From Solirubrobacterales bacterium (lineage in GTDB: Bacteria; Actinomycetota; Thermoleophilia; Solirubrobacterales; 70-9), in contig JAMLGI010000003.1 of the NCBI GenBank assembly GCA_023958085.1, forward strand, positions 62,001 to 126,000: a stretch of 64,000 nucleotides of DNA, given 5' to 3'. Made by a program: the position numbers and the translations under genes. The notes beneath the pieces were generated by a model that was not told the origin of the DNA, did not search any database, and saw only the letters and a program-made list of their open reading frames with translations. Below, in pieces: positions 1-64,000 of this stretch (position 1 is the stretch's first letter; every line of letters begins with the position of its first letter).

Positions 1-134
1 GCACCGAGCAGCCGGTCGATCGCCTGGTTCAGGTATCCGTGGCGGTCACCGATGTTGGAACCGAGACCGAGAAAGACCACCCTGCTCTCGACCGGACCGT
101 CATCCCTGCCGGCATCGACGGTCGGTTGGCTCAC
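1..134 (-). CDS. folK: 2-amino-4-hydroxy-6-hydroxymethyldihydropteridine pyrophosphokinase (HPPK), N-terminal part
   Basis: Only the first 44 or so codons are inside the window; the gene runs off the left edge. Translating the minus strand from the GTG at 134 gives a short leader followed by VFLGLGSNIGDRHGYLNQAI, which is the signature N-terminus of HPPK (beta strand plus the LGSNxGDR substrate loop). HPPK transfers pyrophosphate from ATP to 6-hydroxymethyl-dihydropterin, the step between FolB and FolP in folate synthesis. The GTG start overlaps the folB stop as GTGA, so the two are translationally coupled. This frame is too short at the edge to show as a long ORF. Confidence 0.9.
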   Translation of the reverse strand, partial: MSQPTVDAGRDDGPVESRVVFLGLGSNIGDRHGYLNQAIDRLLG

Positions 135-511
135 GGTTCCCCGGCTCGCGTCCGGGTGATCTCGACCGAGGCGCCATCCACCTGGAACGGAATCGGCGGG
201 ACCGGCTTTGTCGCCCGGACCGTGATCGAGGCAGCGGTCGGGAACCGGTCCAGAGTCCGTTCCGCGATCACGGTCACCAGCCGCTCCAGGGTGCGGTAAC
301 TCCCGCCCCCCGCGGTCTCCGCCACAAGATCGGTCAGCTCGCCGTAGTCGACCGTCCCGGCGACCTCGTCGCTCACCATCGCATCGCAGGTGGCGGGGAT
401 CAGTTCGAGATCGAAGACCATCCGCTGCCCGACCTTGCGTTCGGCCTCCTCCACCCCGTGATGGGTGTACAGGGTCAGTCCGTTGATCCGGATGATCGGA
501 GATTGCGTCAC
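131..511 (-). CDS. folB: Dihydroneopterin aldolase
   Basis: A 126-residue protein of normal FolB length. It starts with IRINGLTLYTHHGVEEAERKVGQ, where the GxxxHGVxxxER pattern is the FolB hallmark, and has the DYGEL and LERLVTVIAERTL segments of the family. FolB converts dihydroneopterin to 6-hydroxymethyl-dihydropterin and glycolaldehyde in the cytoplasm, as a homo-octamer in known cases. It lies 9 nt after folP and overlaps folK by 4 nt, so folP-folB-folK is one transcript. Confidence 0.95.
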   Translation of the reverse strand: MTQSPIIRINGLTLYTHHGVEEAERKVGQRMVFDLELIPATCDAMVSDEVAGTVDYGELTDLVAETAGGGSYRTLERLVTVIAERTLDRFPTAASITVRATKPVPPIPFQVDGASVEITRTRAGEP

Positions 512-520
512 CGGGCAAAC

Positions 521-1306
521 CTACCCGGCGGTCTCGATCGCCTCGGCCACGGTCAGCGCCTGGGCGACCTCGGCCACATCGTGGACCCGGACCATCTTCG
601 CCCCGTTTCGACGGGCGGCAAGACAGCAAGAGATCGTTCCTCCAAGCCGCTCGCTCTCGGGGACATCATGGTCGAGCCGGCCGATGAAGGTCTTGCGCGA
701 TGGGCCGACCAGCACCGGGACTCCGGTCGCGGCGAAACGATCGAGTGCCGCGAGCAGGGTCAAGTTGTGACCAACCGTCTTGCCGAAGCCGATTCCCGGA
801 TCGATCCAGAGGTTCCTGCGATCGATTCCGGACGCCACGGCAGCTTCAGTCCGTTCCTCCAGAAACCGGAGGATCTCACCGACCACGTCCTCGTAGCGCG
901 GATCGTCCTGCATGGTTCGCGGGGTGCCGAGCATGTGCATCAGCACCACCTCCACCCCGGACCCGGCACAGAGCGGCGCCATCTCCGGATGCCCGAGCGC
1001 GGTCACATCGTTGACCATCGTCGCTCCCGCCTCGATTGCCCGTTCGGCAACCTCCGGCTTCACCGTGTCGATCGAGATCGGGGCAGTCCCGGACAGGCCT
1101 TCGATCACCGGGATCACCCGGTCAAGTTCCTCTGCCGCTCCTACCGGTTCAGCGCCCGGCCGGGTCGATTCACCACCAACATCGAGAACATCCGCTCCTT
1201 CCGCGGCCAGCTTGCGTCCGTGGGCGATCGCCAGTTCCGGGTCGCAGAACCGGCCCCCGTCCGAAAACGAGTCCGGGGTCACGTTGACGATCCCCATGAT
1301 CTTCAC
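521..1306 (-). CDS. folP: Dihydropteroate synthase
   Basis: 261 residues, TIM-barrel DHPS. The N-terminus MGIVNVTPDSFSDGG is the pterin/PPi loop signature; DVGGESTRPGA forms the second conserved loop; the C-terminal half carries DPGIGFGKT and LVGPSRKTFIG, the pABA and pterin pocket motifs. It joins 6-hydroxymethyl-dihydropterin pyrophosphate to p-aminobenzoate and is the sulfonamide target. The chosen GTG start at 1306 lies 7 nt after a TAGGGT -10 box (1314-1319, minus strand), which fits a leaderless message. It heads the folP-folB-folK operon. folE, often found upstream in actinobacteria, is absent here. Confidence 0.96.
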   Translation of the reverse strand: MKIMGIVNVTPDSFSDGGRFCDPELAIAHGRKLAAEGADVLDVGGESTRPGAEPVGAAEELDRVIPVIEGLSGTAPISIDTVKPEVAERAIEAGATMVNDVTALGHPEMAPLCAGSGVEVVLMHMLGTPRTMQDDPRYEDVVGEILRFLEERTEAAVASGIDRRNLWIDPGIGFGKTVGHNLTLLAALDRFAATGVPVLVGPSRKTFIGRLDHDVPESERLGGTISCCLAARRNGAKMVRVHDVAEVAQALTVAEAIETAG

Positions 1307-1373
1307 GGTGGCAACCCTAACTACTGATCAATCGCGGTATGGAGATGTGCTCAGAATAGTCCCGGCCAGGCGA

Positions 1374-3266
1374 TCACCGGACCAGTTTCACTGTCCGGGT
1401 GCGGGTCCTGGCTTTGCAACCGTTCTTTGGCCGGAAGGTGATCCTGAGTTTCAACCTGACCGAACCGGTTCGCCCGAGTTTCCTGGCGGCCCTGCCTCTG
1501 GCCTTCACCCTAAGCGCGACCGTGCCCTTCCGGCTCCGTTTCCTCACCGACTTGCGGACCGACTTTGAACCGTTCAGGGTCACCGTTCCGGCCGTCCCGA
1601 TCCTCGCCTTCAGGGTGCCGGTGCCCTTCCTGCGGTTCACCTTGAACCGACCCGTCTTCAGGGTGGCCCCGGTGCAAACCAGGGCAAACCGGGCGTTCAC
1701 CGACTCCGCCTCCAGCATCGTCACCTCACAGGTCGGTGTCGATCCGGAACAGCCCCCGTCCCATCCCGCGAAACTGCTGCCCGAATCCGGAGTGGCAGAC
1801 AGGGTCACCCTGGTGTAGGAGAGGTAGTTCGCGGCGCAGGTCGCACCGCAGTCAATCCCGGCCGGACTCGAAACAACCCTGCCGTGACCAGAACCGGAAC
1901 GAGACACACTCAACACCGGACTCGGCTGAGCAGTCGACGCCGACTGGATGATGACGTGGGTGCCGTTGCTGCGACTCCAGACCGCTGTAGCGGAGCCGTC
2001 CCGTCCAGAGACGACTCGCAGGTTGTAGGCAGACTGACCGGGTGCGGAGAGGCCCACCGGTGGTGAAAAGGTCCCCCCCGGAATACGGGTCGAAGCCTGG
2101 ACGATGTAGCTGGTCCCGTTGCTCCGGTACCAGACCACGGTGGCTGTTCCGTCGGGAGCGATCCCGATCTGAGGACTAAAGGCGCTCTGGCCGGGTGCGG
2201 AGAGATCCACCGGTACGGGGAAGCTTCCGCCTGCCGGCCGGGTCGAAGCCTGGACGATGTAGCTGGTCCCGTTGCTCCGGTACCAGACCACGGTGGCTGT
2301 TCCGTCGGGAGCGATCCCGATCTGAGGACTGTAGGCGCTCTGGCCGGGTGCAGAAAGATCCACCGGCAGCGCGAATCCCTGGTCCGGCCGGCGAGTGGAC
2401 GCCTGAACCACATAGTTGCTGCCGTCGAACTGGTACCAGACCACGGTGGTTGTGCCATCCGGAGCTACCCCGATCTGGGGTAGGCGGGCATGCAGATTGC
2501 TTGCCGAGAGGTCCACCGGCGGGGCGAAGTCTCCCCCCGGGGGACGGGTCGACGCCTGGATCACATCTCTGGTCAAGCCGTTGCCACGACTCCAGATCAC
2601 GGTGGTGGTTCCATCCGGCGAGAAAGCGAGCTCTGGATCGAAGGCACTGTCACTGACGCTGGCCGTGGAGAGGTTCACCGGCAGGCCGAAGCTGCCGCCT
2701 GGCGGCCGGGTCGACACCTGGGTCACGAATCCGGTGCCGTTGAATCGATTCCAGGCCACCGTGGTGGTGCCATCCGGACCTGCCGCAACCTGGGGGTAGG
2801 CTGCGCTCTGGCCGGCCGCGGAAAGATCCACCGGGGAACCGAAGCTGCCATTCGGTGGTCGGGTTGCCGCCTGGATCACGTTATTGGTGCCGTCGAATCG
2901 AGCCCAGACCACGGTGGCGGTGCCATCCGGGGCGATCGCGACGTCCGGGTCGTAGGCACTGCGGCCGGCGGCGGAGAGATCCTGCGGCGGGCCGAAGCTG
3001 CCACCCGGCGGTCGGGTCGATGCCTGAGCGATGAGGTTGATCCCGTTGGATCGAGTCCAGACCACGGTGGCGGTGCCGTCGGGAGCGATCGCCACCTCCG
3101 GGTTATCGGCCGACTGTCCGCCTCCGGAAAGGTCGGTTGCGGGCAGCACCCAGGACTCCTGCGGGGCGGCTCCCGTCACAGCAGGAGTGAGCGCGAGAAC
3201 CAACAGAGAAACGACCGACGCCAGCAAGCCGACCGGCCTCCAGAGCGTCCGACAACCCAGGTTCAT
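1374..3266 (-). CDS. Secreted protein with eight ~51-residue beta-propeller-like repeats and an InlB-B-like domain
   Basis: 630 residues with a clear signal peptide (hydrophobic core LLASVVSLLVLALTPAVTGAA, cleavage near AAP). Residues ~42-445 consist of eight tandem units of about 51 residues, each with the pattern DLSAxGQSA, PxVAIAPDGTATVVW, then VxQASTRPPGGSF. Such units resemble the blades of exported sialidase- or BNR-like propellers. They are followed by SRSGSGHGRVVSSPAGIDCGATC, the divergent InlB B-repeat type found in exported actinobacterial proteins. The tail (~residues 540-630) is very rich in Lys/Arg. A strong SD (GGAGG) sits 5 nt before the ATG. It separates ftsH from folP. No enzymatic motif is visible; an extracellular adhesive or binding role is only inferred. 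Confidence 0.85.
   Translation of the reverse strand: MNLGCRTLWRPVGLLASVVSLLVLALTPAVTGAAPQESWVLPATDLSGGGQSADNPEVAIAPDGTATVVWTRSNGINLIAQASTRPPGGSFGPPQDLSAAGRSAYDPDVAIAPDGTATVVWARFDGTNNVIQAATRPPNGSFGSPVDLSAAGQSAAYPQVAAGPDGTTTVAWNRFNGTGFVTQVSTRPPGGSFGLPVNLSTASVSDSAFDPELAFSPDGTTTVIWSRGNGLTRDVIQASTRPPGGDFAPPVDLSASNLHARLPQIGVAPDGTTTVVWYQFDGSNYVVQASTRRPDQGFALPVDLSAPGQSAYSPQIGIAPDGTATVVWYRSNGTSYIVQASTRPAGGSFPVPVDLSAPGQSAFSPQIGIAPDGTATVVWYRSNGTSYIVQASTRIPGGTFSPPVGLSAPGQSAYNLRVVSGRDGSATAVWSRSNGTHVIIQSASTAQPSPVLSVSRSGSGHGRVVSSPAGIDCGATCAANYLSYTRVTLSATPDSGSSFAGWDGGCSGSTPTCEVTMLEAESVNARFALVCTGATLKTGRFKVNRRKGTGTLKARIGTAGTVTLNGSKSVRKSVRKRSRKGTVALRVKARGRAARKLGRTGSVRLKLRITFRPKNGCKARTRTRTVKLVR
1934..3143 (-). 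repeat. Tandem ~153-bp coding repeats (8 units)
   Basis: The eight protein repeats of the secreted gene are visible in the DNA as period ~153 bp. Units 6 and 7 (about 2085-2175 and 2238-2328) are identical over more than 80 bp, including the stretch encoding GTSYIVQASTR and IGIAPDGTATVVWYRS. The other units have diverged at many positions. This points to recent unit duplication or gene conversion, and unit number may vary between strains. Confidence 0.85.
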
Positions 3267-3421
3267 AACTGCCTCCAGTTGCGGAAACGGCGAGCCTGGC
3301 CTGGCAGGGTCCGCGTGTGTGGGGTGGAAGGCTTCCCCTACCCGCTTCCCGGCATTCCAAACAGGGCCTGTTGGTCGGCAACGGCGGGCACGGGACCTTC
3401 GCTGACCTCGACCGTCCGGAT

Positions 3422-3442
3422 CCGGTCCCGGACGCGGACCGG
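3422..3442 (-). terminator. Hairpin just after ftsH
   Basis: A perfect 7-bp stem (CCGGTCC / GGACCGG) with a 7-nt loop lies 5 nt beyond the ftsH stop codon. There is no U-tract, so termination is only a suggestion from position. Confidence 0.35.
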
Positions 3443-3446
3443 AGCC

Positions 3447-5420
3447 CTACTCCCGGTCGGTGCGGATGTCGGTCATGCCGCCGGCATAGCCGGGACGGGG
3501 CGGCGACGGGGAGGGTTCGGTGCTCGGATGGTGAATCGGTTCCGGTTCACTCGGCAGGTCCTCCTGCTCCGATCCCGGCTCCGAAGCGAAAACCTCGTCT
3601 TCACTTGCCCCGTCGAGCAGGGCGATGAACTCGTCCGCCTCGATCGTTTCCCGGACCAGCAGGATCTCCGAGATCCGGGCCAGATCGTCACGGCGCTCGT
3701 CGAGGATGTCCCTCGCAGTCTGGTGGGCACCCTCGACGATACGGCGGATCTCGTCGTCGATCTCACGGGCGATCTCGTCCGAGTAGTCCGGCTCCGAACC
3801 CATCTCGCGGCCAAGGAAGGGCTGGCCGCGATCATGCCCGAAGACCCGGGGGCCGAGCCGTTCCGACATGCCGAAACGCATCACCATCTGCTTGGCGGTG
3901 GCGGTCACCTTCTCAAGGTCGTTCGAGGCGCCGGTGGTGATCTCACCGAACACCAGCTCCTCGGCGGCACGGCCGCCGAGGGTCATCGCCATGGTTTCGG
4001 TCAGTTCGGCCCGTGAGGTCAGGAACTTGTCCTCCGCCGGCAGCGAGATCGTGTAGCCGAGCGCCTGGCCGCGGCTGATCACCGAAATCTTGTGGACCGG
4101 GTCGCAGTTCGGCAGCAGATGACCGACGATCGCATGGCCCATCTCGTGGTAGGCGGTGATCTTCCGTTCCTTCTCGGACATCACCCGGGTCTTCTTTTCC
4201 GGACCGGCGACCACCCGCATGATGCCTTCCTCGAGCTCAAGCTGGGTGATCTCGCTTTTTCCGGAGCGGGCGGTAAGCAGGGCAGCCTCGTTGATCAGGT
4301 TGGAGAGGTCGGCGCCGGTGAAACCGGGGGTCTGGCCGGCCAGGGCGTCGAGATCGATCTCGCCCGCCAGCGGCTTGCCCCGCGAGTGAACTTCGAGGAT
4401 CTTCTTGCGGCCAAGCCGATCGGGCCGGTCGACCGCCACCTGCCGGTCGAAACGTCCGGGCCTCAGCAGGGCCGGATCGAGAATATCGGGCCGGTTGGTG
4501 GCGGCGATCAGAATGATGTTGTCCTTGATCTCGAAGCCGTCCATCTCGACCAGAAGCTGGTTCAGGGTCTGTTCGCGTTCGTCATGGCCACCGCCCATCC
4601 CGGCCCCGCGGTGACGACCGACCGCGTCGATCTCGTCCATGAAGATGATGCAGGGCGAGTTCTGTTTGGCCTGCTCGAACAGGTCACGGACCCGGCTGGC
4701 ACCGACCCCGACGAACATCTCGACGAAGTCCGAGCCGGAAATCGAGAAGAACGGAACCCCGGCTTCACCGGCCACCGCCCTGGCGAGCAGGGTCTTGCCG
4801 GTGCCCGGAGGCCCGTAGAGCAGCACTCCCTTGGGGATCCGGGCCCCCAGGGACTGGAACTTCTTCGGGGTCTGGAGGAACTCCTTGATCTCCTCCAGCT
4901 CCTGCACCGCCTCGTCGGCTCCGGCCACGTCCTTGAAGGTGATCTTCGGGGCGTCGACCGACATCTTCTTGGCCTTCGACTTGCCGAAACTCATCACCCT
5001 GGAGCCGCCGCCCTGCATCTGGTTCATCAGGAAGATCCAGAACCCGAAGAACAGCAGGAAGGGCAGGATGTAGGTCAGCATCGAGAGCAGGCTTGAACCC
5101 CCGGTGCCCTTGACCGTGGTTGCGACCTCGTTCGAGTCGAGCTGGTTGATCAGGCTCTGTTCGGTGTTCGGCGGGTAGCCGGTCTCGAACTTCTCGCCGT
5201 CGCCGGTCTTGCCGTCGGCCGGCTCCTCGGTCACGTCGAGGGTGTTGTTCTTCGTGTTGACCGTGACCGACTTGATCTCGCCCTTGTCGACCTTCTGAAG
5301 GAACTCGTTGTAGGTCGGGGGCTTCTCCCCGCTTCCCGGGCTGATCACGCGCTGCGCCACGAAGGCGAGGATCACCACGAGGAGAATCGGGAAGGCCGCA
5401 CTCTTGAAAAATCGCTTCAA
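3447..5420 (-). CDS. ftsH: ATP-dependent zinc metalloprotease FtsH
   Basis: 657 residues, normal length. An N-terminal membrane anchor ([17 protein letters not shown]), a ~90-residue extracytoplasmic segment and a second membrane helix ([17 protein letters not shown]) precede the AAA+ module. The AAA+ module has Walker A GPPGTGKT, Walker [10 protein letters not shown] and SRH motif [19 protein letters not shown]. The protease domain has the zinc motif HEMGH. It degrades misfolded membrane proteins and short-lived cytosolic proteins at the inner face of the membrane. The start is TTG (M1-KRFF). It ends the tilS-hpt-ftsH series. The C-tail is acidic, then Pro/Ser-rich, as is common in actinobacteria. 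Confidence 0.97.
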
Positions 5421-5518
5421 ATCAGTTCCGTTCTGGTTTCCGACAGCCCGATCCGGTCGATCCGGGGGAAAGGTCGAAGACCCCAGACTAGCAAGGAGTT
5501 AAGGGCACCAGAAGCCGG

Positions 5519-6064
5519 TCAGAGCGCAGCAACCGCGTCTTCGGGCAGAGCAGCGACGTGATCGAGGTTGCGGTATCGCTGCCCGTGATCGAGACCGTAG
5601 CCGATCACGAAGGTGTTGGGGATCTCGAATCCGGTGTAACGAATCGGCACTTCGACCCTCCGACGCTCCGGCTTGGTCAGCAGCGCACAGACCTCGAGCG
5701 AGGCCGGCTCCCGGCTGATCAGGTTCTTGCGGAGATAGTTGAGGGTGAGCCCCGAATCGACGATGTCCTCGACGATCAGTACGTCCCGTCCGGCGATCGA
5801 GTCGTCGAGATCCTTGAGGATCCGGACCACCCCGGAAGAGTCCCGCGACGACCCGTAGCTGGACACCGCCATGAAGTCGATCTCGCAGGGAACGGTCAGC
5901 CGTCGCAGCAGGTCCGCGACGAAGACCACGGCTCCCTTGAGCACACCGATCATGACCAGATCCCGGTCACGGTAGTCGTGACTGATCTCGGCACCGAGTT
6001 CACCGACCCGTCGGTCGAGCTCCTCGGCCGAAATCAGAACATCAGCTGCTGGCGCCGGAGACAC
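5519..6064 (-). CDS. hpt: Hypoxanthine(-guanine) phosphoribosyltransferase
   Basis: 181 residues. The PRPP-binding motif is VLIVEDIVDSGLT, and GVLKGAVVFVADLLRR carries the pyrophosphate-loop region. It salvages hypoxanthine/guanine to IMP/GMP. The GTG start at 6064 lies 6 nt after a TAGACT -10 box (6071-6076, minus strand), suggesting its own leaderless transcript in addition to read-through from tilS, which ends 9 nt upstream. The tilS-hpt-ftsH order is conserved across many Gram-positive bacteria. Confidence 0.95.
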   Translation of the reverse strand: MSPAPAADVLISAEELDRRVGELGAEISHDYRDRDLVMIGVLKGAVVFVADLLRRLTVPCEIDFMAVSSYGSSRDSSGVVRILKDLDDSIAGRDVLIVEDIVDSGLTLNYLRKNLISREPASLEVCALLTKPERRRVEVPIRYTGFEIPNTFVIGYGLDHGQRYRNLDHVAALPEDAVAAL

Positions 6065-6073
6065 AGAGGCAGT

Positions 6074-7063
6074 CTATGGGGATCGGGACCTGTCCGGTGG
6101 TGCCTTGGGTGGCTCGATGGTGATCCGGCCCGCCCGGGCCCGGAAGAATGCTCCGCCACCGGCGTCGATCCGGCCACCCTCGGGATGGAGGCCGAGGCGC
6201 AACACCTCGGCGGCGACCGCACCCGGAACCGGAACCGGACGCTTCAGTTCACCTTCGGCGAGGATTCTGAGCGCCCGCCGCCTCAAGGCCGGATGAAGGG
6301 TCTCGAGATCGCGGGACAGGATCCCCCGGCTGACGATCACGGCCCCGGCGAGTCCGGCCAGCAGGTCCTCGTCCTCGGCCAGTTCGGCCCGGGTCCTCTC
6401 GATGTTGCGCTCGGCGGCCGGGTTGATCTCCCGCAGCACCGGCAGCACCTCGCCCCGAACTCTTGCCCTGGCGAAAGCCGGGTCCCGATTCGACCGGTCG
6501 TCGGCGAAGGGGAGTCCCGCCGACTCGGCGATTCGCCGGAGGTCCTCCCGCCCGAGACCGATCAACGGTCGGATCAGGTGATCGCGACGCGACTCCATGC
6601 CGAGCAGGGCCCTGGTCCCGGGCGAAGCGGCCAGGCGGTAGAGCATCGTCTCGACCCGATCGGTCCGGCTGTGCCCCGCCGCCACCCATTCGACCGACCG
6701 CGCCTCCCGCAACCGGAAGGCTCGCCCGTAGCGCTCTCTCCGGGCCCAGTCCTGCAGGTTGCCTTCCGGCGGTCCGGTCCGTTCTGCCACCAGTTCGACG
6801 CCGAGGGCCTCGCAGAGGCTGGCGGCAGTCGCCTGATCGGCGTCGGCCTCCGGCCGGAGGCCGAAATTGACGTGGAACGCGACGATCCGGTCCGGTCCGA
6901 GGAAGGAGGTGAGACCGGCCGCCAGACAGGCGGAGTCCGGCCCGCCCGAAACCATCACCACGCAGCGATCTCCGGGAGCCGGAAGGCCGGCAGCGGCGAT
7001 TGCGGCAGTCAACTCACCGAGCGACCCCGGAGAACCTTGGGAAACCGGGTCAGTCCCGTTCAC
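6074..7063 (-). CDS. tilS: tRNA(Ile)-lysidine synthase
   Basis: 329 residues, the shorter actinobacterial form lacking most of the C-terminal tRNA-binding domains of the E. coli enzyme. The N-type ATP-pyrophosphatase P-loop is VSGGPDSACLA. The segment GHSRTDRVETMLYRLAASPGTRALLGM matches the conserved TilS HTxxDxxETxLxRLxxGxGxxGL block. It changes C34 of the AUA-decoding tRNA-Ile to lysidine. The GTG start overlaps the end of the upstream cyclase gene by 14 nt, implying coupling. Confidence 0.93.
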   Translation of the reverse strand: MNGTDPVSQGSPGSLGELTAAIAAAGLPAPGDRCVVMVSGGPDSACLAAGLTSFLGPDRIVAFHVNFGLRPEADADQATAASLCEALGVELVAERTGPPEGNLQDWARRERYGRAFRLREARSVEWVAAGHSRTDRVETMLYRLAASPGTRALLGMESRRDHLIRPLIGLGREDLRRIAESAGLPFADDRSNRDPAFARARVRGEVLPVLREINPAAERNIERTRAELAEDEDLLAGLAGAVIVSRGILSRDLETLHPALRRRALRILAEGELKRPVPVPGAVAAEVLRLGLHPEGGRIDAGGGAFFRARAGRITIEPPKAPPDRSRSP

Positions 7064-8237
7064 GGACCAGGAAGAGCGGGGTAGGCACCGGGAACCCCTT
7101 CAGATCGACCTCGCCGATCGGCTCGGTCGTCAGATCGGGGTGCTCCGTGATCGTCATCCTGACCGCCTCGGTGATCATCACCTCTCCCCCCAGGGCACGG
7201 TTGACCACCCGATGGGCCAGATTCACCTGGCTGCCGAAGTAGTCCCCGTCCCGGAAGACCGCCGCCCCATAGTGGATCCCGGCCCGCGGCTTGGGCCGGT
7301 CCTCGAACAGGGCGAGGAAACCGACCGCCCACTCGACCAGGCTTTCCGGGTCGGGGGAGACCACCATTACCTCGTCCCCGATCGTCTTGACGATCCCGGC
7401 GTCCGGCGGCAGCGTCGCCGCAGCAGCCTCGGTGAAACTCTCGATCACCGAAAAGGCCTCCGAGTCACCCTCCTCCTCGGTGAAGCGGGTGAAACCGGTG
7501 AGATCAATGAAGCAGAGCGTGATCCGGATGTGGTCGAGGTTGGTGTCGCCACCGAACTCGGCCTCCATGTGGCCGATCACATCCTGCTCGACGAAGTACC
7601 GCACGTACCGGTCATGGAGATAGTCGAAGATCGGCATCGAGTGGTCCGAGGCACGATCGGCCATCTCCCCCATCTCCCTGGCGATCTCGAGAGCGCCGAG
7701 CCCGTCCCGGATCATCGGCTCATGCACGAAGAGATGGAACAGCCGGACCTCGGCATCGGCGATCCGCCTGATCGCCTGCGCGTAGACCCGGAGGATCTGA
7801 AGCGTCGCCTCGACCGGAAGGCCGGACTCGTTGATGCTGACGAGCCTCTGGATCGCCTCGATGTCAACCTCGGAGAGGGTCCGCTCTCCCCCGGTCGGGG
7901 TGCCCAGGATGGTCATCACCCGCTCGATCAGTTCCACCTCCAGGCCGGTCCTCTTTGCCGCCTCGTCGAGGGTGAAGCGCTCCGAACGGTCGGCGAAGAC
8001 GTCCTCGGCCAGTCCGGTCGCGAGCTTGCCCTCCCGTCCGGCCGACTTGAGCTCCTCCAGCGAGTGCCCGCGCTCCCTCATCCGGGCGACCACCCGGGCC
8101 TGGGCCGCGGTCGCACTGGTCCACTGCCCCTTGCGCACCGGGACCACCTTCTCCTCGGCCCAGCGGGTGAGCGTCGCTGCCGAGACTCCGGCCCGTCGGG
8201 CCGCCTCGTTCAGGCTGATGTTGTCGTCCGACGACAT
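7050..8237 (-). CDS. Class III adenylate/guanylate cyclase with N-terminal MerR-like HTH modules
   Basis: 395 residues from the ATG at 8237. The frame is open further upstream to 8339, but a TAGCCT -10 box (8246-8251) lies 8 nt before this ATG, and the next gene occupies the upstream part. Residues ~5-60 (SLNEAARRAGVSAATLTRWAEE) form a MerR-type winged HTH, and a second HTH-like stretch follows at ~80-130 (FTLDEAAKRTGLEVELIERV). A helical linker leads to the cyclase domain: metal Asp in FIDLTGFTRF, KTIGDE with the second metal Asp and the adenine-selective Lys, and VNLAHRV with the transition-state Asn/Arg. The residues look complete, so cAMP production is plausible. Whether it binds DNA is unknown. 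Confidence 0.88.
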   Translation of the reverse strand: MSSDDNISLNEAARRAGVSAATLTRWAEEKVVPVRKGQWTSATAAQARVVARMRERGHSLEELKSAGREGKLATGLAEDVFADRSERFTLDEAAKRTGLEVELIERVMTILGTPTGGERTLSEVDIEAIQRLVSINESGLPVEATLQILRVYAQAIRRIADAEVRLFHLFVHEPMIRDGLGALEIAREMGEMADRASDHSMPIFDYLHDRYVRYFVEQDVIGHMEAEFGGDTNLDHIRITLCFIDLTGFTRFTEEEGDSEAFSVIESFTEAAAATLPPDAGIVKTIGDEVMVVSPDPESLVEWAVGFLALFEDRPKPRAGIHYGAAVFRDGDYFGSQVNLAHRVVNRALGGEVMITEAVRMTITEHPDLTTEPIGEVDLKGFPVPTPLFLVRERD

Positions 8238-8245
8238 CCGTTGTG

Positions 8246-8251
8246 AGGCTA
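8246..8251 (-). promoter_or_regulatory. -10 box of the HTH-cyclase gene
   Basis: TAGCCT on the minus strand, 8 nt before the ATG at 8237. It decides the start in favour of 8237 over 8339 and suggests a leaderless or near-leaderless transcript. Confidence 0.55.
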
Positions 8252-8277
8252 GAACATGTACGTGATGAAAGGGCGGT

Positions 8278-9192
8278 TCACAGAAAAGCCGGCCCGCGCT
8301 CGACCAGACCCCGGTAGAGCGCCTGCTGGATCTGTTCACGGACCTGCTCGGTCAGATCAAAGACCAGGGACCGGTCTTCGCTCGATCCGGGCCCGTAGCC
8401 GGAGAGGTCGAGCGGTTCCAGAAACTCGATCCGCCAGCGGGAAGGCAGCGGCAGCAGACCGAGCGGGCCGAGCAGCGGGAAGGTCGGGGTGACCGGCACG
8501 TAGGGGGCTCCGGTCAGGCGGGCGAGCAGATCGGACTCGCCGAGCTTGGGGTAGATCTCCTCGGCGCCGACCACCGCCACCGGAACGATCGGCGAGCCGG
8601 TCTCGAGCGCGATCTCGATGAATCCGCCACGGCCGAACCGCTGGAGCCGGTACCGCTCAGAGAACGGCTTCCCGAACCCCTTCTGCCCCTCGGGGAAGAC
8701 CGCCACTGGATACTCCTGTTCGAGCAGCCGGGTCATGTTGGCCGGGTTGCCCGGCACCCCACCGAGCCGCCGCATGACGAAACTCGCGAAAGGCAGCTCG
8801 AAGGCCCAGTTCAGGACCATCGCCTTGATCCAGCGCGGCAACGGATGCTCCTTCTGGATCGCGGTGGCGATCATGATCGCGTCAAACGGCAGGATCGCCC
8901 CGGAGTGGTTGGCCACCAGCAGGGCACGTCCGTGGCCGGGCACGTTTCCGACCCCGCTCACCTGGACCCGCCACCAGGTCCGGTAGAGGAACTCGAACAG
9001 GGGAAACACCGCCTCGGTGAACTCCTCGTCGAATCCCCACTCGTCCTCGTGGTACTCGCCGCTGGCCCGGCGCACGATCAGCTCGGTCAGATCGCGGGTC
9101 AGGCCGGCCCACTCCTCGACCGATCCGACCAGGTCGGCCGGGATCGACTCCGCGGCAGACGGACGGCTGCGGGTTCCGGTGGCCGGGCTCAC
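8278..9192 (-). CDS. Phospholipid/glycerol acyltransferase (PlsC-like)
   Basis: 304 residues. The acyltransferase core begins about residue 90 with GRALLVANHSGAILPFDA, a lengthened form of the NHxxxxD catalytic motif. It continues with MRRLGGVPGN and FPEGQKGFGKPFSERYRLQ (the substrate-binding PEG motif), then GSPIVPVAVVGAEE. It probably acylates lysophosphatidate or a related lipid at the membrane. The GTG start overlaps the upstream epimerase stop as GTGA. The spacing between His and Asp is longer than in E. coli PlsC, so the exact acceptor is uncertain. Confidence 0.85.
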   Translation of the reverse strand: MSPATGTRSRPSAAESIPADLVGSVEEWAGLTRDLTELIVRRASGEYHEDEWGFDEEFTEAVFPLFEFLYRTWWRVQVSGVGNVPGHGRALLVANHSGAILPFDAIMIATAIQKEHPLPRWIKAMVLNWAFELPFASFVMRRLGGVPGNPANMTRLLEQEYPVAVFPEGQKGFGKPFSERYRLQRFGRGGFIEIALETGSPIVPVAVVGAEEIYPKLGESDLLARLTGAPYVPVTPTFPLLGPLGLLPLPSRWRIEFLEPLDLSGYGPGSSEDRSLVFDLTEQVREQIQQALYRGLVERGPAFL

Positions 9193-10202
9193 TTGCTCAC
9201 CCTGACCGGCGAACCGGGATGCGGGCTGCCGAACATCGAACGCACCCGGCTGGTGCGACCGGCGTAGTCACGAACCGCACCCTCGGTGTCGAATGCCGGC
9301 TCATACCCGATCTCCTCGCGAAGCCGGCGGTTGTCGCAGCCCCGTCCGTAGCGGAGCAGCAGCTCGGCGTCGCGGTACATGTCTGCGGCGGCGAGCTGAC
9401 GCCCGAGCCGTTTGACCAGCGGACCGGCAATCAGCGGCGGCAGGCCGACCGAAGGCCGGCCGGCCAGGCGCAGCAGGCGGCTCAGCGAGATCGCCCCGTC
9501 CGGAGCGACGTTGACCGCCCCGCGAACGGGACCGGCAACGGCGGCCGAGAGGGCACCCTCGGCGTCGACCGGATGGAGCAGCTGCAAACGGGGATCGAAT
9601 CCGAGCTGCACCGGGACCACCGGCAGCCCGAGGTAACGGGTGAACGGGTCCTCGAGTCCGGGGCCGATCTCGATCTGGAATCGCAGCATGCAGCAGGTGA
9701 TTTCGGGGCGGCGGCGGGCGAAATTGTCGAAATAGCCCTCGAGTTCCCCGATGTCACGCTGAAACCTGGTCCGCAGCGGAAAGCGTCGCGCCATGTCCTC
9801 TGTGAAGAAGCAGGGTGCGCTCGCGGCCGATCCGTAGATCGCGGCCGAGCCCCGAACCACCAGCGCCTTCAGGGAAGGAGTTTTCTCGCAGGCGGCAAGA
9901 AGCTGGAGGGTGCCGATCACGTTGATGTCGTGCAGCGCCCGCGACGGACGGTCCTTGTCGGGATACCAGAGAATCCCGCAGTGGACCACGACGTCCGGTT
10001 CGAGCCCGGGGAGAATCCGTGAAATCACCGGATTCCTGATGTCCGCCTCGATGAACTCGGTCCGGCCGAGATCGGTGTCGGGCATGGTCGAGTCGATTCC
10101 GATCACCTCGCCGACGTCCGCCCGCCGGGCGAGACTCCGGGCCAGTCCGGCCCCCCAACGGGTAGCGACACCGGCAATCACCACACGTTCGGCCCCCGCC
10201 AT
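9189..10202 (-). CDS. NAD(P)-dependent epimerase/dehydratase (extended SDR)
   Basis: 337 residues. The N-terminal Rossmann segment AERVVIAGVATRWGAGLARSL is a loose form of the GxxGxxG motif. DIRNP and the NVIGTLQLLAACE helix fit extended SDRs. The usual catalytic YxxxK is not obvious: the region after SAAIYG has no clear Lys at +4, so activity on a sugar nucleotide is not assured. It lies 2 nt after the coiled-coil gene, with an SD-like GAGGAG, and overlaps the acyltransferase by 4 nt, so the three form one operon, probably for envelope lipid modification. Confidence 0.8.
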   Translation of the reverse strand: MAGAERVVIAGVATRWGAGLARSLARRADVGEVIGIDSTMPDTDLGRTEFIEADIRNPVISRILPGLEPDVVVHCGILWYPDKDRPSRALHDINVIGTLQLLAACEKTPSLKALVVRGSAAIYGSAASAPCFFTEDMARRFPLRTRFQRDIGELEGYFDNFARRRPEITCCMLRFQIEIGPGLEDPFTRYLGLPVVPVQLGFDPRLQLLHPVDAEGALSAAVAGPVRGAVNVAPDGAISLSRLLRLAGRPSVGLPPLIAGPLVKRLGRQLAAADMYRDAELLLRYGRGCDNRRLREEIGYEPAFDTEGAVRDYAGRTSRVRSMFGSPHPGSPVRVSK

Positions 10203-10204
10203 GG

Positions 10205-10516
10205 CTACTCCTCGTCAGGCCCCGATCGGGCCTTGCGTTCGAGCTGCTCGACCCGGTCGGTCAGCTCGGAGAGGCGACTCTCGATCGCGACCAGCTCGTC
10301 CCGGGCGACCAGACGCATCCCTTCCAGGGTGTCCCGAGCCTCCTGGCCCCGGCGGCTCACCTCCCCGACCAGGCCCTGGGCCCGGTCCATGGTCTTGCCG
10401 GAGAGCTCGCTGGCCCGGTCCCGGGTTCTGGTGGTGGCGTCGAAAGCACCCTCGATCGCCTCACGGAGACTCTCGGGAATGCCGCGGCCGGACTTGCTGT
10501 CTTCCTTTTCCGACAT
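10205..10516 (-). CDS. Small coiled-coil protein
   Basis: 103 residues with no signal or membrane segment. The middle (residues ~20-95) is amphipathic helix: TRTRDRASELSGKTMDRAQG, then AIESRLSELTDRVEQLERKA, with heptad leucines. This resembles phasin-like or apolipoprotein-like helical proteins, but I do not recognise a named family. The ATG lies 7 nt after a TAAACT box (10524-10529), so it probably starts the epimerase/acyltransferase operon as a leaderless mRNA. The next gene upstream encodes a similar protein. Confidence 0.75.
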   Translation of the reverse strand: MSEKEDSKSGRGIPESLREAIEGAFDATTRTRDRASELSGKTMDRAQGLVGEVSRRGQEARDTLEGMRLVARDELVAIESRLSELTDRVEQLERKARSGPDEE

Positions 10517-10587
10517 GACCCAGAGTTTATGGCGCCGGCCACCGGACGGGGGCGAACCTTGGCCGGAACTCCCGATTCCGTCCAGGC

Positions 10588-10923
10588 CTAACCCTCAACC
10601 TCAGGGTTAGAATCAGTCTGTTTCGAGCTCCGGATCGCCCGCAGTTCATCGAGCGCATCGTCGAGCCGGTCCTCGGTCTCCTCCAGGCGGTTGGAGAGCA
10701 CCCGAATCCGCCGCTCCAGCCGGTCCGCTTCCTCCCTCGAGGAAAGGTTGAGTACCCCCCGGGCCGTCTGCTGGGCCTCGATCGCCTTCTCTCGCGCCGC
10801 AGCCGCGGCTGACACGGCTCCACCGAAGACCGGACTGGAGACAACCACGTCGGCCAGCCCGCCCGCCACCTGTTCACCCGCCGACCGAATCCGGTCCCGG
10901 ATGCCCTCCTGCTCTTCTGACAT
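10588..10923 (-). CDS. Small coiled-coil protein, related in style to its downstream neighbour
   Basis: 111 residues. It starts MSEEQEGIRDRIRSAGEQVA, has an Ala-rich helix (AVSAAAAAREKAIEAQQ) and ends in a long heptad coil (EEADRLERRIRVLSNRLEET, LDDALDELRAIR). The overall plan, an MSE-type N-terminus, helix and C-terminal coil, matches the 103-residue neighbour, so the pair may be paralogues or partners. The ATG at 10923 is 6 nt from a TAGGAT box (10930-10935). Function unknown. Confidence 0.75.
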   Translation of the reverse strand: MSEEQEGIRDRIRSAGEQVAGGLADVVVSSPVFGGAVSAAAAAREKAIEAQQTARGVLNLSSREEADRLERRIRVLSNRLEETEDRLDDALDELRAIRSSKQTDSNPEVEG

Positions 10924-11046
10924 GAAGTGATCCTACGCTCGCAGGAAGGGCGGGTCCAGCGCGGAAGTACCTCTTCTGCGATACCTTGCTGTCCTGCCGA
11001 ACCGGAGAGCGTCGGCAGGGTCTGGTTTAGTTCGGGAGTGACACAG

Positions 11047-13545
11047 GTGGAATACCGGCTGAAGTCGACAAGGCGCGATCGACTGACCGCACTGACAGCG
11101 GTCCTGTTGCCGCTTGCATTTCTCCTGTTTTCGGCACCTGCCCAAGGGGCCGACGAAACCGAGCTCCTGGGGCCTCCCGCCCCGGGCCAGAGCACGGTCA
11201 AACCGGCTGCCGCTCCGCCGAAGTCACCCGGCACCCCGACCACCGTGGATCCGGGCCAGACCCCGACTCCGACCCCGACTCCGACTCCGACCCCGCCTCC
11301 CGCCGAGCCTCCGGCGCCGGGTGGCGACGACGGTGACACCCCGCCTCCGCCCGACACGATCATCCCGGACGACCCTCAGCCGGATTCGGCCGATGGTGCC
11401 GGCGGGACTTCACCCGATGACACCCCGTCGACCGATCCGCTCCGGGTGAGCCCGCTCTCGGTTCCGAACTTCCTGATCGACAAGTTCGAGATCCCTCCCT
11501 TCCTGCTGCCGATCTACCAGGCCTGCGGCACCGAGTACGGAATCCCGTGGACCGTGCTCGCCGCGATCAACCGGATCGAAACCGGATTCGGCACCAACCT
11601 CTCGACCTCCTACGCCGGGGCGCTCGGCTGGATGCAGTTCCTCGACTCCTCCTGGAAGATGTTCGGGGTCGACGCCAACGGCGACAAGATCAAGGACCCC
11701 TACAACCCGGTCGATGCGATCTGCGCTGCCGCCAGCTACCTCAAGATCGCCGGCTACGCGGAAGACCCCCGCAAGGCGATCTTCGCGTACAACCACGCCG
11801 ACTGGTACGTCAACGACATCCTGCAGCACGCCGCGGCCTACGGCAAGATCCCGACCGAGGTGATCACCGCCCTGACCGGCCTCACCGAGGGAGCACGCTT
11901 CCCGGTCGCAGCCGAAGCCACCTACGCCGACCAGATCTCGACCGACGAGGCAAAGCGCAAGGGACTGGCCTCCCAGAACGTGGAGTCCTCGGGCGACCGG
12001 GACTCGATCGAGATCTCCGCCGGGGCAGGCTCGCCGGTGATCGCGGTCAACGACGGTGTGGTCAGCGAGATCGACCCGACCGGGGGGACGGTCACGATCA
12101 CCGACGCCTACGGCAACCGTTACTCATACGCCAGGCTGGGCTCGATCGCCAGCGTCCATCCGGTGCCCCGGGAGCGTCGACCGAAATCGACCAAGGGGAC
12201 CGATCTGCCGGACCCGGGTGACGGTGCCGCCGAGGCAGCCGACCAGATGGGCACGGCCAAGGCCAACGACCGCCCTGACCGATCCGCCGATTCAGACACT
12301 GACCCTCAAGCAGAGGTTGATGCTCCGGTCGGTGACCGGTCCGAAGTCCTGGTCGATCCCGACGCCGCGGACCGGGCGGCCGATGCCGCCGCCGACGGCG
12401 GGGCTCCGGCCGACCCCGGCTCGGGTTCCTCGCCGGTTGCCGCGGCAAGGGAGCGCCGCTCGGCCCAGGGCGATCTCGCCCGGACCAGCGAGCCGGTGAC
12501 CGAGAGCCGCAACACCGAGAACTCCCGCGGACGGGTGTACGCCAACCCCCTGCGGCCCCAGAACCAGAAGCGGGCCGAAGTTGACGGACGCTCGACCAGC
12601 GCACCCGTTTCCGGTGGATCCGGGGGATCCGGGACCGGAGTCGACGGCAAACCGGGCGACTACGTGATCTACGACGGCAGCAAGGCCGGGATCTACCGGT
12701 TCGACCAGGAGACTGCCGAGCTGCAGCCACTCAAGAAGGGTTCCCGGGTGATCGCCGGCACGGTGCTCGGACGACTCGCCGAGACCGGCGGCCAGGCGGC
12801 AATCGAGTTCTCGATCCAGCCCGGCGGGGAGAGCTCCCCGAAGATCGACCCCAAGCCCTTCCTCGACGGCTGGCGGCTCCTGGCCGAAACCAACATCTAC
12901 AACGCCAAGGGCGGCAACCGGTTCGCCGACCGGCTCGGTGTCGGCGGGGTCCTGCTGCTCTCCAAGCCGGCCCTCCAGCGCCGGATCCTTTCCGATCCCG
13001 GACTCGACATCTACGAGTGTGGTCGTCAGGACATCGCCTCCGGGTTCACCGACCGGCGGATCCTCGCGATGCTGGCCTTCCTCCGGGAGCGCGGCTTCAC
13101 GATGATGATCACCTCCCTGACCTGCGGTCACGGCGTCAACACCAGCTCCGGGAACGTCTCGGAGCACACCACCGGCGGGGCGGTCGACATCGCGGCCTTC
13201 AACGGACAGGTCGTGACCTCGGCCACCCAGGGTCCGGGGACCTACATCGACCAGGCGGCCCGGGCGGTGATGAGCCTCCAGGGGGCGATGACCCCGCATC
13301 AGGTGATCTCGCTGGCCGACTACGGCAACGGGATCGGTTTCGCGATGGGCGACCACGACGACCACCTGCACGTCGGCTACGCGCCGACCGCGACCGGCGG
13401 CCGTCCCGGTGCCCCGCTCGCCACGCTCGGGGCACGCCAGTGGAAGCGCCTGACCGACCGCCTCGGGGAGATCGAGAACCCCGACGTCCCCACCGCCCCG
13501 TCCCGCAACTCGCTTCCGGCCGACAAGTCCGAAGCAGACAAGTAG
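11047..13545 (+). CDS. Secreted multidomain cell-wall protein: lytic transglycosylase, degenerate split M23 and M15-like peptidase
   Basis: 832 residues from the GTG at 11047, which has GGGAG 8 nt upstream; the frame is open back to 10927. A signal peptide (LTALTAVLLPLAFLLFSAPAQGA) is followed by a Pro/Thr-rich spacer. Residues ~149-265 are an SLT/MltB-type transglycosylase: AAINRIETGFG with catalytic Glu178, AGALGWMQF and YNPVDAICAAASYL. Residues ~315-366 and ~537-613 look like the two halves of an M23 beta-barrel (GSPVIAVNDGVV; GTVLGRLAETGG), separated by ~170 low-complexity residues. The expected zinc His are missing (YARLG, AAIEFS). Residues ~655-781 resemble M15 D,D-peptidases: SEHTTGGAVD (His707, Asp714) and DDHLHVGY (His773/His775). 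Likely role: peptidoglycan cleavage during growth, division or spore germination. Confidence 0.88.
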   Translation: MEYRLKSTRRDRLTALTAVLLPLAFLLFSAPAQGADETELLGPPAPGQSTVKPAAAPPKSPGTPTTVDPGQTPTPTPTPTPTPPPAEPPAPGGDDGDTPPPPDTIIPDDPQPDSADGAGGTSPDDTPSTDPLRVSPLSVPNFLIDKFEIPPFLLPIYQACGTEYGIPWTVLAAINRIETGFGTNLSTSYAGALGWMQFLDSSWKMFGVDANGDKIKDPYNPVDAICAAASYLKIAGYAEDPRKAIFAYNHADWYVNDILQHAAAYGKIPTEVITALTGLTEGARFPVAAEATYADQISTDEAKRKGLASQNVESSGDRDSIEISAGAGSPVIAVNDGVVSEIDPTGGTVTITDAYGNRYSYARLGSIASVHPVPRERRPKSTKGTDLPDPGDGAAEAADQMGTAKANDRPDRSADSDTDPQAEVDAPVGDRSEVLVDPDAADRAADAAADGGAPADPGSGSSPVAAARERRSAQGDLARTSEPVTESRNTENSRGRVYANPLRPQNQKRAEVDGRSTSAPVSGGSGGSGTGVDGKPGDYVIYDGSKAGIYRFDQETAELQPLKKGSRVIAGTVLGRLAETGGQAAIEFSIQPGGESSPKIDPKPFLDGWRLLAETNIYNAKGGNRFADRLGVGGVLLLSKPALQRRILSDPGLDIYECGRQDIASGFTDRRILAMLAFLRERGFTMMITSLTCGHGVNTSSGNVSEHTTGGAVDIAAFNGQVVTSATQGPGTYIDQAARAVMSLQGAMTPHQVISLADYGNGIGFAMGDHDDHLHVGYAPTATGGRPGAPLATLGARQWKRLTDRLGEIENPDVPTAPSRNSLPADKSEADK

Positions 13546-13644
13546 CCCATCGATACCTTCTTCGGTTTCATCCAGTGTGAGCTGCCCGGCTCACTTGCCC
13601 TGGATGACGGCCGCTATCTCGACCGGGGTCCGGGAGGACCGTAC

Positions 13645-14433
13645 GTGCTGGGCATCGAAACCGAAGGGGCGCTGCCGCCACCCCGACGCAAGCGTCGGCG
13701 TCCCCGCGGTGTCGATCCGGCCCGCGGACCGGTTGCGGTCCCGCTGACTGTCACAACCGTGGTGTTTGCCGCGGAACCACTGGCCGCGGACGGCGCCGCA
13801 GAGTGGCTCCGGGCCGGATCCTCCGACCCCCGGACCGGCGAGCTGATCGAGACCGCCCTTGCCGTCCTCGAACGCGGGCTGGCCGTCGCTGCCGCGACCA
13901 CCGGAAGGGCGATCGGTGAACCACCGGGACCGGAACAGATCCTGGCGGCCCGGATCGGGTACGGCGAGGGTGAGCGGGTGTACGAGGGCCGCTACGCCGA
14001 GGCGCTGGAGATCGATCCCGCCTCGAACAGCATGAGCGCCCGCAGTCGGCGTCTGGAACGGATCGTGCCGCTCTCCCGGATGGCCGGGATCCTCGGTGGA
14101 CGGGACCGCCTCCCGGCCTGCGAGGTGATGGTGCCCCGAGTCAGAGCCGATCTCGACGGGGGGCGATTCCTCCCGGCCGCGCTCACGATCGGTGAGGCCG
14201 TCCGGGCAACCGTCGCCGAACTGGAGTTTGCGCTCGAGAGTCCCGATCACGAGCAGGACATGGACCGGCTGGCGGAGCTCCTCCCCGACCTGCTGCGGAT
14301 GCCCTCTGAGCTGCTCGTCGAAGGCGAAGAGGGGGCTGGAGCCGCCCTCGAGGAGCAGTTCAGGCCAGCGGTCGAAGCGGCTCTGGAGCTAGCCGAGCGA
14401 GTGATCCGTCGCTACCGGATCAGCTCCCAGTAG
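13645..14433 (+). CDS. Conserved hypothetical protein, start uncertain
   Basis: 262 residues from the GTG at 13645, but the frame stays open to the TAG of the previous gene (13543-13545). The upstream codons read like protein (DTFFGFIQCELPG, DDGRYLDRG). No ATG, GTG or TTG occurs there; only ATC at 13549 or CTG codons do, so the real N-terminus may use a rare start. An early basic stretch (PPPRRKRRRPRG) is followed by an Ala/Leu/Glu-rich helical body with VTVVFAAEPLAADGAAEWLR and an acidic helical C-terminal half. No signal peptide or membrane helix is seen. I recognise no function. It is transcribed in the same direction as the cell-wall protein and the GMC cluster. Confidence 0.7.
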   Translation: MLGIETEGALPPPRRKRRRPRGVDPARGPVAVPLTVTTVVFAAEPLAADGAAEWLRAGSSDPRTGELIETALAVLERGLAVAAATTGRAIGEPPGPEQILAARIGYGEGERVYEGRYAEALEIDPASNSMSARSRRLERIVPLSRMAGILGGRDRLPACEVMVPRVRADLDGGRFLPAALTIGEAVRATVAELEFALESPDHEQDMDRLAELLPDLLRMPSELLVEGEEGAGAALEEQFRPAVEAALELAERVIRRYRISSQ

Positions 14434-14475
14434 CGCCCGTGAGCCAAAGTCCGCCCGGATCGGTCGGGGATCGAC

Positions 14476-14481
14476 TAGTTT
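14476..14481 (+). promoter_or_regulatory. -10 box of the GMC cluster
   Basis: TAGTTT followed by exactly 6 nt and then the ATG at 14488, the textbook spacing for transcription starting on the A of the start codon. It suggests a leaderless message for the four-gene cluster. Confidence 0.6.
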
Positions 14482-14487
14482 AGGCGC

Positions 14488-14931
14488 ATGGCTCCGAACG
14501 GTTCGCCGGGGGCGATCACCCCGCGGGAAGCCTCGATCTTCGCCGCGGCCGCGGACGCACTGCTGGCCCCGGAACCCCGTCTGCCCCCGGTCCACGAGAC
14601 CGACCTGGTCGACGGTTTCGACGACTGGATGGGCCACGCTCCGTCACTGAACCGGCACACGGTGAAGCTGGGCCTCTATCTGCTCGAGATCGCGCCACTG
14701 CCGATTCACGGCAAACGCTTCCGGACGCTCGACCGGCAGCGTCGGCTGGCCTTCCTGTCGCCGAAGTCGGGCTGGCGTCCCGCCCTGCTGATCACCCTGG
14801 TCGACACGCTGCGGATGGTCGCGGCAACCGCCTACTTCGCGGACGACCGGGTCGCCCGACAACTCGGATATGACGCCGACTTCAGGGTTGCGCGGGGCCG
14901 GATGCTGCGCGCCGAGGAAGGTCGCCCTTGA
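14488..14931 (+). CDS. GMC-oxidoreductase partner protein (gluconate 2-dehydrogenase subunit 3-like)
   Basis: 147 residues. An opening helix with TPREASIFAAAADALLAPEP is typical of small accessory subunits preceding GMC flavoproteins (compare gluconate dehydrogenase subunit 3). The rest is helical (LNRHTVKLGLYLLEIAPLPI, RFRTLDRQRRLAFL). Unlike many subunit-3 proteins it has no Tat signal, so the complex is probably cytoplasmic or membrane-associated. Its TGA overlaps the TTG start of the GMC gene (TTGA), tightly coupling the pair. Confidence 0.72.
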   Translation: MAPNGSPGAITPREASIFAAAADALLAPEPRLPPVHETDLVDGFDDWMGHAPSLNRHTVKLGLYLLEIAPLPIHGKRFRTLDRQRRLAFLSPKSGWRPALLITLVDTLRMVAATAYFADDRVARQLGYDADFRVARGRMLRAEEGRP

Positions 14932-16559
14932 ATCCCACCGCAACCCGTCCGACCACCGGTGACGCCTACCGGGACGGCCGGGACGCCTTCCGGCCGTCCG
15001 AAGTGCGGATCCGGAGCGGGGCCGGGATCACCGACAGCCTCCGCCTTCAGGCCGACGTCTGTGTGATCGGCACCGGCGCCGGGGGCGCAGTCGCCGCCAA
15101 GGAACTGGCCGAGGGCGGTCTCGAAGTGATCATGCTCGAGGAGGGGGAGCACCACGTCACCGACAGTTTCACGGCCCGGCCCCGTGAAATGATGGCCCGC
15201 CTTTATCGCGACGCCGGCCAGACCGTGACCCTCGGCAATGCTCCGGTTCTGCTGCCCCAGGGCCGGGCGGTCGGTGGCACCACACTGATCAACTCCGGCA
15301 CCTGTTTCCGCACCCCGGAGCCCGTCCTCGCCGCCTGGCAGGAGGGTTTCGGCCTGCCGATCGACGCCGGGGAGATGGACCCCTACTTCCGCCGGGTTGA
15401 ACGGGTGATCAACGTGGCTCAGGTTCCGGCCGATATCGCGGGCCGCAACACGCAGGTGGTCAAGCGCGGGGCCGACGCGCTCGGCTGGTCCGGTGACTAC
15501 CTGTACCGGAACGCCCGTGGCTGCGTCGGCTCCGGGGTCTGCCCGGCGGGCTGCCCCACCGCCGCCAAGCAGCACACCGGGATCACCTACGTGGCAAGGG
15601 CGTGGGACGCCGGCGCGATCACCTGCACCGGCTGTCGGGCCGACCGGATCCTGATCAGGTCCGGAGCGGTGCGCGGCGTCGAGGCAGAGACCTCCGGCGG
15701 CGGCCGGCTCACGGTCGAGGCCGAGACCGTGATCGTCGCCGGCGGGGCAGTCCAGACCCCGGTGCTACTGATGCGGCAGGGTCTGGTGGACCGGTCGGGT
15801 CAACTCGGCCGGAACCTGACCGTGCATCCGGCCACCGCAGTGCTCGCCCTGATGGACGAGATCGTCGACCTGGCGACCGGAGTCCCGCAGTCGTACTACG
15901 TCGACGAGTTCGCCGGGGAGGGGATCATGCTCGAGGGTGCGGCCGGGCCACCGGAGTACGTCGCCGCCCTGATCCCGGACTCGGGGGAGGCTCACCGCGA
16001 CCTGATGCTCGAGTATCCACACATCGCCGAGTTCGGCGGCATGGTCTCCGAGGTGTCCCGGGGTCGGATCGATCTGGTCGGCGGCCAGCCGTTCGTTCGC
16101 TACGACCTGCTGCCGCCCGATGTGGAATCGCTTGGCAGGGTGGTGGAACTGCTGGTGCGGCTGTTCACCGCCGCCGGAGCCCGCCGGTTGATGCTGCCGC
16201 TCCGCCGACTGCCGACAGTCTCGCCGGGGGACCATGCCGCGATCCGGAGCTCTCGTCCGCGGGCTTCCGATTTCAAACTGATGGCCTTCCATCCGCTCGG
16301 CACTGCCCGGGCCCACGTCGATCCGGACCGGGGTGTGGTCGACGGCAATCTCGCGGTACACGGCATCGACGGCCTCTACATTGCCGACGGCAGCGTCGTC
16401 CCCACTCCCCTCGGGGTCAATCCCCAGCAGACCATAATGGCGCTCGCCAATCGCCTCGCCTGCCACCTGCTCGCCAGCCCGCCACCGGACGACGAGCCCG
16501 AACCTGAACAGATCGCAAAACCGAAAACCAAGGAGATGAAGGATGTCCTTTCTCGTTGA
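14928..16559 (+). CDS. GMC-family FAD oxidoreductase (long-chain alcohol oxidase-like)
   Basis: 543 residues, TTG start. The FAD dinucleotide fold is VCVIGTGAGGAVAAKELAEGG, and the second GMC signature lies near GRAVGGTTLINSGTCFRTP. A cysteine-rich stretch CVGSGVCPAGCPTAAK resembles the loop of bacterial long-chain fatty alcohol oxidase/dehydrogenase relatives. The C-terminus has HPLGTARAHVDPDRGVVDG and LYIADGSVVPTPLGVNPQQT, containing the catalytic His and Asn region. It likely oxidises a hydrophobic alcohol or sterol-like substrate with FAD. Coupled upstream to the small subunit, and overlapping the next gene by 17 nt. Confidence 0.88.
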   Translation: MNPTATRPTTGDAYRDGRDAFRPSEVRIRSGAGITDSLRLQADVCVIGTGAGGAVAAKELAEGGLEVIMLEEGEHHVTDSFTARPREMMARLYRDAGQTVTLGNAPVLLPQGRAVGGTTLINSGTCFRTPEPVLAAWQEGFGLPIDAGEMDPYFRRVERVINVAQVPADIAGRNTQVVKRGADALGWSGDYLYRNARGCVGSGVCPAGCPTAAKQHTGITYVARAWDAGAITCTGCRADRILIRSGAVRGVEAETSGGGRLTVEAETVIVAGGAVQTPVLLMRQGLVDRSGQLGRNLTVHPATAVLALMDEIVDLATGVPQSYYVDEFAGEGIMLEGAAGPPEYVAALIPDSGEAHRDLMLEYPHIAEFGGMVSEVSRGRIDLVGGQPFVRYDLLPPDVESLGRVVELLVRLFTAAGARRLMLPLRRLPTVSPGDHAAIRSSRPRASDFKLMAFHPLGTARAHVDPDRGVVDGNLAVHGIDGLYIADGSVVPTPLGVNPQQTIMALANRLACHLLASPPPDDEPEPEQIAKPKTKEMKDVLSR

Positions 16560-16908
16560 TTCACCCTGGCTGTACGGGATCGGCAAGGCTTATGCCGAGC
16601 GGACCGAGGAACCGGAGAATGAGGAAAAGGCCCTGAAACTGGGAGCCGCCACGATCGCCGCTTTCTGGGGTTTGAGCGTCCCCCTGTACCTGAATCAGCG
16701 CTGGACCACACCGGTGTGGAAGGCATGCCTCGCCCGGAGTGGCCGCGACTGGATGGTGAACTCGGGTGTCCTCAGGATCGACCCGGAGGAGATCGGCCCG
16801 CGGGGCCACGCCGTCGCTGCCGGCCTCTTCGCCACCTATCCGTTGTGGCTGTGGCTGGGATACCGGCATGGCCGCAGGTCCCGGGCTTCCGGCCGGGCCG
16901 ATACCTGA
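16543..16908 (+). CDS. Small membrane-associated protein of the GMC cluster
   Basis: 121 residues. Hydrophobic segments at ~32-50 (KLGAATIAAFWGLSVPLYL) and ~90-105 (AVAAGLFATYPLWLWLGY) suggest two membrane helices. The C-terminus is basic (RHGRRSRASGR). No known family recognised. It overlaps the GMC gene by 17 nt and ends 10 nt before the CrtC-like gene, so it could anchor the oxidoreductase at the membrane. Confidence 0.7.
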   Translation: MSFLVDSPWLYGIGKAYAERTEEPENEEKALKLGAATIAAFWGLSVPLYLNQRWTTPVWKACLARSGRDWMVNSGVLRIDPEEIGPRGHAVAAGLFATYPLWLWLGYRHGRRSRASGRADT

Positions 16909-16918
16909 GGGCGGGACG

Positions 16919-17920
16919 GTGAGACCCCTCGCCGACCCCCGGTTCCCGGATGTAGCCACCGATCGAGGGCACTACGAGAGCTGGTATCTCAAGGCCGGGG
17001 ATCGAGACCGCGGGCTCGCCATCTGGATCCGGTACACGGTGCACAAGCGGCCCGGCCGGCTACCGGAGGGATCGCTCTGGTTCACCCTGTTCGACGTCGA
17101 GGCCGAACGACCGTTCGCGGTGAAACAGACCGCCGGTCCGGGATCCGCGATCCCGGGAAGCGGCTGCTTTCTGGAGGTCGAGGGACTGGGGAGTTTCGGT
17201 CCCGACCGGGCCGCAGGGACGATCAGCGGGATGGATCGCGAGGCTTCATGGCAACTGGAAATCACCGGGACGGAAGCACCGCTTGAACACCTGCCGTCAC
17301 GGCTGTACGAAACCGGTTTTCCCCGGACCAAGCTGCTCACGGTGCAGCCGGCGGGGCGTTTTTCCGGGACGGTCGAAGCCGGCGGCCGGAAGGTCGAGCT
17401 GGACGGCTGGCCCGGGATGATCGGACACAACTGGGGTGTCCGGCACGCCGAGCGCTGGATCTGGCTTCACGGCACCGATTTCGAGGGCCGGGGTCCCGAC
17501 ACCTGGATCGATCTGGCCTGCGGGCAGTTGCGGATCGGTCGATGGACCACCCCCTGGGTGACCAACGGTGCGGTCAGCATCGACGGTGACCGTTTTCGGC
17601 TGGGCGGGATTCTCAAGTCCCTGCGCGGATCACGGATCCGGCCGGAAAGCGGCGGCGGCAGGATCACGGTCGGAAGTGACGGTCTCGATCTCTCGGCGCG
17701 GATCAGCGCTCCGGCCGGGAACACGGTCGCATGGGTCTACGCCGATCCCGACGGATCGGAACATCACACCCTGAACTGCTCCATCTCCGGACTGGAAGTG
17801 ACCGCCAGCGGTACCGGCCGGGAACCGGTTGAACTGAGAACCGCCACCGGGGCCGCCTACGAGTACGGCAGCCGCGACTTTACCCACGGGATTCCGGTCG
17901 AGCCGTTCACCGACGGCTGA
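16919..17920 (+). CDS. CrtC/tocopherol-cyclase-like lipocalin-fold protein
   Basis: 333 residues from the GTG at 16919, which follows the purine-rich GAGGGCGGGAC; the frame continues upstream but only through the previous gene's region. HYESWYLKAGDRDRGLAIWIRYTV at the start, a central GWPGMIGHNWGVRHAERWIWLHG and a beta-rich pattern throughout match the AttH/CrtC/tocopherol cyclase superfamily. These act on hydrophobic terpenoid or carotenoid substrates (hydration or cyclisation). Last gene of the cluster; with the GMC oxidase it suggests modification of a lipid or isoprenoid. The exact substrate cannot be read from sequence. Confidence 0.75.
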   Translation: MRPLADPRFPDVATDRGHYESWYLKAGDRDRGLAIWIRYTVHKRPGRLPEGSLWFTLFDVEAERPFAVKQTAGPGSAIPGSGCFLEVEGLGSFGPDRAAGTISGMDREASWQLEITGTEAPLEHLPSRLYETGFPRTKLLTVQPAGRFSGTVEAGGRKVELDGWPGMIGHNWGVRHAERWIWLHGTDFEGRGPDTWIDLACGQLRIGRWTTPWVTNGAVSIDGDRFRLGGILKSLRGSRIRPESGGGRITVGSDGLDLSARISAPAGNTVAWVYADPDGSEHHTLNCSISGLEVTASGTGREPVELRTATGAAYEYGSRDFTHGIPVEPFTDG

Positions 17921-17931
17921 GGCCGGATCGG

Positions 17932-18606
17932 TCAGAAACCGGCCGCTCGGGGCAACTCGATGCCCAGCGCCTCAAGCACCGTCGGGTGCTCGAGGCTTGG
18001 CGCGACGAGGTCGGCATCCGAAAGGTCGATTCCGGGGACCGACGGCACCCCGATGACGAACAGTCCGGCGGCGATCCCTGCGCCCACACCGGAGGGAGAG
18101 TCCTCCAGGGCGAACACCCGCTTCGAAGGCTCAACCCCGAGGCGAAGACATCCCTCCAGATACGCATCCGGCGCCGGTTTCGCTTCCGGCACCTCGTGGG
18201 CGGAGATCACCACGTCGAACGGCATACCGGTGACCGCCATCTCGTGCGACCGCTCGATGAAACGACGGGGGGAGTTCGAGACCAGGCCGACCGGCACCCG
18301 CTCCCGGCGGAGCAGCTCGATCAGTTCGAGCGACCCCACCATCGGGTCCACCCCGCCCTCGAGTTCGGCCAGGACGAGCTCATCGAGTTCCGCGATCAGC
18401 TGATCCTCGCGGCCCGGTTCATCGAGAAAGTCGGCGAGCTTCATTCCGGCGACCGCTGCCGGGGACCCGACCAGGCTCCGCTTGTGGTCGATCGTGAACT
18501 CTCGCCCACGGGCTTCGAACAGTCTCTGCTCGCCACGCGACCAGACCGCCTCGGTGTCGAGCACCAGGCCATCGTTGTCGAAGAGCACGGCTTCCGGAAA
18601 CGGCAT
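17932..18606 (-). CDS. HAD-superfamily phosphatase (beta-phosphoglucomutase/GPH-like, IA)
   Basis: 224 residues. HAD motif I is LFDNDGLVLDTE with the nucleophile Asp and acid/base Asp; motif II is VGLVSNSP; motif III/IV is EAKPAPDAYL and ALEDSPSGVGAGIAAG. The FDNDGLVLDTEAVW and DSPSG signatures place it among the phosphatase/phosphoglucomutase-like HAD-IA enzymes that act on small sugar phosphates. The ATG at 18606 is chosen because a TAGTCT -10 box (18614-18619) lies 7 nt upstream; the frame itself extends to 18666. Confidence 0.88.
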   Translation of the reverse strand: MPFPEAVLFDNDGLVLDTEAVWSRGEQRLFEARGREFTIDHKRSLVGSPAAVAGMKLADFLDEPGREDQLIAELDELVLAELEGGVDPMVGSLELIELLRRERVPVGLVSNSPRRFIERSHEMAVTGMPFDVVISAHEVPEAKPAPDAYLEGCLRLGVEPSKRVFALEDSPSGVGAGIAAGLFVIGVPSVPGIDLSDADLVAPSLEHPTVLEALGIELPRAAGF

Positions 18607-18748
18607 GTCGCCCAGACTAGCGTCAGGTCTGTGTGCGGGGGTGCTCCAGACCTGCGGACAACTCACACCAAGCCTCTAGTATTTCGGGTCGAGGGCGCGA
18701 CTGACGGGCGGTTTGCGGGTTAGGGAGAGAGCAGTCGGGAAGAAATTG

Positions 18749-20497
18749 ATGAAGCCGCGGGGAAAACTGGAAAGAGCGCATGCCGAAGCGAGGCTCGACG
18801 GTCGCGTCGCCCTGCTCCTGGCCATGGTCCTGCTGGCTGTGGGCCTGATCGGCTCCACCGGGGCCTCGATCGCCTTCGCTGCCGCGGGACCATCGGCCGT
18901 GGATGCCGGTACTGGATCGGCCAGCACCCCACCGATGGTTCTGCCCGGTTCCGCTGCCGGAATCTCCCGCTCCGGTTCGGTCACAGACCCCTGCATCACA
19001 TGCGGTAGCTGGATCATCGGGGCCGTTCCGGGTCCGATCGGCCAGCGAGTGGCTGTCCGCCATGGTGCCGATCCGGTCGCTTCCCGGCTGGGGATCTTCC
19101 GGATCCGGCGTGCCGATGCCGCCGGACTGGCGCGGGATCTCGACCGTTCCGGACGGTTGCGGTTCGCCGAACCCGACGTTGCGGTCCGTCCGGCCGGATA
19201 CCCGCCGGATCTCCGGGCCGGACAGCAGACCTGGCTCGACCAGATCGTCAATCCGGTCGACACCACCCCGCCACAGGTCGGCACGACCAGCCCGATGCTG
19301 GGCTTGATCGAGCAGGGAATCGATCCCTCCCACCCGGATCTGGTCAAGGCCAACCTGACCGGAGCCAAGCCGAGCGGGACCCTCACCCTGGACAGCCACG
19401 GGACCGCGGTGGCCGGCATCGCCGGCTCGCCCGGCGCAGACGGTGGAATTCGCGGGGTTCTGCCCGGGGCCAGAATGCAGTACTTCCCTGCCGGCGCCAG
19501 CTGCGCCACCGCGGCGGCCTCGGTGGTTGACGCGTCGAGGGCGGGCGCCAGGGTGATCAACATGAGCTACACGATGCCCAAGTGCTACACCCACTATCTG
19601 GCCACCCAGTACGCGGTGAGCCGTGACGTTCTCCCGGTTGCAGCTGCCGGCAACACCGGAGACCAGGGCAATGCGGTCCAGTGGCCGGCGGCCGATCCAC
19701 ATGTGCTTTCGGTCTCCGCAGTTGACGGTGACAACCTGATCGCGCCCTTCTCGACCCGCAACCGGAAGGTGGACATCACCGCCCCCGGCGACCGGGTCAT
19801 CGCCCCGGTGACCACCTCCGGAGGCTCGAGCTCGGACGGAACCGAAATCACGGAGCATGTCTGGGCCCTGGTGAGCGGAACCAGCTTCTCCGCCCCGATG
19901 GTGGCTGCTGCCGCCACCTGGATCCGCCAGGTGCGGCCGGGATACTCTGCCGCCCAGACGAGACAGCTCCTGCTCCGCTCCGCGACCGATCTTGGCCTTT
20001 CCGGCCGGGATCCGCTCTACGGGAACGGTCTCCTGGATATCGACCGCGCCCTGATCGGTCCCCGGCCGCCCGACGATCCCTTCGAGCCGAACGATGACAT
20101 CGCCCTGCTCAAGGGGACCGGACTGATTCCCGGGACCGGGCCGCTCTGGAAGCCGGGAGGACGACGGGTGGTGCGGCTGCGGGCGACGCTTTCGGCGGCC
20201 AAGGATCCGGTGGACGTCTACCGGATCCGGATTCCGGCCCGCAAGCGGATCCTGGTCATGGCATCCCAGATCGAAGGCGACGTCCGCATCACGGCACTGA
20301 AGCCGAACACCCGAACCCTGAAGAAGACCAGGGGCAAGGTCATCATCAAGTCGGACAGGCCGCATCCCCGCACCGAGGGAATCAAGGTCGGAAACCTCCG
20401 CCGCAAGTCACAGGAGATCTGGCTGGCGGTCACCCCCGGCCGGAAGGCCCGGGAAGATCACGCCACCTACCGACTGACCATCCACCCCACTCGCTGA
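18749..20497 (+). CDS. Secreted subtilisin-like (S8) serine protease with a Glu in the triad Asp position
   Basis: 582 residues from the ATG at 18749 (SD GGGAAG, 6 nt spacing). A basic N-region leads to a signal peptide (ALLLAMVLLAVGLIGSTGASIAFA). A pro-region (~60-160) carries RVAVRHGADPVASRLGIFRI-like features. In the S8 core the usual DTG position reads LIEQGIDPSHPDL, so Glu188 replaces the catalytic Asp; His217 lies in DSHGTAVAGIAG and Ser379 in SGTSFSAPMVAAA. The oxyanion Asn region is AAAGNTGDQGN. The C-terminus (FEPNDD onward, ~130 residues) resembles a pre-peptidase C-terminal beta domain and ends in basic residues. Predicted extracellular. The Glu may reduce or tune activity. Confidence 0.88.
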   Translation: MKPRGKLERAHAEARLDGRVALLLAMVLLAVGLIGSTGASIAFAAAGPSAVDAGTGSASTPPMVLPGSAAGISRSGSVTDPCITCGSWIIGAVPGPIGQRVAVRHGADPVASRLGIFRIRRADAAGLARDLDRSGRLRFAEPDVAVRPAGYPPDLRAGQQTWLDQIVNPVDTTPPQVGTTSPMLGLIEQGIDPSHPDLVKANLTGAKPSGTLTLDSHGTAVAGIAGSPGADGGIRGVLPGARMQYFPAGASCATAAASVVDASRAGARVINMSYTMPKCYTHYLATQYAVSRDVLPVAAAGNTGDQGNAVQWPAADPHVLSVSAVDGDNLIAPFSTRNRKVDITAPGDRVIAPVTTSGGSSSDGTEITEHVWALVSGTSFSAPMVAAAATWIRQVRPGYSAAQTRQLLLRSATDLGLSGRDPLYGNGLLDIDRALIGPRPPDDPFEPNDDIALLKGTGLIPGTGPLWKPGGRRVVRLRATLSAAKDPVDVYRIRIPARKRILVMASQIEGDVRITALKPNTRTLKKTRGKVIIKSDRPHPRTEGIKVGNLRRKSQEIWLAVTPGRKAREDHATYRLTIHPTR

Positions 20498-20666
20498 ACC
20501 GCAAGCTTTCGACAGCGGGTTTCCCGCATCATGGGACTGACAAAGCTCCCCTCGACGGCTGCTGGTTCATCTCGATGCCACGGGTTTGCTCCCGATCCGT
20601 CCCAACCGCCAACCCGGAGGCAGGAACGAACCCTCGGACCAGTCGCTCGGGGGGGGACGGTCAGCA

Positions 20667-20694
20667 AGAGAGGGCGCCACCTGGCGCCCTCTCT
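20667..20694. terminator. Bidirectional hairpin between converging genes
   Basis: A perfect 12-bp stem (AGAGAGGGCGCC / GGCGCCCTCTCT) with an ACCT loop lies 23 nt past the end of the minus-strand beta-oxidation gene and about 170 nt past the S8 protease stop. No U-run follows on either side. The rest of 20498-20716 shows no convincing gene. Confidence 0.7.
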
Positions 20695-20716
20695 GTGAAG
20701 CGGTATGTCGCCGTGG

Positions 20717-22723
20717 CTACCTGTTCTGCCACTTCGGCTTGCGCTTGCCGAGGAAGGCGGAGATGCCCTCCTTGCCGTCCTCGCTGAAGAAGACCGTGGC
20801 GAAGCCCTGCTTCTCGGCGTCGATCCCGGCATCCGGGTCGCCGCCGTCGAAGGAAACCTGCTTGACCTGCTCCACCGCCAGCGGTGCCTGACCGGCCAGG
20901 CGACGGCCCCAGTTCAGGGCGACATCAAACAGCTCGTGGTCCGGGACCACCCGGTTGACCAGCCCGAAATCCTCGGCCGTGTAGGCCGAGATCGGGTCGC
21001 CGACCGTGTTCATCTCGAGCGCCCGGGCGCGACCGATCAGCCGCGGCAGACGCTGGGTGCCACCGAAACCGGGGATGATTCCCAGCTTGATCTCGGGCTG
21101 ACCGAACACGGCCGCCTCCGCCGCGAGACGGAAGTCGCAGGCCATCGCCAGCTCGCAGCCGCCACCGAAGGCGAGCGAGTTGACCGCGGCGATCGTGACC
21201 ACCCGGTGCTTGCCGAACTCCTTGAGCAGCTCGTGACCCCCGTTGATCAGGGCGGCACCGGCCTCGACGTCGAACTTGGTGAACGCCTTGATGTCGGCAC
21301 CGGCCGAGAACACGGCCGGGTTGGCCGAGGCGATCACCATCGCGCCGATCTCCTCGTTGGCCTTGACCCGCTCCCAGACGGTCGAGAGGTCCTCGATCAC
21401 CTGGGGTGAGATCGCGTTCATCGGCAGATTGTTCAGCCAGGCGATCGCCACGTTGCCGCGGGTCTCCAGCTTGACCTTCTCCGGCTGGTCACCCTCGTCC
21501 GGCTGCGGCCAGGCGTAGAAGCCCTGGCCGGAACCGAAGCCGAGACGACCCTGGGCGACCAGACGCTTCAGCGTGACCGGCACCGGGAACCGCTCGTCAC
21601 CGTACTTCTCGTTGAGTCGCTCGATCCGCTCCAGGGAGACATCGAGGCCGTCGATATCGGCCTTCCAGAAGGGCGGGAAGAGTCCGCGCGGCGGCGCCAT
21701 CCCGGCTCCGGCCATCATCCCGAAGTCGATGTCGCGGACCGAGCAGACACCCTCCTCGAGCAGCAGGCAGGACTCGATCAGGGCCTTTGCCAGGAAGAGA
21801 TCGGTCAGTTCCTGCGGGTCGGCATCGGCGTCACCCGGAACGTTCGGCTCGCCATCCTTGTAGAGACCCTCGCCACCGGTCTTGGCGCCGAGCTTGCCCT
21901 CACCGACCAGCTTCTTCATCCCCTGGTGGGAGTAGAAGCGCTCACCGTAGGACTCGGAGAGGTGCTCCGCCACGTGGGACACGGTGTCGAGACCGAGCAT
22001 GTCAACCAGGATGAAGGGACCCATCGGGGCGACGTTGGCCGCGCCGACACCCTCGTCGATCTTCTTGATCGAGAGACCGCGCTCCTCCTGGGCCCGCCAG
22101 ATCTCGCCGACCGCGGAGTTGAGGATCCGGTTGACCACGAAGCCGGGAACCTCGCCACAGGTGATCGGCTGCTTGCCGATCGCCATCGCGAAGTTGGAGG
22201 CGACCTGGACCGTCTCGGGGCTGGTGTCGTCGCCGACGATCACCTCGACCAGCGGCATCACCGATGCCGGGTAGAAGAAGTGGAAGCCGACCACCTTGTC
22301 CGGGCGGATCGTCGCTTCGGACATCTCGGAGATCGAGAGGCCGGAGGTGTTGGAGGAGATGATCGCGTGACCCGGGGTGACCGCATCGAGCTCGGCGAAC
22401 ACGGCCTGCTTGATCGCCATCTTCTCGGGGACGGCCTCGATCACGAAGTCGACATCACCGAACTCGTCGTAGGTGACCGTGCCGGTCACCAGACCGAGGA
22501 CCTCGGCCAGACGGGCGTCGGCCTCCTCCTGGGTCATCCGGCCCTTCTTGACCCGTCCGGCCAGCTGGCCGGCGGTCACGTTCTTGACCTCTTCGATCGC
22601 GTGATCGACGAACTTCTGGTCGACGTCCTTGACTACGACGGGAATGTCGGATGCGGCGATCGCCTGTGCGATCTGACCGCCCATAGTGCCGCCACCAACG
22701 ACGGCTGCCTTCTGGACAAACAT
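20717..22723 (-). CDS. Fused 3-hydroxyacyl-CoA dehydrogenase / enoyl-CoA hydratase
   Basis: 668 residues from the ATG at 22723; the open frame upstream to 22984 runs through the promoter region. The N-terminal half is a 3HCDH domain: [19 protein letters not shown] (NAD fold), [20 protein letters not shown], and VNRILN in the C-terminal dehydrogenase part. The C-terminal ~260 residues form a crotonase domain ([39 protein letters not shown] with the catalytic Glu). The order is reversed relative to E. coli FadB/FadJ, where hydratase is N-terminal. It performs the two middle steps of beta-oxidation. An 18-bp palindrome upstream (22773-22790) suggests regulation by a TetR-type repressor. Confidence 0.93.
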
Positions 22724-23037
22724 GAGGTTTCTTGATCCTCCGGTTGGTTGGGGTAAGTCTGTGTGAGAGAAAGTTGACTCGCGAGTCAACAGGGCAGCCG
22801 TAAGGCTATAGATTCGGCCGTGATCCGCGGATTGCGCGGTAGTTGGCCGCGGTCCGACATCGTAGGAACCCGCGTGACCTCCGACCGGGCCGCCCGGAGT
22901 CGACCGACCGGCACCTGATACCGTCCACCCTGTCGGTTGGCCGCCATCGGCTGCCGAGAGGTTCTGTTCCTGCCTTCGCAACACGCGTTTTCGGGGTAGC
23001 CGGATCTCACCCTCCCCCTCACATTCAGGAGCAGTAC
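22724..23037. promoter_or_regulatory. Divergent control region of the beta-oxidation and RNA-helicase genes
   Basis: A 314-bp non-coding stretch. It holds the 18-bp operator (22773-22790), an SD-like GGAGG before the beta-oxidation start, and on the plus strand TAGATT (22809-22814) as a possible -10 for the helicase, giving it a leader of ~215 nt. Long leaders are common for cold-induced DEAD-box genes. No riboswitch family recognised. Confidence 0.55.
22773..22790. promoter_or_regulatory. 18-bp perfect palindromic operator
   Basis: GTTGACTCGCGAGTCAAC is a perfect inverted repeat 50 bp upstream of the fused beta-oxidation gene. The left arm can serve as a -35 (TTGACT), so binding would block transcription. 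The half-site TTGACTCG recurs upstream of the acyl-CoA dehydrogenase at 50743-50758. Confidence 0.75.
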
Positions 23038-24297
23038 ATGAGTTCTCCCACGTCCTTTTCCGGACTCGGCGTATCCGAGCCCGTGGTCAAAGCCCTCCGC
23101 GAGCGCGGTATCGAAAACCCCTTCCCGGTCCAGAGCCAGGTGATCGAGGACGTCCTCGACGGCGATGACGTCCTGGTCCAGTCGCCGACCGGTTCCGGCA
23201 AGACTCTTGCGTTCGGAGTCCCGCTGGTCGACATGATCGAGGCCTCCGCCCGGCGGCCGGCCGCGCTGATCCTCGCCCCGACCCGTGAGCTCGCCTCCCA
23301 GATCGTTGACGAGATGGAGTCGATCTGCCGCGCCCGGGCGCTCTCGATCGCCGCGGTCTACGGCGGGGTCGGCCTGCAGGCCCAGGGCAAGCGGGCCGCC
23401 CGCGCCCACATCGTGGTCGCCTGTCCCGGACGGCTCGAGGATCAGCTTCAGCGTGGAGCATTCAGCCTCGATCACGTCCGGCACCTGGTGCTCGACGAGG
23501 CCGACCGGATGCTCGACATGGGCTTCAAGCCTGCGGTTGACCGGATCGTGAAGCGTCTCACCCCGGAGCGCCAGACGCTCTTCTTCTCCGCCACCCTGGA
23601 AGGTCCCGCCGGTCAACAGGCCCGGGCGTACACGGTCGACCCGAAGGTCCACGTGAATCAACCGCGGGCCGAGGATCGCGGCCGGATCGAACACCGGTTC
23701 ATTCACGTCAGCCATGAGGCCAAGGTGGAGACCCTGATCGGCGAGCTGGAAGGCTCCGAGCGCGGACGCACCCTGGTCTTTGTGCGGACCAAGCACGGCG
23801 CCGACCGACTGGTCAAGCGACTCGGCAAGCGCAGCTCGGTCAAGGCAGTCGCGATGCACGGAAACCGCTCCCAGAGCCAGCGCCAACGTGCCCTGGCCGA
23901 TTTCGAGCGGGGCAAGGTGGACACCCTGGTCGCGACCGACGTCGCCGCCCGCGGAATCGATGTGGCCGACGTGACCCACGTGATCAACTTCGACCTTCCC
24001 CCGGACCAGGACACGTTCGTCCACCGGGTTGGTCGTACCGCCCGGGCCGGAAATGACGGGATCGGAATCAGCTTCGTGATGACCGACCAGTCGAGGGACA
24101 TGTGGAAGATCGCCCGGTCGCTCGGCCTGGACGAGGAGCTCGCGGCGTCCGGTGTGCCGACCTCCGGTCCCTCCGGAAAACCGGAATCGGGAGGAGGGCG
24201 ACAGCGACCTCAGCGGCCCGCAGCCGGTCGGAACGGTGGCGGATCGGGACGTGGCCGGGGCCGGCGATCGGGTCAGGGACGGCGGCGCAACCGCTGA
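23038..24297 (+). CDS. DEAD-box ATP-dependent RNA helicase
   Basis: 419 residues from the ATG at 23038 (SD CAGGAG). Q motif region FSGLGVSEPVVKALRERGIENPFPVQ; motif I SPTGSGKT; Ia APTRELASQ; II DEAD; III SAT; IV VFVRTK; V ATDVAARGIDV; VI HRVGRTARAG. The C-terminal tail (~60 residues) is Gly/Arg-rich (GRNGGGSGRGRGRRSGQGRR), an RNA-binding extension common in cold-shock and ribosome-assembly helicases. It directly precedes a cold-shock gene in the same orientation, which fits a cold-response role, though cspA has its own leader. Confidence 0.95.
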   Translation: MSSPTSFSGLGVSEPVVKALRERGIENPFPVQSQVIEDVLDGDDVLVQSPTGSGKTLAFGVPLVDMIEASARRPAALILAPTRELASQIVDEMESICRARALSIAAVYGGVGLQAQGKRAARAHIVVACPGRLEDQLQRGAFSLDHVRHLVLDEADRMLDMGFKPAVDRIVKRLTPERQTLFFSATLEGPAGQQARAYTVDPKVHVNQPRAEDRGRIEHRFIHVSHEAKVETLIGELEGSERGRTLVFVRTKHGADRLVKRLGKRSSVKAVAMHGNRSQSQRQRALADFERGKVDTLVATDVAARGIDVADVTHVINFDLPPDQDTFVHRVGRTARAGNDGIGISFVMTDQSRDMWKIARSLGLDEELAASGVPTSGPSGKPESGGGRQRPQRPAAGRNGGGSGRGRGRRSGQGRRRNR

Positions 24298-24337
24298 CCG
24301 GGCCTGCCGGGGCAGCCTCCATCGGCTCTGACCCTGC

Positions 24338-24343
24338 TACCCT
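24338..24343 (+). promoter_or_regulatory. Candidate -10 of the first cold-shock gene
   Basis: TACCCT about 100 nt before the start codon, implying a long structured 5' leader like those of cspA genes. The leader ends in the strong SD GGAGGAAG. Confidence 0.4.
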
Positions 24344-24450
24344 GCGCGCCAAGGCCGGGCAAACCGTCCGGCAAAAGTCGTGCGTAGCGCTCGCAGTCGT
24401 TGCTTTTCAGCATCCTCCGCGTTTGCAGCACAAAGTACGTGGAGGAAGTA

Positions 24451-24654
24451 ATGCCTACTGGCACAGTGAAGTGGTTCAGTGACGAGAAGGGATTCGGTTT
24501 CATCACCCCCGATGACGGATCCAAGGACGTTTTCGTCCACCACACCGCGATTCAGTCCGACGGCTTTCGCACCCTCGCCGAGGGCGCCAAGGTGAGCTAC
24601 GAGGCCGAGGACGGACCCAAGGGACCCGCCGCGGCTTCGGTCGAGCCGATCTGA
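24451..24654 (+). CDS. Cold-shock protein (CspA family), copy 1
   Basis: 67 residues. RNA-binding motifs KGFGFI (RNP1) and VFVHH (RNP2) on a five-stranded OB fold. It acts as an RNA chaperone and transcription antiterminator. The start is the ATG directly after GGAGGAAGTA; the apparent upstream extension is the leader. It differs from copy 2 at 32563 by only four residues (T32S, S36A, A52S, P66A), and both share the leader end TGGAGGAAGTAATG. Confidence 0.96.
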
Positions 24655-24674
24655 GCCGGACCCGAAAGCTGTAT

Positions 24675-24708
24675 CGAAGAACCCGCCTTCCGGCGGGTTC
24701 TTCGTTTT
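24675..24708 (+). terminator. Intrinsic terminator of cold-shock gene 1
   Basis: A 13-bp perfect stem (CGAAGAACCCGCC / GGCGGGTTCTTCG) with a TTCC loop, followed by TTTT. Located 20 nt after the stop codon. Confidence 0.93.
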
Positions 24709-24737
24709 AAGCAGGAATTTCCGGGTACATACCGAAT

Positions 24738-24753
24738 CACAGACCCGTCTGTG
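24738..24753. promoter_or_regulatory. TetR-type palindrome before the MBL-fold hydrolase
   Basis: CACAGAC-CC-GTCTGTG, 7-bp perfect arms, 20 nt upstream of the ATG at 24774, inside the expected promoter. AGAC/GTCT arms are frequent in TetR-family operators. Confidence 0.6.
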
Positions 24754-24773
24754 CGGTTAGCAACAATAGGCTC

Positions 24774-25856
24774 ATGAGTTCACGTTTCCACGTAAGAGAA
24801 AGGGTTTTCGGCGGACGCCGCAGCAGGTCCTCCCGCCCGGATCGGCCCGTTCCCGGTCGTGGATCGGACCCGGCTTTCGGCGACGGAACCATCGTGACCA
24901 CCTCGCCGGGAGGGGCTGCCGCATCCCTGACTCATGGTTCCGATCCGGTCACTCTGGACACCGTGGCCTGGGATCAGCCCGAGAAATCGGCTTCCTACCT
25001 GATCCCCGGACGCAAGCGGCTGCTGATCGACACCGGTTCCGCGATCTCGGTCGGCAACCTGCTGCGGGCACTGGACGAACTTGATGTGGACCGGATCGAG
25101 TACGTCGCCCTCACCCACTCCCATCCGGACCAGGCGGGTGGCGCCGGTGAGATCGCCCGGCGCTTCCCCGAGGCGACCTTTCTCGCCCATCCCGGCTCGG
25201 CCACCTGGCTCAGCGAGCCCGACCGGCTGGTCGCATGCATGAAGTCGATGGGGGGAGCCAACACCGTCAAGATGTTCGGAACCCCCTCCCCGGTCCCGGA
25301 GGACCGCATCCGCAAGGTCGTCGACGGCGACACCATCGATCTCGGTGACCGCCAGATCGAGGCGATCGCCGCCCCCGGCCACACCGCCACCCAGCTGGCC
25401 TGGTTCGACCGGAGCAACGGAGCTCTCTTCTGCGGCGACGCACTCGGGGTCAGGATTCCGGGCAGCCATGCGGTGCGTCCGGCCACCCCGCCCGTCGACT
25501 TCTCGCGCAGCCGCTCGCTCGAATCGATCGAGCGGCTCCGCCGGACGGATGCACAGTCGGTCTGGCGATCGCACTTCGGACCCTCCGAGGGAAGCCTCGA
25601 GGTCGAGTGTGACCGGGCGGTCGAGGCACTCGACCGGTGGCACGACTCATTCCTTGAGCAGTGCGGCAAGGCCGATGGCGACGAAGACCTGAACCGCAGG
25701 TTCAACGCCTCGCTGGAGGCGAAGCTCGAGCCGGTGGCCCCGGCGGTGCGCCGGAGTCTGGAGTTGATCAGCCCCGCCTGGCTGAACCTGGCCGGGATGA
25801 GGGGCGACCGGGACCGCGAGGATTCCGCCCGCGGACGCCTGACCGACGCCGCCTGA
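24774..25856 (+). CDS. Metallo-beta-lactamase-fold hydrolase
   Basis: 360 residues. An Arg-rich leader of ~30 residues is followed by an MBL core: SASYLIPGRKRLLIDTGSA, the metal motif THSHPDQAGG, APGHTATQLAWFD, FCGDALG and RSHFGP. The metal motif differs from HxHxDH: the last His is Gln, which would weaken the second metal site. A ~90-residue helical C-terminus follows (VECDRAVEALDRWHDSFLEQ). The substrate is unknown; relatives include glyoxalase II-like and lactonase-like hydrolases. The promoter holds a palindrome, so it is probably inducible. Confidence 0.82.
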   Translation: MSSRFHVRERVFGGRRSRSSRPDRPVPGRGSDPAFGDGTIVTTSPGGAAASLTHGSDPVTLDTVAWDQPEKSASYLIPGRKRLLIDTGSAISVGNLLRALDELDVDRIEYVALTHSHPDQAGGAGEIARRFPEATFLAHPGSATWLSEPDRLVACMKSMGGANTVKMFGTPSPVPEDRIRKVVDGDTIDLGDRQIEAIAAPGHTATQLAWFDRSNGALFCGDALGVRIPGSHAVRPATPPVDFSRSRSLESIERLRRTDAQSVWRSHFGPSEGSLEVECDRAVEALDRWHDSFLEQCGKADGDEDLNRRFNASLEAKLEPVAPAVRRSLELISPAWLNLAGMRGDRDREDSARGRLTDAA

Positions 25857-25864
25857 GTCGCTTC

Positions 25865-27040
25865 CTACCGCTCGGATTCGATCTGTCCCGGGACCCTCGC
25901 CGGGGGACGACGGTACCTGGCCGGAGTGCGTGACAGCCGGATCGGACTGGCCGGCAACCGGACCTGGCCACCGTCCTCGTACCCGACCGTGACGATCGGA
26001 TCCAGGCCGAGGTCCGAGGCAAGCCTGAACGCCTCTCCGATGTCGTTGACGCGGCCGGCCGGGACCCGAACCCGGGCGAGCCGTTCGGTCCAGTGGTCGA
26101 CCGGCCTTTCGCGAAGATGGAGTTCCAGCTGATCCCGCAGCGAGTCCCGGTTCGAGACCCGCAGTTCATTGCTGCGGTATCGGTCGTCATCGGCCAGATC
26201 CGGGACCCCGAGCTCCTCGCAGAGATCCCGGAACTGGCGGTCGTTGCCAACCGCCAGGACGAGGTCGCCATCGGCCGCGGCATAGGCCGAGTACGGGGCG
26301 ATCGAGGGGTGATCGTTACCCATCCGTCCGGCGACCACCCCACCCGCGGTGTAAGCCGCCGACTGGTTCACCAACGAGGCCAGCAGGGAGGAGAGCAGAT
26401 TGATGTCCACCCGCTGTCCCTCACCGGTGGCGTCGCGATGGCGGAGCGCCGCGAGAATCCCGATGCCGGCAAAAAGACCGGCCAGCACGTCAACCATCGC
26501 CACCCCGACCTTGCGCGGTGGCTCCCCGGCACCCCCGGTGATGCTCATCAGTCCACCCACCGCCTGGGCCAGGAGGTCGTATCCGGGCATCGCCCTGCCC
26601 TCCCCGTCCCCGAACCCGGTGATCGAGCAGTAGATCAGGCCCGGATTCAGTTCCTTCAGGGCCTCGTAGCCCAGTCCCAGTGAGTCCATCAGCCCGACCC
26701 GGAAGTTCTCGACGAGAATGTCCGAATCGGCGATCAGTCGCCGGGCTTCCTCCTGACCGTCCGGGTCCCTCAGGTCGACGACCTGCGACACCTTGTTGCG
26801 ATTGACCGACAGAAAGTAGGTCGCGACCCCGTGCTCATCCTGCGGGGGCAGCCAGGCCCTGGTGTCGTCGCCGCTTCCGGGACGCTCGATCTTGACCACG
26901 TCGGCTCCGAGATCCCCGAGGATCATCGTGGCAAACGGCCCGGCCAGAACGCGGGAGAAATCGGCCACCCTGAGGCCCTCCAGAGCTGAATCCTGCTTGT
27001 CCGGGCCGGGGGGATCTTCGCTGCGCGGTGTGCTGGTCAT
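25865..27040 (-). CDS. CaiB/BaiF family (class III) CoA-transferase
   Basis: 391 residues. LEGLRVADFSRVLAGPFATMILGDLGADVVKIERPG, in shorter segments, is the family N-terminus, with the catalytic Asp expected in VENFRVGLMDSLGLGYEALK; NRNKVSQVVDLRDPDG and YDLLAQAVGGLMSITG follow. It moves CoA between acyl groups. The ATG at 27040 has a TACGGT box 7 nt upstream (27048-27053), so the longer frame to 27313 is not used. Divergent from the MFS gene. Confidence 0.92.
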   Translation of the reverse strand: MTSTPRSEDPPGPDKQDSALEGLRVADFSRVLAGPFATMILGDLGADVVKIERPGSGDDTRAWLPPQDEHGVATYFLSVNRNKVSQVVDLRDPDGQEEARRLIADSDILVENFRVGLMDSLGLGYEALKELNPGLIYCSITGFGDGEGRAMPGYDLLAQAVGGLMSITGGAGEPPRKVGVAMVDVLAGLFAGIGILAALRHRDATGEGQRVDINLLSSLLASLVNQSAAYTAGGVVAGRMGNDHPSIAPYSAYAAADGDLVLAVGNDRQFRDLCEELGVPDLADDDRYRSNELRVSNRDSLRDQLELHLRERPVDHWTERLARVRVPAGRVNDIGEAFRLASDLGLDPIVTVGYEDGGQVRLPASPIRLSRTPARYRRPPARVPGQIESER

Positions 27041-27112
27041 TCCGTCAACCGTAGCGGCCCGGGCCGGCTTGACCGGACGGTCGGCACCACCGGCATCTGA
27101 GAAGCTGACCGA

Positions 27113-28276
27113 ATGCCCCGGGACAGTGAACTCGACCGCCGTTCGATCACCGTCCTCGCGGCCGGTCACTGCTGCGTCGACATCTGCCAGGGGGCGATCC
27201 CCGCGCTGATGCCGTTCATGGTGATCCGCCGTGGCTACAGCTACTCCGAGGCAACCGCCCTGCTTCTGGTCATGACCTTCGCCTCCTCGATGCTTCAACC
27301 GATCTTCGGCCACGCCTCCGACCGGCGGTCACTGGCCTGGCTTCTCCCCGGCGGGATCCTGCTCGGCGGAATCGGGCTCGCCGTGGTCGGTCTCACCGCC
27401 TCCTTCGGCCTGACCCTGGCCGCGGTATTCCTGTCCGGGCTGGGCGTCGGCGCCTATCACCCGGAGGGTGCCCGGTTCGCAAACTTCGTCGCGGGAGAAC
27501 GCCGGGCCACCGGAATGAGCCTGTACGCGGTCGGCGGGAACATCGGCTTCGCCCTCGGTCCGGTGGTGGTCACCGCCCTGGTCCTGCCGCTCGGCATCGG
27601 CGGGCTGGCCTGGATCGGGATCCCGATGGCGATCGCCGCCGCCCTGCTCGCATCCGAGCTGCCACGGTTGAAACGGTTCGCGGACCCGGGAGCAGAAGCC
27701 ACCGGAGCACCGTCCGGCGAGACCGGGGACCGCTGGCTGCCGTTCAGCGGGGTCGCCGCGATCGCCGGCTTCCGTTCCGCCACCTACTTTGCCTTGCAGG
27801 CATTCGTGCCGCTCTGGTTCATTCAGCACCTCGACGAGTCGGCCGCGGTCGGCAACGGGGCGCTTGCCGCGCTGCTCCTGGCCGGTGCCATCGGCACCCT
27901 GATCGGTGGCCGAGCTGCCGACCGCGCCGGCCGGCGACTGGTGATCAAGGTCTCGATGGGTCTGACCACGCCGCTGATCCTCGCCTTTCTGCTGGTCGGA
28001 CCGATCCCGGCAATCATCGTTCTCGCAGCGACCGGATTCTTCATGATCGGCACCTTCTCGATCACGGTCGTCCTGGGACAGGAGTACCTGCCGAACCGCA
28101 TCGGGCTGGCCTCCGGGGTGACCCTGGGGGCGGCAATCGGGTTCGGTGGCCTGGTGGCGTGGTTGCTGGGGCTTGTCGCCGACCAGACCGGCCTGCTGAC
28201 CGTGCTCCTGATCACCGCCGCCATGCCGCTTCCGGCCTTCCTCTTTGCGACCGTTCTTCCCGCCCCGAACCGGTAG
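27113..28276 (+). CDS. MFS exporter, fosmidomycin-resistance (Fsr)-like
   Basis: 387 residues with about 12 membrane helices. LAAGHCCVDICQGAIPALMPFM is the Fsr-type first helix; FGHASDRRSLAWLLPGG is the loop 2-3 MFS motif; GAYHPEGARFANFVAGERRATGMS is the Fsr-family signature after helix 4. It probably exports small phosphonates or other toxins by proton antiport. Overlaps nothing; 72 bp divergent from the CoA-transferase. Confidence 0.88.
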   Translation: MPRDSELDRRSITVLAAGHCCVDICQGAIPALMPFMVIRRGYSYSEATALLLVMTFASSMLQPIFGHASDRRSLAWLLPGGILLGGIGLAVVGLTASFGLTLAAVFLSGLGVGAYHPEGARFANFVAGERRATGMSLYAVGGNIGFALGPVVVTALVLPLGIGGLAWIGIPMAIAAALLASELPRLKRFADPGAEATGAPSGETGDRWLPFSGVAAIAGFRSATYFALQAFVPLWFIQHLDESAAVGNGALAALLLAGAIGTLIGGRAADRAGRRLVIKVSMGLTTPLILAFLLVGPIPAIIVLAATGFFMIGTFSITVVLGQEYLPNRIGLASGVTLGAAIGFGGLVAWLLGLVADQTGLLTVLLITAAMPLPAFLFATVLPAPNR

Positions 28277-28447
28277 CCGCCGCGAAGCCTGCGTCGCCGC
28301 CCCTGAATCCGTGCAGAGCCACCGCCGGGGCGTTAACTTGAAGTCCCTCGGGAATCCGCCCGGGGCGGGTCAGGACGGACTGACGCAGGGACGGCTCAGA
28401 TAGAACCCCACACGGAAATTTCGCAGGACACGACTCTCGCCCCGTTG

Positions 28448-31066
28448 ATGGCGGAACTGAACGACTGCCGTTCCCTGGCCGAGGCGGGGAAACGCGTCAC
28501 CGCATTCATGATCGAGAGTTTCGGTGCGACCGCGGCCGCGGTCTTCGACGTGGAGGGTCCGGTTGCGGCCCATCCCGCGCGGATCCCCGCCCCCTTGATC
28601 GGCGAGCTCGGGGAGATTCCCCCCGGGGTCGGGGCGTGGTCCCCGGTTGAAACCGAGAGTGGTCTGGTGGCTATCTCCTATCTGGTCGGCGGGTCGGATC
28701 GGGTACGGGTCGTGTCCGCGTGGGAACGGACCAACTCCGGCTCGGTTTCCCGGGTTCGCACCGTCGCCGAGGTTCTGGCGGGCTGGCTGGAGGCCGCCGA
28801 TTCCGACTCGATCAAGCGGGAGTGGCCGAAGCCGGAGTACAGGCGTCATCCCCTGAACAACGAGGATTTCGCCAACCTGATCGAGGCCATCCCGGCGATC
28901 TTCTACATCGCCGAGATGGGAGTCGATGGTCGTTGGCACTACGTCAGCCCCCAGATCGAGAAGGTGCTGGGCTACTCGCCGGCTGAGTGGATGGAAGACC
29001 ACGAACTCTGGTACCGGTCGATCCATCCCGATGACCTTGAACACGCCCTCTCGTTCGAGGACAAGAGGCTGATCGGTCTCGACATGATGCCTCCGGCCGC
29101 GTACCGGCTGCGGACCAAGGAGGGACGCTACATCTGGATCTACGAACGCTCGCGACTGATTCGGAACCAGGAGGGGACCCCCCTCTGGCACGGCGTGGTC
29201 CAGGATGTGACCGCGCTCAAGGAGGCCGAGATCAGCCTGGCCCGCAAGGTCGAGCAGCAGGCGATCCTGGCCAAACTCGGCGAGATGGCAGTACAGGGAG
29301 TCAGGCCCGACGAACTGCTGGAGAACGCGGTCCGCCGGATCGCCGGACTCGAGAGCGCGATCGAGGTTTCCGTGTGGGAACAGGTGAGCGATGACACCCT
29401 CGGGGTGATCGCCCGCTCCGGCAACCTGGGAAAGTACGATCGCATCCCATTTCTCACCGACGATTTCCCCGGGGCGGATCTGATTCGGGGGAGGCCGGCC
29501 CTGATTCAAAGCTGGGACAACGACGATCACCGACTCGATCCGTTCCGGGAAACCAGGCCTCCCGAGGCAGCCAGCAGCTTCGCTGCCCCGATCTTCGGGA
29601 CTGACGAAGGGTTCGGGTTTCTCCTGATCCACTCGGATCACGAAGACGCCTTCTCCGCGGAGGACTCCGATTTCCTGCTGGCAACTGCCGGCATGCTCGG
29701 CAACGCCATCCAGCGCAGCCGGGCGGATCATCAGCTTCGCCATCGCCTCGACCACGACTCCCTGACCGAGCTTCCGAACCGGCGCTACTTCGAGTCCCGC
29801 CTCGGCAAGGCGCTTGCCGCCGCCGACCTGAACGAGACGACGGTGGCCCTGATCTTCCTCGACCTCGATCATTTTAAGCTGATCAACGACGGGGTCGGCC
29901 ACGGAGCCGGCGACGAGGTGCTTCGGACGGTTGCCCCCCGACTCACCCGTGGGGTGCGCCACAACGACACGGTTGCGCGGTTCGGCGGGGACGAGTTCGG
30001 GGTGATCCTGCCTGCGGTTGCCGATGCGGACGAGGCCACCGAAGTGGCGGAACGCATTCTCGCGTCGATCTCGGAACCGATCAGGGTGGACGGAGCGGAG
30101 CGGCGAATCACGGCCAGTGCCGGGATCTCGATCCGGCACCCGGGTGGGAATCGGGAGCACTCGGTCGAGGACATGATCCGGGAGGCCGATGCCGCCATGT
30201 ACAGCGCCAAGGAGGCCGGGCGCTCAACCGTTCACGTCTTTGACGGTTCGATCCAGGAGAGGGTGATCAAGCGACTCGAGACCGAACGGGAACTCCGGGC
30301 AGCGTTGGCCAACGGTGAACTCGCGGTGGCGTACCAGCCGATCATCGAGCTGAAGGGCGGACGGCTGACCGGTTTCGAGGCCCTGGTCCGATGGAACCAC
30401 CGGGAGAAGGGGGTGATCCTGCCGGAAGACTTCATTCCGATCGCCGAGCAGAGCGAGCTGATCCGGGAAGTGGACTCGTGGGTCCTGGCGCGGGCGGTGG
30501 GCGACGCCGCCGAATGGAATCGCGGCCGGGCGGCCGACGATGCGGTCGGAGTCTCGGTGAACTGCTCGGCGCGCCAGATAGGAAACCTCAACCTGGCCGG
30601 GCTGGTTCGGGATCTGCTCGACCGCCACCAGCTTGCCCCGGAGCAGATCACCCTCGAGTTGGTCGAGACCACACTGCTGTCCGGGAACCGGCATGTCGGT
30701 GTGGTGCTGGCCGAGCTTGACGGGCTCGGTGTCCGGCTGTCACTGGACGACTTCGGAACCGGGTTTTCGTCGCTGGGATACCTCGCCGAGTTCCCCCTGG
30801 ACGAGGTCAAGATCGATCGCAAGTTCATCGAACTGGTGAGCGAGGGCGACCGGCGGGGATCGGCGATCGCGGGGGCGATAATCCAGATCGGCAAGGCACT
30901 CTCGATGACCGTGGTGGCCGAGGCCGTGAACGCCGACGACGTCCTCGATCTGATCCGGGAGATGGGCTGCCATCGGGCTCAGGGCTTCATGATCTCGAAG
31001 CCGCTGAGTCCGGGTGAAGCGACTGAACTGGCGCTCCAGGACGGCTGGACCGTCTACGCCGACTGA
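28448..31066 (+). CDS. PAS-GAF-GGDEF-EAL c-di-GMP turnover protein
   Basis: 872 residues from the ATG at 28448. Residues ~137-262 form a PAS domain (FANLIEAIPAIFYIAEMG; VVQDVTALKEAE linker). Residues ~285-425 are GAF-like. A GGDEF domain with an intact FGGDEFGVIL (~residue 513) makes c-di-GMP, and an EAL domain with GFEALVRWN (~residue 643), DDFGTGFSSLGYL and KIDRKFIEL degrades it. Both motifs are intact, so it may switch activity by signal. No transmembrane segment; cytoplasmic. The 170 bp before it show no riboswitch I recognise. Its 3' end overlaps the convergent cyclopropane synthase by 13 bp. Confidence 0.93.
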   Translation: MAELNDCRSLAEAGKRVTAFMIESFGATAAAVFDVEGPVAAHPARIPAPLIGELGEIPPGVGAWSPVETESGLVAISYLVGGSDRVRVVSAWERTNSGSVSRVRTVAEVLAGWLEAADSDSIKREWPKPEYRRHPLNNEDFANLIEAIPAIFYIAEMGVDGRWHYVSPQIEKVLGYSPAEWMEDHELWYRSIHPDDLEHALSFEDKRLIGLDMMPPAAYRLRTKEGRYIWIYERSRLIRNQEGTPLWHGVVQDVTALKEAEISLARKVEQQAILAKLGEMAVQGVRPDELLENAVRRIAGLESAIEVSVWEQVSDDTLGVIARSGNLGKYDRIPFLTDDFPGADLIRGRPALIQSWDNDDHRLDPFRETRPPEAASSFAAPIFGTDEGFGFLLIHSDHEDAFSAEDSDFLLATAGMLGNAIQRSRADHQLRHRLDHDSLTELPNRRYFESRLGKALAAADLNETTVALIFLDLDHFKLINDGVGHGAGDEVLRTVAPRLTRGVRHNDTVARFGGDEFGVILPAVADADEATEVAERILASISEPIRVDGAERRITASAGISIRHPGGNREHSVEDMIREADAAMYSAKEAGRSTVHVFDGSIQERVIKRLETERELRAALANGELAVAYQPIIELKGGRLTGFEALVRWNHREKGVILPEDFIPIAEQSELIREVDSWVLARAVGDAAEWNRGRAADDAVGVSVNCSARQIGNLNLAGLVRDLLDRHQLAPEQITLELVETTLLSGNRHVGVVLAELDGLGVRLSLDDFGTGFSSLGYLAEFPLDEVKIDRKFIELVSEGDRRGSAIAGAIIQIGKALSMTVVAEAVNADDVLDLIREMGCHRAQGFMISKPLSPGEATELALQDGWTVYAD

Positions 31067-32427
31067 GTCCGGGACGGAACGTTCGCAGCCCCGTCTTCGG
31101 TCGGGACCTGCAGACTCCCAGCCGGTGCCACGAAGGTGGGGCGAGCGAGTTCGATCCCGGGTGAGGGTCGGTAGAGCGGCCTCTGTTCATGTTCCGGCAG
31201 CACCGCCAGCATCTGCTGCACCGAGATGTCGCCTCGCTCGAAGGCGAGCGCCGATGCGGTCATGTAGAGCTCCCAGATCCGCCGCCGCTCGGCTCCGACC
31301 TCGGCCAGGGCCAGTTCCGGATTCGAGGCGAGATTTCGAACCCAGTGACGCAGGGTGAGCGCGTAGTGCTCCCGCAGGGCCTCGGTGTCCCGCAGTTCCT
31401 GCCCGGAGCGCTCGAGCGCCCGGATCACCTTGGCCACCCGGTGAAGCTCCCCGTCCGGGAAGACGTAGTGGGTGATGAACGTGTTGGGCGACTCCTCGTT
31501 CGAGTGCTGCCGGCAGATCCCGTGGTGGAGTGCCAGTCCGCCGGGTCTGCCCAGCGCCGCGACCGTCTCCATGTAGCGATCCAGCATGCTCGAACCCACG
31601 TGCTCGAACATCCCGACCGAGGCGATCTTGTCGTAGGGACCATCACCGACCTCCCGGTAGTCCTGGATCCGGATCTCGCATCGGTCGCCCAACCCGGCTT
31701 CACGGATCCGCTCCCGGGCCAGTTCCGCCTGCGCCTCGGAGAGCGTGACCCCGACCGCCTGCACCCCATAGTTAGCGGCGGCGTGCATCACCAGCGAGCC
31801 CCAGCCGCAGCCGATGTCGAGAAAGCGCTCTCCCTGCTCGAGCCGGAGTTTCCGGCAGATCACGTCGAGCTTGCGGGTCTGGGCTTCCTCCAGCGAGTCG
31901 TCGGGACTCTCGAAGTAGGCGCAGGAGTAGACCAGGGTCGGACCCAGAATCAGCCGGTAGAACCGGTTGGAAACGTCGTAGTGGTGGCTGATCGCCTGCC
32001 GGTCCCGGCGCAGGGAGTGCATCCTGCCCCCGACCCTGGCTTCGGATTCGGGTGGGCTCGGTGGCGGGAGCCGGACCGCCCCCACCGAGACGGCGATCCG
32101 AACTGCCTCCAGTTTGTCCCGCCAGGAGATGTCGAATCCGTACATGCGTGCGCCGGCGGCCATGACCCGCTCGATGTCTCCTTCCAGTTCCAGCTCGCCT
32201 GAAACGAAAGCCCGCGCCAGCCCGAGCTGGTCGGGTCGGCCGGCCGCATAGGCCAGAGCCTTCGGACTTCGGAGTACAACCGTGTCGGTGGCGGATCCGC
32301 GTGTCCCGGAACCAAGTTCGCTGCCATCCCAGAACCGGACCGCAGCCGGTAACGGACCACCGAGCCGGGCCTCGGCCCGGGACCAGATCGGTACAAAACG
32401 CTCTGCAACACCTCCGGTCGAGTACAT
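31054..32427 (-). CDS. Cyclopropane-fatty-acyl-phospholipid synthase
   Basis: 457 residues. The N-terminal lipid-binding part is followed by HHYDVSNRFYRLILGPTLVYSCAYF and the SAM site FLDIGCGWGSLVMHAA, then VGMFEHVG and the C-terminal LRHWVRNL. It adds a methylene from SAM to unsaturated acyl chains in membrane phospholipids, as in stationary-phase or stress adaptation. The ATG lies 6 nt after TAGGTT (32434-32439), consistent with leaderless expression. It converges on the GGDEF-EAL gene with a 13-bp overlap. Confidence 0.94.
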   Translation of the reverse strand: MYSTGGVAERFVPIWSRAEARLGGPLPAAVRFWDGSELGSGTRGSATDTVVLRSPKALAYAAGRPDQLGLARAFVSGELELEGDIERVMAAGARMYGFDISWRDKLEAVRIAVSVGAVRLPPPSPPESEARVGGRMHSLRRDRQAISHHYDVSNRFYRLILGPTLVYSCAYFESPDDSLEEAQTRKLDVICRKLRLEQGERFLDIGCGWGSLVMHAAANYGVQAVGVTLSEAQAELARERIREAGLGDRCEIRIQDYREVGDGPYDKIASVGMFEHVGSSMLDRYMETVAALGRPGGLALHHGICRQHSNEESPNTFITHYVFPDGELHRVAKVIRALERSGQELRDTEALREHYALTLRHWVRNLASNPELALAEVGAERRRIWELYMTASALAFERGDISVQQMLAVLPEHEQRPLYRPSPGIELARPTFVAPAGSLQVPTEDGAANVPSRTQSA

Positions 32428-32499
32428 ATGAAGAACCTAACCCGGACCGAGCCGATTTCAAACCTTTCCGCGCAGACACTCACGAGGCGGGAATGCTGG

Positions 32500-32505
32500 T
32501 AAGTT
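32500..32505 (+). promoter_or_regulatory. Candidate -10 of the second cold-shock gene
   Basis: TAAGTT ~57 nt before the ATG. It lies between two arms of an inverted repeat (ACGAGGCG / CGCCTCGT, ~32482-32514). The leader also contains a 12-bp palindrome, ACATCATGATGT (32541-32552), touching the SD. Confidence 0.4.
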
Positions 32506-32562
32506 GCGCCTCGTTGGGCCGGGAGGAGAGATCCGGCAATACATCATGATGTGGAGGAAGTA

Positions 32563-32766
32563 ATGCCGACTGGGACAGTCAAGTGGTTCAGTGACGAGAA
32601 GGGGTTCGGGTTCATCACGCCCGATGATGGATCGAAGGACGTCTTCGTCCACCACAGTGCGATCCAGGCCGACGGCTTCCGCACCCTCGCCGAGGGTGCC
32701 AAGGTCAGCTACGAATCCGAGGACGGCCCCAAGGGACCGGCCGCGGCTTCGGTCGAAGCGATCTGA
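32563..32766 (+). CDS. Cold-shock protein (CspA family), copy 2
   Basis: 67 residues, 94% identical to copy 1 at 24451, with the same RNP1 (KGFGFI) and RNP2 (VFVHH). SD GGAGGAAG, 3 nt before the ATG. The leader has no obvious extended similarity to that of copy 1 beyond the last ~14 nt. Having two nearly identical paralogues 8 kb apart with different leaders suggests different induction. Confidence 0.96.
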
Positions 32767-32803
32767 TCGCGGTTCCGGGACCCGGACGGACCCGGACCTG
32801 AAG

Positions 32804-32832
32804 CGCCCGCCTCCCGGCGGGCGTTTCTTTTT
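32804..32832 (+). terminator. Intrinsic terminator of cold-shock gene 2
   Basis: An 8-bp GC stem (CGCCCGCC / GGCGGGCG) with a TCCC loop, followed by TTTCTTTTT, 38 nt after the stop codon. Confidence 0.92.
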
Positions 32833-32863
32833 CCTTGGAGCAGCGAGACCCGTCGCTGGACGG

Positions 32864-33331
32864 TCAGTCCGCGGTGCCGTAGACCGCGCGCTTGATCATC
32901 CGGATCGAGCGGATCACCGAGTCCAGGAAGGGCTCCGTTTCATCGAGCAGACGCCGGTACTCGGCCTCTCCGTCGGGCGTGATCGAGTAGAAGCGGCGGG
33001 TCCGCTTGTCCGGATGCTCCCAGTCCCCCCTGATCAGACCGCGCCCTTCGAGATCCCTCAGGAGCGGGTACATGGTGTTCGGGTTGACCGAGATCACTCC
33101 CTGGGTCAGCTCCTCGATCGCCTCGATCAGATGGTTGCCGTAGGAGGGGTCGTCGCGGATCAGGTGGAAGACGAGCAGCGGAACCACGTCCCGGCGGCGC
33201 ATCTCGCCCCCGAACGCATCGGATGTGCGTCCGCCCCGTTTCCGGCCGACGGGTTCCTTGACCCGGCGGTTGGCCGCCTCGGTCGCCTCGGTCACAGCGT
33301 CGCCCAGCGGCCTCTGACGGGAAGAAGACAT
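32864..33331 (-). CDS. PadR-family transcriptional regulator
   Basis: 155 residues from the ATG at 33331. An extra N-terminal basic segment (~45 residues: RRVKEPVGRKRGGR) precedes the PadR winged helix: RRRDVVPLLVFHLIRDDPSYGNHLIEAI, INPN-like VNPNTMYPLLRDLEGRGLI and RRFYSITPDGEAEYRRLL. A C-terminal dimerising helix follows. The start is set by TAGACT (33339-33344) 7 nt upstream. It diverges from recD2 by 95 bp; PadR repressors usually control an adjacent gene or themselves. Confidence 0.9.
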   Translation of the reverse strand: MSSSRQRPLGDAVTEATEAANRRVKEPVGRKRGGRTSDAFGGEMRRRDVVPLLVFHLIRDDPSYGNHLIEAIEELTQGVISVNPNTMYPLLRDLEGRGLIRGDWEHPDKRTRRFYSITPDGEAEYRRLLDETEPFLDSVIRSIRMIKRAVYGTAD

Positions 33332-33338
33332 TGGGGCG

Positions 33339-33344
33339 AGTCTA
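33339..33344 (-). promoter_or_regulatory. -10 box of the PadR gene
   Basis: TAGACT on the minus strand, 7 nt before the ATG at 33331; it argues against the longer frame beginning at 33352, whose first codons would precede the transcription start. Confidence 0.5.
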
Positions 33345-33426
33345 GAAGGCATGGCCAGGACCTTGCCCCGGGGATCCCCCGGCGAATGAAGCCGGAAGGT
33401 TCCGGTCGGGCCAATACCCTGCGGTG

Positions 33427-35559
33427 ATGGACTCGGCCACGGAACCTCTTTTTTCAGACGAGACCGGTTTCTCCGGGCCGGTCACCGTGGTTCACGTGGT
33501 CTTCGCCTCGAACGACGGCGACTACGCCGTGGTCGAGGTCCGGGACGGTTCCGGTGAGGAGTTCATCGCGATCGGCTCCCTGACCCATCTCTCGCCGGGG
33601 GCACGGGCACGGATGACCGGTGAGTGGCAGGAACACACCCGCTACGGACGGCAACTGAGGGCCAACACCGCGATTCCGCTCGACCCGACCGACCGGGAGG
33701 GACAGGTCGCCTACCTGAGCTCCCTGCGGAACATCGGCGAGGTCCGGGCCGAAGCTCTCTGCGACCTGTTCGGGGAGGAGGTTCTCGACCGGATCGCCGC
33801 CGATCCGTCCGCCGCCTTCGGTTCGCTTCCGAAATTCGGGAAGAAACGGGTCGAGGCAGCGGTAGCGAGCTGGTACGAGACCCGGGCGGTGCGGGACCTC
33901 CACGTCGAGCTCGGGCCTCACGGCCTGGCCCACCTCGCCGGCCGGATCAATGCCCGTTTCGGCGATGAGGCCCTTCGGGTCCTGCGTGAAGATCCCTACC
34001 GGCTGACCGAGGTGGACGGGGTCGGGTTCCAGCGGGCCGATGTGATCGCCCAGGGGGCGGGGGTGCCACCCGAGTCCGACCGTCGTGCCCAGGCCGCGGC
34101 CTGGTACCTGCTGGGGGAGGCCGAGCGCCGTGGTCACACTCACTTGACCGCCGGGGACCTGGCGAAGAAGACCGGGGATCTGCTCGGGTTGAAACCCGAT
34201 CCGGAGGTGCTTCTCGCCGCACCGGGCTTGATCGTCGAGGGCGAGCGGGTCTATCGGGAACGGACCCTGAACCGTGAACAGTGGGTCGCGGCCGAGCTGC
34301 GGGACCGGGCCGAGGCCGAACCTCAACTGGAGGTGAACCCCAGGCCGTCCGTGGGAAGCGAACTCACCGGTGAACAGTGGCGGGCGGTCGAGGCGGCCTT
34401 CACCGCCCGGATCTCGGTGGTCACCGGAGGCCCCGGCGTCGGCAAGACCGTCTGCACCCGGGCGATCGTCGATTCCGCCCGCGAAGCCCGACTGCGGGTC
34501 GGCCTCTGTGCTCCCACCGGCCGGGCCGCCCGCCGGATGGCCGAGGCGACCGGAACCGAGGCGCACACCATCCACCGTCTGCTCGAGTGGCGACCCGGGT
34601 CGGAACCAACCTTCCGGCCGGGCCATCCGTTGCCGCTGGAACTGCTGATCGTCGATGAAGCCTCGATGATCAACCTGCACATGGCCGAGGTGCTGCTCGG
34701 CGGGGTCGGAATCGACACTCACATCGTTCTGGTCGGCGATGCCGACCAGCTGCCCCCGGTCGGGGCGGGCAAGCCGTTCTCGGATCTGCTCGAGTCCGGC
34801 CTGGTTCCGGCCACCCGGCTGACCCATGTGTTCCGGCAGGCAGCGCAATCGATGATCATCACTGCAGCCCACGAGGTGAACCAGGGCCGGGCCCCGCATC
34901 TGGAGCCAGGTCCGGACCAGCACCGGGACTTCCACCTGATGGAAAGGGTCGGTGGCTCAAAGGTGAAGCAGGCAGTGGTTCAGGTGATCAGCGAACGGGT
35001 CGCGGCGGGACTCGGACTCGACCCGATCCGGGATGCCCAGGTGCTGGCCCCGATCTACCGGGGTGATGCCGGAATCGATGTGCTCAACCGGGAGCTTCAG
35101 GCGAAGCTGAATCCGGACGGCCGGAAGGCGATCCGGGACCGTTTCCGGGTGGGCGACCGGGTGATCCAGACCCGGAACGCCTACGACCTCGGGCTGATGA
35201 ACGGCACGATCTGCTTCCTGATCGACGACGATCCGGACGAGGAGATGGCGGTACTCGAAACCGACGACGGGGAGCAGGTGATCCTGCCGTGGGATGACGC
35301 CGGTGACCTCAAGCTCGCCTACGCGATCTCGGTCCACAAGTCCCAGGGGTCGGAGATCCCGGTGGTCGTTTTCGTCTGCCACCGCTCTCATGCGGGAATG
35401 CTCACCCGGCCCCTGATCTACACCGCGATCACCAGGGCGAAGGAGATGTGCGTGCTGGTCGGTGACCGTCCCGCACTCGAGGCCGGGGTCCGCCGCGACG
35501 AGTCGGGCCGGCGAAACTCCTCCCTCGCCCGGCGGCTCGCCGGTGAACTCGACACCTGA
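33427..35559 (+). CDS. recD2: RecD2-type ATP-dependent 5'-3' DNA helicase
   Basis: 710 residues. The RecD2 N-terminal domain (OB-like, then LRNIGEVRAEALCDLFGEEVL helix-hairpin-helix) precedes SF1B helicase motifs: I GGPGVGKTVCTRA, Ia APTGRAARRM, II LIVDEASMI, III VGDADQLPPVGAG, IV-V and VI YAISVHKSQGSEIPVVV and YTAITRAKEM. Not associated with RecBC. Relatives give DNA-damage tolerance and unwind with 5'-3' polarity. The ATG at 33427 is preferred over the GTG three nt earlier because TACCCT lies exactly 6 nt before it (33415-33420). Confidence 0.94.
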   Translation: MDSATEPLFSDETGFSGPVTVVHVVFASNDGDYAVVEVRDGSGEEFIAIGSLTHLSPGARARMTGEWQEHTRYGRQLRANTAIPLDPTDREGQVAYLSSLRNIGEVRAEALCDLFGEEVLDRIAADPSAAFGSLPKFGKKRVEAAVASWYETRAVRDLHVELGPHGLAHLAGRINARFGDEALRVLREDPYRLTEVDGVGFQRADVIAQGAGVPPESDRRAQAAAWYLLGEAERRGHTHLTAGDLAKKTGDLLGLKPDPEVLLAAPGLIVEGERVYRERTLNREQWVAAELRDRAEAEPQLEVNPRPSVGSELTGEQWRAVEAAFTARISVVTGGPGVGKTVCTRAIVDSAREARLRVGLCAPTGRAARRMAEATGTEAHTIHRLLEWRPGSEPTFRPGHPLPLELLIVDEASMINLHMAEVLLGGVGIDTHIVLVGDADQLPPVGAGKPFSDLLESGLVPATRLTHVFRQAAQSMIITAAHEVNQGRAPHLEPGPDQHRDFHLMERVGGSKVKQAVVQVISERVAAGLGLDPIRDAQVLAPIYRGDAGIDVLNRELQAKLNPDGRKAIRDRFRVGDRVIQTRNAYDLGLMNGTICFLIDDDPDEEMAVLETDDGEQVILPWDDAGDLKLAYAISVHKSQGSEIPVVVFVCHRSHAGMLTRPLIYTAITRAKEMCVLVGDRPALEAGVRRDESGRRNSSLARRLAGELDT

Positions 35560-35588
35560 CCGGCCGGCCACCGACCGGAGGTCGGGCT

Positions 35589-37094
35589 TCACCCGGGGGC
35601 ATCGCCCGCGTTCCGGAAGACCAACAGTGTGGTTGCCTGAAGAATGGCCGTCGAGACCAGCAGCGCGGCAAGCAGGGCGAGCGTCAGGGCCAGATCCGGC
35701 TGCCACAGGAACCATCCGCGCCAGCCGAAGGTGAGGATTGGAACTGCCGCGAAGAGAAGCCCGCCAACCGCCGCGGCGACCGCCCCGATGGCAGCCAGAA
35801 CCGGACGCTTCGGTCGGCGACCGCGGCGGAGGCTCAGCCCCGAGCGCACAACCAGCAAAGTGGATCCGAGAAGCAGCGCGAGAACCACGATGTTGAATCG
35901 CAGGTAGAAGCCGGGTAGCGAGGTACCGGGTTCGGCTGTCTCACCGGTCAGGGTATCCACCGTGTTTCGCTGGATCCGTTCGATCGGGGCCGGGTAGCCC
36001 GGAACGGAGATCTGGTTGGCCGCGTTGACCAGGGTCACGACCCCGAGCCTTCGTCCCGGCAGCATGGCGATCATGCTGCCCGAGTCCGGTGTCCGGCCAA
36101 AATGAACCAGGGCGGGTTCCTCCCAGGGGCCACCGAAATACCAGCCCATCGCGTACCGGGCAGCGGCCCCGTCGGCCCACGGGCCGAGAGTTCCCTTCAA
36201 CCCGGGTGATAGCATCGTCTGCAACCCCCGGCGGGAGACGACCCGGTTCCCATCAGGACCGACCCCGCCGTCCAGGTACATCGCCAGGTAGCGGGCCATG
36301 TCGTCCGCCGAGGAGATCAGGTATCCAGCCGGCTGGATTCCGAGTCGGAAGGTCGGCCCGTGATCCGTGATCAGTCCGAAACGGAAACGGTGGCCGGTCG
36401 CGAGCCCGGCATCGCGGGCCGGGGCAACGCGAGCGAAGCTGTCCCGCATCCCCAGTGGCCCGAAAATGTGACGCTCGATGTAGTCCCCATACCGCTCGCC
36501 CGAGACACGCTGAATCAGCAGCCCGGCCAGAACGTAGTTGGCGTTGGAGTAAGCGAACGCTTCGCCCGGATCGCCGGTTGTCTCGACCCCGTCGAGTTCC
36601 CGGACCGCTTCGGCCGCGGTGCCTTCGACCACACTCGCCATGATCGGGCCGCCGGCATCGGGTGGCAGGCCGGAAGTCTGCCGCAGAACCTGGCGCACGG
36701 TGATCGGGGGGCCATCTTGACCCCCGGCCGGCTTGAACTCGGGCAGGTAGCGGCGCACCGGCGCGTCCAGCTTCACTCGACCTTCATCAACCAGTTGCAT
36801 CACCGCCAGGGCGGTAAACGACTTCGAGGTGGACCCGAGCACGAACGGAGTCCGGGGTGTCACCGGCCGTCCTCTCCCGGTTTCACCAAACCCGCGGGCG
36901 TGAACCGTCCTCCCTCCGGAAACCACCGCCAGGGCGAGTCCCGGGACACCTGATCGGTCCATTCCCTCGCGAACGCTGCGGTCGACCTCGCCCAGAACGT
37001 GACCCGAAGGAGGAGCCGCGGCAGCGGCCGGGGCTGCGATCCAGGCAGGCAGAGCCAGCGTCACAACCGTCGTCAACACAAGACCGCGAATCAT
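35589..37094 (-). CDS. Class C beta-lactamase-like serine hydrolase with C-terminal membrane helices
   Basis: 501 residues from the ATG at 37094 (GGAGGAG, 9 nt before). Signal peptide VLTTVVTLALPAWIAAPAAAAA. SxxK motif in LGSTSKSFTALAVMQL, YxN in AYSNANYVLAG, and an HxG in place of KTG at VHFGRTPDSGSM. The last ~110 residues hold three to four hydrophobic helices (VVLALLLGSTLLVV, LAAIGAVAAAVGGLLF, LALTLALLAALLVSTAI), so the enzyme is membrane-anchored. Probably an esterase or D,D-peptidase-like enzyme rather than a true lactamase. Confidence 0.88.
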   Translation of the reverse strand: MIRGLVLTTVVTLALPAWIAAPAAAAAPPSGHVLGEVDRSVREGMDRSGVPGLALAVVSGGRTVHARGFGETGRGRPVTPRTPFVLGSTSKSFTALAVMQLVDEGRVKLDAPVRRYLPEFKPAGGQDGPPITVRQVLRQTSGLPPDAGGPIMASVVEGTAAEAVRELDGVETTGDPGEAFAYSNANYVLAGLLIQRVSGERYGDYIERHIFGPLGMRDSFARVAPARDAGLATGHRFRFGLITDHGPTFRLGIQPAGYLISSADDMARYLAMYLDGGVGPDGNRVVSRRGLQTMLSPGLKGTLGPWADGAAARYAMGWYFGGPWEEPALVHFGRTPDSGSMIAMLPGRRLGVVTLVNAANQISVPGYPAPIERIQRNTVDTLTGETAEPGTSLPGFYLRFNIVVLALLLGSTLLVVRSGLSLRRGRRPKRPVLAAIGAVAAAVGGLLFAAVPILTFGWRGWFLWQPDLALTLALLAALLVSTAILQATTLLVFRNAGDAPG

Positions 37095-37289
37095 TCGACC
37101 GGACTCCTCCTCCGCAGGCAGGGTTGGCAGTTCCGTTCCCGACCGCCCGTTCAAGCTATCCCAAAGAACGCCGCCGATGGTCTGGTTGCCGGCTTCGGGA
37201 GGACTCCGCCGGATGGGGGCACGAAGGCCCGATCGGCTGAAAGACTCCCGGCCAATGCCCGATCAGCCCGGCTCACCCAAGGACACAGC

Positions 37290-37916
37290 ATGAACTTTGC
37301 CGCCATTTCGTCGCGAAGGCGAAACATCACTTCCGCGCTCACCGTCGCCCTCGTCACCGGGATCGTTCTGGCCGGTTGTGGGAACTCCTCCGAGGAGCAG
37401 GCGCCGTCCTCATCGGCCGGCGGCCACTCCGGCCAGAGCCTGCTCCTGGCCGAGAACGGCCTTGACGGGCTCGATGCCCGCCAGATCATCGACCGTCTCG
37501 ACGCGATGCCGGTGGATCAGCGCCCGGCCGACCTGATCGCCTCGGTCGAACCGAACGAGCTGATCCTCTCCGACGGCGGCAACCGGGAGGTCAGACTGCC
37601 GATGCCGGAAGACCGGGTGTACGTGTCCGTCGCTCCGTACAGGGCGGAGACGCATGAATGCCACTTCCACAGCCTGACCACCTGTCGCGGAGAGCTCGGC
37701 AACACCGGGGTCGCGGTCAAACTCACGGGTGAGGACGGCAGGGTGCTGATCAACAAAACCAGAAAGACCTTCGACAACGGCTTCGTCGGCTTCTGGGTAC
37801 CGCGCGGAATCAAGGCGAACCTGACCGTGAAGGCAGATGGCCGAAAGGGAACCGAAACCCTCTCCACGGTCAATCCGGACGACGCAACCTGCATCACCAC
37901 AATGAGGCTGACCTGA
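37290..37916 (+). CDS. cueP: CueP-like copper-binding lipoprotein
   Basis: 208 residues. A lipobox LAGC follows a signal peptide, so it is a lipoprotein outside the membrane. The body matches CueP throughout: GLDARQIIDRLDAMPVDQRP, ASVEPNELILSDG, VSVAPYRAETHECHFHSLTTCRGELG, DNGFVGFWVPRGI and DDATCITTMRLT. Conserved Cys/His (HECHFHSLTTC and the late Cys) match the residues used for copper in Salmonella CueP. Role: periplasmic copper storage or delivery. It sits alone, with no visible CopA/CueR neighbours. SD AAGGA before the ATG. Confidence 0.92.
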   Translation: MNFAAISSRRRNITSALTVALVTGIVLAGCGNSSEEQAPSSSAGGHSGQSLLLAENGLDGLDARQIIDRLDAMPVDQRPADLIASVEPNELILSDGGNREVRLPMPEDRVYVSVAPYRAETHECHFHSLTTCRGELGNTGVAVKLTGEDGRVLINKTRKTFDNGFVGFWVPRGIKANLTVKADGRKGTETLSTVNPDDATCITTMRLT

Positions 37917-37963
37917 CCGGGGGCTCCCCCGCCGCGTCGACCGGGAGGCATCGCAACGCCGGC

Positions 37964-38563
37964 TCAGCCGAGCTGACGGAGAGCTTCGATCCGGCGGGCG
38001 CCGGCCTTGCCGGAGACCTCGAATTCGGCCTTGATCCGTTCGATGTCGATCTCGGGCTCCCCGTCCAGCAGGGGGCGTACCAGGCGGGCCGGCATCAGCA
38101 GGGAAGCCGAGAAGGTGTTGGCCTCCACCTCGGGAATCGGCCGCGGCACCGGTTCGAGCGGCGAACCGTCCTCCTCGGCGGTAGTCCGGCAGTAGATCCC
38201 GGGCCGGCCGGCCTGATGCATCACGTAGTGACCGAGCTCGTGGCCGACCGTGAACCGGGTCCGGGGCGTGCCCCAGGACGTCTGTTCGGCCTCCCATGAG
38301 TTGACCCAGATCTCGCCGATCCCGCAGAGCAAGAGGCCGGAGACGTCACCGGGCTCGTCGAGAGGTCCGTTTACCGCCTCCCTGATTTCCTCGCCGCTCT
38401 TCAGCAGCACCCGGAGCCCGTAGACCTCCCGGGCGATCTTCTCGACCGGCACCGGCAGGCTCCTGCCGTTCCACACCCGTGACGGAATCGCGGCGACGAT
38501 CTCCCCCACCTCGGACTCGATCCGGCCCGCCTCCTCCGGCTCCAGGCTGGTTGCCAGCGCCAC
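37964..38563 (-). CDS. ImmA/IrrE-family metallopeptidase
   Basis: 199 residues. The zinc motif HELGH (in RFTVGHELGHYVMHQAG) and downstream EVEANTFSASLLMPARLV are the ImmA/IrrE (M78) signatures. An N-terminal helical domain (residues 1-60) resembles those of ImmA-type proteins. Such enzymes cleave a cognate XRE-type repressor upon stress, phage induction or DNA damage. It follows the HTH gene with a 1-nt gap and shares its operon with an ECF-type sigma factor. Confidence 0.9.
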   Translation of the reverse strand: MALATSLEPEEAGRIESEVGEIVAAIPSRVWNGRSLPVPVEKIAREVYGLRVLLKSGEEIREAVNGPLDEPGDVSGLLLCGIGEIWVNSWEAEQTSWGTPRTRFTVGHELGHYVMHQAGRPGIYCRTTAEEDGSPLEPVPRPIPEVEANTFSASLLMPARLVRPLLDGEPEIDIERIKAEFEVSGKAGARRIEALRQLG

Positions 38564-38564
38564 C

Positions 38565-39227
38565 TCAGCCCCCGGTGAACAGCTCGTCTATGCGGTCGGG
38601 TGGTGTGGCCCGGCGCCCGGTTCCCGCGGATCGATCGGCCGGGAGTCCCGGTGACGCCATTCCCAGAACCGCGTCCCCCGGCTCGACCGAGCGGGCGTAC
38701 ACCGGCCCGGAGGAGGATGCACGGCCCGGACCGAGCACGCGTCCGGCCGCACGAAGCGACTCCCGGGTGCTCCGGAGAGCCCCAGCCAGCGAGTCGAGCA
38801 GCAGGTCGGACAACCCGCCTGCCGGGAGGGACCCCCACTCGAGATCGTGGTAGTAGGCGTCGATCTTCTCCCTCTCTTCGCCCGTGGCCTCGAGTTCGCC
38901 GGCGATCGCCCCGACCACATCCGACTGGCTGAGCTCAAGTTCGGATCGGCGTTCGACCAGCAACCGGGACAGCCCTCCCGCTCGGCCGTCCAGCCGCGGC
39001 AGGATCTGTCCGACGGCCGTCTCCACCTCGGGGTGGTCGGGACCGACGAGCTTCGGGTCCGGGCGCGGACCGGCTTCGAGGAACCGGTCGATCATCCGGC
39101 CGAGCTGCAGCGTCGACTCCTCGTCGAGTCCGGCCATGACCGGGTCGGGGTCCGCTTCGCCGCGGGCGAATCCGTCGACGTATCGACGGTACCGCTCCTG
39201 AATCACGGTTTCGCGGCTGTCAGCCAT
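38565..39227 (-). CDS. XRE-like helix-turn-helix protein, putative partner of the ImmA-type protease
   Basis: 220 residues. The N-terminal ~80 residues are acidic and helical. Around residues 85-150 a segment resembles the XRE HTH: LVERRSELELSQSDVVGAIA, then DAYYHDLEWGSLPAGGLSDL, like the recognition helix of SinR/ImmR-type repressors. The Pro/Gly-rich tail of ~50 residues could be a protease-sensitive linker. Similarity to XRE is by pattern only. It overlaps the sigma gene by 8 nt and nearly touches the protease gene, so it is a candidate repressor, anti-sigma or substrate. No other function can be assigned. Confidence 0.6.
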   Translation of the reverse strand: MADSRETVIQERYRRYVDGFARGEADPDPVMAGLDEESTLQLGRMIDRFLEAGPRPDPKLVGPDHPEVETAVGQILPRLDGRAGGLSRLLVERRSELELSQSDVVGAIAGELEATGEEREKIDAYYHDLEWGSLPAGGLSDLLLDSLAGALRSTRESLRAAGRVLGPGRASSSGPVYARSVEPGDAVLGMASPGLPADRSAGTGRRATPPDRIDELFTGG

Positions 39228-39858
39228 CGATCCCGTCCAGTCTGGTCTTCAAGCACTTGCGGAAGCGGGAGAACACCTGATCCACGTTGGCCGGGCTGAT
39301 CCCGCCCTGGTCGGCGAGCATCTCCGAGATTTCGGTGGAGGGGTAGCCGTCCATCTTCAACTCGATCGCCCTTCGGTGAACCGTGCTCCTCGACGCAAGC
39401 AGCTCGCCGACCAGCTCGATCGTGGCGACCGCGCCCTGCTCGTCACTGAGATCGGCGATCTCGAACACCCAGCCGTCGTCCTCCCCGTCCGGCCGGGCAT
39501 CCGCGGCAAACTCGTGCCGTTCCTTCCGCTTCTGCTTCTTGATGGCGTCCACGCATCGACAGTGGACGATCGTCTTGAGCCAGTTGACAAACTCGCCGGT
39601 GTGACTGGCCCGCAGCGAATGGGTCGACTCAAGGGCGCTGACGAGCACCTCGTTGACCACCTCTTCACGAAGCTGGCGGTCACTGATCTTGCGGGCGACA
39701 AGGCCCTTGACCATCGGCTGCCTGGCCCAGATGAAGGCCGCCGTTCCCGCCCTGAACTCCTCCATCTCCCCGGCATCCCGTGCGGCCACCGAGTACTCGA
39801 TGATTTTCTCGTCGGGGAGGTTGAGTAGTTCATCTCGATGCCTGGGTCTGAAGTTCAA
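39220..39858 (-). CDS. ECF-type RNA polymerase sigma factor
   Basis: 212 residues. Sigma region 2 is REEVVNEVLVSALES followed by FVNWLKTIVHCRCVDAIKKQKRKERHE (core binding and -10 recognition); region 4 is RAIELKMDGYPSTEISEML and SPANVDQVFSRFRKCLKTRL (-35 HTH). The linker is acidic (DARPDGEDDGW). TTG start with SD GGGGAAGGC. First gene of the sigma/HTH/protease operon. Two imperfect direct repeats (CACATCAGTCA and CACATCTGACA) lie in its leader region. Confidence 0.88.
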   Translation of the reverse strand: MNFRPRHRDELLNLPDEKIIEYSVAARDAGEMEEFRAGTAAFIWARQPMVKGLVARKISDRQLREEVVNEVLVSALESTHSLRASHTGEFVNWLKTIVHCRCVDAIKKQKRKERHEFAADARPDGEDDGWVFEIADLSDEQGAVATIELVGELLASRSTVHRRAIELKMDGYPSTEISEMLADQGGISPANVDQVFSRFRKCLKTRLDGIDG

Positions 39859-39866
39859 GCCTTCCC

Positions 39867-39900
39867 CACATCAGTCAAGCCGACAGGTACACATCTGACA
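39867..39900. promoter_or_regulatory. Paired repeats upstream of the sigma/HTH/protease operon
   Basis: CACATCAGTCA (39867-39877) and CACATCTGACA (39890-39900) match at 9 of 11 positions and start 23 bp apart, about two helical turns. A TATCTT -10-like sequence lies on the minus strand at 39906-39911, so they would sit just downstream of transcription start, where an HTH protein could block it. Confidence 0.45.
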
Positions 39901-39992
39901 GAAGCAAGATATCGGGCGGGCGGTCTGCCCCCGCTCCCGGCAACATGATGCCGCCCCGTCGGCCCCGCCGACCGCGTTAGAGTCAGGTCACT

Positions 39993-41438
39993 ATGACCCC
40001 CGACACCACCCCGGTCTGGCCCGATTCGGTTCCCGGAGATTCAGTCCGCCGCTCCTACGCCGAGGCCGAACCCGGCCCCTGGTGGCTCTCCGGCGAGCGA
40101 CCCGAGAGTCATCCGGCGCTCGCCGGTGACTCCAAGGCCGATCTGGTCGTGGTCGGCGGTGGCCTGACCGGTCTCTGGGCCGCGGTCCTCGCCAAGCAGC
40201 GTGACCCGGACCGGGATGTGGTTCTGATCGAGCGGGAAGACCTGGCGATCGGCGCCTCGGGACGCAACGGGGGTTTCATGAGCTCCTCGCTGGTCCACGG
40301 GATCGGCAACGGGCTGGCCCGGTTCCCGGAGGAGGTCCCGGAACTGGAGCGCCTCGGGCTGGAAAACCTGGAGGCAATCCGGAACACGATCGCCGAACAG
40401 GGGATCGAGTGTGACCTGCGCTCCCCGGGGGTGATCGAGGTCGCCTACAACCAGGCCCAGCTCGAGGATCTCGACGGCCTGGTCGAGGAGCTGGCCGAGT
40501 ACGGCCACGAAGCGGTGACGCTCGACCGGGATCAGATCCGGGCCGAGCTCGACTCGCCGCTGTTCACCGGCGGGGTCTGGCAGAAATCGAGCGAGAACCT
40601 GATCGACCCGGTGAAACTCTGTGACGGCCTGGCCGAACTGGCGGTCTCGCTCGGAGTACGCATCCATGAGCACACCGAGATGACCGGCCTGAGACAGCTC
40701 GGATCGGGGGCCGAGGTCCAGACCGCCGGTGGGGCGATCCGGACGGCCGGCGTCCTGCTCGCCACTTCCGCCTTCCGCAGCCCGGTTGCGGCGATCCGGC
40801 ATCGGGTGATCCCGGTTTTCGACTACGTACTGGTCACCGAACCGCTCAGCGCCGAACAGGAGGAGGCGATCGGCTGGAAGAACCGCCAGGGGTTCTCCGA
40901 CAACGCCAACCGGTTCCACTACTACCGTCCGATCGACACCCCGGAGGGGCTCCGGATCCTGTGGGGCGGCTTCGACGCGATCTACAACTTCGGCGGCAAG
41001 GTGGAGGACTCCGCCTACCAGCGCGACCAGAGCTTCGCCGGACTCGCCCAGCGCTTCTTCGCCGCCTTCCCCCAACTCGAAGGGCTCCGCTTCAGCCATC
41101 GCTGGGGTGGGGCGATCGACACCTGCTCCCGCTTCTTCGCCTTCTACGGCACCAGCCACCAGGGCCGGGTGAGCTGGGCGGTCGGCCACACCGGGCTCGG
41201 GGTCGGGGCCAGCCGGTTCTCCGCCCAGGTGGCCCTCGACTTCCTCGACCGGGTCGACAGCCCGGTCACCCGGATGAAGTACGCCAACTCGAAGCCGATC
41301 CCGTTCCCGCCCGAGCCCCTGCGGGCAGGAGTGATCCAGTTCACCCGCAACCGGCTGGCCGCAGCCGACCTCAACGGAGGTCGCCGAGGCCTCTGGCTAA
41401 GAACCCTGGATCGCCTAGGCCTGGGCTTCGACAGCTAA
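39993..41438 (+). CDS. FAD-dependent amine/amino-acid oxidase (DadA-like)
   Basis: 481 residues. FAD site LVVVGGGLTGLWAAVLAKQRDPDRDV in shorter form; the second glycine patch RNGGFMSSSL and the C-terminal VGHTGLGVGASRF fit the DAO/GlpO-type flavoenzymes. About 40 N-terminal residues precede the Rossmann fold. Likely oxidises an amine or amino acid with FAD. The substrate cannot be read. The -10 box TAGAGT (39978-39983) lies 9 nt upstream of the ATG. Confidence 0.88.
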   Translation: MTPDTTPVWPDSVPGDSVRRSYAEAEPGPWWLSGERPESHPALAGDSKADLVVVGGGLTGLWAAVLAKQRDPDRDVVLIEREDLAIGASGRNGGFMSSSLVHGIGNGLARFPEEVPELERLGLENLEAIRNTIAEQGIECDLRSPGVIEVAYNQAQLEDLDGLVEELAEYGHEAVTLDRDQIRAELDSPLFTGGVWQKSSENLIDPVKLCDGLAELAVSLGVRIHEHTEMTGLRQLGSGAEVQTAGGAIRTAGVLLATSAFRSPVAAIRHRVIPVFDYVLVTEPLSAEQEEAIGWKNRQGFSDNANRFHYYRPIDTPEGLRILWGGFDAIYNFGGKVEDSAYQRDQSFAGLAQRFFAAFPQLEGLRFSHRWGGAIDTCSRFFAFYGTSHQGRVSWAVGHTGLGVGASRFSAQVALDFLDRVDSPVTRMKYANSKPIPFPPEPLRAGVIQFTRNRLAAADLNGGRRGLWLRTLDRLGLGFDS

Positions 41439-41454
41439 CCCCCCCCTCAATATC

Positions 41455-41509
41455 CGCCGAGGTGGGGGCAAAACAGCAAATTGGAGATTTTCGCCCCCCC
41501 ACCTCGGCG
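41455..41509. terminator. Large inverted repeat between converging genes
   Basis: Arms CGCCGAGGTGGGGG and CCCCCACCTCGGCG pair over 14 bp, extended by AAAA/TTTT with one bulge, around a 14-nt loop. It sits 17 nt after the FAD oxidase stop and 36 nt after the converging ABC permease stop, so it probably terminates both. No U-run follows. Confidence 0.65.
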
Positions 41510-41544
41510 CTTGGGCGGACAGGGTGGGTGGACATGGTGGGGGT

Positions 41545-44094
41545 CTACTCGTAGGAGACCGCCTCCAGGACGTCGAGCTTTGCGGCCTTGCGAGCCGGGT
41601 AGATCGCGGCGAGGACCCCGGCCAGTCCGGTCAGGACGAGAATCACCGCAAGGGTGCCGACCGGATAACTCAGGGAGAACCCCTCGTCGCTCAACGGGAT
41701 GCCGATCAGGAACGCGAAAACCACCCCGAGGACAAGTCCGGCGAGGGCCCCGATCACCGCTGTGATCACCGCCTCGTAGCGGACCATCCGCCGCACCTGC
41801 CGGCGTGACATGCCGATCGACCGGAGCATCCCGAGCTCCCGGGTTCGTTCGTGAATCGAGAGGATCAGGGTGACCACGATCCCGACCAGCGAAACGATCA
41901 CAGCGAGGGCGAGCAGCACGTAGATCATGCTGAGCAGACCGTTGATCTGCTGTTTCTGGTTCTGCTTGAGCTCATCCTGATTCAGCACATCGACGGTCGG
42001 GAACGGCTTCTTCAGCCGGTTCTCGATCCGCTGCTGGACCGCGTCGGAGTCCGCCCCGGGGTCGAGCCTGACCAGCCCGACCGCGTCGGTCGGCACACCC
42101 AGAACCCGTTTCATCACGCCCAGGGTCACGATCGCGTCACCGGCGAAACTGATGCTTTCCGACTCGGTGATCGCGGTGACCGTGAAGGTCGGCTTGTCGC
42201 CCTTCTGGGTGAGTACGGTCACCCGATCACCGACACCGAGACCGGCCCGGTCGGCGAGGTTGCTTCCGATCACGATCTGATCGTCCTTCAGGCCGGTCAG
42301 GTCGGCCTCGGACCCATCCTTCCAGTCGGTGTCGAAGACCTTGGCGATCGCCGCCGGGTCAACCCCGGACAGCACCGTGTTCGAGCCGTCGATCCTGACC
42401 GTGGCGTACCGGATCCCGGACGCCGCATCCACCCCCTCCATGTCGGCAACGGTCCGCACGGCACCGGGCGGGATCGGGGTGAATCCGCCCGGACCCTGAA
42501 GCGTGATCTCCCCGGGAAGCGACTCCTCGATCACCTTGTTGACCGAGCTGGAAAGACCGGAGGCGAACACCGTCACGAAGGCGACCAGGGCGAGCCCGAT
42601 CATCAGGGCGGCGGAGGTGATCGCGGTGCGACCGGGATTCCGCTGTGAGTTCTCGCGGGCCAGGCGTCCGGTCATCCCGCCGAGCCGCTCAAGCGGGAGA
42701 CCGACGATCGAGGCAGCCGGGCGGATCAGCCGCGGGGCGAAGACCGAGATTGCCAGAGCCACAGAGACGGCACCACCACCGATCATCGCCGCCGCCCGGC
42801 CCCCCGTCATTCCGCCGATCAGCACCGGCATGACCAGGGCGAGGCCGACCGCCGCGAGCAGGCCGGCGATCACCGTCCTCACGACCACCCGTCGCGCTCT
42901 CGCCGGGGCCATCGCTTCGGTCAGGGCGGCGATCGGCGGCACCCGGGTGGATCGCATCGCCGGAATCAGGGAAGCAAGCAGGGTGACACCGACCCCGATC
43001 AGCAGCGAAACGACGACCGTTCTGGGTGCCAGAACCAGTGAGTTGGCCGGAAGATCGGCCCCGACCGCCTTCATCACGACACTCAGCCCCTTGGCCAGCC
43101 CGACCCCGAGGAGGAGTCCGGCGATCGCCCCGAACAGGCCGACCAGCGCCCCCTCAAGCAGCACCGAGCGGAGGATCTGGGAGCGGTTCGCCCCAAGGGT
43201 CCGGAGCATCCCGAACTCCCGGGTCCGCTGGGCGACCGTGATCGAGAAAACGTTGAAGATCACAAATGAGCCCACGAAGAGGGCGATCGCGGCGAACGCC
43301 AGCAGGGCGATCGTGAGGAACTTGAGGCTGTCCCGGATCTGGTCGGAGTTGCGGTCGGCATTCTCCTGGCCGGTTTCGACCAACAGGCTGTGGGGAACGA
43401 CCCGTTCCACCCTCTGCTTCAGCTGCCCGGGCGAGACTCCGTCGTCCGCGGCAACCGAGATCTGATCGAAGCGATCCTGCTTGCCGGTCAGGCTGCGGGC
43501 GACCGGCAGGGGAACCTGGGCGATCGCCGTCCCGCCGAACGAGGCACCCCCCAACCGGGTCAGGCCGACCACCCGGAAGGGCACCGCCCGGCCGGTCCCG
43601 ATCAGCTGGATCCGGTCACCGATCCCGATCCCGGCCCGCTCGGCGGACGCCTCATCCAGAGACGCCTGGCCGGGGCCTGCCGGCTCCCGGCCTTCCACGT
43701 ACTCAAGCGTCTGGAACGGTTGCGGGGTGACCGAGGAAATGAACTGCGGGGCGAACCCGCCGCCGATCGAGTCGCCCCTCGCATCGAGGATCGCCCCGGC
43801 GGAGAAGATCTCGCCGGAGGCCTTCTTCACGCCCGGGACCGCCTCGACCTCGGGCAGGTAGCGGGCCGGGAAATCCGGGGTCTCGCCCCCCTGCTGATCG
43901 ACCTCCGAGCGGGCGGTGACGGTCACGTCTGTTCCCGCGATCGAGTCGGTGAAGATCCGGTCGAAAGCCTGGTTGGTGGTGTCGGTCAGGACGTAAGTAC
44001 CGCTGACCAGGGCAATCCCGAAGATCACCGCCAGGGCGGTCATCAGGGAACGCCATTTGTGGGACCAGAGATTCTTGAATGTGAGACTTGGCAT
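41545..44094 (-). CDS. ABC transporter permease, MacB/FtsX-like
   Basis: 849 residues with two copies of the FtsX unit: an N-terminal helix (WRSLMTALAVIFGIALVSGTYVL), an extracytoplasmic MacB-PCD-like domain, then helices near 290-400; the second unit spans ~420-849, ending VGTLAVILVLTGLAGVLAAIYPA. Repeated TREFGMLRTLGANRSQIL and TRELGMLRSIGMSRRQVR are the characteristic cytoplasmic turns of FtsX-type permeases. No ATPase domain is fused. It partners the ATPase gene 27 nt upstream. Likely exports a peptide, lipid or lipoprotein. Substrate unknown. Confidence 0.92.
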   Translation of the reverse strand: MPSLTFKNLWSHKWRSLMTALAVIFGIALVSGTYVLTDTTNQAFDRIFTDSIAGTDVTVTARSEVDQQGGETPDFPARYLPEVEAVPGVKKASGEIFSAGAILDARGDSIGGGFAPQFISSVTPQPFQTLEYVEGREPAGPGQASLDEASAERAGIGIGDRIQLIGTGRAVPFRVVGLTRLGGASFGGTAIAQVPLPVARSLTGKQDRFDQISVAADDGVSPGQLKQRVERVVPHSLLVETGQENADRNSDQIRDSLKFLTIALLAFAAIALFVGSFVIFNVFSITVAQRTREFGMLRTLGANRSQILRSVLLEGALVGLFGAIAGLLLGVGLAKGLSVVMKAVGADLPANSLVLAPRTVVVSLLIGVGVTLLASLIPAMRSTRVPPIAALTEAMAPARARRVVVRTVIAGLLAAVGLALVMPVLIGGMTGGRAAAMIGGGAVSVALAISVFAPRLIRPAASIVGLPLERLGGMTGRLARENSQRNPGRTAITSAALMIGLALVAFVTVFASGLSSSVNKVIEESLPGEITLQGPGGFTPIPPGAVRTVADMEGVDAASGIRYATVRIDGSNTVLSGVDPAAIAKVFDTDWKDGSEADLTGLKDDQIVIGSNLADRAGLGVGDRVTVLTQKGDKPTFTVTAITESESISFAGDAIVTLGVMKRVLGVPTDAVGLVRLDPGADSDAVQQRIENRLKKPFPTVDVLNQDELKQNQKQQINGLLSMIYVLLALAVIVSLVGIVVTLILSIHERTRELGMLRSIGMSRRQVRRMVRYEAVITAVIGALAGLVLGVVFAFLIGIPLSDEGFSLSYPVGTLAVILVLTGLAGVLAAIYPARKAAKLDVLEAVSYE

Positions 44095-44121
44095 CGGGCT
44101 CTTCGAATCGGTCCGGTCTGC

Positions 44122-44886
44122 TTAACCGAGCGTCTTCAGAAGCTCGATCACGGCATCGGCCGAAACTGGGGGTGCGTCATGTACCAACCTGCCGTCGCGA
44201 AGCGCGATCAGCCGATCGCCGTGGGCGGCGGCGTCGGGCTCATGGGTCACCATGATCACGGTCTGGTCAAACTCGTCGACCGCCCCGCGAAGCAGCCCGA
44301 GCACGTCCGCGGAGGATTTCGAGTCGAGGTTGCCGGTCGGTTCGTCCGCGAACAGCACCGCCGGCCTGGTGACCAGGGCGCGGGCGACTGCCACCCGCTG
44401 CTGCTGGCCGCCGGAGAGCTCGGAGGGACGGTGTTGGCGGCGATCGGCGAGCCCGACCCGCTCGATCACCCGATCCACCCAGGCCCGGTCCGGGGTCTTG
44501 CGGGCAATCGAGAGCGGCAGCAGGATGTTCTCCTCGGCACTCAGTACCGGCAGGAGGTTGAAGAACTGGAAGACGAAACCGAGTTTGTCCCGTCGCAGAC
44601 GGGTCAGTTCCGAATCGCCGAGACCGGTGATCTCGGTTCCGTCAATCTCCACCTGTCCCTCGGTCGGCCGGTCGAGCCCGGCGAGGATGTGCATCAGGGT
44701 TGACTTGCCGGATCCCGAGGGACCCATTATCGAGGTGAACCGTCCGGGTTCGAACGACACATCGATCCCGTCGAGGGCCTTGACCTCGGCATCACCGATG
44801 CCGTAGGTGCGCTTCACGCCGGTCGCCTTGACGATCGCGGCGGCAGGGACATCGAGCGGGTGGGGAGATTCGACAGTTGCTTCCAC
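44122..44886 (-). CDS. ABC transporter ATP-binding protein, LolD/MacB-type
   Basis: 254 residues from the GTG at 44886. Walker A MGPSGSGKSTLMH, Q-loop VFQFFNLLPVL, signature LSGGQQQRVAVARAL, Walker B AVLFADEPTGNLD and H-loop VTHEPD. The frame begins with a TTG at 44919, but TAGGTT lies 7 nt before the GTG (44894-44899). Supplies energy for the FtsX-type permease encoded just downstream. Confidence 0.93.
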   Translation of the reverse strand: MEATVESPHPLDVPAAAIVKATGVKRTYGIGDAEVKALDGIDVSFEPGRFTSIMGPSGSGKSTLMHILAGLDRPTEGQVEIDGTEITGLGDSELTRLRRDKLGFVFQFFNLLPVLSAEENILLPLSIARKTPDRAWVDRVIERVGLADRRQHRPSELSGGQQQRVAVARALVTRPAVLFADEPTGNLDSKSSADVLGLLRGAVDEFDQTVIMVTHEPDAAAHGDRLIALRDGRLVHDAPPVSADAVIELLKTLG

Positions 44887-44893
44887 GCGGGTG

Positions 44894-44899
44894 AACCTA
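44894..44899 (-). promoter_or_regulatory. -10 box of the LolD-type ABC operon
   Basis: TAGGTT on the minus strand, 7 nt before the GTG at 44886. It selects this GTG over the TTG at 44919. Confidence 0.5.
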
Positions 44900-45018
44900 C
44901 CAGCGTCAAGCGGGTTCAAGACACCCGTAGGGGAAATCCCCGGCGCACCCTGATCCCGCCTTGCGGTCGCGCTTTCGGCCCCGGATCGTGCCCCGGGGAG
45001 GTGAGGTCCGGCGGCCGG

Positions 45019-46026
45019 CTACCGCAGGGTCTCGGCCAGCCGGGTGGCAGCCGCATCGGCGGCGACCCGGTCGATCAGACGCTGAACCTCTCCGATCGGT
45101 GGCTTCATCGACTCCCGGGTCACCCCGTGCTCGGCACAGATGGCGAGCAGGTCCCGCTTCCAGTCCTGGGGGATCCTGACACTCCAGCCGTAGGCCGACC
45201 AGGAGCGCTTGCTTGGGACCCGGGCCTTGCGGTCGGCGTGGGGGAAGTAGATGGTCAGGGTGCTCACGTCCCGGGCCACCCGGTCGTTCATGGTTTCGAT
45301 GTTCAGGGTCTCGACACTGCCTTCGGGCCGATCGTAAGTGAACATCGGCTGCCGGCCGCCGCCGGACCAGAGGCCGCCGGCCAGAAACCTTCCCTCCTGG
45401 GCCCGGATCGAGGGATGAAGATCGCGGGCCGAGATCGGGGCGACCCGGGCGCTCCACCGGTCCCGGTCTCGTCCCCACTTGATCCACTCATGCCAAGGCA
45501 GTCGGCCCCGGGAGTCGGTGGCGATCGTGTTCTCCGCCTCCCGGGTCGAGATCAGGAAGACCCGGCCGTCGAGATCCATGTTGGCCGAGCAGGCAAAGTA
45601 GATCGACGCGGCCGGTCCGGCCGTAACATCGATCAATCGGGTCGGCATCAGGTAGTGCTGGAGCAGACAGAGCAGTTCCAGATCATCCATGTGACGCCCG
45701 AGTCCGTTGTCCCGGGCGGCGGCGATGATCGCCTTTTCGGCCGCCACCATGGCCGGTTCCACCAGTGATTCGTGGGCGCCCCCGGACCCTGCGTCCCTCT
45801 CTTCACGTTCAACCAGCGCATCCTTGGCGACGCGATAGAGGCTGGACGTCAGGCCCCTTGCGGCGTTGCTCTGGCCCCGAAAGTAGAGACCCCAGCCTTC
45901 TCTCCGGTAGGAGTCGATCCGATCGCCGTGAAGCAGATCCCAGAACTCCTCCGGCGAATCGGGCCGCTGTGGACCCTGATTCAACTCCCGTTCCAGAAAG
46001 AACTTCTCTACCGAGAACTCGCCCAT
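45019..46026 (-). CDS. FRG-domain protein
   Basis: 335 residues from the ATG at 46026. The N-terminal part has LYFRGQSNAARGLTSSLYR, the FRG domain name motif, and continues with LLCLLQHYLMPTRLIDVTAGPAASIYFACS, a conserved FRG-family helix. The C-terminal half has no recognised domain. FRG proteins are often found in defence islands and abortive-infection settings, but the biochemical activity is not firmly established. It has a near-consensus promoter (TTGACA, 17 nt, GATCAT), so it is transcribed on its own. Confidence 0.85.
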   Translation of the reverse strand: MGEFSVEKFFLERELNQGPQRPDSPEEFWDLLHGDRIDSYRREGWGLYFRGQSNAARGLTSSLYRVAKDALVEREERDAGSGGAHESLVEPAMVAAEKAIIAAARDNGLGRHMDDLELLCLLQHYLMPTRLIDVTAGPAASIYFACSANMDLDGRVFLISTREAENTIATDSRGRLPWHEWIKWGRDRDRWSARVAPISARDLHPSIRAQEGRFLAGGLWSGGGRQPMFTYDRPEGSVETLNIETMNDRVARDVSTLTIYFPHADRKARVPSKRSWSAYGWSVRIPQDWKRDLLAICAEHGVTRESMKPPIGEVQRLIDRVAADAAATRLAETLR

Positions 46027-46033
46027 GGCCCGG

Positions 46034-46062
46034 ATGATCGACGGCGCACCAGGATCTGTCAA
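46034..46062 (-). promoter_or_regulatory. Promoter of the FRG gene
   Basis: A -35 TTGACA (46057-46062), 17-nt spacer, then GATCAT (46034-46039), 7 nt before the ATG. Suggests leaderless transcription. Confidence 0.65.
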
Positions 46063-46133
46063 GCCGGGTCCGCAACTCGCGGGTTGCCGGAAGCACGAGG
46101 CGTTACCGGTTGACCCGTCCCCGCCGCGGACAC

Positions 46134-47546
46134 TCAGTTGTCGCTGCTCATGCCCTCCCCGCCGGCAGGGTCGATCTGCTCGCGGGGGGTCTTGGCCCAG
46201 GTTCCCCGGCCGATCAGCTGGCGTGCTGAGGACCGGAGCAGCACCGGCCAGAGCAGCCAGGTGTAGAACGCATAGACCTGACCGGTGAGGATTCCCTTGA
46301 TGACCCCGAGGATGACCAGGCGATCGCCGGTCTTGGCGGCGATCGATCCCATCACGGTGCCGCCGAAACCGAGCAGATAGAGCAGGTAGAGCCACCACCA
46401 CCGGTCCGCGTGGGTGAAGAACCGGACGTCGGCGAAGAGCCAGAGGTAGATCGAGGCGACAAACGATGCCCCGATCACCATCTGGAGGATCGGCATCAGC
46501 AGGAAAACAACCTGCTCGATCCGGGCCGGGAGGAAAAGCCTTGAACCAACCACATCGTCAATCAGGCCGATCGCCTGGAGGTTGCCCTGGGACCACCGGG
46601 TCCGCTGCCGGAAGAGGCGCCGCAGCCCGGGAAGACCCTGCTGCTCGACCGTCGCCTGGTTGTCCTGCTCGCACCTCCAGCCGGCACACATCAGTCGCAA
46701 TCCCAGATCCTGATCCTCGGTCAACCGGTCACGCCAGGGGCCACGGCTGGCTGAGGCGAGGGCCAGTTCCGGCTCGGGACCTTCCGGCCCGGCAACGGCC
46801 CCCTCGGTCTCGGTTCGCCGGTCGTCGATCGCCTGGAGTGCCGCCATCCGGTTGTACTGGCCGTTGCCCCCCATCCCGGCGGTGCCCCACCTGGTCCGCC
46901 CGGCCTGGAAGAGCTTCCCGTAGATCGAGAACTCGAGGTCCTGGAACCAGGTCAGGATGCGGTGGCGGTTGTAGATCCGGACCAGAGTCTGAACCCCGCC
47001 CACCTCGGGATCGACAAAATGCCGGGCCACGAATCCGGGGCTTTCCGGGGCGATCCGGCCGTCGGCATCGACCACACAGAGGATCGTGTTCTCCGGCTCC
47101 AGTTCGAACCGGGCCTCCAGCTCGTGGAAAGCGAAGTTGAGCGCAGCCGCCTTTCCCTGACGGGCCTCGGGAGATCTGCGCTCGAGGACGATCAGCCCGG
47201 GAACATCCAGCGAACCGAGGATCTCCGCGGTCCGGTCGTCGGAACCGTCATTGATCACAACGATCCGCTTGCGTTCCACCTCGAGCAGGTCGAGCCGGCC
47301 GACGCTGTCCGCGATCGTGACTTCCTCGTTCAGCGCCGGCACCAGGAAGACCCAGTCGAACCGGTCCGGGTCGACCCCGTCCCGACGCGCCAGCTCGCGG
47401 TCCGACCTGAGACCCCGGACGAACAGCACCACGGTCCAGGCGAACATCGCCACCACGATCACGAAGGTGATCAGAAAGAGAACCCGCAGACCCGGATTCA
47501 GCCCGGTGAAGGGGAAGAACTCGACCGCTGTCAGGAACGAAACCAA
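46134..47546 (-). CDS. Family 2 glycosyltransferase, membrane processive type
   Basis: 470 residues. One N-terminal membrane helix pair, then the GT2 domain: VFLVPALNEEVTI, VVINDGSDDRTAEIL, DADG (metal), TEDQDLGLRL and RQRTRWSQGNLQ (QxxRW acceptor/processivity motif). Four more hydrophobic segments follow (IEQVVFLLMPILQMVIGASF and others). Resembles cellulose/hyaluronan/chitin-type synthases. The TTG start overlaps the UDP-GlcNAc 2-epimerase gene by 16 nt, which suggests a ManNAc-containing or related polysaccharide. Confidence 0.88.
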   Translation of the reverse strand: MVSFLTAVEFFPFTGLNPGLRVLFLITFVIVVAMFAWTVVLFVRGLRSDRELARRDGVDPDRFDWVFLVPALNEEVTIADSVGRLDLLEVERKRIVVINDGSDDRTAEILGSLDVPGLIVLERRSPEARQGKAAALNFAFHELEARFELEPENTILCVVDADGRIAPESPGFVARHFVDPEVGGVQTLVRIYNRHRILTWFQDLEFSIYGKLFQAGRTRWGTAGMGGNGQYNRMAALQAIDDRRTETEGAVAGPEGPEPELALASASRGPWRDRLTEDQDLGLRLMCAGWRCEQDNQATVEQQGLPGLRRLFRQRTRWSQGNLQAIGLIDDVVGSRLFLPARIEQVVFLLMPILQMVIGASFVASIYLWLFADVRFFTHADRWWWLYLLYLLGFGGTVMGSIAAKTGDRLVILGVIKGILTGQVYAFYTWLLWPVLLRSSARQLIGRGTWAKTPREQIDPAGGEGMSSDN

Positions 47547-48934
47547 TGCTCGGCGATGGTTCCGAACTCGAGCCAGGCTTCCTCGATCCGTTTGGAGAGT
47601 CGCTCCTCGTGATGGCGGTCCGATTCCGGGATCAGGGCAGGGTCCATCCGGTTGGGTGTGGTGTCCGAGAGGGTGTATCCGGCCGCCTCGATCACCGCAC
47701 GACGGGTGAAGGAGGAACGGAACGGCTCCGGCATCGGCCCGCCTGCGTACAGGGTGGTGAGGGCGGCGACGATCCGTTCCGAGGCCCGACCGTCGCCGTA
47801 CGGGTTCTCGGCCTCGCTCATCTTCAGGTAGGCCTCTTCGCTTTCGAGCAGCACACTCGCTTCGGCATGGATCCGGCCGGAGTCGGTGCCGACCAGCATC
47901 AGGGTGCCGGCCTCGATCCCCTCCTTGCGCTCAGTCGATTCCCGACAGACCAGAACCGGCTTGCCGAGCGAAGGTGCCTCCTCCTGGATCCCGCCGGAAT
48001 CCGTGATCACCAGATAGGAACGGGCCAGAAGCCGGGCGAACTCGGGGTAGGAAAGGGAGTCGGTCAGACAGACGTTCGGCAGGTCGGCAAGCGACTCCCA
48101 CTGGCGGCGCACATCCGGGTTCGGGTGTCTCGGAACGACGAAGTACACGTCCGGGTGTTCGACCGCGAGCAGCCTGACCCCGGTCGCGATGCCTTCCAGA
48201 CCGTCACCCCAGTTCTCACGCCGGTGGGCGGTGACGACGACGACCCGGCGATCGCTCTCCGCGATCCCGGCAACCCCCGGATCGGAGAACTCGACTTCGA
48301 GGCCGGCCGCCCACTCGAGGGCATCGATTCCGGTGTTGCCGGTGATGAAGATCTGGCTCACCGGCACCTCTTCCCGGACCAGGTTTTCGAGGTTGTGAGA
48401 GGTCGGGGCCAAATGAAACGCGGCAATACAGGTGATCAACTGGCGGTTGATCTCCTCCGGGAACGGGGTGAGGTTGGATCCGGTCCGCAGCCCCGCCTCC
48501 ACATGAACCACCGGAATCCGCAGATGGAAGGCCGCCAGCGCGGCGGCGAAGGCGGAAGTGGTGTCCCCGTGGACGAGAATCGCCAACGGGTACTCGCCGG
48601 ATGTGGCCTCCTCCTGCTTTACCGTCCCGTCAGCCCCGTACTGGACCCGCACGAAGTCATCGAGCCGACCCATCACCTCCCGGACCCGGTCGTTCAGCTC
48701 GCTGCGGGCCCCGCCGACCCAGAGATCGAAATCGACCTCGATCCCGGCGAGATCGAAAACATCTCGGACCATCTCGTGATGCTGGCCGGTCGACACCACC
48801 TGAGGCACGAAGTACGGGCTCTGTTTGAGCGCCAGGATCATCGGGACCAGCTTGATCGCCTCCGGTCGCGTGCCGACAACGACCAGAATCTTGACCGGGA
48901 CGAGGTCCCTGCTCTCGAGAGTCTGCGATTCCAC
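47531..48934 (-). CDS. wecB: UDP-N-acetylglucosamine 2-epimerase (non-hydrolysing)
   Basis: 467 residues, longer than usual (~370-380) owing to extra loops and a C-tail. VKILVVVGTRPEAIKLVPMI, VVSTGQHHEMV, VVHVEAGLRTGSN, FPEEINRQLI, NTGIDAL, TAHRRENWG and ITDSGGIQEEAPSLGKPVLVCR are the family signatures. It converts UDP-GlcNAc to UDP-ManNAc. GTG start, with TATTCT (48943-48948) 8 nt before it. In an operon with the glycosyltransferase. Confidence 0.94.
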   Translation of the reverse strand: MESQTLESRDLVPVKILVVVGTRPEAIKLVPMILALKQSPYFVPQVVSTGQHHEMVRDVFDLAGIEVDFDLWVGGARSELNDRVREVMGRLDDFVRVQYGADGTVKQEEATSGEYPLAILVHGDTTSAFAAALAAFHLRIPVVHVEAGLRTGSNLTPFPEEINRQLITCIAAFHLAPTSHNLENLVREEVPVSQIFITGNTGIDALEWAAGLEVEFSDPGVAGIAESDRRVVVVTAHRRENWGDGLEGIATGVRLLAVEHPDVYFVVPRHPNPDVRRQWESLADLPNVCLTDSLSYPEFARLLARSYLVITDSGGIQEEAPSLGKPVLVCRESTERKEGIEAGTLMLVGTDSGRIHAEASVLLESEEAYLKMSEAENPYGDGRASERIVAALTTLYAGGPMPEPFRSSFTRRAVIEAAGYTLSDTTPNRMDPALIPESDRHHEERLSKRIEEAWLEFGTIAEHWFRS

Positions 48935-49031
48935 CCGGATGAAGAATATCCCGAGATCGGCGGCTGCCGCCCAACCGAGTCCCGGGGCCGGCCCCGCCGG
49001 AACCGCCGAACCTGAACCCGCTGCTTCGAAC

Positions 49032-49358
49032 TCAGTTCAACCGGGCCCGCTCGGCGGTCTCCCGTTCCAGGTCTGCGAGGATCCGTTCCCGGATCAAGGC
49101 GATCAGTCCGGCCGCCTCGAGGCAGGGGCCTTCTCCTTCGGAGACCAGGGCCGGCAGGGCGAGGTCCATGTAGCGTCGGGTCACCTCGATCAACGCCTGT
49201 TCCTCCTGGTCCTCGCCATCTTCCGCCTCCAGGACCCGCATCTGAGCGATCACGGTCAGCGTGCCAGCCGTGTGAAGCAGCTCCATCACCAGCCCGCAGG
49301 CGGCAAGTTCGCCTCGGGAAGCATCTACATCCAGAAAGTCATCGATCTCCATGACCAT
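49032..49358 (-). CDS. Small helical hypothetical protein
   Basis: 108 residues from the ATG at 49358; a second ATG lies two codons later at 49352, and the frame opens further upstream. The body is acidic and alpha-helical (LVMELLHTAGTLTVIAQMRVL, LIEVTRRYMDLALPALVSEG). No motif, signal peptide or membrane segment. Downstream of the acyl-CoA dehydrogenase but separated from it by a hairpin. Function unknown. Confidence 0.65.
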   Translation of the reverse strand: MVMEIDDFLDVDASRGELAACGLVMELLHTAGTLTVIAQMRVLEAEDGEDQEEQALIEVTRRYMDLALPALVSEGEGPCLEAAGLIALIRERILADLERETAERARLN

Positions 49359-49424
49359 GCAAGGTGCCCACGCCCGGAATCTCTCCCCCCTCCAGCGCTC
49401 GAGGCCGGATTCTGCGCTTCCGGA

Positions 49425-49460
49425 ACGCAAAGGGGCGACCCGAAGGCCGCCCCTTTGCGT
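49425..49460 (-). terminator. Hairpin after the acyl-CoA dehydrogenase gene
   Basis: A perfect 13-bp stem (ACGCAAAGGGGCG / CGCCCCTTTGCGT) with a 10-nt loop, 53 nt beyond the gene's stop codon. No U-tract. Confidence 0.65.
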
Positions 49461-49513
49461 GGTTTCCGGTCCGGCCGGGCTGTCCGGCGTGGTGGACCTT
49501 GTCCCTCCCCTGT

Positions 49514-50662
49514 TCAGACGTTTCGCGGAAGCAGGACCTCGCGGGCGATAACCATGCGCTGGATCTGGCTGGTGCCTTCGTACAGCTGCATGATCTTGGC
49601 GTCACGCATGAACTTCTCGACCTGGTACTCCTTGATGAACCCGTAACCGCCGAACACCTGAACGGCATCGGTGGCAACCTCCATCGCCGAGTCGGAGGCG
49701 AAGCGCTTGGCCTCCGAGGAGGTGAGCGTGTTGCGCTGGCCGTTGTCCAGCTGCGAGGCCGACTGCCAGGTGAGCAGCCGGGCAGCGTCAACCTTGACCG
49801 CCATGTCGGCGATCAGGAACTGGATCGCCTGGTGCATCGCGATCGGCACCCCGAACTGCTGGCGCTCCTTCGAGTACTGGACCGCGGCGTCGAAGGCCGA
49901 GCGGGCAATCCCGGTTGCCATCGCAGCAACCCCGGGACGGGTCCGGTCGAGGGTCATCATCGCCAGCTTGAAGCCCTTGTTCTCCTCGCCGATCATGTTC
50001 TCGGCCGGAACCTCGACGTCGTTGAAGGTCAGGGCGACGGTGTTCGAGGCCCGCTGACCCATCTTGTCTTCCTTCTTGTCGACCACGATGCCGTCCTGTT
50101 TGTCGACCACGAAAGCGGTGATGCCGCGGCTACCGGCGTCCGGATCGGTCTTGGCGTAGACCGTGAACCAGTCGGCGTACTGACCGTTGGTGATGAACAT
50201 CTTGGAGCCGTTGATGACGTACTTGTCACCCTTCTTCACGGCGCGGGTCTTCATCCCCGCCACATCCGACCCGGCATCCGGCTCTGTCAGGCAGAACGAA
50301 GCCAGCTTCGGCTCCTCGGCGAGCATCCCGAGGTACTTCTTCTTGGTCTCCTCGGAGCCGCCGAGGGCGACCGGGGCCGAGGCGAGCCCGTTGCAGGCGA
50401 GCGAGGTGCCGATGCCGGAGCAGCCCCAGCCGAACTCCTCCTCGATCAGGCAGCCGGACAGGTAGTCGAGACCCGGTCCGCCGTACTCCTCCGGCACGTG
50501 GGTGTTCATCAGGCCGATGTCCCAGGCCTTCTTGATCACATCTCCCGGCCAGGTGCCGTCCTTGTCGTACTCGAAAGCGACGCTTCGCATTTCGTTCTCC
50601 GCGAAGTCATGCGCCATCTCGCGCAGGGCTTCCTGCTCGTCGGTAAGCGTGAAGTCAACCAC
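49514..50662 (-). CDS. Acyl-CoA dehydrogenase
   Basis: 382 residues. Family signature AEEPKLASFCLTEPDAGSDVAGMKTRA, then GSKMFITNGQYADWF, the FAD/acyl region MMTLDRTRPGVAAMATGIAR, and C-terminal QVFGGYGFIKEYQVEKFMRDAKIMQLYEGTSQIQ with the catalytic Glu in YEGTSQIQR. The first step of beta-oxidation. GTG start (MVDFTLT) with SD AAGGAG ~13 nt upstream. The operator-like repeat 81 nt upstream (50743-50758) shares TTGACTCG with the fused beta-oxidation gene at 20717. Confidence 0.95.
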   Translation of the reverse strand: MVDFTLTDEQEALREMAHDFAENEMRSVAFEYDKDGTWPGDVIKKAWDIGLMNTHVPEEYGGPGLDYLSGCLIEEEFGWGCSGIGTSLACNGLASAPVALGGSEETKKKYLGMLAEEPKLASFCLTEPDAGSDVAGMKTRAVKKGDKYVINGSKMFITNGQYADWFTVYAKTDPDAGSRGITAFVVDKQDGIVVDKKEDKMGQRASNTVALTFNDVEVPAENMIGEENKGFKLAMMTLDRTRPGVAAMATGIARSAFDAAVQYSKERQQFGVPIAMHQAIQFLIADMAVKVDAARLLTWQSASQLDNGQRNTLTSSEAKRFASDSAMEVATDAVQVFGGYGFIKEYQVEKFMRDAKIMQLYEGTSQIQRMVIAREVLLPRNV

Positions 50663-50742
50663 TTCTTCTCAAGCTCCTTGGTTGGTGAAAACTGTGTAGA
50701 CGAGCCACATTTCGGGCGCAGGGCGTACTCCCGGAACCGCCC

Positions 50743-50758
50743 GATTGACTCGTCAATC
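50743..50758. promoter_or_regulatory. Operator-like inverted repeat before the acyl-CoA dehydrogenase
   Basis: GATTGAC-TC-GTCAATC, 7-bp arms, 81 nt upstream of the start codon. The half-site TTGACTCG is the same as in the 22773-22790 palindrome. Confidence 0.65.
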
Positions 50759-50803
50759 AATTGCGATCTGTGAAGGGTACCGGATGCGGGTGGCGGCTGC
50801 CCG

Positions 50804-50809
50804 TACTCT
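50804..50809 (+). promoter_or_regulatory. -10 box of the 50817 gene
   Basis: TACTCT, 7 nt before the ATG at 50817; it sets the start of this gene, whose frame is open back to 50745. Confidence 0.5.
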
Positions 50810-50816
50810 TGGACCG

Positions 50817-51311
50817 ATGCCGATCGAGCCCACATCGACACCTTTGGCGGTCGGGGCCGGGGAGTTCATCCTGGTCCTGCTCCTCCTGGTTGCGATCGTG
50901 GTCCCGGTGGCCGCACTTGCTTTCGCCCGCTCGGGCCGGGGTCTCGACGATCTGGGCAGGGGCAGGTTCGCGGTTGATTTCGAGCGGGACTCGTCCGGCG
51001 AGGCCGAGGACGCCTGGCGGGAGCAGGAGCTTCGCCAGCTGATCGAGGCCCGGGCCTGGCGACGGGAACGCCGCGGCGAGCAGCCCGGGGACACCGAGTC
51101 CGAGATCGAGCATCTTCTGGATCCGGATGCCGGTCCGTACCCGGAGGATCACGGGTCGGGGCCACCCCCGATCGCTAATGATCCCGGGGACGGGCTCCGC
51201 GAGGAGGTGCGGCAGGTGGTGCTTGCAAAAAACGAGAGCCGCCTGCGTCGGGGAGAGCCACCGCTGGAGGTCGAGGCGGAAGTCGACCGTCTTCTGGCCG
51301 ACCTCGGGTGA
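50817..51311 (+). CDS. Membrane protein with two homologous short helical repeats
   Basis: 164 residues. One N-terminal membrane helix (FILVLLLLVAIVVPVAALAF), then a cytoplasmic part. Two related units are visible: ELRQLIEARAWRRERRGEQP (ending IEHLL) and EVRQVVLAKNESRLRRGEPP (ending VDRLLADL), each about 30 residues, so an internal duplication. The second resembles a motif often seen in small actinobacterial membrane proteins. Function unknown. Confidence 0.75.
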   Translation: MPIEPTSTPLAVGAGEFILVLLLLVAIVVPVAALAFARSGRGLDDLGRGRFAVDFERDSSGEAEDAWREQELRQLIEARAWRRERRGEQPGDTESEIEHLLDPDAGPYPEDHGSGPPPIANDPGDGLREEVRQVVLAKNESRLRRGEPPLEVEAEVDRLLADLG

Positions 51312-51349
51312 CCGACGCGGCTCCGCCCGAGGATCCGTCCGGGGGCGAT

Positions 51350-51355
51350 TAGTAT
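51350..51355 (+). promoter_or_regulatory. -10 box of the acidic protein gene
   Basis: TAGTAT, exactly 6 nt before the ATG at 51362. Confidence 0.55.
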
Positions 51356-51361
51356 TTGGGC

Positions 51362-51724
51362 ATGGATCAACCCGATGCGTCTGTCGGCCGGGGAACACCG
51401 TTTGAGCTTGAAGACATCGCCGAGCAGCCCGGCACCTACTTCAACCCGCGGACCGAGGTGACGGTGATCGTCGACGACTCCGGATCGATCGACCAGACCG
51501 TGCTGCCGGCGGCAGTCGAGGGGGCAGACTGGTTCCGGGTGTCGGACGAACCGGCGATCGACGAACAGTTCCGCGACGAGCTTCTGGAGGGGTTCGAGGG
51601 CGGACTCCGCTCCGGGAGGGACGGCGCCATCGATGCCGTGACCCTGGAACCGGACGAGGACGATTTCGACCCGGACGGGATCGACGACCTCGATGAAGAC
51701 GACCGGTTCGACCCGGACGACTGA
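51362..51724 (+). CDS. Small acidic hypothetical protein
   Basis: 120 residues, strongly acidic, with a Asp/Glu-rich tail (DEDDFDPDGIDDLDEDDRFD). A beta-like core includes RTEVTVIVDDSGSIDQTVL and DWFRVSDEP. No signal peptide or known domain. The ATG sits 6 nt after a TAGTAT box. Possibly a calcium- or DNA-mimicking acidic protein, but there is no evidence beyond composition. Confidence 0.7.
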   Translation: MDQPDASVGRGTPFELEDIAEQPGTYFNPRTEVTVIVDDSGSIDQTVLPAAVEGADWFRVSDEPAIDEQFRDELLEGFEGGLRSGRDGAIDAVTLEPDEDDFDPDGIDDLDEDDRFDPDD

Positions 51725-51794
51725 GCCGCTCTCAAACCGGCGGGTCGCTCGCCACCGCGCCACCCCGGTGAACCCCATCCCATAGGATCCGGTC

Positions 51795-52268
51795 ATGCTT
51801 GAAGCCGGCTCCAAGGCTCCCGATTTCACCCTGAAGGATCAGGATGGGGAGTCCTTCACCCTCTCCGAAGCCCTCGGGGAGACGATCGTCCTCTACTTCT
51901 ATCCGAAGGCCAACACTCCGGGCTGCACGACCCAGGCCTGTGGAGTCCGCGACCACCGGCTCGATTACAGCCACGCCGGAGCCCGAGTGGTCGGCATCTC
52001 GCCGGACGAAGTCAAGGCAGTCCGCAAGTTCGACGACGACCACGGCCTCGGGTTCACGCTGCTGGCCGACCGGGACCACGAGGTCGCGGGCCTCTACGGC
52101 ACCTGGGTCGAGAAGTCGATGTACGGCAAGAAGTACATGGGAGTCCAGCGGGCCACCTTCATCATCGGCCAGGACGGCAAGATCGCCCGCGTCTTCCCCA
52201 GTGTGCAGCCGAAGAAACATGACGACCAGGTGCTGAAGGCCCTGGTCGAGCTCAACACCACAGTCTGA
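51795..52268 (+). CDS. bcp: Thiol peroxidase, BCP/PrxQ-type peroxiredoxin
   Basis: 157 residues. Peroxidatic and resolving Cys in NTPGCTTQACGVRD (CxxxxC spacing). YFYPKANTPGC, GISPDEVKAVRKF and YGKKYMGVQRATFIIGQDGKI are the BCP family blocks. It reduces hydroperoxides with thioredoxin. The ATG lies 6 nt after TAGGAT (51783-51788). The methyltransferase follows by 3 nt, so it is co-transcribed. Confidence 0.93.
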   Translation: MLEAGSKAPDFTLKDQDGESFTLSEALGETIVLYFYPKANTPGCTTQACGVRDHRLDYSHAGARVVGISPDEVKAVRKFDDDHGLGFTLLADRDHEVAGLYGTWVEKSMYGKKYMGVQRATFIIGQDGKIARVFPSVQPKKHDDQVLKALVELNTTV

Positions 52269-52271
52269 CCG

Positions 52272-53075
52272 GTGCTGGACTGGGGCCGCGGAAAATACGA
52301 GCTGACCGCATCTCAGCTGGCCCCGATCGCGGACCTGGTGATCGACGCGGTGGAACCGGTCAACGGGAGGCGGCTGCTGGATATCGCCTGCGGCACCGGA
52401 AATGCGGCGCTCGAGGCAGCGAGACGCGGGGCGCGAGGTGTCGGGCTCGATGCGGCCCCGAGACTGCTTGCGGTGGCGGGCACCCGGGCTCGCCAGGAGG
52501 ATCTCGACCTCGACTGGATCGAGGCAGACATGACCGAACTGCCGTTTGACGAGGACAGCTTCGAGATCGTGACCTCGGTTTTCGGAACGATCTTTGGTGA
52601 TCCGGAACTGGTCGCGGCGGAGATCGGACGGGTGCTCGCCCCGACGGGACGGATGGCGATCACCTCCTGGGAGCCGACCGGAACGATGGAGAGGATCCGT
52701 CGCCTGATCGCCGAGCACGTCGCTGCGGCCGTCGGCGGGGAGGCAGCGGGCGGCGCGTCGCCGACCGGAGAGGAAGGCAACAACCCCTTCAACTGGGGCA
52801 GCACCGACGACCTGCGTGAACTGTTTGCCGACCACGGTCTGGTGGTCCAGTGCGAGGCCCACCGGCTCTCCTTCGAGACCGCCTCACCCGAGGACCAGAA
52901 TCAGATCTGGTTCGACCATCAGCCGATGTTTCTCGGACTGCGCGAGATCCTCGGCCCTGATGGGTACGAGGCCCTGCGGGACGAGACTCTCGCCGTGCTT
53001 CATGCCGAGAACGAGGACCCTGCGGCGATGCGGTTCACCTCCAGCTACCTGGTCACCTCGGGCAGTCCGGTCTGA
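52272..53075 (+). CDS. SAM-dependent methyltransferase, class I
   Basis: 267 residues, GTG start. The SAM-binding motif I is LLDIACGTGNAALEAARRGA, followed by GLDAAPRLL and the post-motifs DWIEADMTELPFDEDSFEIVTSVFGTIF and EIGRVLAPTGRMAITSW. This is the UbiE/COQ5-like or type-11 methyltransferase fold. The substrate is not evident. It follows the peroxiredoxin gene by 3 nt. Confidence 0.85.
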   Translation: MLDWGRGKYELTASQLAPIADLVIDAVEPVNGRRLLDIACGTGNAALEAARRGARGVGLDAAPRLLAVAGTRARQEDLDLDWIEADMTELPFDEDSFEIVTSVFGTIFGDPELVAAEIGRVLAPTGRMAITSWEPTGTMERIRRLIAEHVAAAVGGEAAGGASPTGEEGNNPFNWGSTDDLRELFADHGLVVQCEAHRLSFETASPEDQNQIWFDHQPMFLGLREILGPDGYEALRDETLAVLHAENEDPAAMRFTSSYLVTSGSPV

Positions 53076-53089
53076 GCCGGCCCCGTCCC

Positions 53090-54094
53090 TCAGGCGGTCA
53101 GAACGTAGCCAAGGAAGATCGCGTAGAGCAGGGCCCAGATCGCGATCGCCGGCTTGCCGAACTCGCCCCGGACCCGAAGCGTGATGTAAGCGACAACCCC
53201 GCCGATCAGCCCCAGCACCATCGAGGCGACGGCGAATCTGTCCAGGGACCAGTCGATGAAGACCATGCCGAAAAAGATCGGGATGGTGGACTGGAAGACC
53301 ATCGCCCCGGTGATGTTGCCGAGGGCCAGCGCATCCTTGCCCTCACGCACCCAGAAGTAGCTGTTCGCCTTCTCCGGAAGCTCGGTCGCCAGCGGAGCGA
53401 GAATCAGGGAGAGCACGATTGCGGACACTCCGAGCGACTCGGCGATCCCGATCAGCTCGTGGACGAAAAGGTGGGCGCCGCCGACCATCGCGCCCAGTCC
53501 GATCAGGAGCTGGAGGCCGATCAACCCGTTCGGCGGACTGGATCCGGCACGGTTGGGCCGCCGATCCATGATCAACGAATTGAGTTCGTGGCTCTCGCTC
53601 ACGTCACCGCTGCTGCGGATGGTCAGGGCGACGTAGCCAACGTAGGCGAACAGGAAGCAGATTCCGGCCGCCACCTCGACCCAGTTCGGGGTCTCCACCA
53701 CCCCGATCAGCAAAGCCAGACCGAAGAACCCGAGAAAGAACAGGAGGTCGCGATCGAGGGTCTCCACGTGCACGTCGAGCTTGCGCCCGGTCGGTCGTCG
53801 CCGAACGTACGAGATCGCGGCAAGTCCGACCAGGGCCATCGCCACGGTCGCCAGCAGGAAGGGAGCCCCGACGATCGCGCCGACCGCCACCTCGTCACTT
53901 CCGGCCACCCCGCCGATGATCGCGACGATCGGGATCAGGGTCTCCGGCATCGCCGTCCCGACCGCGGCGAGGATCGAGCCGACGGCGCCCTCCCCCAGGT
54001 TCATCTTGTGGCCGAGCCACTCGATCGCGTTGGTGAAAAAGAGGGCCCCCGCGAGGATGATCGCGAAGCTGAGGAGAAGTAGAATTCCGTTCAT
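53090..54094 (-). CDS. CaCA-family cation (Na+/Ca2+-type) exchanger
   Basis: 334 residues with about 10-11 helices in two halves. The alpha-1 repeat is near AVGTAMPETLIPIVAIIGG and the alpha-2 repeat near LSLILAPLATELPEKANSYF, each with a conserved acidic residue flanked by Pro. The family moves Ca2+ or Na+/K+ across the membrane. The start is coupled to the upstream lipoprotein (4-bp overlap). Confidence 0.88.
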   Translation of the reverse strand: MNGILLLLSFAIILAGALFFTNAIEWLGHKMNLGEGAVGSILAAVGTAMPETLIPIVAIIGGVAGSDEVAVGAIVGAPFLLATVAMALVGLAAISYVRRRPTGRKLDVHVETLDRDLLFFLGFFGLALLIGVVETPNWVEVAAGICFLFAYVGYVALTIRSSGDVSESHELNSLIMDRRPNRAGSSPPNGLIGLQLLIGLGAMVGGAHLFVHELIGIAESLGVSAIVLSLILAPLATELPEKANSYFWVREGKDALALGNITGAMVFQSTIPIFFGMVFIDWSLDRFAVASMVLGLIGGVVAYITLRVRGEFGKPAIAIWALLYAIFLGYVLTA

Positions 54095-54690
54095 TCGGCA
54101 GTGCCGCTTTCTCCGGCGAGCGAAAACCGGATTCTGGTTGGCGGAGAAGCATTATCGGGGTCATCGAGGGTGAGCGTCAGGTCGAGCCGGTCGAGCGCTC
54201 CGCTCGCTCGGTCTCCGTAGAGGTCAAATCCGACCCGGGTGAGACCGTTTTCCAGGCTCTCGGCGGAGAGCCCGGGACGAATCGTGCCGGTCGCCCCCGC
54301 CCGGGCGGCCGCCCGCACCAGGACTCCGGTGTCGAGGGTCCCGGAGATGTGATCGACCGCCCTGTCGCCGCTGCCGCTCTCGCCTTCGTACCTGAGATCT
54401 TCCGCCAGGTCACGAAATCCCCGCCTGGAATCGCCGAGGGCAACTCGCAGTTGGCGCAGAACCGGTTCCGGCACATCCAGAACCCGTTCCTCGAGCGGTC
54501 GGTCCTCATAACCGAGGGACTGAACCCGAACCGTGGCCCCGGCGAGAGCGGTCTTGAGGCTGTTCGGCTGCATCGCCCGATCCATGACCTGTTGAGGGTC
54601 TGGCGGCGAAGACTCGCCCCCACAGCCGACCGCGAGCGCCCCGGAAGAAACCGCCAGGAACAGGGCTAGAGTGACCAGAATCCGTTTCAA
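54091..54690 (-). CDS. Lipoprotein of unknown function (LppX/LprAFG-like size)
   Basis: 199 residues, TTG start. Signal peptide ILVTLALFLAVSSGALAVGCGG; the lipobox is loose (ALAVGC). The mature part has no known motif but contains alternating beta pattern (VRVQSLGYEDRPLEE, LDLTLTLDDPDN) and resembles exported lipid-binding lipoproteins in style only. Shares a back-to-back promoter with the ArsA-type ATPase gene. It overlaps the exchanger start by 4 nt. Confidence 0.72.
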   Translation of the reverse strand: MKRILVTLALFLAVSSGALAVGCGGESSPPDPQQVMDRAMQPNSLKTALAGATVRVQSLGYEDRPLEERVLDVPEPVLRQLRVALGDSRRGFRDLAEDLRYEGESGSGDRAVDHISGTLDTGVLVRAAARAGATGTIRPGLSAESLENGLTRVGFDLYGDRASGALDRLDLTLTLDDPDNASPPTRIRFSLAGESGTAE

Positions 54691-54699
54691 GAGGGGAGC

Positions 54700-54711
54700 A
54701 GGCTATACGCT
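54700..54711. promoter_or_regulatory. Bidirectional promoter core (lipoprotein / ArsA ATPase)
   Basis: TAGCCT on the minus strand (54700-54705) directly abuts TACGCT on the plus strand (54706-54711). Each lies 9 nt before its start codon (54690 and 54721). The intergenic space is only 30 bp, so any -35 elements lie inside the opposite gene. Confidence 0.6.
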
Positions 54712-54720
54712 CGCTGCCCG

Positions 54721-55920
54721 ATGCCACCACGGACGATCCTCTACACGGGCAAGGGCGGAGTCGGCAAGACCTCGGTTGCTGCCGCGACTGCACGTCGCTG
54801 CGCGGCACTCGGGCGCCGCACCGTGATCGTCTCGACCGACCCCGCCCACAGTCTCGCCGACGCGGTCGGCACCGAACTGGGACCGGATCCGGTCGGGATC
54901 GACCGCAACCTGTGGGGTCAGGAGGTGATCGCCGAAACCGAGATGCGCCGCCACTGGGATCGGGTCGGCACCTGGATGGCCGGCCTGCTCCTGAATCAGG
55001 GTGTGGACCGGATCCGGGCCGAGGAACTGACCGTCCCTCCCGGCCTGGGTGAGCTGTTCTCCCTGCTTCAGATCAAGCGACACTGGGAGGAAGGCGAGTT
55101 CGACGTCGTGATCGTCGACTGCGCCCCGAGCGGAGAAACGCTCCGGCTGCTCGGCTACCCCGAGATCGCAGGATGGTGGATGCGGAGGCTCTTTCCCGGA
55201 AACCGCAAGCTGCTCGGGGCAGCGGCGCCGCTGGCCAAGGCGCTGGATGTCCCCCTGCCCGAGCCCGAGCTTGTCGATGAGGTCGAGCTGCTGCTGGACA
55301 ACCTGGTGACCATGGACGCAATCCTCCGCGACCACCGTCACTGTTCGATCCGACTGGTGATGAACCCGGACCGGATGGTGATCGACGAGGCCCGCCGGAC
55401 CTTCGCCCATCTCGGGCTTTTCGGCTACCTGACCGACGCGGTGATCGTCAACCGGCTGTTCCCGCCCGAAGTCGAGGGAACGTACTTCGAGTCGTGGCGC
55501 AGCCGCCAGACCGAGCATCTGAACGTGGTCGAGGAGGGGTTCGCCCCGGTGCCGGTGCTCACCTCCCGCTTTTTCGAGCAGGAGGTGGTCGGAACCGGGA
55601 TGCATGAGCTGCTGGCGGACGAGCTCCACGGCGACCGTGATCCCGGTGAGATCCTCCATCGCGGCCTGGCCCGGGAGATCACCACCGGACGAAACGGGAC
55701 CCGGATCCGGATCAGTGCCCCGTTCACGGAAAAGGAAGAGATCCGGGTCCAGCAGCACGGGGACGAGCTGATCGTCTCGGCCGGTGAGCTTCGCCGCACT
55801 ATCATCCTGCCGTCGGGGCTTGCCCGTCGCAGTCCGGACCAGGCAAGGTTCGAAGACGGTGTCCTAGAGATCACTTTCAGTCAGGAAAATGACCCGGAAC
55901 CACAAACAGTCCCCGAGTGA
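54721..55920 (+). CDS. ArsA/Get3-type ATPase
   Basis: 399 residues. P-loop YTGKGGVGKTSVAAATA (deviant Walker A with the signature Lys), switch I STDPAHSLADAVG and switch II region IVDCAPSGETLRLL; then a helical insertion, and a C-terminal beta-sandwich (ISAPFTEKEEIRVQQHGDELIV) resembling the HSP20-like domain of ArsA-HSP20 proteins. No arsenite genes are nearby, so metal efflux is not supported; a protein-targeting or chaperone role is equally possible. Confidence 0.88.
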   Translation: MPPRTILYTGKGGVGKTSVAAATARRCAALGRRTVIVSTDPAHSLADAVGTELGPDPVGIDRNLWGQEVIAETEMRRHWDRVGTWMAGLLLNQGVDRIRAEELTVPPGLGELFSLLQIKRHWEEGEFDVVIVDCAPSGETLRLLGYPEIAGWWMRRLFPGNRKLLGAAAPLAKALDVPLPEPELVDEVELLLDNLVTMDAILRDHRHCSIRLVMNPDRMVIDEARRTFAHLGLFGYLTDAVIVNRLFPPEVEGTYFESWRSRQTEHLNVVEEGFAPVPVLTSRFFEQEVVGTGMHELLADELHGDRDPGEILHRGLAREITTGRNGTRIRISAPFTEKEEIRVQQHGDELIVSAGELRRTIILPSGLARRSPDQARFEDGVLEITFSQENDPEPQTVPE

Positions 55921-56350
55921 GACCGCGACCGAGCCCGGCGCGGACCGTTTCTGGGGGGAGTTCTCCCGGACCGGTCGCAGCCGGGACGGCGGCAGCGGCC
56001 CCGAGTCGGACCGGGAGCCTGAACCGGAAGCGGACCGGGACGAGGCCACCGGGGCTGGAGACGGTCCGTCCGGGCATTCCGCCGGCGGGGAGTGCCTGGA
56101 GTGGTGTCCGATCTGCCGCTCGGCGGAACTGATCAGGACGTCGCTGACCCCGGAACTCCGAGAACAGGCCGAAAGCCTCCAGCGGGAAGCCGCACAGGTG
56201 TTCCAGGCCTTCCTGACCGCCTACGCCGAGCGAACCGGAAGCTCCTCAGCCGGAGACGCCCGGGACCAGGGCTCATCGGGCCGGGAAAAGCCCAAGGCCG
56301 ATCCCGCCGAGGCCGAGGAACCCGGGATCACCGAAATCCCCCTCGACTGA
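55889..56350 (+). CDS. Small Cys-containing partner of the ArsA-type ATPase
   Basis: 153 residues. It overlaps the end of the ATPase gene by 32 nt. Long acidic/Arg-Pro-rich flanks surround CLEWCPICRSAELIR, a compact zinc-ribbon-like CxxxCxxC, then an amphipathic helix (LREQAESLQREAAQVFQAFL). Such small proteins are often encoded directly after ArsA-like genes in actinobacteria, as far as I recall. Function unknown. Confidence 0.72.
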   Translation: MTRNHKQSPSETATEPGADRFWGEFSRTGRSRDGGSGPESDREPEPEADRDEATGAGDGPSGHSAGGECLEWCPICRSAELIRTSLTPELREQAESLQREAAQVFQAFLTAYAERTGSSSAGDARDQGSSGREKPKADPAEAEEPGITEIPLD

Positions 56351-56373
56351 CCAGCCAGGCCACCAACTGGTCG

Positions 56374-56466
56374 AACAGGTCTCGGATCACCAGCACTGCC
56401 GATCCGAGCCCGGGCAGCCCCTTCGATCAGAGCCCAAACAGGTCCCCGATCGCCAGTGCTGCCGAT
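56374..56466. repeat. Two direct 30-bp repeats
   Basis: The units 56374-56403 and 56437-56466 begin AACAGGTC and end CTGCCGAT, matching at 25 of 30 positions, with starts 63 bp apart. They lie between the ArsA partner gene and the long inverted repeat. Possibly remnants of a repeated or coding element. Confidence 0.65.
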
Positions 56467-56490
56467 GGGGGAGGGAAAGCGCCCAACCCA

Positions 56491-56636
56491 GCGGGTGGCC
56501 CGCAGGGGCCTCCAGAGCGGATGGATGCAAGGAACCGGAAGGAAACGGCCCGCGATCGTACCCACGTACCTGAGCTGGTCGTTTCCTTCCGGTGACGCCG
56601 CAGACGCCGCTCTGGTGGTTCCTGCGGGCCGCCCGC
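56491..56636. repeat. 146-bp long inverted repeat, MITE- or terminator-like
   Basis: Outer arms 56491-56520 and 56607-56636 match at 26 of 30 positions as inverted repeats. Inside, after a symmetric 13-nt unpaired stretch, ACCGGAAGGAAACG (56534-56547) pairs perfectly with 56580-56593. The central ~30 nt includes GTAC-CC-ACGTAC. It lies 5 bp from the PPK2 stop and 140 bp from the ArsA partner stop. The symmetric layout suggests a mobile miniature element or a large bidirectional terminator; no transposase is present in the window. Confidence 0.7.
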
Positions 56637-56640
56637 CCGC

Positions 56641-57393
56641 TCAGGGGAGTTTGAAATCCCACCGCCTGGCGCCGGCTTCGATCTCCTCAATCACCTTGTT
56701 GATCACGGCCACCCGGGCGTAGCGCTTCGAGTCGCCCGGGATCACGTGCCACCTGGAGTGTTCGCTCTCGGTGCGTTCGAACATCTCCTCGACGGCCGTC
56801 TCGTACGCATCCCGCTTCTCACGGTTTCGCCAGTCCTCGTCGGTGAGCTTCCACCGCTTCAGCGGGCTGCGTTCCCGGCTTTCGAACCGTCTCAGCTGCT
56901 CCTCGGCCGAGATGTGCATCCACAGTTTGACCATGATCACGCCTTCATCGACCAGGCTCTGCTCGAAGTCCCGGATTTCGCCAAAGGCCCGCTGCCACTC
57001 GTCCGGCCGGGCGAACCCCTCGATCCGTTCGACCAGCACCCGCCCGTACCAGGTGCGGTCAAAGATCGCCATGCCGCCCCAGCCCGGGATCGCCGGCCAG
57101 AAACGCCACAGAAAGTGGTGCCGGGCCTCGTCGGGGGTTGGCGCAGCGAACTGGGAGACCCGGACGTGGCGGGGATCGATCGGTGCGACCAGCCGCTTGA
57201 TCGCGCCGCCCTTCCCGGCGGCGTCCCAGCCTTCCAGCAGCACGCAGACCGGCGGGCCGAGCTCGCTGCTGCCGATCTGCCCGCCGAGCGCGAGCCGGAT
57301 CGCGGCCATTCGGCGCTGGGCGATTCCCAGCAGCCTCCGGCCTTCCTTCTTGCCGTAGTCGAGGCTCAGGTCGGCCTCGTCGAGTCTCCCCAT
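56641..57393 (-). CDS. ppk2: Polyphosphate kinase 2 (PPK2)
   Basis: 250 residues. Walker A GWDAAGKGGAIKRLV, FDRTWYGRVLVERIEGFA (the Walker B/lid region), QFAAPTPDEARHHFLWRFW and the late DWRNREKRDAYETAVEEMF match PPK2. It phosphorylates nucleotides with polyphosphate or the reverse. It is one-domain, so class I or III; the class cannot be fixed by eye. The ATG is 6 nt from TAGGGT. The gene diverges from the MoxR-type AAA gene across only 25 bp. Confidence 0.93.
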   Translation of the reverse strand: MGRLDEADLSLDYGKKEGRRLLGIAQRRMAAIRLALGGQIGSSELGPPVCVLLEGWDAAGKGGAIKRLVAPIDPRHVRVSQFAAPTPDEARHHFLWRFWPAIPGWGGMAIFDRTWYGRVLVERIEGFARPDEWQRAFGEIRDFEQSLVDEGVIMVKLWMHISAEEQLRRFESRERSPLKRWKLTDEDWRNREKRDAYETAVEEMFERTESEHSRWHVIPGDSKRYARVAVINKVIEEIEAGARRWDFKLP

Positions 57394-57399
57394 GAACGC

Positions 57400-57412
57400 A
57401 CCCTAATACGCT
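57400..57412. promoter_or_regulatory. Bidirectional promoter core (PPK2 / MoxR-VWA)
   Basis: TAGGGT on the minus strand (57400-57405) and TACGCT on the plus strand (57407-57412) lie one nucleotide apart. Each sits exactly 6 nt before its start codon (57393 and 57419), so both transcripts would be leaderless. Confidence 0.65.
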
Positions 57413-57418
57413 TCCGCC

Positions 57419-58312
57419 ATGACCGTTTCCGCCCCCGCCGGCCCCGAGACTCCCGCCGAGGTCGCCGCCGCCCTGGCCGGGTCCTCCTATCTCGCCGACG
57501 ATTCGACCGCCCTGATCGCCTTCCTCGCGCAGCGCCTGGGAAAACCGGTGCTGGTAGAAGGGCCCGCGGGCGTCGGCAAGACCGAGCTGGCCAAGGCCCT
57601 CTCCCGGGCGACCGGACGAGAGCTGGTCCGGCTCCAGTGCTACGAGGGGCTCGATGAGGCCAAGGCGCTCTACGAGTGGAACTACCGCAAGCAGTTGCTC
57701 CGGATCCAGGCTTCCTCCGCGGCCGAGGGCAGCGAGAATGAACCGGTCGGGATGGGCGAGATCTTCACTCGCGAGTTCCTGCTCGAACGGCCACTGATGC
57801 GGGCGATCGCCAATCCGGAACCGGTGGTTCTGCTGATCGACGAGATCGACAAGACCGACCAGGAGTTCGAGGCGATGCTGCTCGAGCTGCTCTCCGACTT
57901 TCAGATCACGATCCCGGAGATGGGCCGGATCGAAGCGTCGACCCATCCCCTGGTTCTGCTGACCTCGAACAACTCCAGGGAGCTGACCGAGGCGCTCAAG
58001 CGCCGCTGCCTCTATCTCTGGCTGGACTATCCGGCGCCAGAACGGGAAGCGGAGATCATTCGCCTCCATGCACCAGAGATCGACCGGCAACTGGCCGACC
58101 GGCTGGTCGAGGTGATCGGAATGGTTCGGGAGCTCGACCTGAAGAAGCCCCCCTCGATCGCCGAGGCGATCGACTGGGCCCGGACCCTGGTCCTGCTCGG
58201 GGCCGAGGACATCGACGCCGACATCTTCCGGGACTCACTTTCGATCATCATCAAGCATCGGACCGACCTCGATCAGGTGGCCGAGCGGATCACCCCGCGG
58301 CTGGGCAAATGA
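57419..58312 (+). CDS. MoxR-family AAA+ ATPase
   Basis: 297 residues. Walker A GPAGVGKTELAKAL, Walker B VVLLIDEIDKTD, sensor 1 LTSNNSRELTEAL, arginine finger area RRCLYLWLDYPAPER. MoxR-type AAA proteins act as metal-insertion or folding chaperones with a VWA partner, here the next gene, whose ATG overlaps the stop (ATGA). Confidence 0.93.
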   Translation: MTVSAPAGPETPAEVAAALAGSSYLADDSTALIAFLAQRLGKPVLVEGPAGVGKTELAKALSRATGRELVRLQCYEGLDEAKALYEWNYRKQLLRIQASSAAEGSENEPVGMGEIFTREFLLERPLMRAIANPEPVVLLIDEIDKTDQEFEAMLLELLSDFQITIPEMGRIEASTHPLVLLTSNNSRELTEALKRRCLYLWLDYPAPEREAEIIRLHAPEIDRQLADRLVEVIGMVRELDLKKPPSIAEAIDWARTLVLLGAEDIDADIFRDSLSIIIKHRTDLDQVAERITPRLGK

Positions 58313-59742
58313 TTCGCCGGATCCTCGCCTTCTGCGAGGAGCTGCGCCGGGAAGGGATGAAGGTCGGGACGTCCGAGATCCAGGATGCCTTCCAGGCCCT
58401 GGCCGTCGTCCCCTGGACCGCCCCGGTTGACTTCCGGGAAGCGCTCGCGGGCACCCTGGCCAAATCACCGAAGGACCGGGAGATATTTGATCTCGTTTTC
58501 GACCGCTACTTCTTCCGGGCGACCGAGGCGGCGGCACTTGAACACGGTGTGGACGAGGCCGCAGCGCGGGCCGAACGGATGTCGGATGAGGTTCAGGATC
58601 TGCTCGACCCCGACGCCCTGGGTGAGGCAATCCGGGAGGCGATCGAGGCGGGTGACGAGGCGGCCCTCAACGAGTTGGCCCGACTGGCGATCGAGGCTTT
58701 TGGCCGCCGGGGGGAGAGTTCCGGCGTGGTCGGGGTCGACGTGCAGAGGATCCGGCGGGGGCTCGGGCTCACCCCGGCAGAGGCGGCAGATCCGAACTCG
58801 GATGATGATCGTTCGCCGATCGACCGGGAGCGGCTTTCGCTGTTCGAACGACAGCTTCGACGCGAACTCACCCGGCGACAGATCGAGCGTCAGGGTGAGC
58901 TGCCCCCGGCCCGGCCACTCTCCGAATTGAACCGTGCCCTGCCGATGCGGGGACCCCGGGATCTGGCCGAGGTCCATCGGGCCGTGGCCCGGATGAAGCG
59001 TCGGCTGGCCACCCTCGGCCACGACCCGCGCGGCAGCCGCCGCGGCCGGGTGGTCGACATCCGCCGGACGATACGGGCCTCACTTGAGACCGGAGGGGTT
59101 CCACTGAGGCTCCGCTACCGGCCGAAGCGACCGCGAAAGCCGGAGATATTCGTGCTCTGCGACGTCTCGACCTCGGTCAGCTCGGCCTCCACCTTCTTTC
59201 TCTCGGTGCTCCACGCGCTCCACGACTCCTTCCGCAGGCTGCGCAGTTTCGTCTTCATCGAACGAATCTCCGAGGTGACCGGAATCTTCGCCGACGAGCG
59301 GGACTTCGCGGCGATCGCCGACCGGATCACCGCCACCGGCGGGGTAGCCGACATCTCGGGTTACACAGACTACGGCCGGGTCTGGGGCGAGTTCCTCGAG
59401 GACGTCTCGCGTGATCTCGGCCCCCGGTCAACCGTGATCGTGCTCGGGGATGCCCGCACCAACGGCCGCCCTCCGGCCGAGGAAGCCTTCGCCCAGGTGA
59501 CCGCCAGGGCCGGCCGCACTTTCTGGCTCAACCCGGAGCCGGAGCTGTACTGGAACTACGGGGACTCGGTGATGAAGTCCTACATGCCGTTTCTCGACGG
59601 CGCGTTCGAGTGCTGGAAGACCGAACATCTGGAACTGTTCGCCGACGTGGTCGCCGGTGGGAGTCCACCACCGGAACACTCTCTGCGTCGCCCCCCCGTT
59701 TCGGGCCGCATCGGGGTGGCCGGGACCCGCCGGGTCCGATGA
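58309..59742 (+). CDS. VWA-domain protein, CoxE-like, partner of the MoxR ATPase
   Basis: 477 residues. An N-terminal helical domain (ILAFCEELRREGMKVGTSEI) and a charged middle (RRGRVVDIRRTIRASLE) are followed by a VWA domain with an intact MIDAS: FVLCDVSTSVSSAS (DxSxS), with later GYTDYGRVW and VIVLGDARTNGR. The pattern matches CoxE-type proteins that work with MoxR in maturing CO-dehydrogenase-like enzymes, but no cox genes are nearby. ATGA overlaps link it to both neighbours. Confidence 0.9.
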   Translation: MIRRILAFCEELRREGMKVGTSEIQDAFQALAVVPWTAPVDFREALAGTLAKSPKDREIFDLVFDRYFFRATEAAALEHGVDEAAARAERMSDEVQDLLDPDALGEAIREAIEAGDEAALNELARLAIEAFGRRGESSGVVGVDVQRIRRGLGLTPAEAADPNSDDDRSPIDRERLSLFERQLRRELTRRQIERQGELPPARPLSELNRALPMRGPRDLAEVHRAVARMKRRLATLGHDPRGSRRGRVVDIRRTIRASLETGGVPLRLRYRPKRPRKPEIFVLCDVSTSVSSASTFFLSVLHALHDSFRRLRSFVFIERISEVTGIFADERDFAAIADRITATGGVADISGYTDYGRVWGEFLEDVSRDLGPRSTVIVLGDARTNGRPPAEEAFAQVTARAGRTFWLNPEPELYWNYGDSVMKSYMPFLDGAFECWKTEHLELFADVVAGGSPPPEHSLRRPPVSGRIGVAGTRRVR

Positions 59743-59987
59743 AGCTCCGGGTCCGGCTGCAGCCACGGGCCGCAAGCAATGAACTGGCCGGCTGGCGGGA
59801 GGATCCGGAAACCGGCGAGCGGGTATTGATCGCCCGGGTGACCGCCCCGCCGGTCGACGGCAAGGCCAACGCAGCCCTGGTCAAACTGCTGGCAAAGGAG
59901 TACAGCCTGCCGAAGTCGAAAATCCGGATCCTCCGGGGCGAATCGTCGAGAGACAAGCTGATCGAGCTGGACCGGGCCGGAAGGTAG
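59739..59987 (+). CDS. DUF167/YggU-family protein
   Basis: 82 residues. KLRVRLQPRAASNELAGW, VTAPPVDGKANAALVKLLAK and SKIRILRGESSRDKLIEL are the compact YggU/DUF167 blocks. A small alpha/beta protein of unknown role. The ATG overlaps the VWA stop as ATGA; the frame extends further upstream through that gene, so this start is chosen. Confidence 0.9.
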   Translation: MKLRVRLQPRAASNELAGWREDPETGERVLIARVTAPPVDGKANAALVKLLAKEYSLPKSKIRILRGESSRDKLIELDRAGR

Positions 59988-60099
59988 GTCGTTCGACCCC
60001 GGCTTCCGCGGAACCTCGGCCAGAAGAAGCACCGCCCGACGAAGCTGGGCACGTATGCCGCCACCAGGACCGGCATGGGTGTCCACCTGCTGGTTGTTG

Positions 60100-61017
60100 T
60101 CAGCCGGGTGGGGAGATGTCGCAGTGTTTCCAGCTTCCGCGGGCGTTGCTGCGGGCCTTCCGTTCGGCCTGGCGATATGCGCGGTAGCGCCGGAACGGAC
60201 CGTCGTACGGGTAGGCCGAGGCGAGTCCCCGCCGGACCAGGGTCAGACCGAGATCCCGGCCGCCCTGGTCGATGTAGGCGAGCAGTCGGCCGTAGTGGTC
60301 GCGACGGTCCTGGGTCGGATCGGCGCTCACCGTGACCCGGCCACGAGCAAGCCGTTTCATCGCGGCCGAAGCGACCGGACCGCCGCACTCGATCCCGCCG
60401 TGAACCTCGGGGGTGTCGATTCCGATCATCCGGATCGTCTCGACGGTACCGGCCGGAGTCCGGACCGAGATCGTGTCACCATCGGCGACGGAAACCACCG
60501 GGCCACGGAACCTGGCCGGTGTGCGGGACGGCGGGCCAACTCCGCCCGAGCCACCCCCGGCGGCTTTCGAACAGGGGCAGGGCAGGGACCGGCAGGCGAT
60601 CCCGTCCCCGTCGGCATCAAGGTTGAAGGGATCACCGTTCAGCAGATAGAGCTGGGCGCCTGCCTGATCGGCGAAGTCACCGCAGTCGACATCTCCCCCG
60701 CTGCGGGCGAGGGTCCGGGCCCTGACCCGGATTCGGGCGGCGGCACGCCGTTCGGCCCGGGCCGCCCGACGCAACCGCACCCGCCTGCGACGCTCGGCGG
60801 CCCGGCGGACAGCCCGTTCCCGGAGCCGCTCCGCCCGCTGCCGGGCCCGCTCCCGTCGAGCCTGCCGACGCTGCCGTGCTCGCTGCTTTGCGGTCGTGAC
60901 CGGGTCCGACCGTACCTGCGGGGCCGAGCTGTCGGCCGCCGTTCCACCGCATCCGGTTCCGACGGCCGCCCCCAAACCCAGAGAGACGAGAATCAGGATC
61001 ACGGCCCGGACGGTCAT
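60100..61017 (-). CDS. Lipoprotein nuclease: Excalibur-like plus SNase domain
   Basis: 305 residues. Signal and lipobox-like start (VILILVSLGLGAAVGTGCGG), then an Arg-rich segment (~45-115) of uncertain structure. Residues ~115-150 carry an Excalibur-like motif (DVDCGDFADQAGAQLYL, LDADGDGIACRSLPC; the DxDxDGxxC calcium loop). The C-terminal SNase fold has VSVADGDTISV, IRMIGIDTPEV and HYGRLLAYIDQGGRDL. Predicted to be tethered outside the membrane and to cut DNA/RNA. The basic spacer may bind nucleic acid. Confidence 0.88.
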   Translation of the reverse strand: MTVRAVILILVSLGLGAAVGTGCGGTAADSSAPQVRSDPVTTAKQRARQRRQARRERARQRAERLRERAVRRAAERRRRVRLRRAARAERRAAARIRVRARTLARSGGDVDCGDFADQAGAQLYLLNGDPFNLDADGDGIACRSLPCPCSKAAGGGSGGVGPPSRTPARFRGPVVSVADGDTISVRTPAGTVETIRMIGIDTPEVHGGIECGGPVASAAMKRLARGRVTVSADPTQDRRDHYGRLLAYIDQGGRDLGLTLVRRGLASAYPYDGPFRRYRAYRQAERKARSNARGSWKHCDISPPG

Positions 61018-61038
61018 TTCAGCTGATCCCCGGTGCGG

Positions 61039-61494
61039 TCAGCGGGGTTCCCAGGCGTCGCTCTGCTCGGCCAGTTCACGGACATGCGGAGGCAGTTCAC
61101 CGGAGGTCAGGTCTTCCAGAGTCACCGACTCGAGTACGGCCCGCAGGTTTGCCCGCACCGCGATCCAGACGTTCTGGAGCTCGACCGCGTTGCCTCGGTA
61201 GGAGATCGACTCCGGCGGTTCGGACTGGACGTTGGCGATCGGTCCCTCGACCGCCCGGATCACATCCGCAACCGAAACCTCGGCCGCCGGCCGAGCCAGC
61301 CAGTATCCGCCCTTGGCGCCCCGCCTGGCCCGAACGATCCCGGCCCGTTTCAGGTCGAGCAGGATGTGTTCAAGGAACTGGAGCGGAATCTCCTGGGAGT
61401 CCGCGAGTCGTTCGCCCTTGACCGGGCCGTCGGGCGATGCCGCCAGCTCGAGCGCGGCCCGCACCGCGTAATCGCTTTTTGCCGAGACCCGCAC
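61039..61494 (-). CDS. Rrf2-family transcriptional regulator without Fe-S cysteines
   Basis: 151 residues, GTG start. SAKSDYAVRAALELAASPDGPVK, then IPLQFLEHILLDLKRAGIVRARRGAKGGYWLARP is the Rrf2 winged helix. No cysteine occurs in the protein, so it is not an IscR/NsrR-type Fe-S sensor; CymR-like sensing of sulfur metabolites is an alternative. TTAACT lies 6 nt before the GTG. Next to the TauE-like permease, 54 bp away. Confidence 0.9.
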   Translation of the reverse strand: MRVSAKSDYAVRAALELAASPDGPVKGERLADSQEIPLQFLEHILLDLKRAGIVRARRGAKGGYWLARPAAEVSVADVIRAVEGPIANVQSEPPESISYRGNAVELQNVWIAVRANLRAVLESVTLEDLTSGELPPHVRELAEQSDAWEPR

Positions 61495-61548
61495 CGGCCT
61501 AGTTAACCATCAGGACCGGTTTCCGTACTTTTCCCACCGAAAATTCAA

Positions 61549-62541
61549 CTATTCCCGGGGAGAGTCGGGGCCGGACCCGCTGTCGGTCTCGGCCGGAGCC
61601 GATGAGGAGGCGTTGGCCTCCTGTTTCCCGGCCTGGGCCGCTTCCGTTTCCGCCCTGATCGCCGAGGCGGGACGGAACCGCTGATACCAGCGGGGTGCCA
61701 TCAGAATCAGGGTGAATCCGAGTCCGGCAACCAGCGCCGCGATCGGCCAGACCAGCGGGTCGCCCTTCTGGACGGTCGCGAACCCGGACAGCACCAGGAC
61801 GACTCCGAGCGCCACCCGGATCTTGTCCTGCGGAACCTTGCCGATCAGGGCGGTGCCGAGCACCACGCCCGGGATCGAGCCGATCAGGATGTTTCCGGCC
61901 AGGCCGAGATCGACGTTGCCGTGGCCGAAGTGGGCGATTCCGGCCGCCCAGAGCACGATCGCCGCGTGGAACACGTCAGTCCCGACCACGTGCTTGGGAG
62001 TGAGCCTGAAAACCGCGATCAGGAGGATCGCCACCACGGTGCCGGAACCGGCCGAGGTGACCCCGATCACGAAACCGGTGGTGGCCCCGATCACCACGGC
62101 GGCAACCTTGTGCCGGCGCTCGATCTTGAAAGTGTCACGCTCGTTCAGGGTCCGGGCCAGGATCAGGGCGCGGGCCAGGGTGATCACACCCAGCATCAGC
62201 AGGGTGCCGCCGAGTACCGCGTAGACCAGCGAGTCGAGTTTCTCCGCGCCGATCTGCTTCTCCACCCAGGCGACCAGCTGAACCCCGAAGACCGCGGACG
62301 GCACCGAGCCGACCGCCAGCCAGAGGACCAGACCCATGTTCACGGTCTTCAGCCGGTAGTGACGCCACCCACCGACGGTCTTGGTGATCGCCGCGTAGAG
62401 AATGTCGGTTCCGATCGCCGTGGTCGGCGAAACCCCGAAGAGCAGGATCAGAAGCGGGGTCATCAAGGCACCACCACCCATACCGGTCATTCCGACCAAC
62501 ACGCCGATGCCAAATCCGAAGAAGATGATTGCGATGTCCAA
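61549..62541 (-). CDS. TauE/SafE-family anion permease
   Basis: 330 residues from the TTG at 62541; the frame extends upstream past the ABC gene promoter and is not used. About 8 membrane helices; the first, IIFFGFGIGVLVGMTGMGGGALMTPLLILLF in part, has the GxGGG motif of TauE/SafE. The C-tail is soluble (EAAQAGKQEANASSSAPAE). It probably exports or imports a sulfite/sulfonate-like anion. TAAATT (62603-62608) is a likely -10, placing the start of transcription at an inverted repeat. Confidence 0.85.
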   Translation of the reverse strand: MDIAIIFFGFGIGVLVGMTGMGGGALMTPLLILLFGVSPTTAIGTDILYAAITKTVGGWRHYRLKTVNMGLVLWLAVGSVPSAVFGVQLVAWVEKQIGAEKLDSLVYAVLGGTLLMLGVITLARALILARTLNERDTFKIERRHKVAAVVIGATTGFVIGVTSAGSGTVVAILLIAVFRLTPKHVVGTDVFHAAIVLWAAGIAHFGHGNVDLGLAGNILIGSIPGVVLGTALIGKVPQDKIRVALGVVLVLSGFATVQKGDPLVWPIAALVAGLGFTLILMAPRWYQRFRPASAIRAETEAAQAGKQEANASSSAPAETDSGSGPDSPRE

Positions 62542-62576
62542 AAGGGGGTGCCCCGATCCGCTCTGAGGGAAGGCGG

Positions 62577-62596
62577 GAGAGTCACTCTCGACTCTC
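62577..62596. promoter_or_regulatory. Inverted repeat at the TauE transcription start
   Basis: GAGAGTC-N6-GACTCTC, immediately downstream of the TAAATT -10 (62603-62608, minus strand). Could be an operator for the neighbouring Rrf2-type regulator or a leader hairpin. Confidence 0.5.
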
Positions 62597-62696
62597 TTGA
62601 CCAATTTAGTTGGGAATGAAGACCCGGGCATGGTACAGATCGGGGCGATCGGAGGTGCCCCCGGTGCGTCACGGAGGACATTCCGGCCACGCCTTC

Positions 62697-62702
62697 TAGA
62701 CT
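62697..62702 (+). promoter_or_regulatory. -10 box of the ABC ATPase gene
   Basis: TAGACT, 8 nt before the GTG at 62711; sets that start. Confidence 0.5.
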
Positions 62703-62710
62703 TCCGCACC

Positions 62711-63493
62711 GTGAGTGCGATCCTTTCGGCCCGGGATGTCGGCCACAGCTTTGGCGGGTTGACCGCGCTCGCGGGTGTCGATCTGGCAGTCGGGGAAGGT
62801 GAGATCATCAGCCTTGTCGGATCCTCGGGATGCGGCAAGTCGACCCTGCTCGAACTGATCGCCGGGCTCGGCCATCCCGACCGCGGTGAGATCGCGATCA
62901 AGGGCGGAGTTACGGCCGCGGCGCGGCTTGCTTCCTGCGCCTGGATGCCCCAGCGGGACTGCCTGCTCCCCTGGCTCCCGGCGCTGGACAACGCGGCCCT
63001 GGCGGCCCGCAACCAGGGACGCTCCCGTCGGGCTGCCCGAGCCGAGGCCGACGAGATGTTCCGTCGAGTGGGGCTGGCCGGCTTCGAGCGGACCATGCCG
63101 GACGAACTCTCGGGCGGGATGCGCCAACGAGTGGCGTTTCTCCGGACCTTTCTGTCCGGCAAGGCGCTGCTGCTGCTCGACGAGCCGTTCGCCTCCCTCG
63201 ACGCCCTGACCCGAGGTGAGCTTCAGGAGTGGCTGCTGCCACTGCTCCGGGAGGAGGGCCGTTCGGTCATCCTGGTCACCCACGACATCGAGGAAGCGCT
63301 CTACCTGTCCGATCGGGTTGCGGTGCTCTCCCCCCGGCCAGCCCGGGTGAGCGCCTGGATGGCCGGCCTGCGCGATGAGACCGGTACCCGCCGGCACGTG
63401 GTGAGTGCGGCCGCCTTCAACCGCCGCCGGGAGCAGCTCTCCGATCTGCTTCAGGCCGGCCGGAACGGCAACCCGGATGGGGATCCAGAGTGA
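62711..63493 (+). CDS. ABC transporter ATP-binding protein (SsuB/TauB/ThiZ-type)
   Basis: 260 residues from the GTG at 62711. Walker A VGSSGCGKSTLLE, Q-loop WMPQRDCLLPW, signature LSGGMRQRVAFLRTF, Walker B LLLLDEPFASLD, H-loop VTHDIEEAL. The family drives uptake of sulfonates, nitrate or thiamine precursors. The permease follows with a GTGA overlap. The TauE-like gene diverges upstream. Confidence 0.92.
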   Translation: MSAILSARDVGHSFGGLTALAGVDLAVGEGEIISLVGSSGCGKSTLLELIAGLGHPDRGEIAIKGGVTAAARLASCAWMPQRDCLLPWLPALDNAALAARNQGRSRRAARAEADEMFRRVGLAGFERTMPDELSGGMRQRVAFLRTFLSGKALLLLDEPFASLDALTRGELQEWLLPLLREEGRSVILVTHDIEEALYLSDRVAVLSPRPARVSAWMAGLRDETGTRRHVVSAAAFNRRREQLSDLLQAGRNGNPDGDPE

Positions 63494-64000
63494 GACGGTG
63501 GCTGCCGCCCCTCATTCTGCTCGCAGGGTTGGTCGGTCTCTGGCAGATCGCGGCGTCCAGCGGTCTCATGGCCGACCTGCTCAACCTCGAGTCCTTCCTG
63601 GTCCCGTCACCGGCCGAGATCGGCTCGGTGCTCTGGAGCGACCGCGGAATTCTCGCCGATAACGCCCGGGTCACCGCTGTGGAGATCCTGGCCGGTTTCC
63701 TGGTTGCCTTCGTGACCGGCCTCGGGGTCGCCACTCTCTTTCACCTGTCCGGGCTCATGCGACGGGCCGGCTACCCGCTGGTGGTCGCATCACAAACCAT
63801 CCCGGTGATCCTGATCGCCCCGGTACTGGTGGTCTGGTTCGGCTACGGCATCGGACCGAAACTGGCCGTGATCGCCCTGATCTGTTTCTTCCCGATAACC
63901 GTCAATGCGCTCGACGGGCTGCGCCGGACCGATCCCGACGCGATCAGGATGATGCGGTCGCTGGATGCGAGCCGGCGCCGGATCTTCTTTGCGGTCGAGG
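63490..64000 (+). CDS. ABC transporter permease (SsuC/ThiX-type), N-terminal part
   Basis: 170 residues seen, running off the right edge. Starts at the GTG overlapping the ATPase stop; translation gives MRRWLPPLILLAGLVGLWQI, then LVPSPAEIGSVLW, TAVEILAGFLVAFVTGLGVA, ASQTIPVILIAPVLVVWFGY and LDGLRRTDPDAIRMMRSLDA. The IAPVLVVWFGYGIGPK stretch and the late DPD...A loop with the EAA-like ATPase contact are typical of SsuC/TauC permeases. The binding protein is not in the window. Confidence 0.88.
   Translation, partial: MRRWLPPLILLAGLVGLWQIAASSGLMADLLNLESFLVPSPAEIGSVLWSDRGILADNARVTAVEILAGFLVAFVTGLGVATLFHLSGLMRRAGYPLVVASQTIPVILIAPVLVVWFGYGIGPKLAVIALICFFPITVNALDGLRRTDPDAIRMMRSLDASRRRIFFAVE

What the first reader, a model, noticed from the sequence alone, without database searches (positions are those of the whole stretch)
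37964..39858. Sigma factor, XRE-like protein and ImmA/IrrE protease in one operon: candidate undescribed proteolytic switch
Seen directly: three overlapping or abutting genes encode an ECF-type sigma factor, a protein with an XRE-like HTH pattern and a Gly/Pro-rich tail, and an HELGH metalloprotease. Established: ImmA cleaves the ImmR repressor of ICEBs1, and IrrE cleaves DdrO in Deinococcus. Inference: here the protease may cleave the middle protein to release or derepress the sigma factor, so stress could be read through a sigma factor rather than a phage repressor. I know of no described system with this three-part layout.
Basis: partly seen in the sequence, partly recalled or inferred. Interest (0 to 1): 0.85.

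Follow-up and report, generated by a model that had tools for sequence, protein, structure and literature searches.

The report
Sigma factor–protease DNA-damage switch
Three neighbouring genes kept together across a whole class of actinobacteria look like a switch in which a DNA-damage-type protease frees a gene-activating sigma factor from its partner protein so that it turns on DNA-repair genes; it appears not to have been described, and the protein chemistry is still untested.

Summary
On the minus strand lie an ECF sigma gene, a 220-aa middle gene and an M78 (IrrE/CapP-type) metalloprotease gene (8 bp overlap, 1 bp gap). The trio is conserved across the class, probably Thermoleophilia: of 72 loci with a full-length middle protein, 70 have the sigma gene directly upstream. 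An M78 gene lies directly downstream in 64 of the 68 loci not cut by a contig end (50 same strand, 14 convergent), mostly in otherwise unrelated surroundings. The middle protein combines an N-terminal helical domain found almost only beside such sigma genes, an XRE-fold domain (near CapH, SinR, DdrO), a flexible linker and a near-invariant D-x-L-F tail. An ECF-type promoter, TGTCAGA-N16/17-GAC, precedes the sigma gene (24 of 68 perfect; 0.1 expected). It recurs 14-15 nt before addAB in all 14 assessable trio-bearing genomes of the genus, before sbcD, and in subsets before rmuC and ssb. Best reading: the middle protein is an XRE-containing anti-sigma factor; damage-activated cleavage frees the sigma factor to transcribe double-strand-break repair genes. 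Sigma binding, cleavage and damage induction are inferred. New variant of the IrrE–DdrO/CapP–CapH kind.

The parts
39874..39900 (-). Predicted ECF-type promoter of the operon, TGTCAGATGTGTACCTGTCGGCTTGAC (-35 TGTCAGA, 17-nt spacer, -10 GAC), ending 15 nt before the sigma start codon
   Evidence: Perfect match in window; perfect in 24 of 68 orthologous sigma upstream regions against 0.11 expected; layout like ECF41 TGTCACA-n16-CGTC
39220..39858 (-). ECF-type sigma factor, 212 aa (regions 2 and 4 joined by a low-confidence linker; extra N-terminal helices)
   Evidence: Pfam Sigma70_r2 9.5e-9; NCBIfam SigK-like subfamily model 2.7e-13, far below its cut-off; AlphaFold model pLDDT 90, Foldseek hits a sigma-H model, sigma-E, SigW, SigK, SigL
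38565..39227 (-). Middle protein, 220 aa: proposed XRE-containing anti-sigma factor
   Evidence: No Pfam/NCBIfam hit; profile finds it in 79 of 299 genomes of the class; sigma gene directly upstream in 70 of 72 loci
39072..39227 (-). N-terminal helical, acidic domain (residues 1-52), proposed sigma-binding module
   Evidence: pLDDT about 95; net charge about -7 on average for the part before the HTH; nearly all class-wide matches are the middle protein itself; one stand-alone copy sits beside a second sigma gene
38739..38978 (-). XRE/lambda-repressor-fold domain (residues 84-163) with an acidic recognition segment in this member
   Evidence: VIA-align Z 9.1 to CapH and SinR, 8.3 to DdrO at 35% identity; 8 of 25 relatives match HTH_31, best 4e-4; recognition segment net charge -4
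38568..38597 (-). Conserved C-terminal tail DRIDELFTGG (D-x-L-F near-invariant), after a flexible linker
   Evidence: D, L and F conserved in 93-97% of 73 relatives; predicted helix 212-218, pLDDT 93 in the last block
37964..38563 (-). M78 (IrrE/ImmA/CapP-type) metalloprotease, 199 aa
   Evidence: Peptidase_M78 2.1e-10; best defence-library match CapP 3e-22; profile matches CapP 7t5t 2.7e-13 and IrrE 3dte 4e-5; H108, E109, H112, C125, E145 invariant in 27 relatives
38228..38242 (-). HELGH zinc-binding/catalytic motif of the protease
   Evidence: Read directly; invariant in 27 relatives

Best explanation
The three genes form an autoregulated DNA-damage switch. At rest the middle protein holds the ECF sigma factor inactive, probably through its N-terminal helical domain. 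Damage, most likely single-stranded DNA or a metal/redox change as for PprI/IrrE and CapP, activates the M78 protease, which cuts the middle protein in or near its XRE domain or linker. The freed sigma factor recognises TGTCAGA-N16/17-GAC promoters: its own operon, giving positive feedback and fresh inhibitor for reset, and repair genes, above all addAB and sbcD and in subsets of genomes rmuC and ssb. Shown here: conserved trio, domain make-up, intact protease active site, shared promoter motif and its positions. Inferred: sigma binding by the N-terminal domain, cleavage, the signal, and that this sigma reads this motif.
For: Synteny: sigma directly upstream in 70 of 72 loci, one exception being a contig edge; M78 adjacent in 64 of 68, 50 same strand and 14 convergent, so the link survives rearrangement; flanks largely unshared outside the genus. 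Usually the only M78 gene in the genome. The middle protein has an XRE fold near protease-cleaved repressors CapH and DdrO among others; the protease is nearest CapP and IrrE, active site invariant. The N-terminal domain is found nearly only in these proteins, and a stand-alone copy pairs with a second sigma gene in G081. Promoter: perfect upstream of 24 of 68 sigma genes versus 0.11 expected. Same motif, with up to two mismatches, ending 14-15 nt before addAB in all 14 trio-bearing genus genomes with an assessable start; G012, without a detected trio, lacks it. Across 42 genomes 21 of 26 with the trio versus 4 of 16 without (Fisher 0.0005, not corrected for kinship). Also sbcD, ssb, rmuC and DUF2130.
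Against: No direct evidence that the middle protein binds the sigma factor or is cleaved. Its N-terminal domain has no recognised anti-sigma match. The motif is short: over whole genomes the spacer peak at 16-17 is modest, so single hits are often chance. The motif also precedes SAM riboswitch leaders, HtpX, a secreted trypsin-like protein and orphan genes, so the regulon is not purely repair. ssb carries it clearly in only four genomes. G014 and G016 have the addAB motif without a detected trio, though both are incomplete. Outside the order the sigma genes mostly lack this motif.
Confidence: 0.6

Rival explanations
1. DdrO-like repressor: the middle protein is a DNA-binding XRE repressor of the operon and regulon; M78 cleavage derepresses them, and the sigma factor is just one of the genes repressed.
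For: XRE fold close to DdrO and CapH, both repressors cut by M78 proteases.
Against: The conserved element at the targets is a -35/-10-like pair with fixed spacing, not a palindromic operator. The recognition segment is acidic in this member. An N-terminal domain without HTH still pairs with a sigma gene in G081.
Confidence: 0.17
2. The middle protein is a co-activator or RNA-polymerase adaptor for the sigma factor, and the protease ends the response by destroying it.
For: The XRE domain plus the conserved D-x-L-F tail could be docking elements; the tail is kept even where the protease has changed subfamily or orientation.
Against: IrrE and CapP are damage-activated and switch responses on; ECF sigma factors are typically held by a co-transcribed anti-sigma partner.
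Confidence: 0.1
3. The TGTCAGA-N17-GAC motif belongs to another actinobacterial damage regulator such as PafBC acting with the housekeeping sigma, and the trio has some other regulon.
For: PafBC promoters share TGTCR (tTGTCRgtg-8nt-TannnT); addAB promoters also keep a TAnnnT box (16 of 16).
Against: 0 of 31 motif instances fit the PafBC layout; the 13 sigma promoters and 2 sbcD promoters checked have no TAnnnT box; the addAB motif tracks trio presence; the layout matches ECF promoters.
Confidence: 0.1
4. A mobile or defence-type module (COG2856/Xre toxin-antitoxin, ImmA/ImmR element switch or CapH/CapP immune controller).
For: The protease's best hit in the defence library is CapP.
Against: No toxin or immune operon beside it in the window; fixed chromosomal site with shared flanks across the genus; none in plasmids or viral contigs.
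Confidence: 0.03

Closest known systems
IrrE (PprI)-DdrO radiation/desiccation response of Deinococcus
   Same: M78 protease plus XRE protein; [quoted passage not shown] protease activated by ssDNA (PMC10904395) or zinc/redox signalling (PMC7907104, abstract)
   Different: DdrO is a DNA-binding repressor; no sigma factor in the pathway; here the XRE protein carries an extra N-terminal domain and a D-x-L-F tail, and the shared element is an ECF-like promoter, not the RDRM operator
CapP-CapH controller of CBASS and other immune operons
   Same: Closest protease match; XRE fold at the top of the structural matches; ssDNA-activated protease cleaves the HTH protein
   Different: Controls an adjacent immune operon by derepression; no sigma factor, no anti-sigma-like domain
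ImmA-ImmR of ICEBs1
   Different: Mobile-element repressor; here chromosomal, at a fixed site across the genus, with a sigma factor
[quoted passage not shown]
   Same: ECF sigma gene followed by a soluble partner gene, autoregulated -35/-10 promoter; promoter type like ECF41 TGTCACA-n16-CGTC (PMC3426412)
   Different: XRE and HTH do not occur in that review's text and no M78 protease is named in the passages read; no recognised anti-sigma domain in the middle protein
PafBC-controlled mycobacterial DNA damage response
   Same: LexA-independent repair-gene induction in actinobacteria, ssDNA signal, TGTCR element
   Different: WYL-domain activator of the housekeeping sigma factor; promoter layout differs (0 of 31 instances fit)

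Membership tests
M78 (IrrE/ImmA/CapP) metalloproteases | HExxH plus downstream glutamate and M78 profile match | tested here: met
   Pfam M78 2.1e-10; H108, E109, H112, E145 invariant in 27 relatives; matches CapP and IrrE structures by sequence profile
M78 (IrrE/ImmA/CapP) metalloproteases | Cleaves a partner XRE protein | not testable with these tools
   Inference from 64 of 68 adjacency
XRE/lambda-repressor HTH proteins | Five-helix HTH fold | tested here: met
   Predicted fold of residues 82-167, Z 8-9 to CapH, SinR, DdrO; Foldseek E-values are above 0.1, so support rests on predicted structure
XRE/lambda-repressor HTH proteins | Sequence family match | tested here: inconclusive
   Window protein matches none; 8 of 25 relatives match HTH_31, best 4e-4
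XRE/lambda-repressor HTH proteins | Specific DNA binding | not testable with these tools
   Recognition segment is acidic in this member; family HTH net charge ranges from -8 to 8
ECF sigma factors | Sigma region 2 and region 4, no region 3 | tested here: met
   Region 2 above cut-off, region 4 weak by sequence; sigma-factor fold by structure search
ECF sigma factors | Autoregulated -35/-10 promoter upstream | tested here: met
   24 of 68 perfect, 0.11 expected; sequence evidence only
Anti-sigma factors | Co-transcribed with the sigma gene | tested here: met
   Gene overlap in the window; directly downstream of sigma in 70 of 72 loci; transcription itself not measured
Anti-sigma factors | Recognised anti-sigma domain | tested here: inconclusive
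   No Pfam anti-sigma match; the N-terminal domain was not searched alone by structure
IrrE-DdrO system | DdrO-type repressor acting at RDRM operators | not tested
   RDRM not searched for; the element found is ECF-promoter-like
CapP-CapH immune controller | Adjacent immune (CBASS-type) operon | tested here: not met
   Window neighbours are a RecD2 helicase, a beta-lactamase-like protein, a FAD oxidoreductase and ABC-transporter-like genes
PafBC promoters | tTGTCRgtg-N8-TannnT | tested here: not met
   0 of 31 instances

The most novel reading that the evidence does not exclude
A class-wide, sigma-factor-driven DNA-damage response in which an IrrE/CapP-type protease cuts an XRE-containing anti-sigma factor, so that damage switches on addAB, sbcD and other repair genes by sigma release instead of repressor loss. 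This would be a further architecture for bacterial damage signalling beside LexA/DdrO-type derepression and PafBC-type sigma adaptation.
Probability: 0.5. Interest if true: 0.88.

Novelty: new variant of a known kind. Interest (0 to 1): 0.75.

Why it matters
M78 proteases that sense DNA damage are known to cut DNA-binding repressors. If this reading is right, the same sensor has been rewired onto an ECF sigma factor, giving an autoregulated, LexA-independent repair response in a large, little-studied group of actinobacteria. It comes with a defined promoter and named target genes, so each step can be tested at once.

Tried and rejected
PafBC promoter reading: 0 of 31 motif instances fit. Mobile or phage origin: no hits in plasmids or viral contigs; an alignment-based viral search could not be run. 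Hits in G489 and G325 look like MmyB-type XRE proteins matching only the HTH, not the family. A profile search of solved structures with the middle protein gave only weak matches that look like chance. A whole-genome spacer histogram gave only a modest peak, so I rely on orthologous positions instead. Literature searches for an ECF-IrrE/M78 system found none (the search matched words beginning with 'irre'). The main ECF classification paper (Casas-Pastor 2021) and the CapP-CapH paper are not held, so a listing of this gene context there is not excluded.

Full report
WHAT IS THERE. Sigma region 2 is clear and region 4 weak by sequence; the predicted structure matches sigma factors including sigma-E, SigW, SigK and SigL. 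The protease matches Pfam M78, most closely CapP and then IrrE, and keeps its catalytic residues in 27 of 27 relatives. A cysteine (C125) is also invariant and aligns with a CapP cysteine; I recall a cysteine-switch proposal for CapP but could not check it.

THE MIDDLE PROTEIN. It has no Pfam or NCBIfam family. AlphaFold with 25 relatives gives an N-terminal helical domain (residues 1-52, pLDDT about 95), a domain at 84-163 with the XRE/lambda-repressor fold, a low-confidence linker, and a short confident C-terminal helix. The XRE part aligns with CapH and SinR (Z 9.1) and DdrO (Z 8.3, 35% identity). Across 73 relatives the tail D-x-L-F is 93-97% conserved and the part before the HTH averages a net charge of -7. 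In this member the recognition segment is acidic, which argues mildly against a classical repressor.

SYNTENY. The middle protein occurs in 33 of 61 near relatives and 79 of 299 genomes of the class. The nearest named record is a Solirubrobacterales MAG, and Solirubrobacterales belongs to Thermoleophilia, so the class is inferred to be Thermoleophilia. Of 72 loci with a full-length middle protein, 70 have the sigma gene directly upstream; one of the two exceptions is at a contig edge. An M78 gene lies within about 1.1 kb downstream in 64 of 68 loci not cut by a contig end: 50 on the same strand, 14 convergent. In the remaining four an M78 gene still lies within a few kilobases. Outside the window's genus the loci share little beyond the trio, except between closest relatives, so the association is selected. 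In most of the ten genomes tested this is the only M78 gene. Plasmids and viral contigs gave no match.

NATURAL DISSECTION. In G081 a second sigma gene is followed by a short protein holding only the N-terminal domain, with no HTH and no tail, convergent with a complete trio. A class-wide search with the N-terminal domain alone finds almost only middle proteins. This points to the N-terminal domain as the sigma partner module; it is a single case. In one family (f2) the M78 gene is often convergent and only weakly related to the usual one (E about 1e-16 to 1e-24 against 1e-45 or better in most other loci), yet it usually stays next to the pair.

PROMOTER AND REGULON. Upstream of the sigma genes of the genus is TGTCAGA-N16/17-GAC; in the window it is at 39874-39900, perfect. 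Over 68 loci it is perfect in 24 against 0.11 expected from shuffles and within one mismatch in 31 against 2.3, in families f1, f2 and f3. It resembles the ECF41 promoter TGTCACA-n16-CGTC (PMC3426412). In 18 genomes of the genus the pattern occurs 92 times against 31 for the reversed control (my sums). A histogram of spacers in four genomes shows only a modest peak at 16-17, so single hits are weak evidence. Orthologous positions are stronger. In front of addB, the first gene of an addAB helicase-nuclease operon, the motif, with up to two mismatches, ends 14-15 nt before the start codon in all 14 trio-bearing genomes of the genus with an assessable start; G012, without a detected trio, lacks it while keeping a TAnnnT box. 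G014 and G016, incomplete genomes without a detected trio, have it. In other genera of f1 and in f3, 7 of 12 genomes with the trio and 2 of 13 without have it, there at more variable distances from the assumed start; together 21 of 26 versus 4 of 16 (Fisher 0.0005, kinship not corrected). sbcD has it in 6 of 6 usable cases with up to two mismatches, rmuC in four of six with up to one mismatch at variable distance, ssb perfectly in three genomes and with one mismatch in a fourth, and single genes for DUF2130, HtpX, Cas9, ARPP-1 and REase-ARP proteins. It also precedes SAM riboswitches in five genomes, so the regulon is not only repair.

MECHANISM. PprI/IrrE is activated by ssDNA and cuts DdrO, and CapP likewise cuts CapH (PMC10904395; PMC13373217); the DdrO regulon includes recA and ssb (PMC8533742). 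ECF sigma factors are usually held by a co-transcribed partner (PMC8999054). Putting these together, the best-supported model is a protease-released, autoregulated sigma factor for double-strand-break repair. Gene order, domains, active site and promoters are shown by sequence or structure prediction; sigma binding, cleavage, the signal and use of the motif by this sigma are inferred. A PafBC origin of the motif was tested and not met (0 of 31).

NOVELTY. I found no description of such a trio in the literature held, but the main ECF classification paper was not available. I rate it a new variant of the M78-XRE proteolytic switch, joined to an ECF sigma factor.

Noticed in passing
window 33424-35559 (+): RecD2 DNA helicase gene (TIGR01448, 2.7e-185), close to the trio; its gene cluster recurs beside the trio in 8 loci of the genus.
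   Followed up: partly
L167 (G000 C1 about 440,700): A Cas9 gene of the window's own genome has the TGTCAGA-N17-GAC motif 10 nt before its GTG start; single case, so chance is possible.
   Followed up: no
L173, L176, L212, L227, L230: The same motif lies just upstream of SAM riboswitches in five genomes of the genus, an unexpected target class for a repair regulon.
   Followed up: partly
L174, L215, L219: A family of about 110 aa (MWIVTDRGFxSxVDKG...) of unknown function has the motif upstream in three genomes; the members scanned in Pfam and NCBIfam matched nothing.
   Followed up: no
L259 / L120 (G081): Complete trio convergent with a second sigma gene that is followed by a protein holding only the N-terminal domain.
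   Followed up: yes
L071, L087 (G068): Extra incomplete copies of middle protein and M78 genes, looking degenerate.
   Followed up: partly
L256 4516-5756 (G045): An M78 gene plus a 165-aa ORF without Pfam match lie upstream of the sigma-middle pair instead of downstream.
   Followed up: partly
window upstream of 39858, and L003-L022: Genus-conserved GGTATCTTGG and GACTGTAGCCGAC blocks further upstream of the sigma gene, perhaps promoter parts of the divergent FAD oxidoreductase gene or an operator.
   Followed up: no
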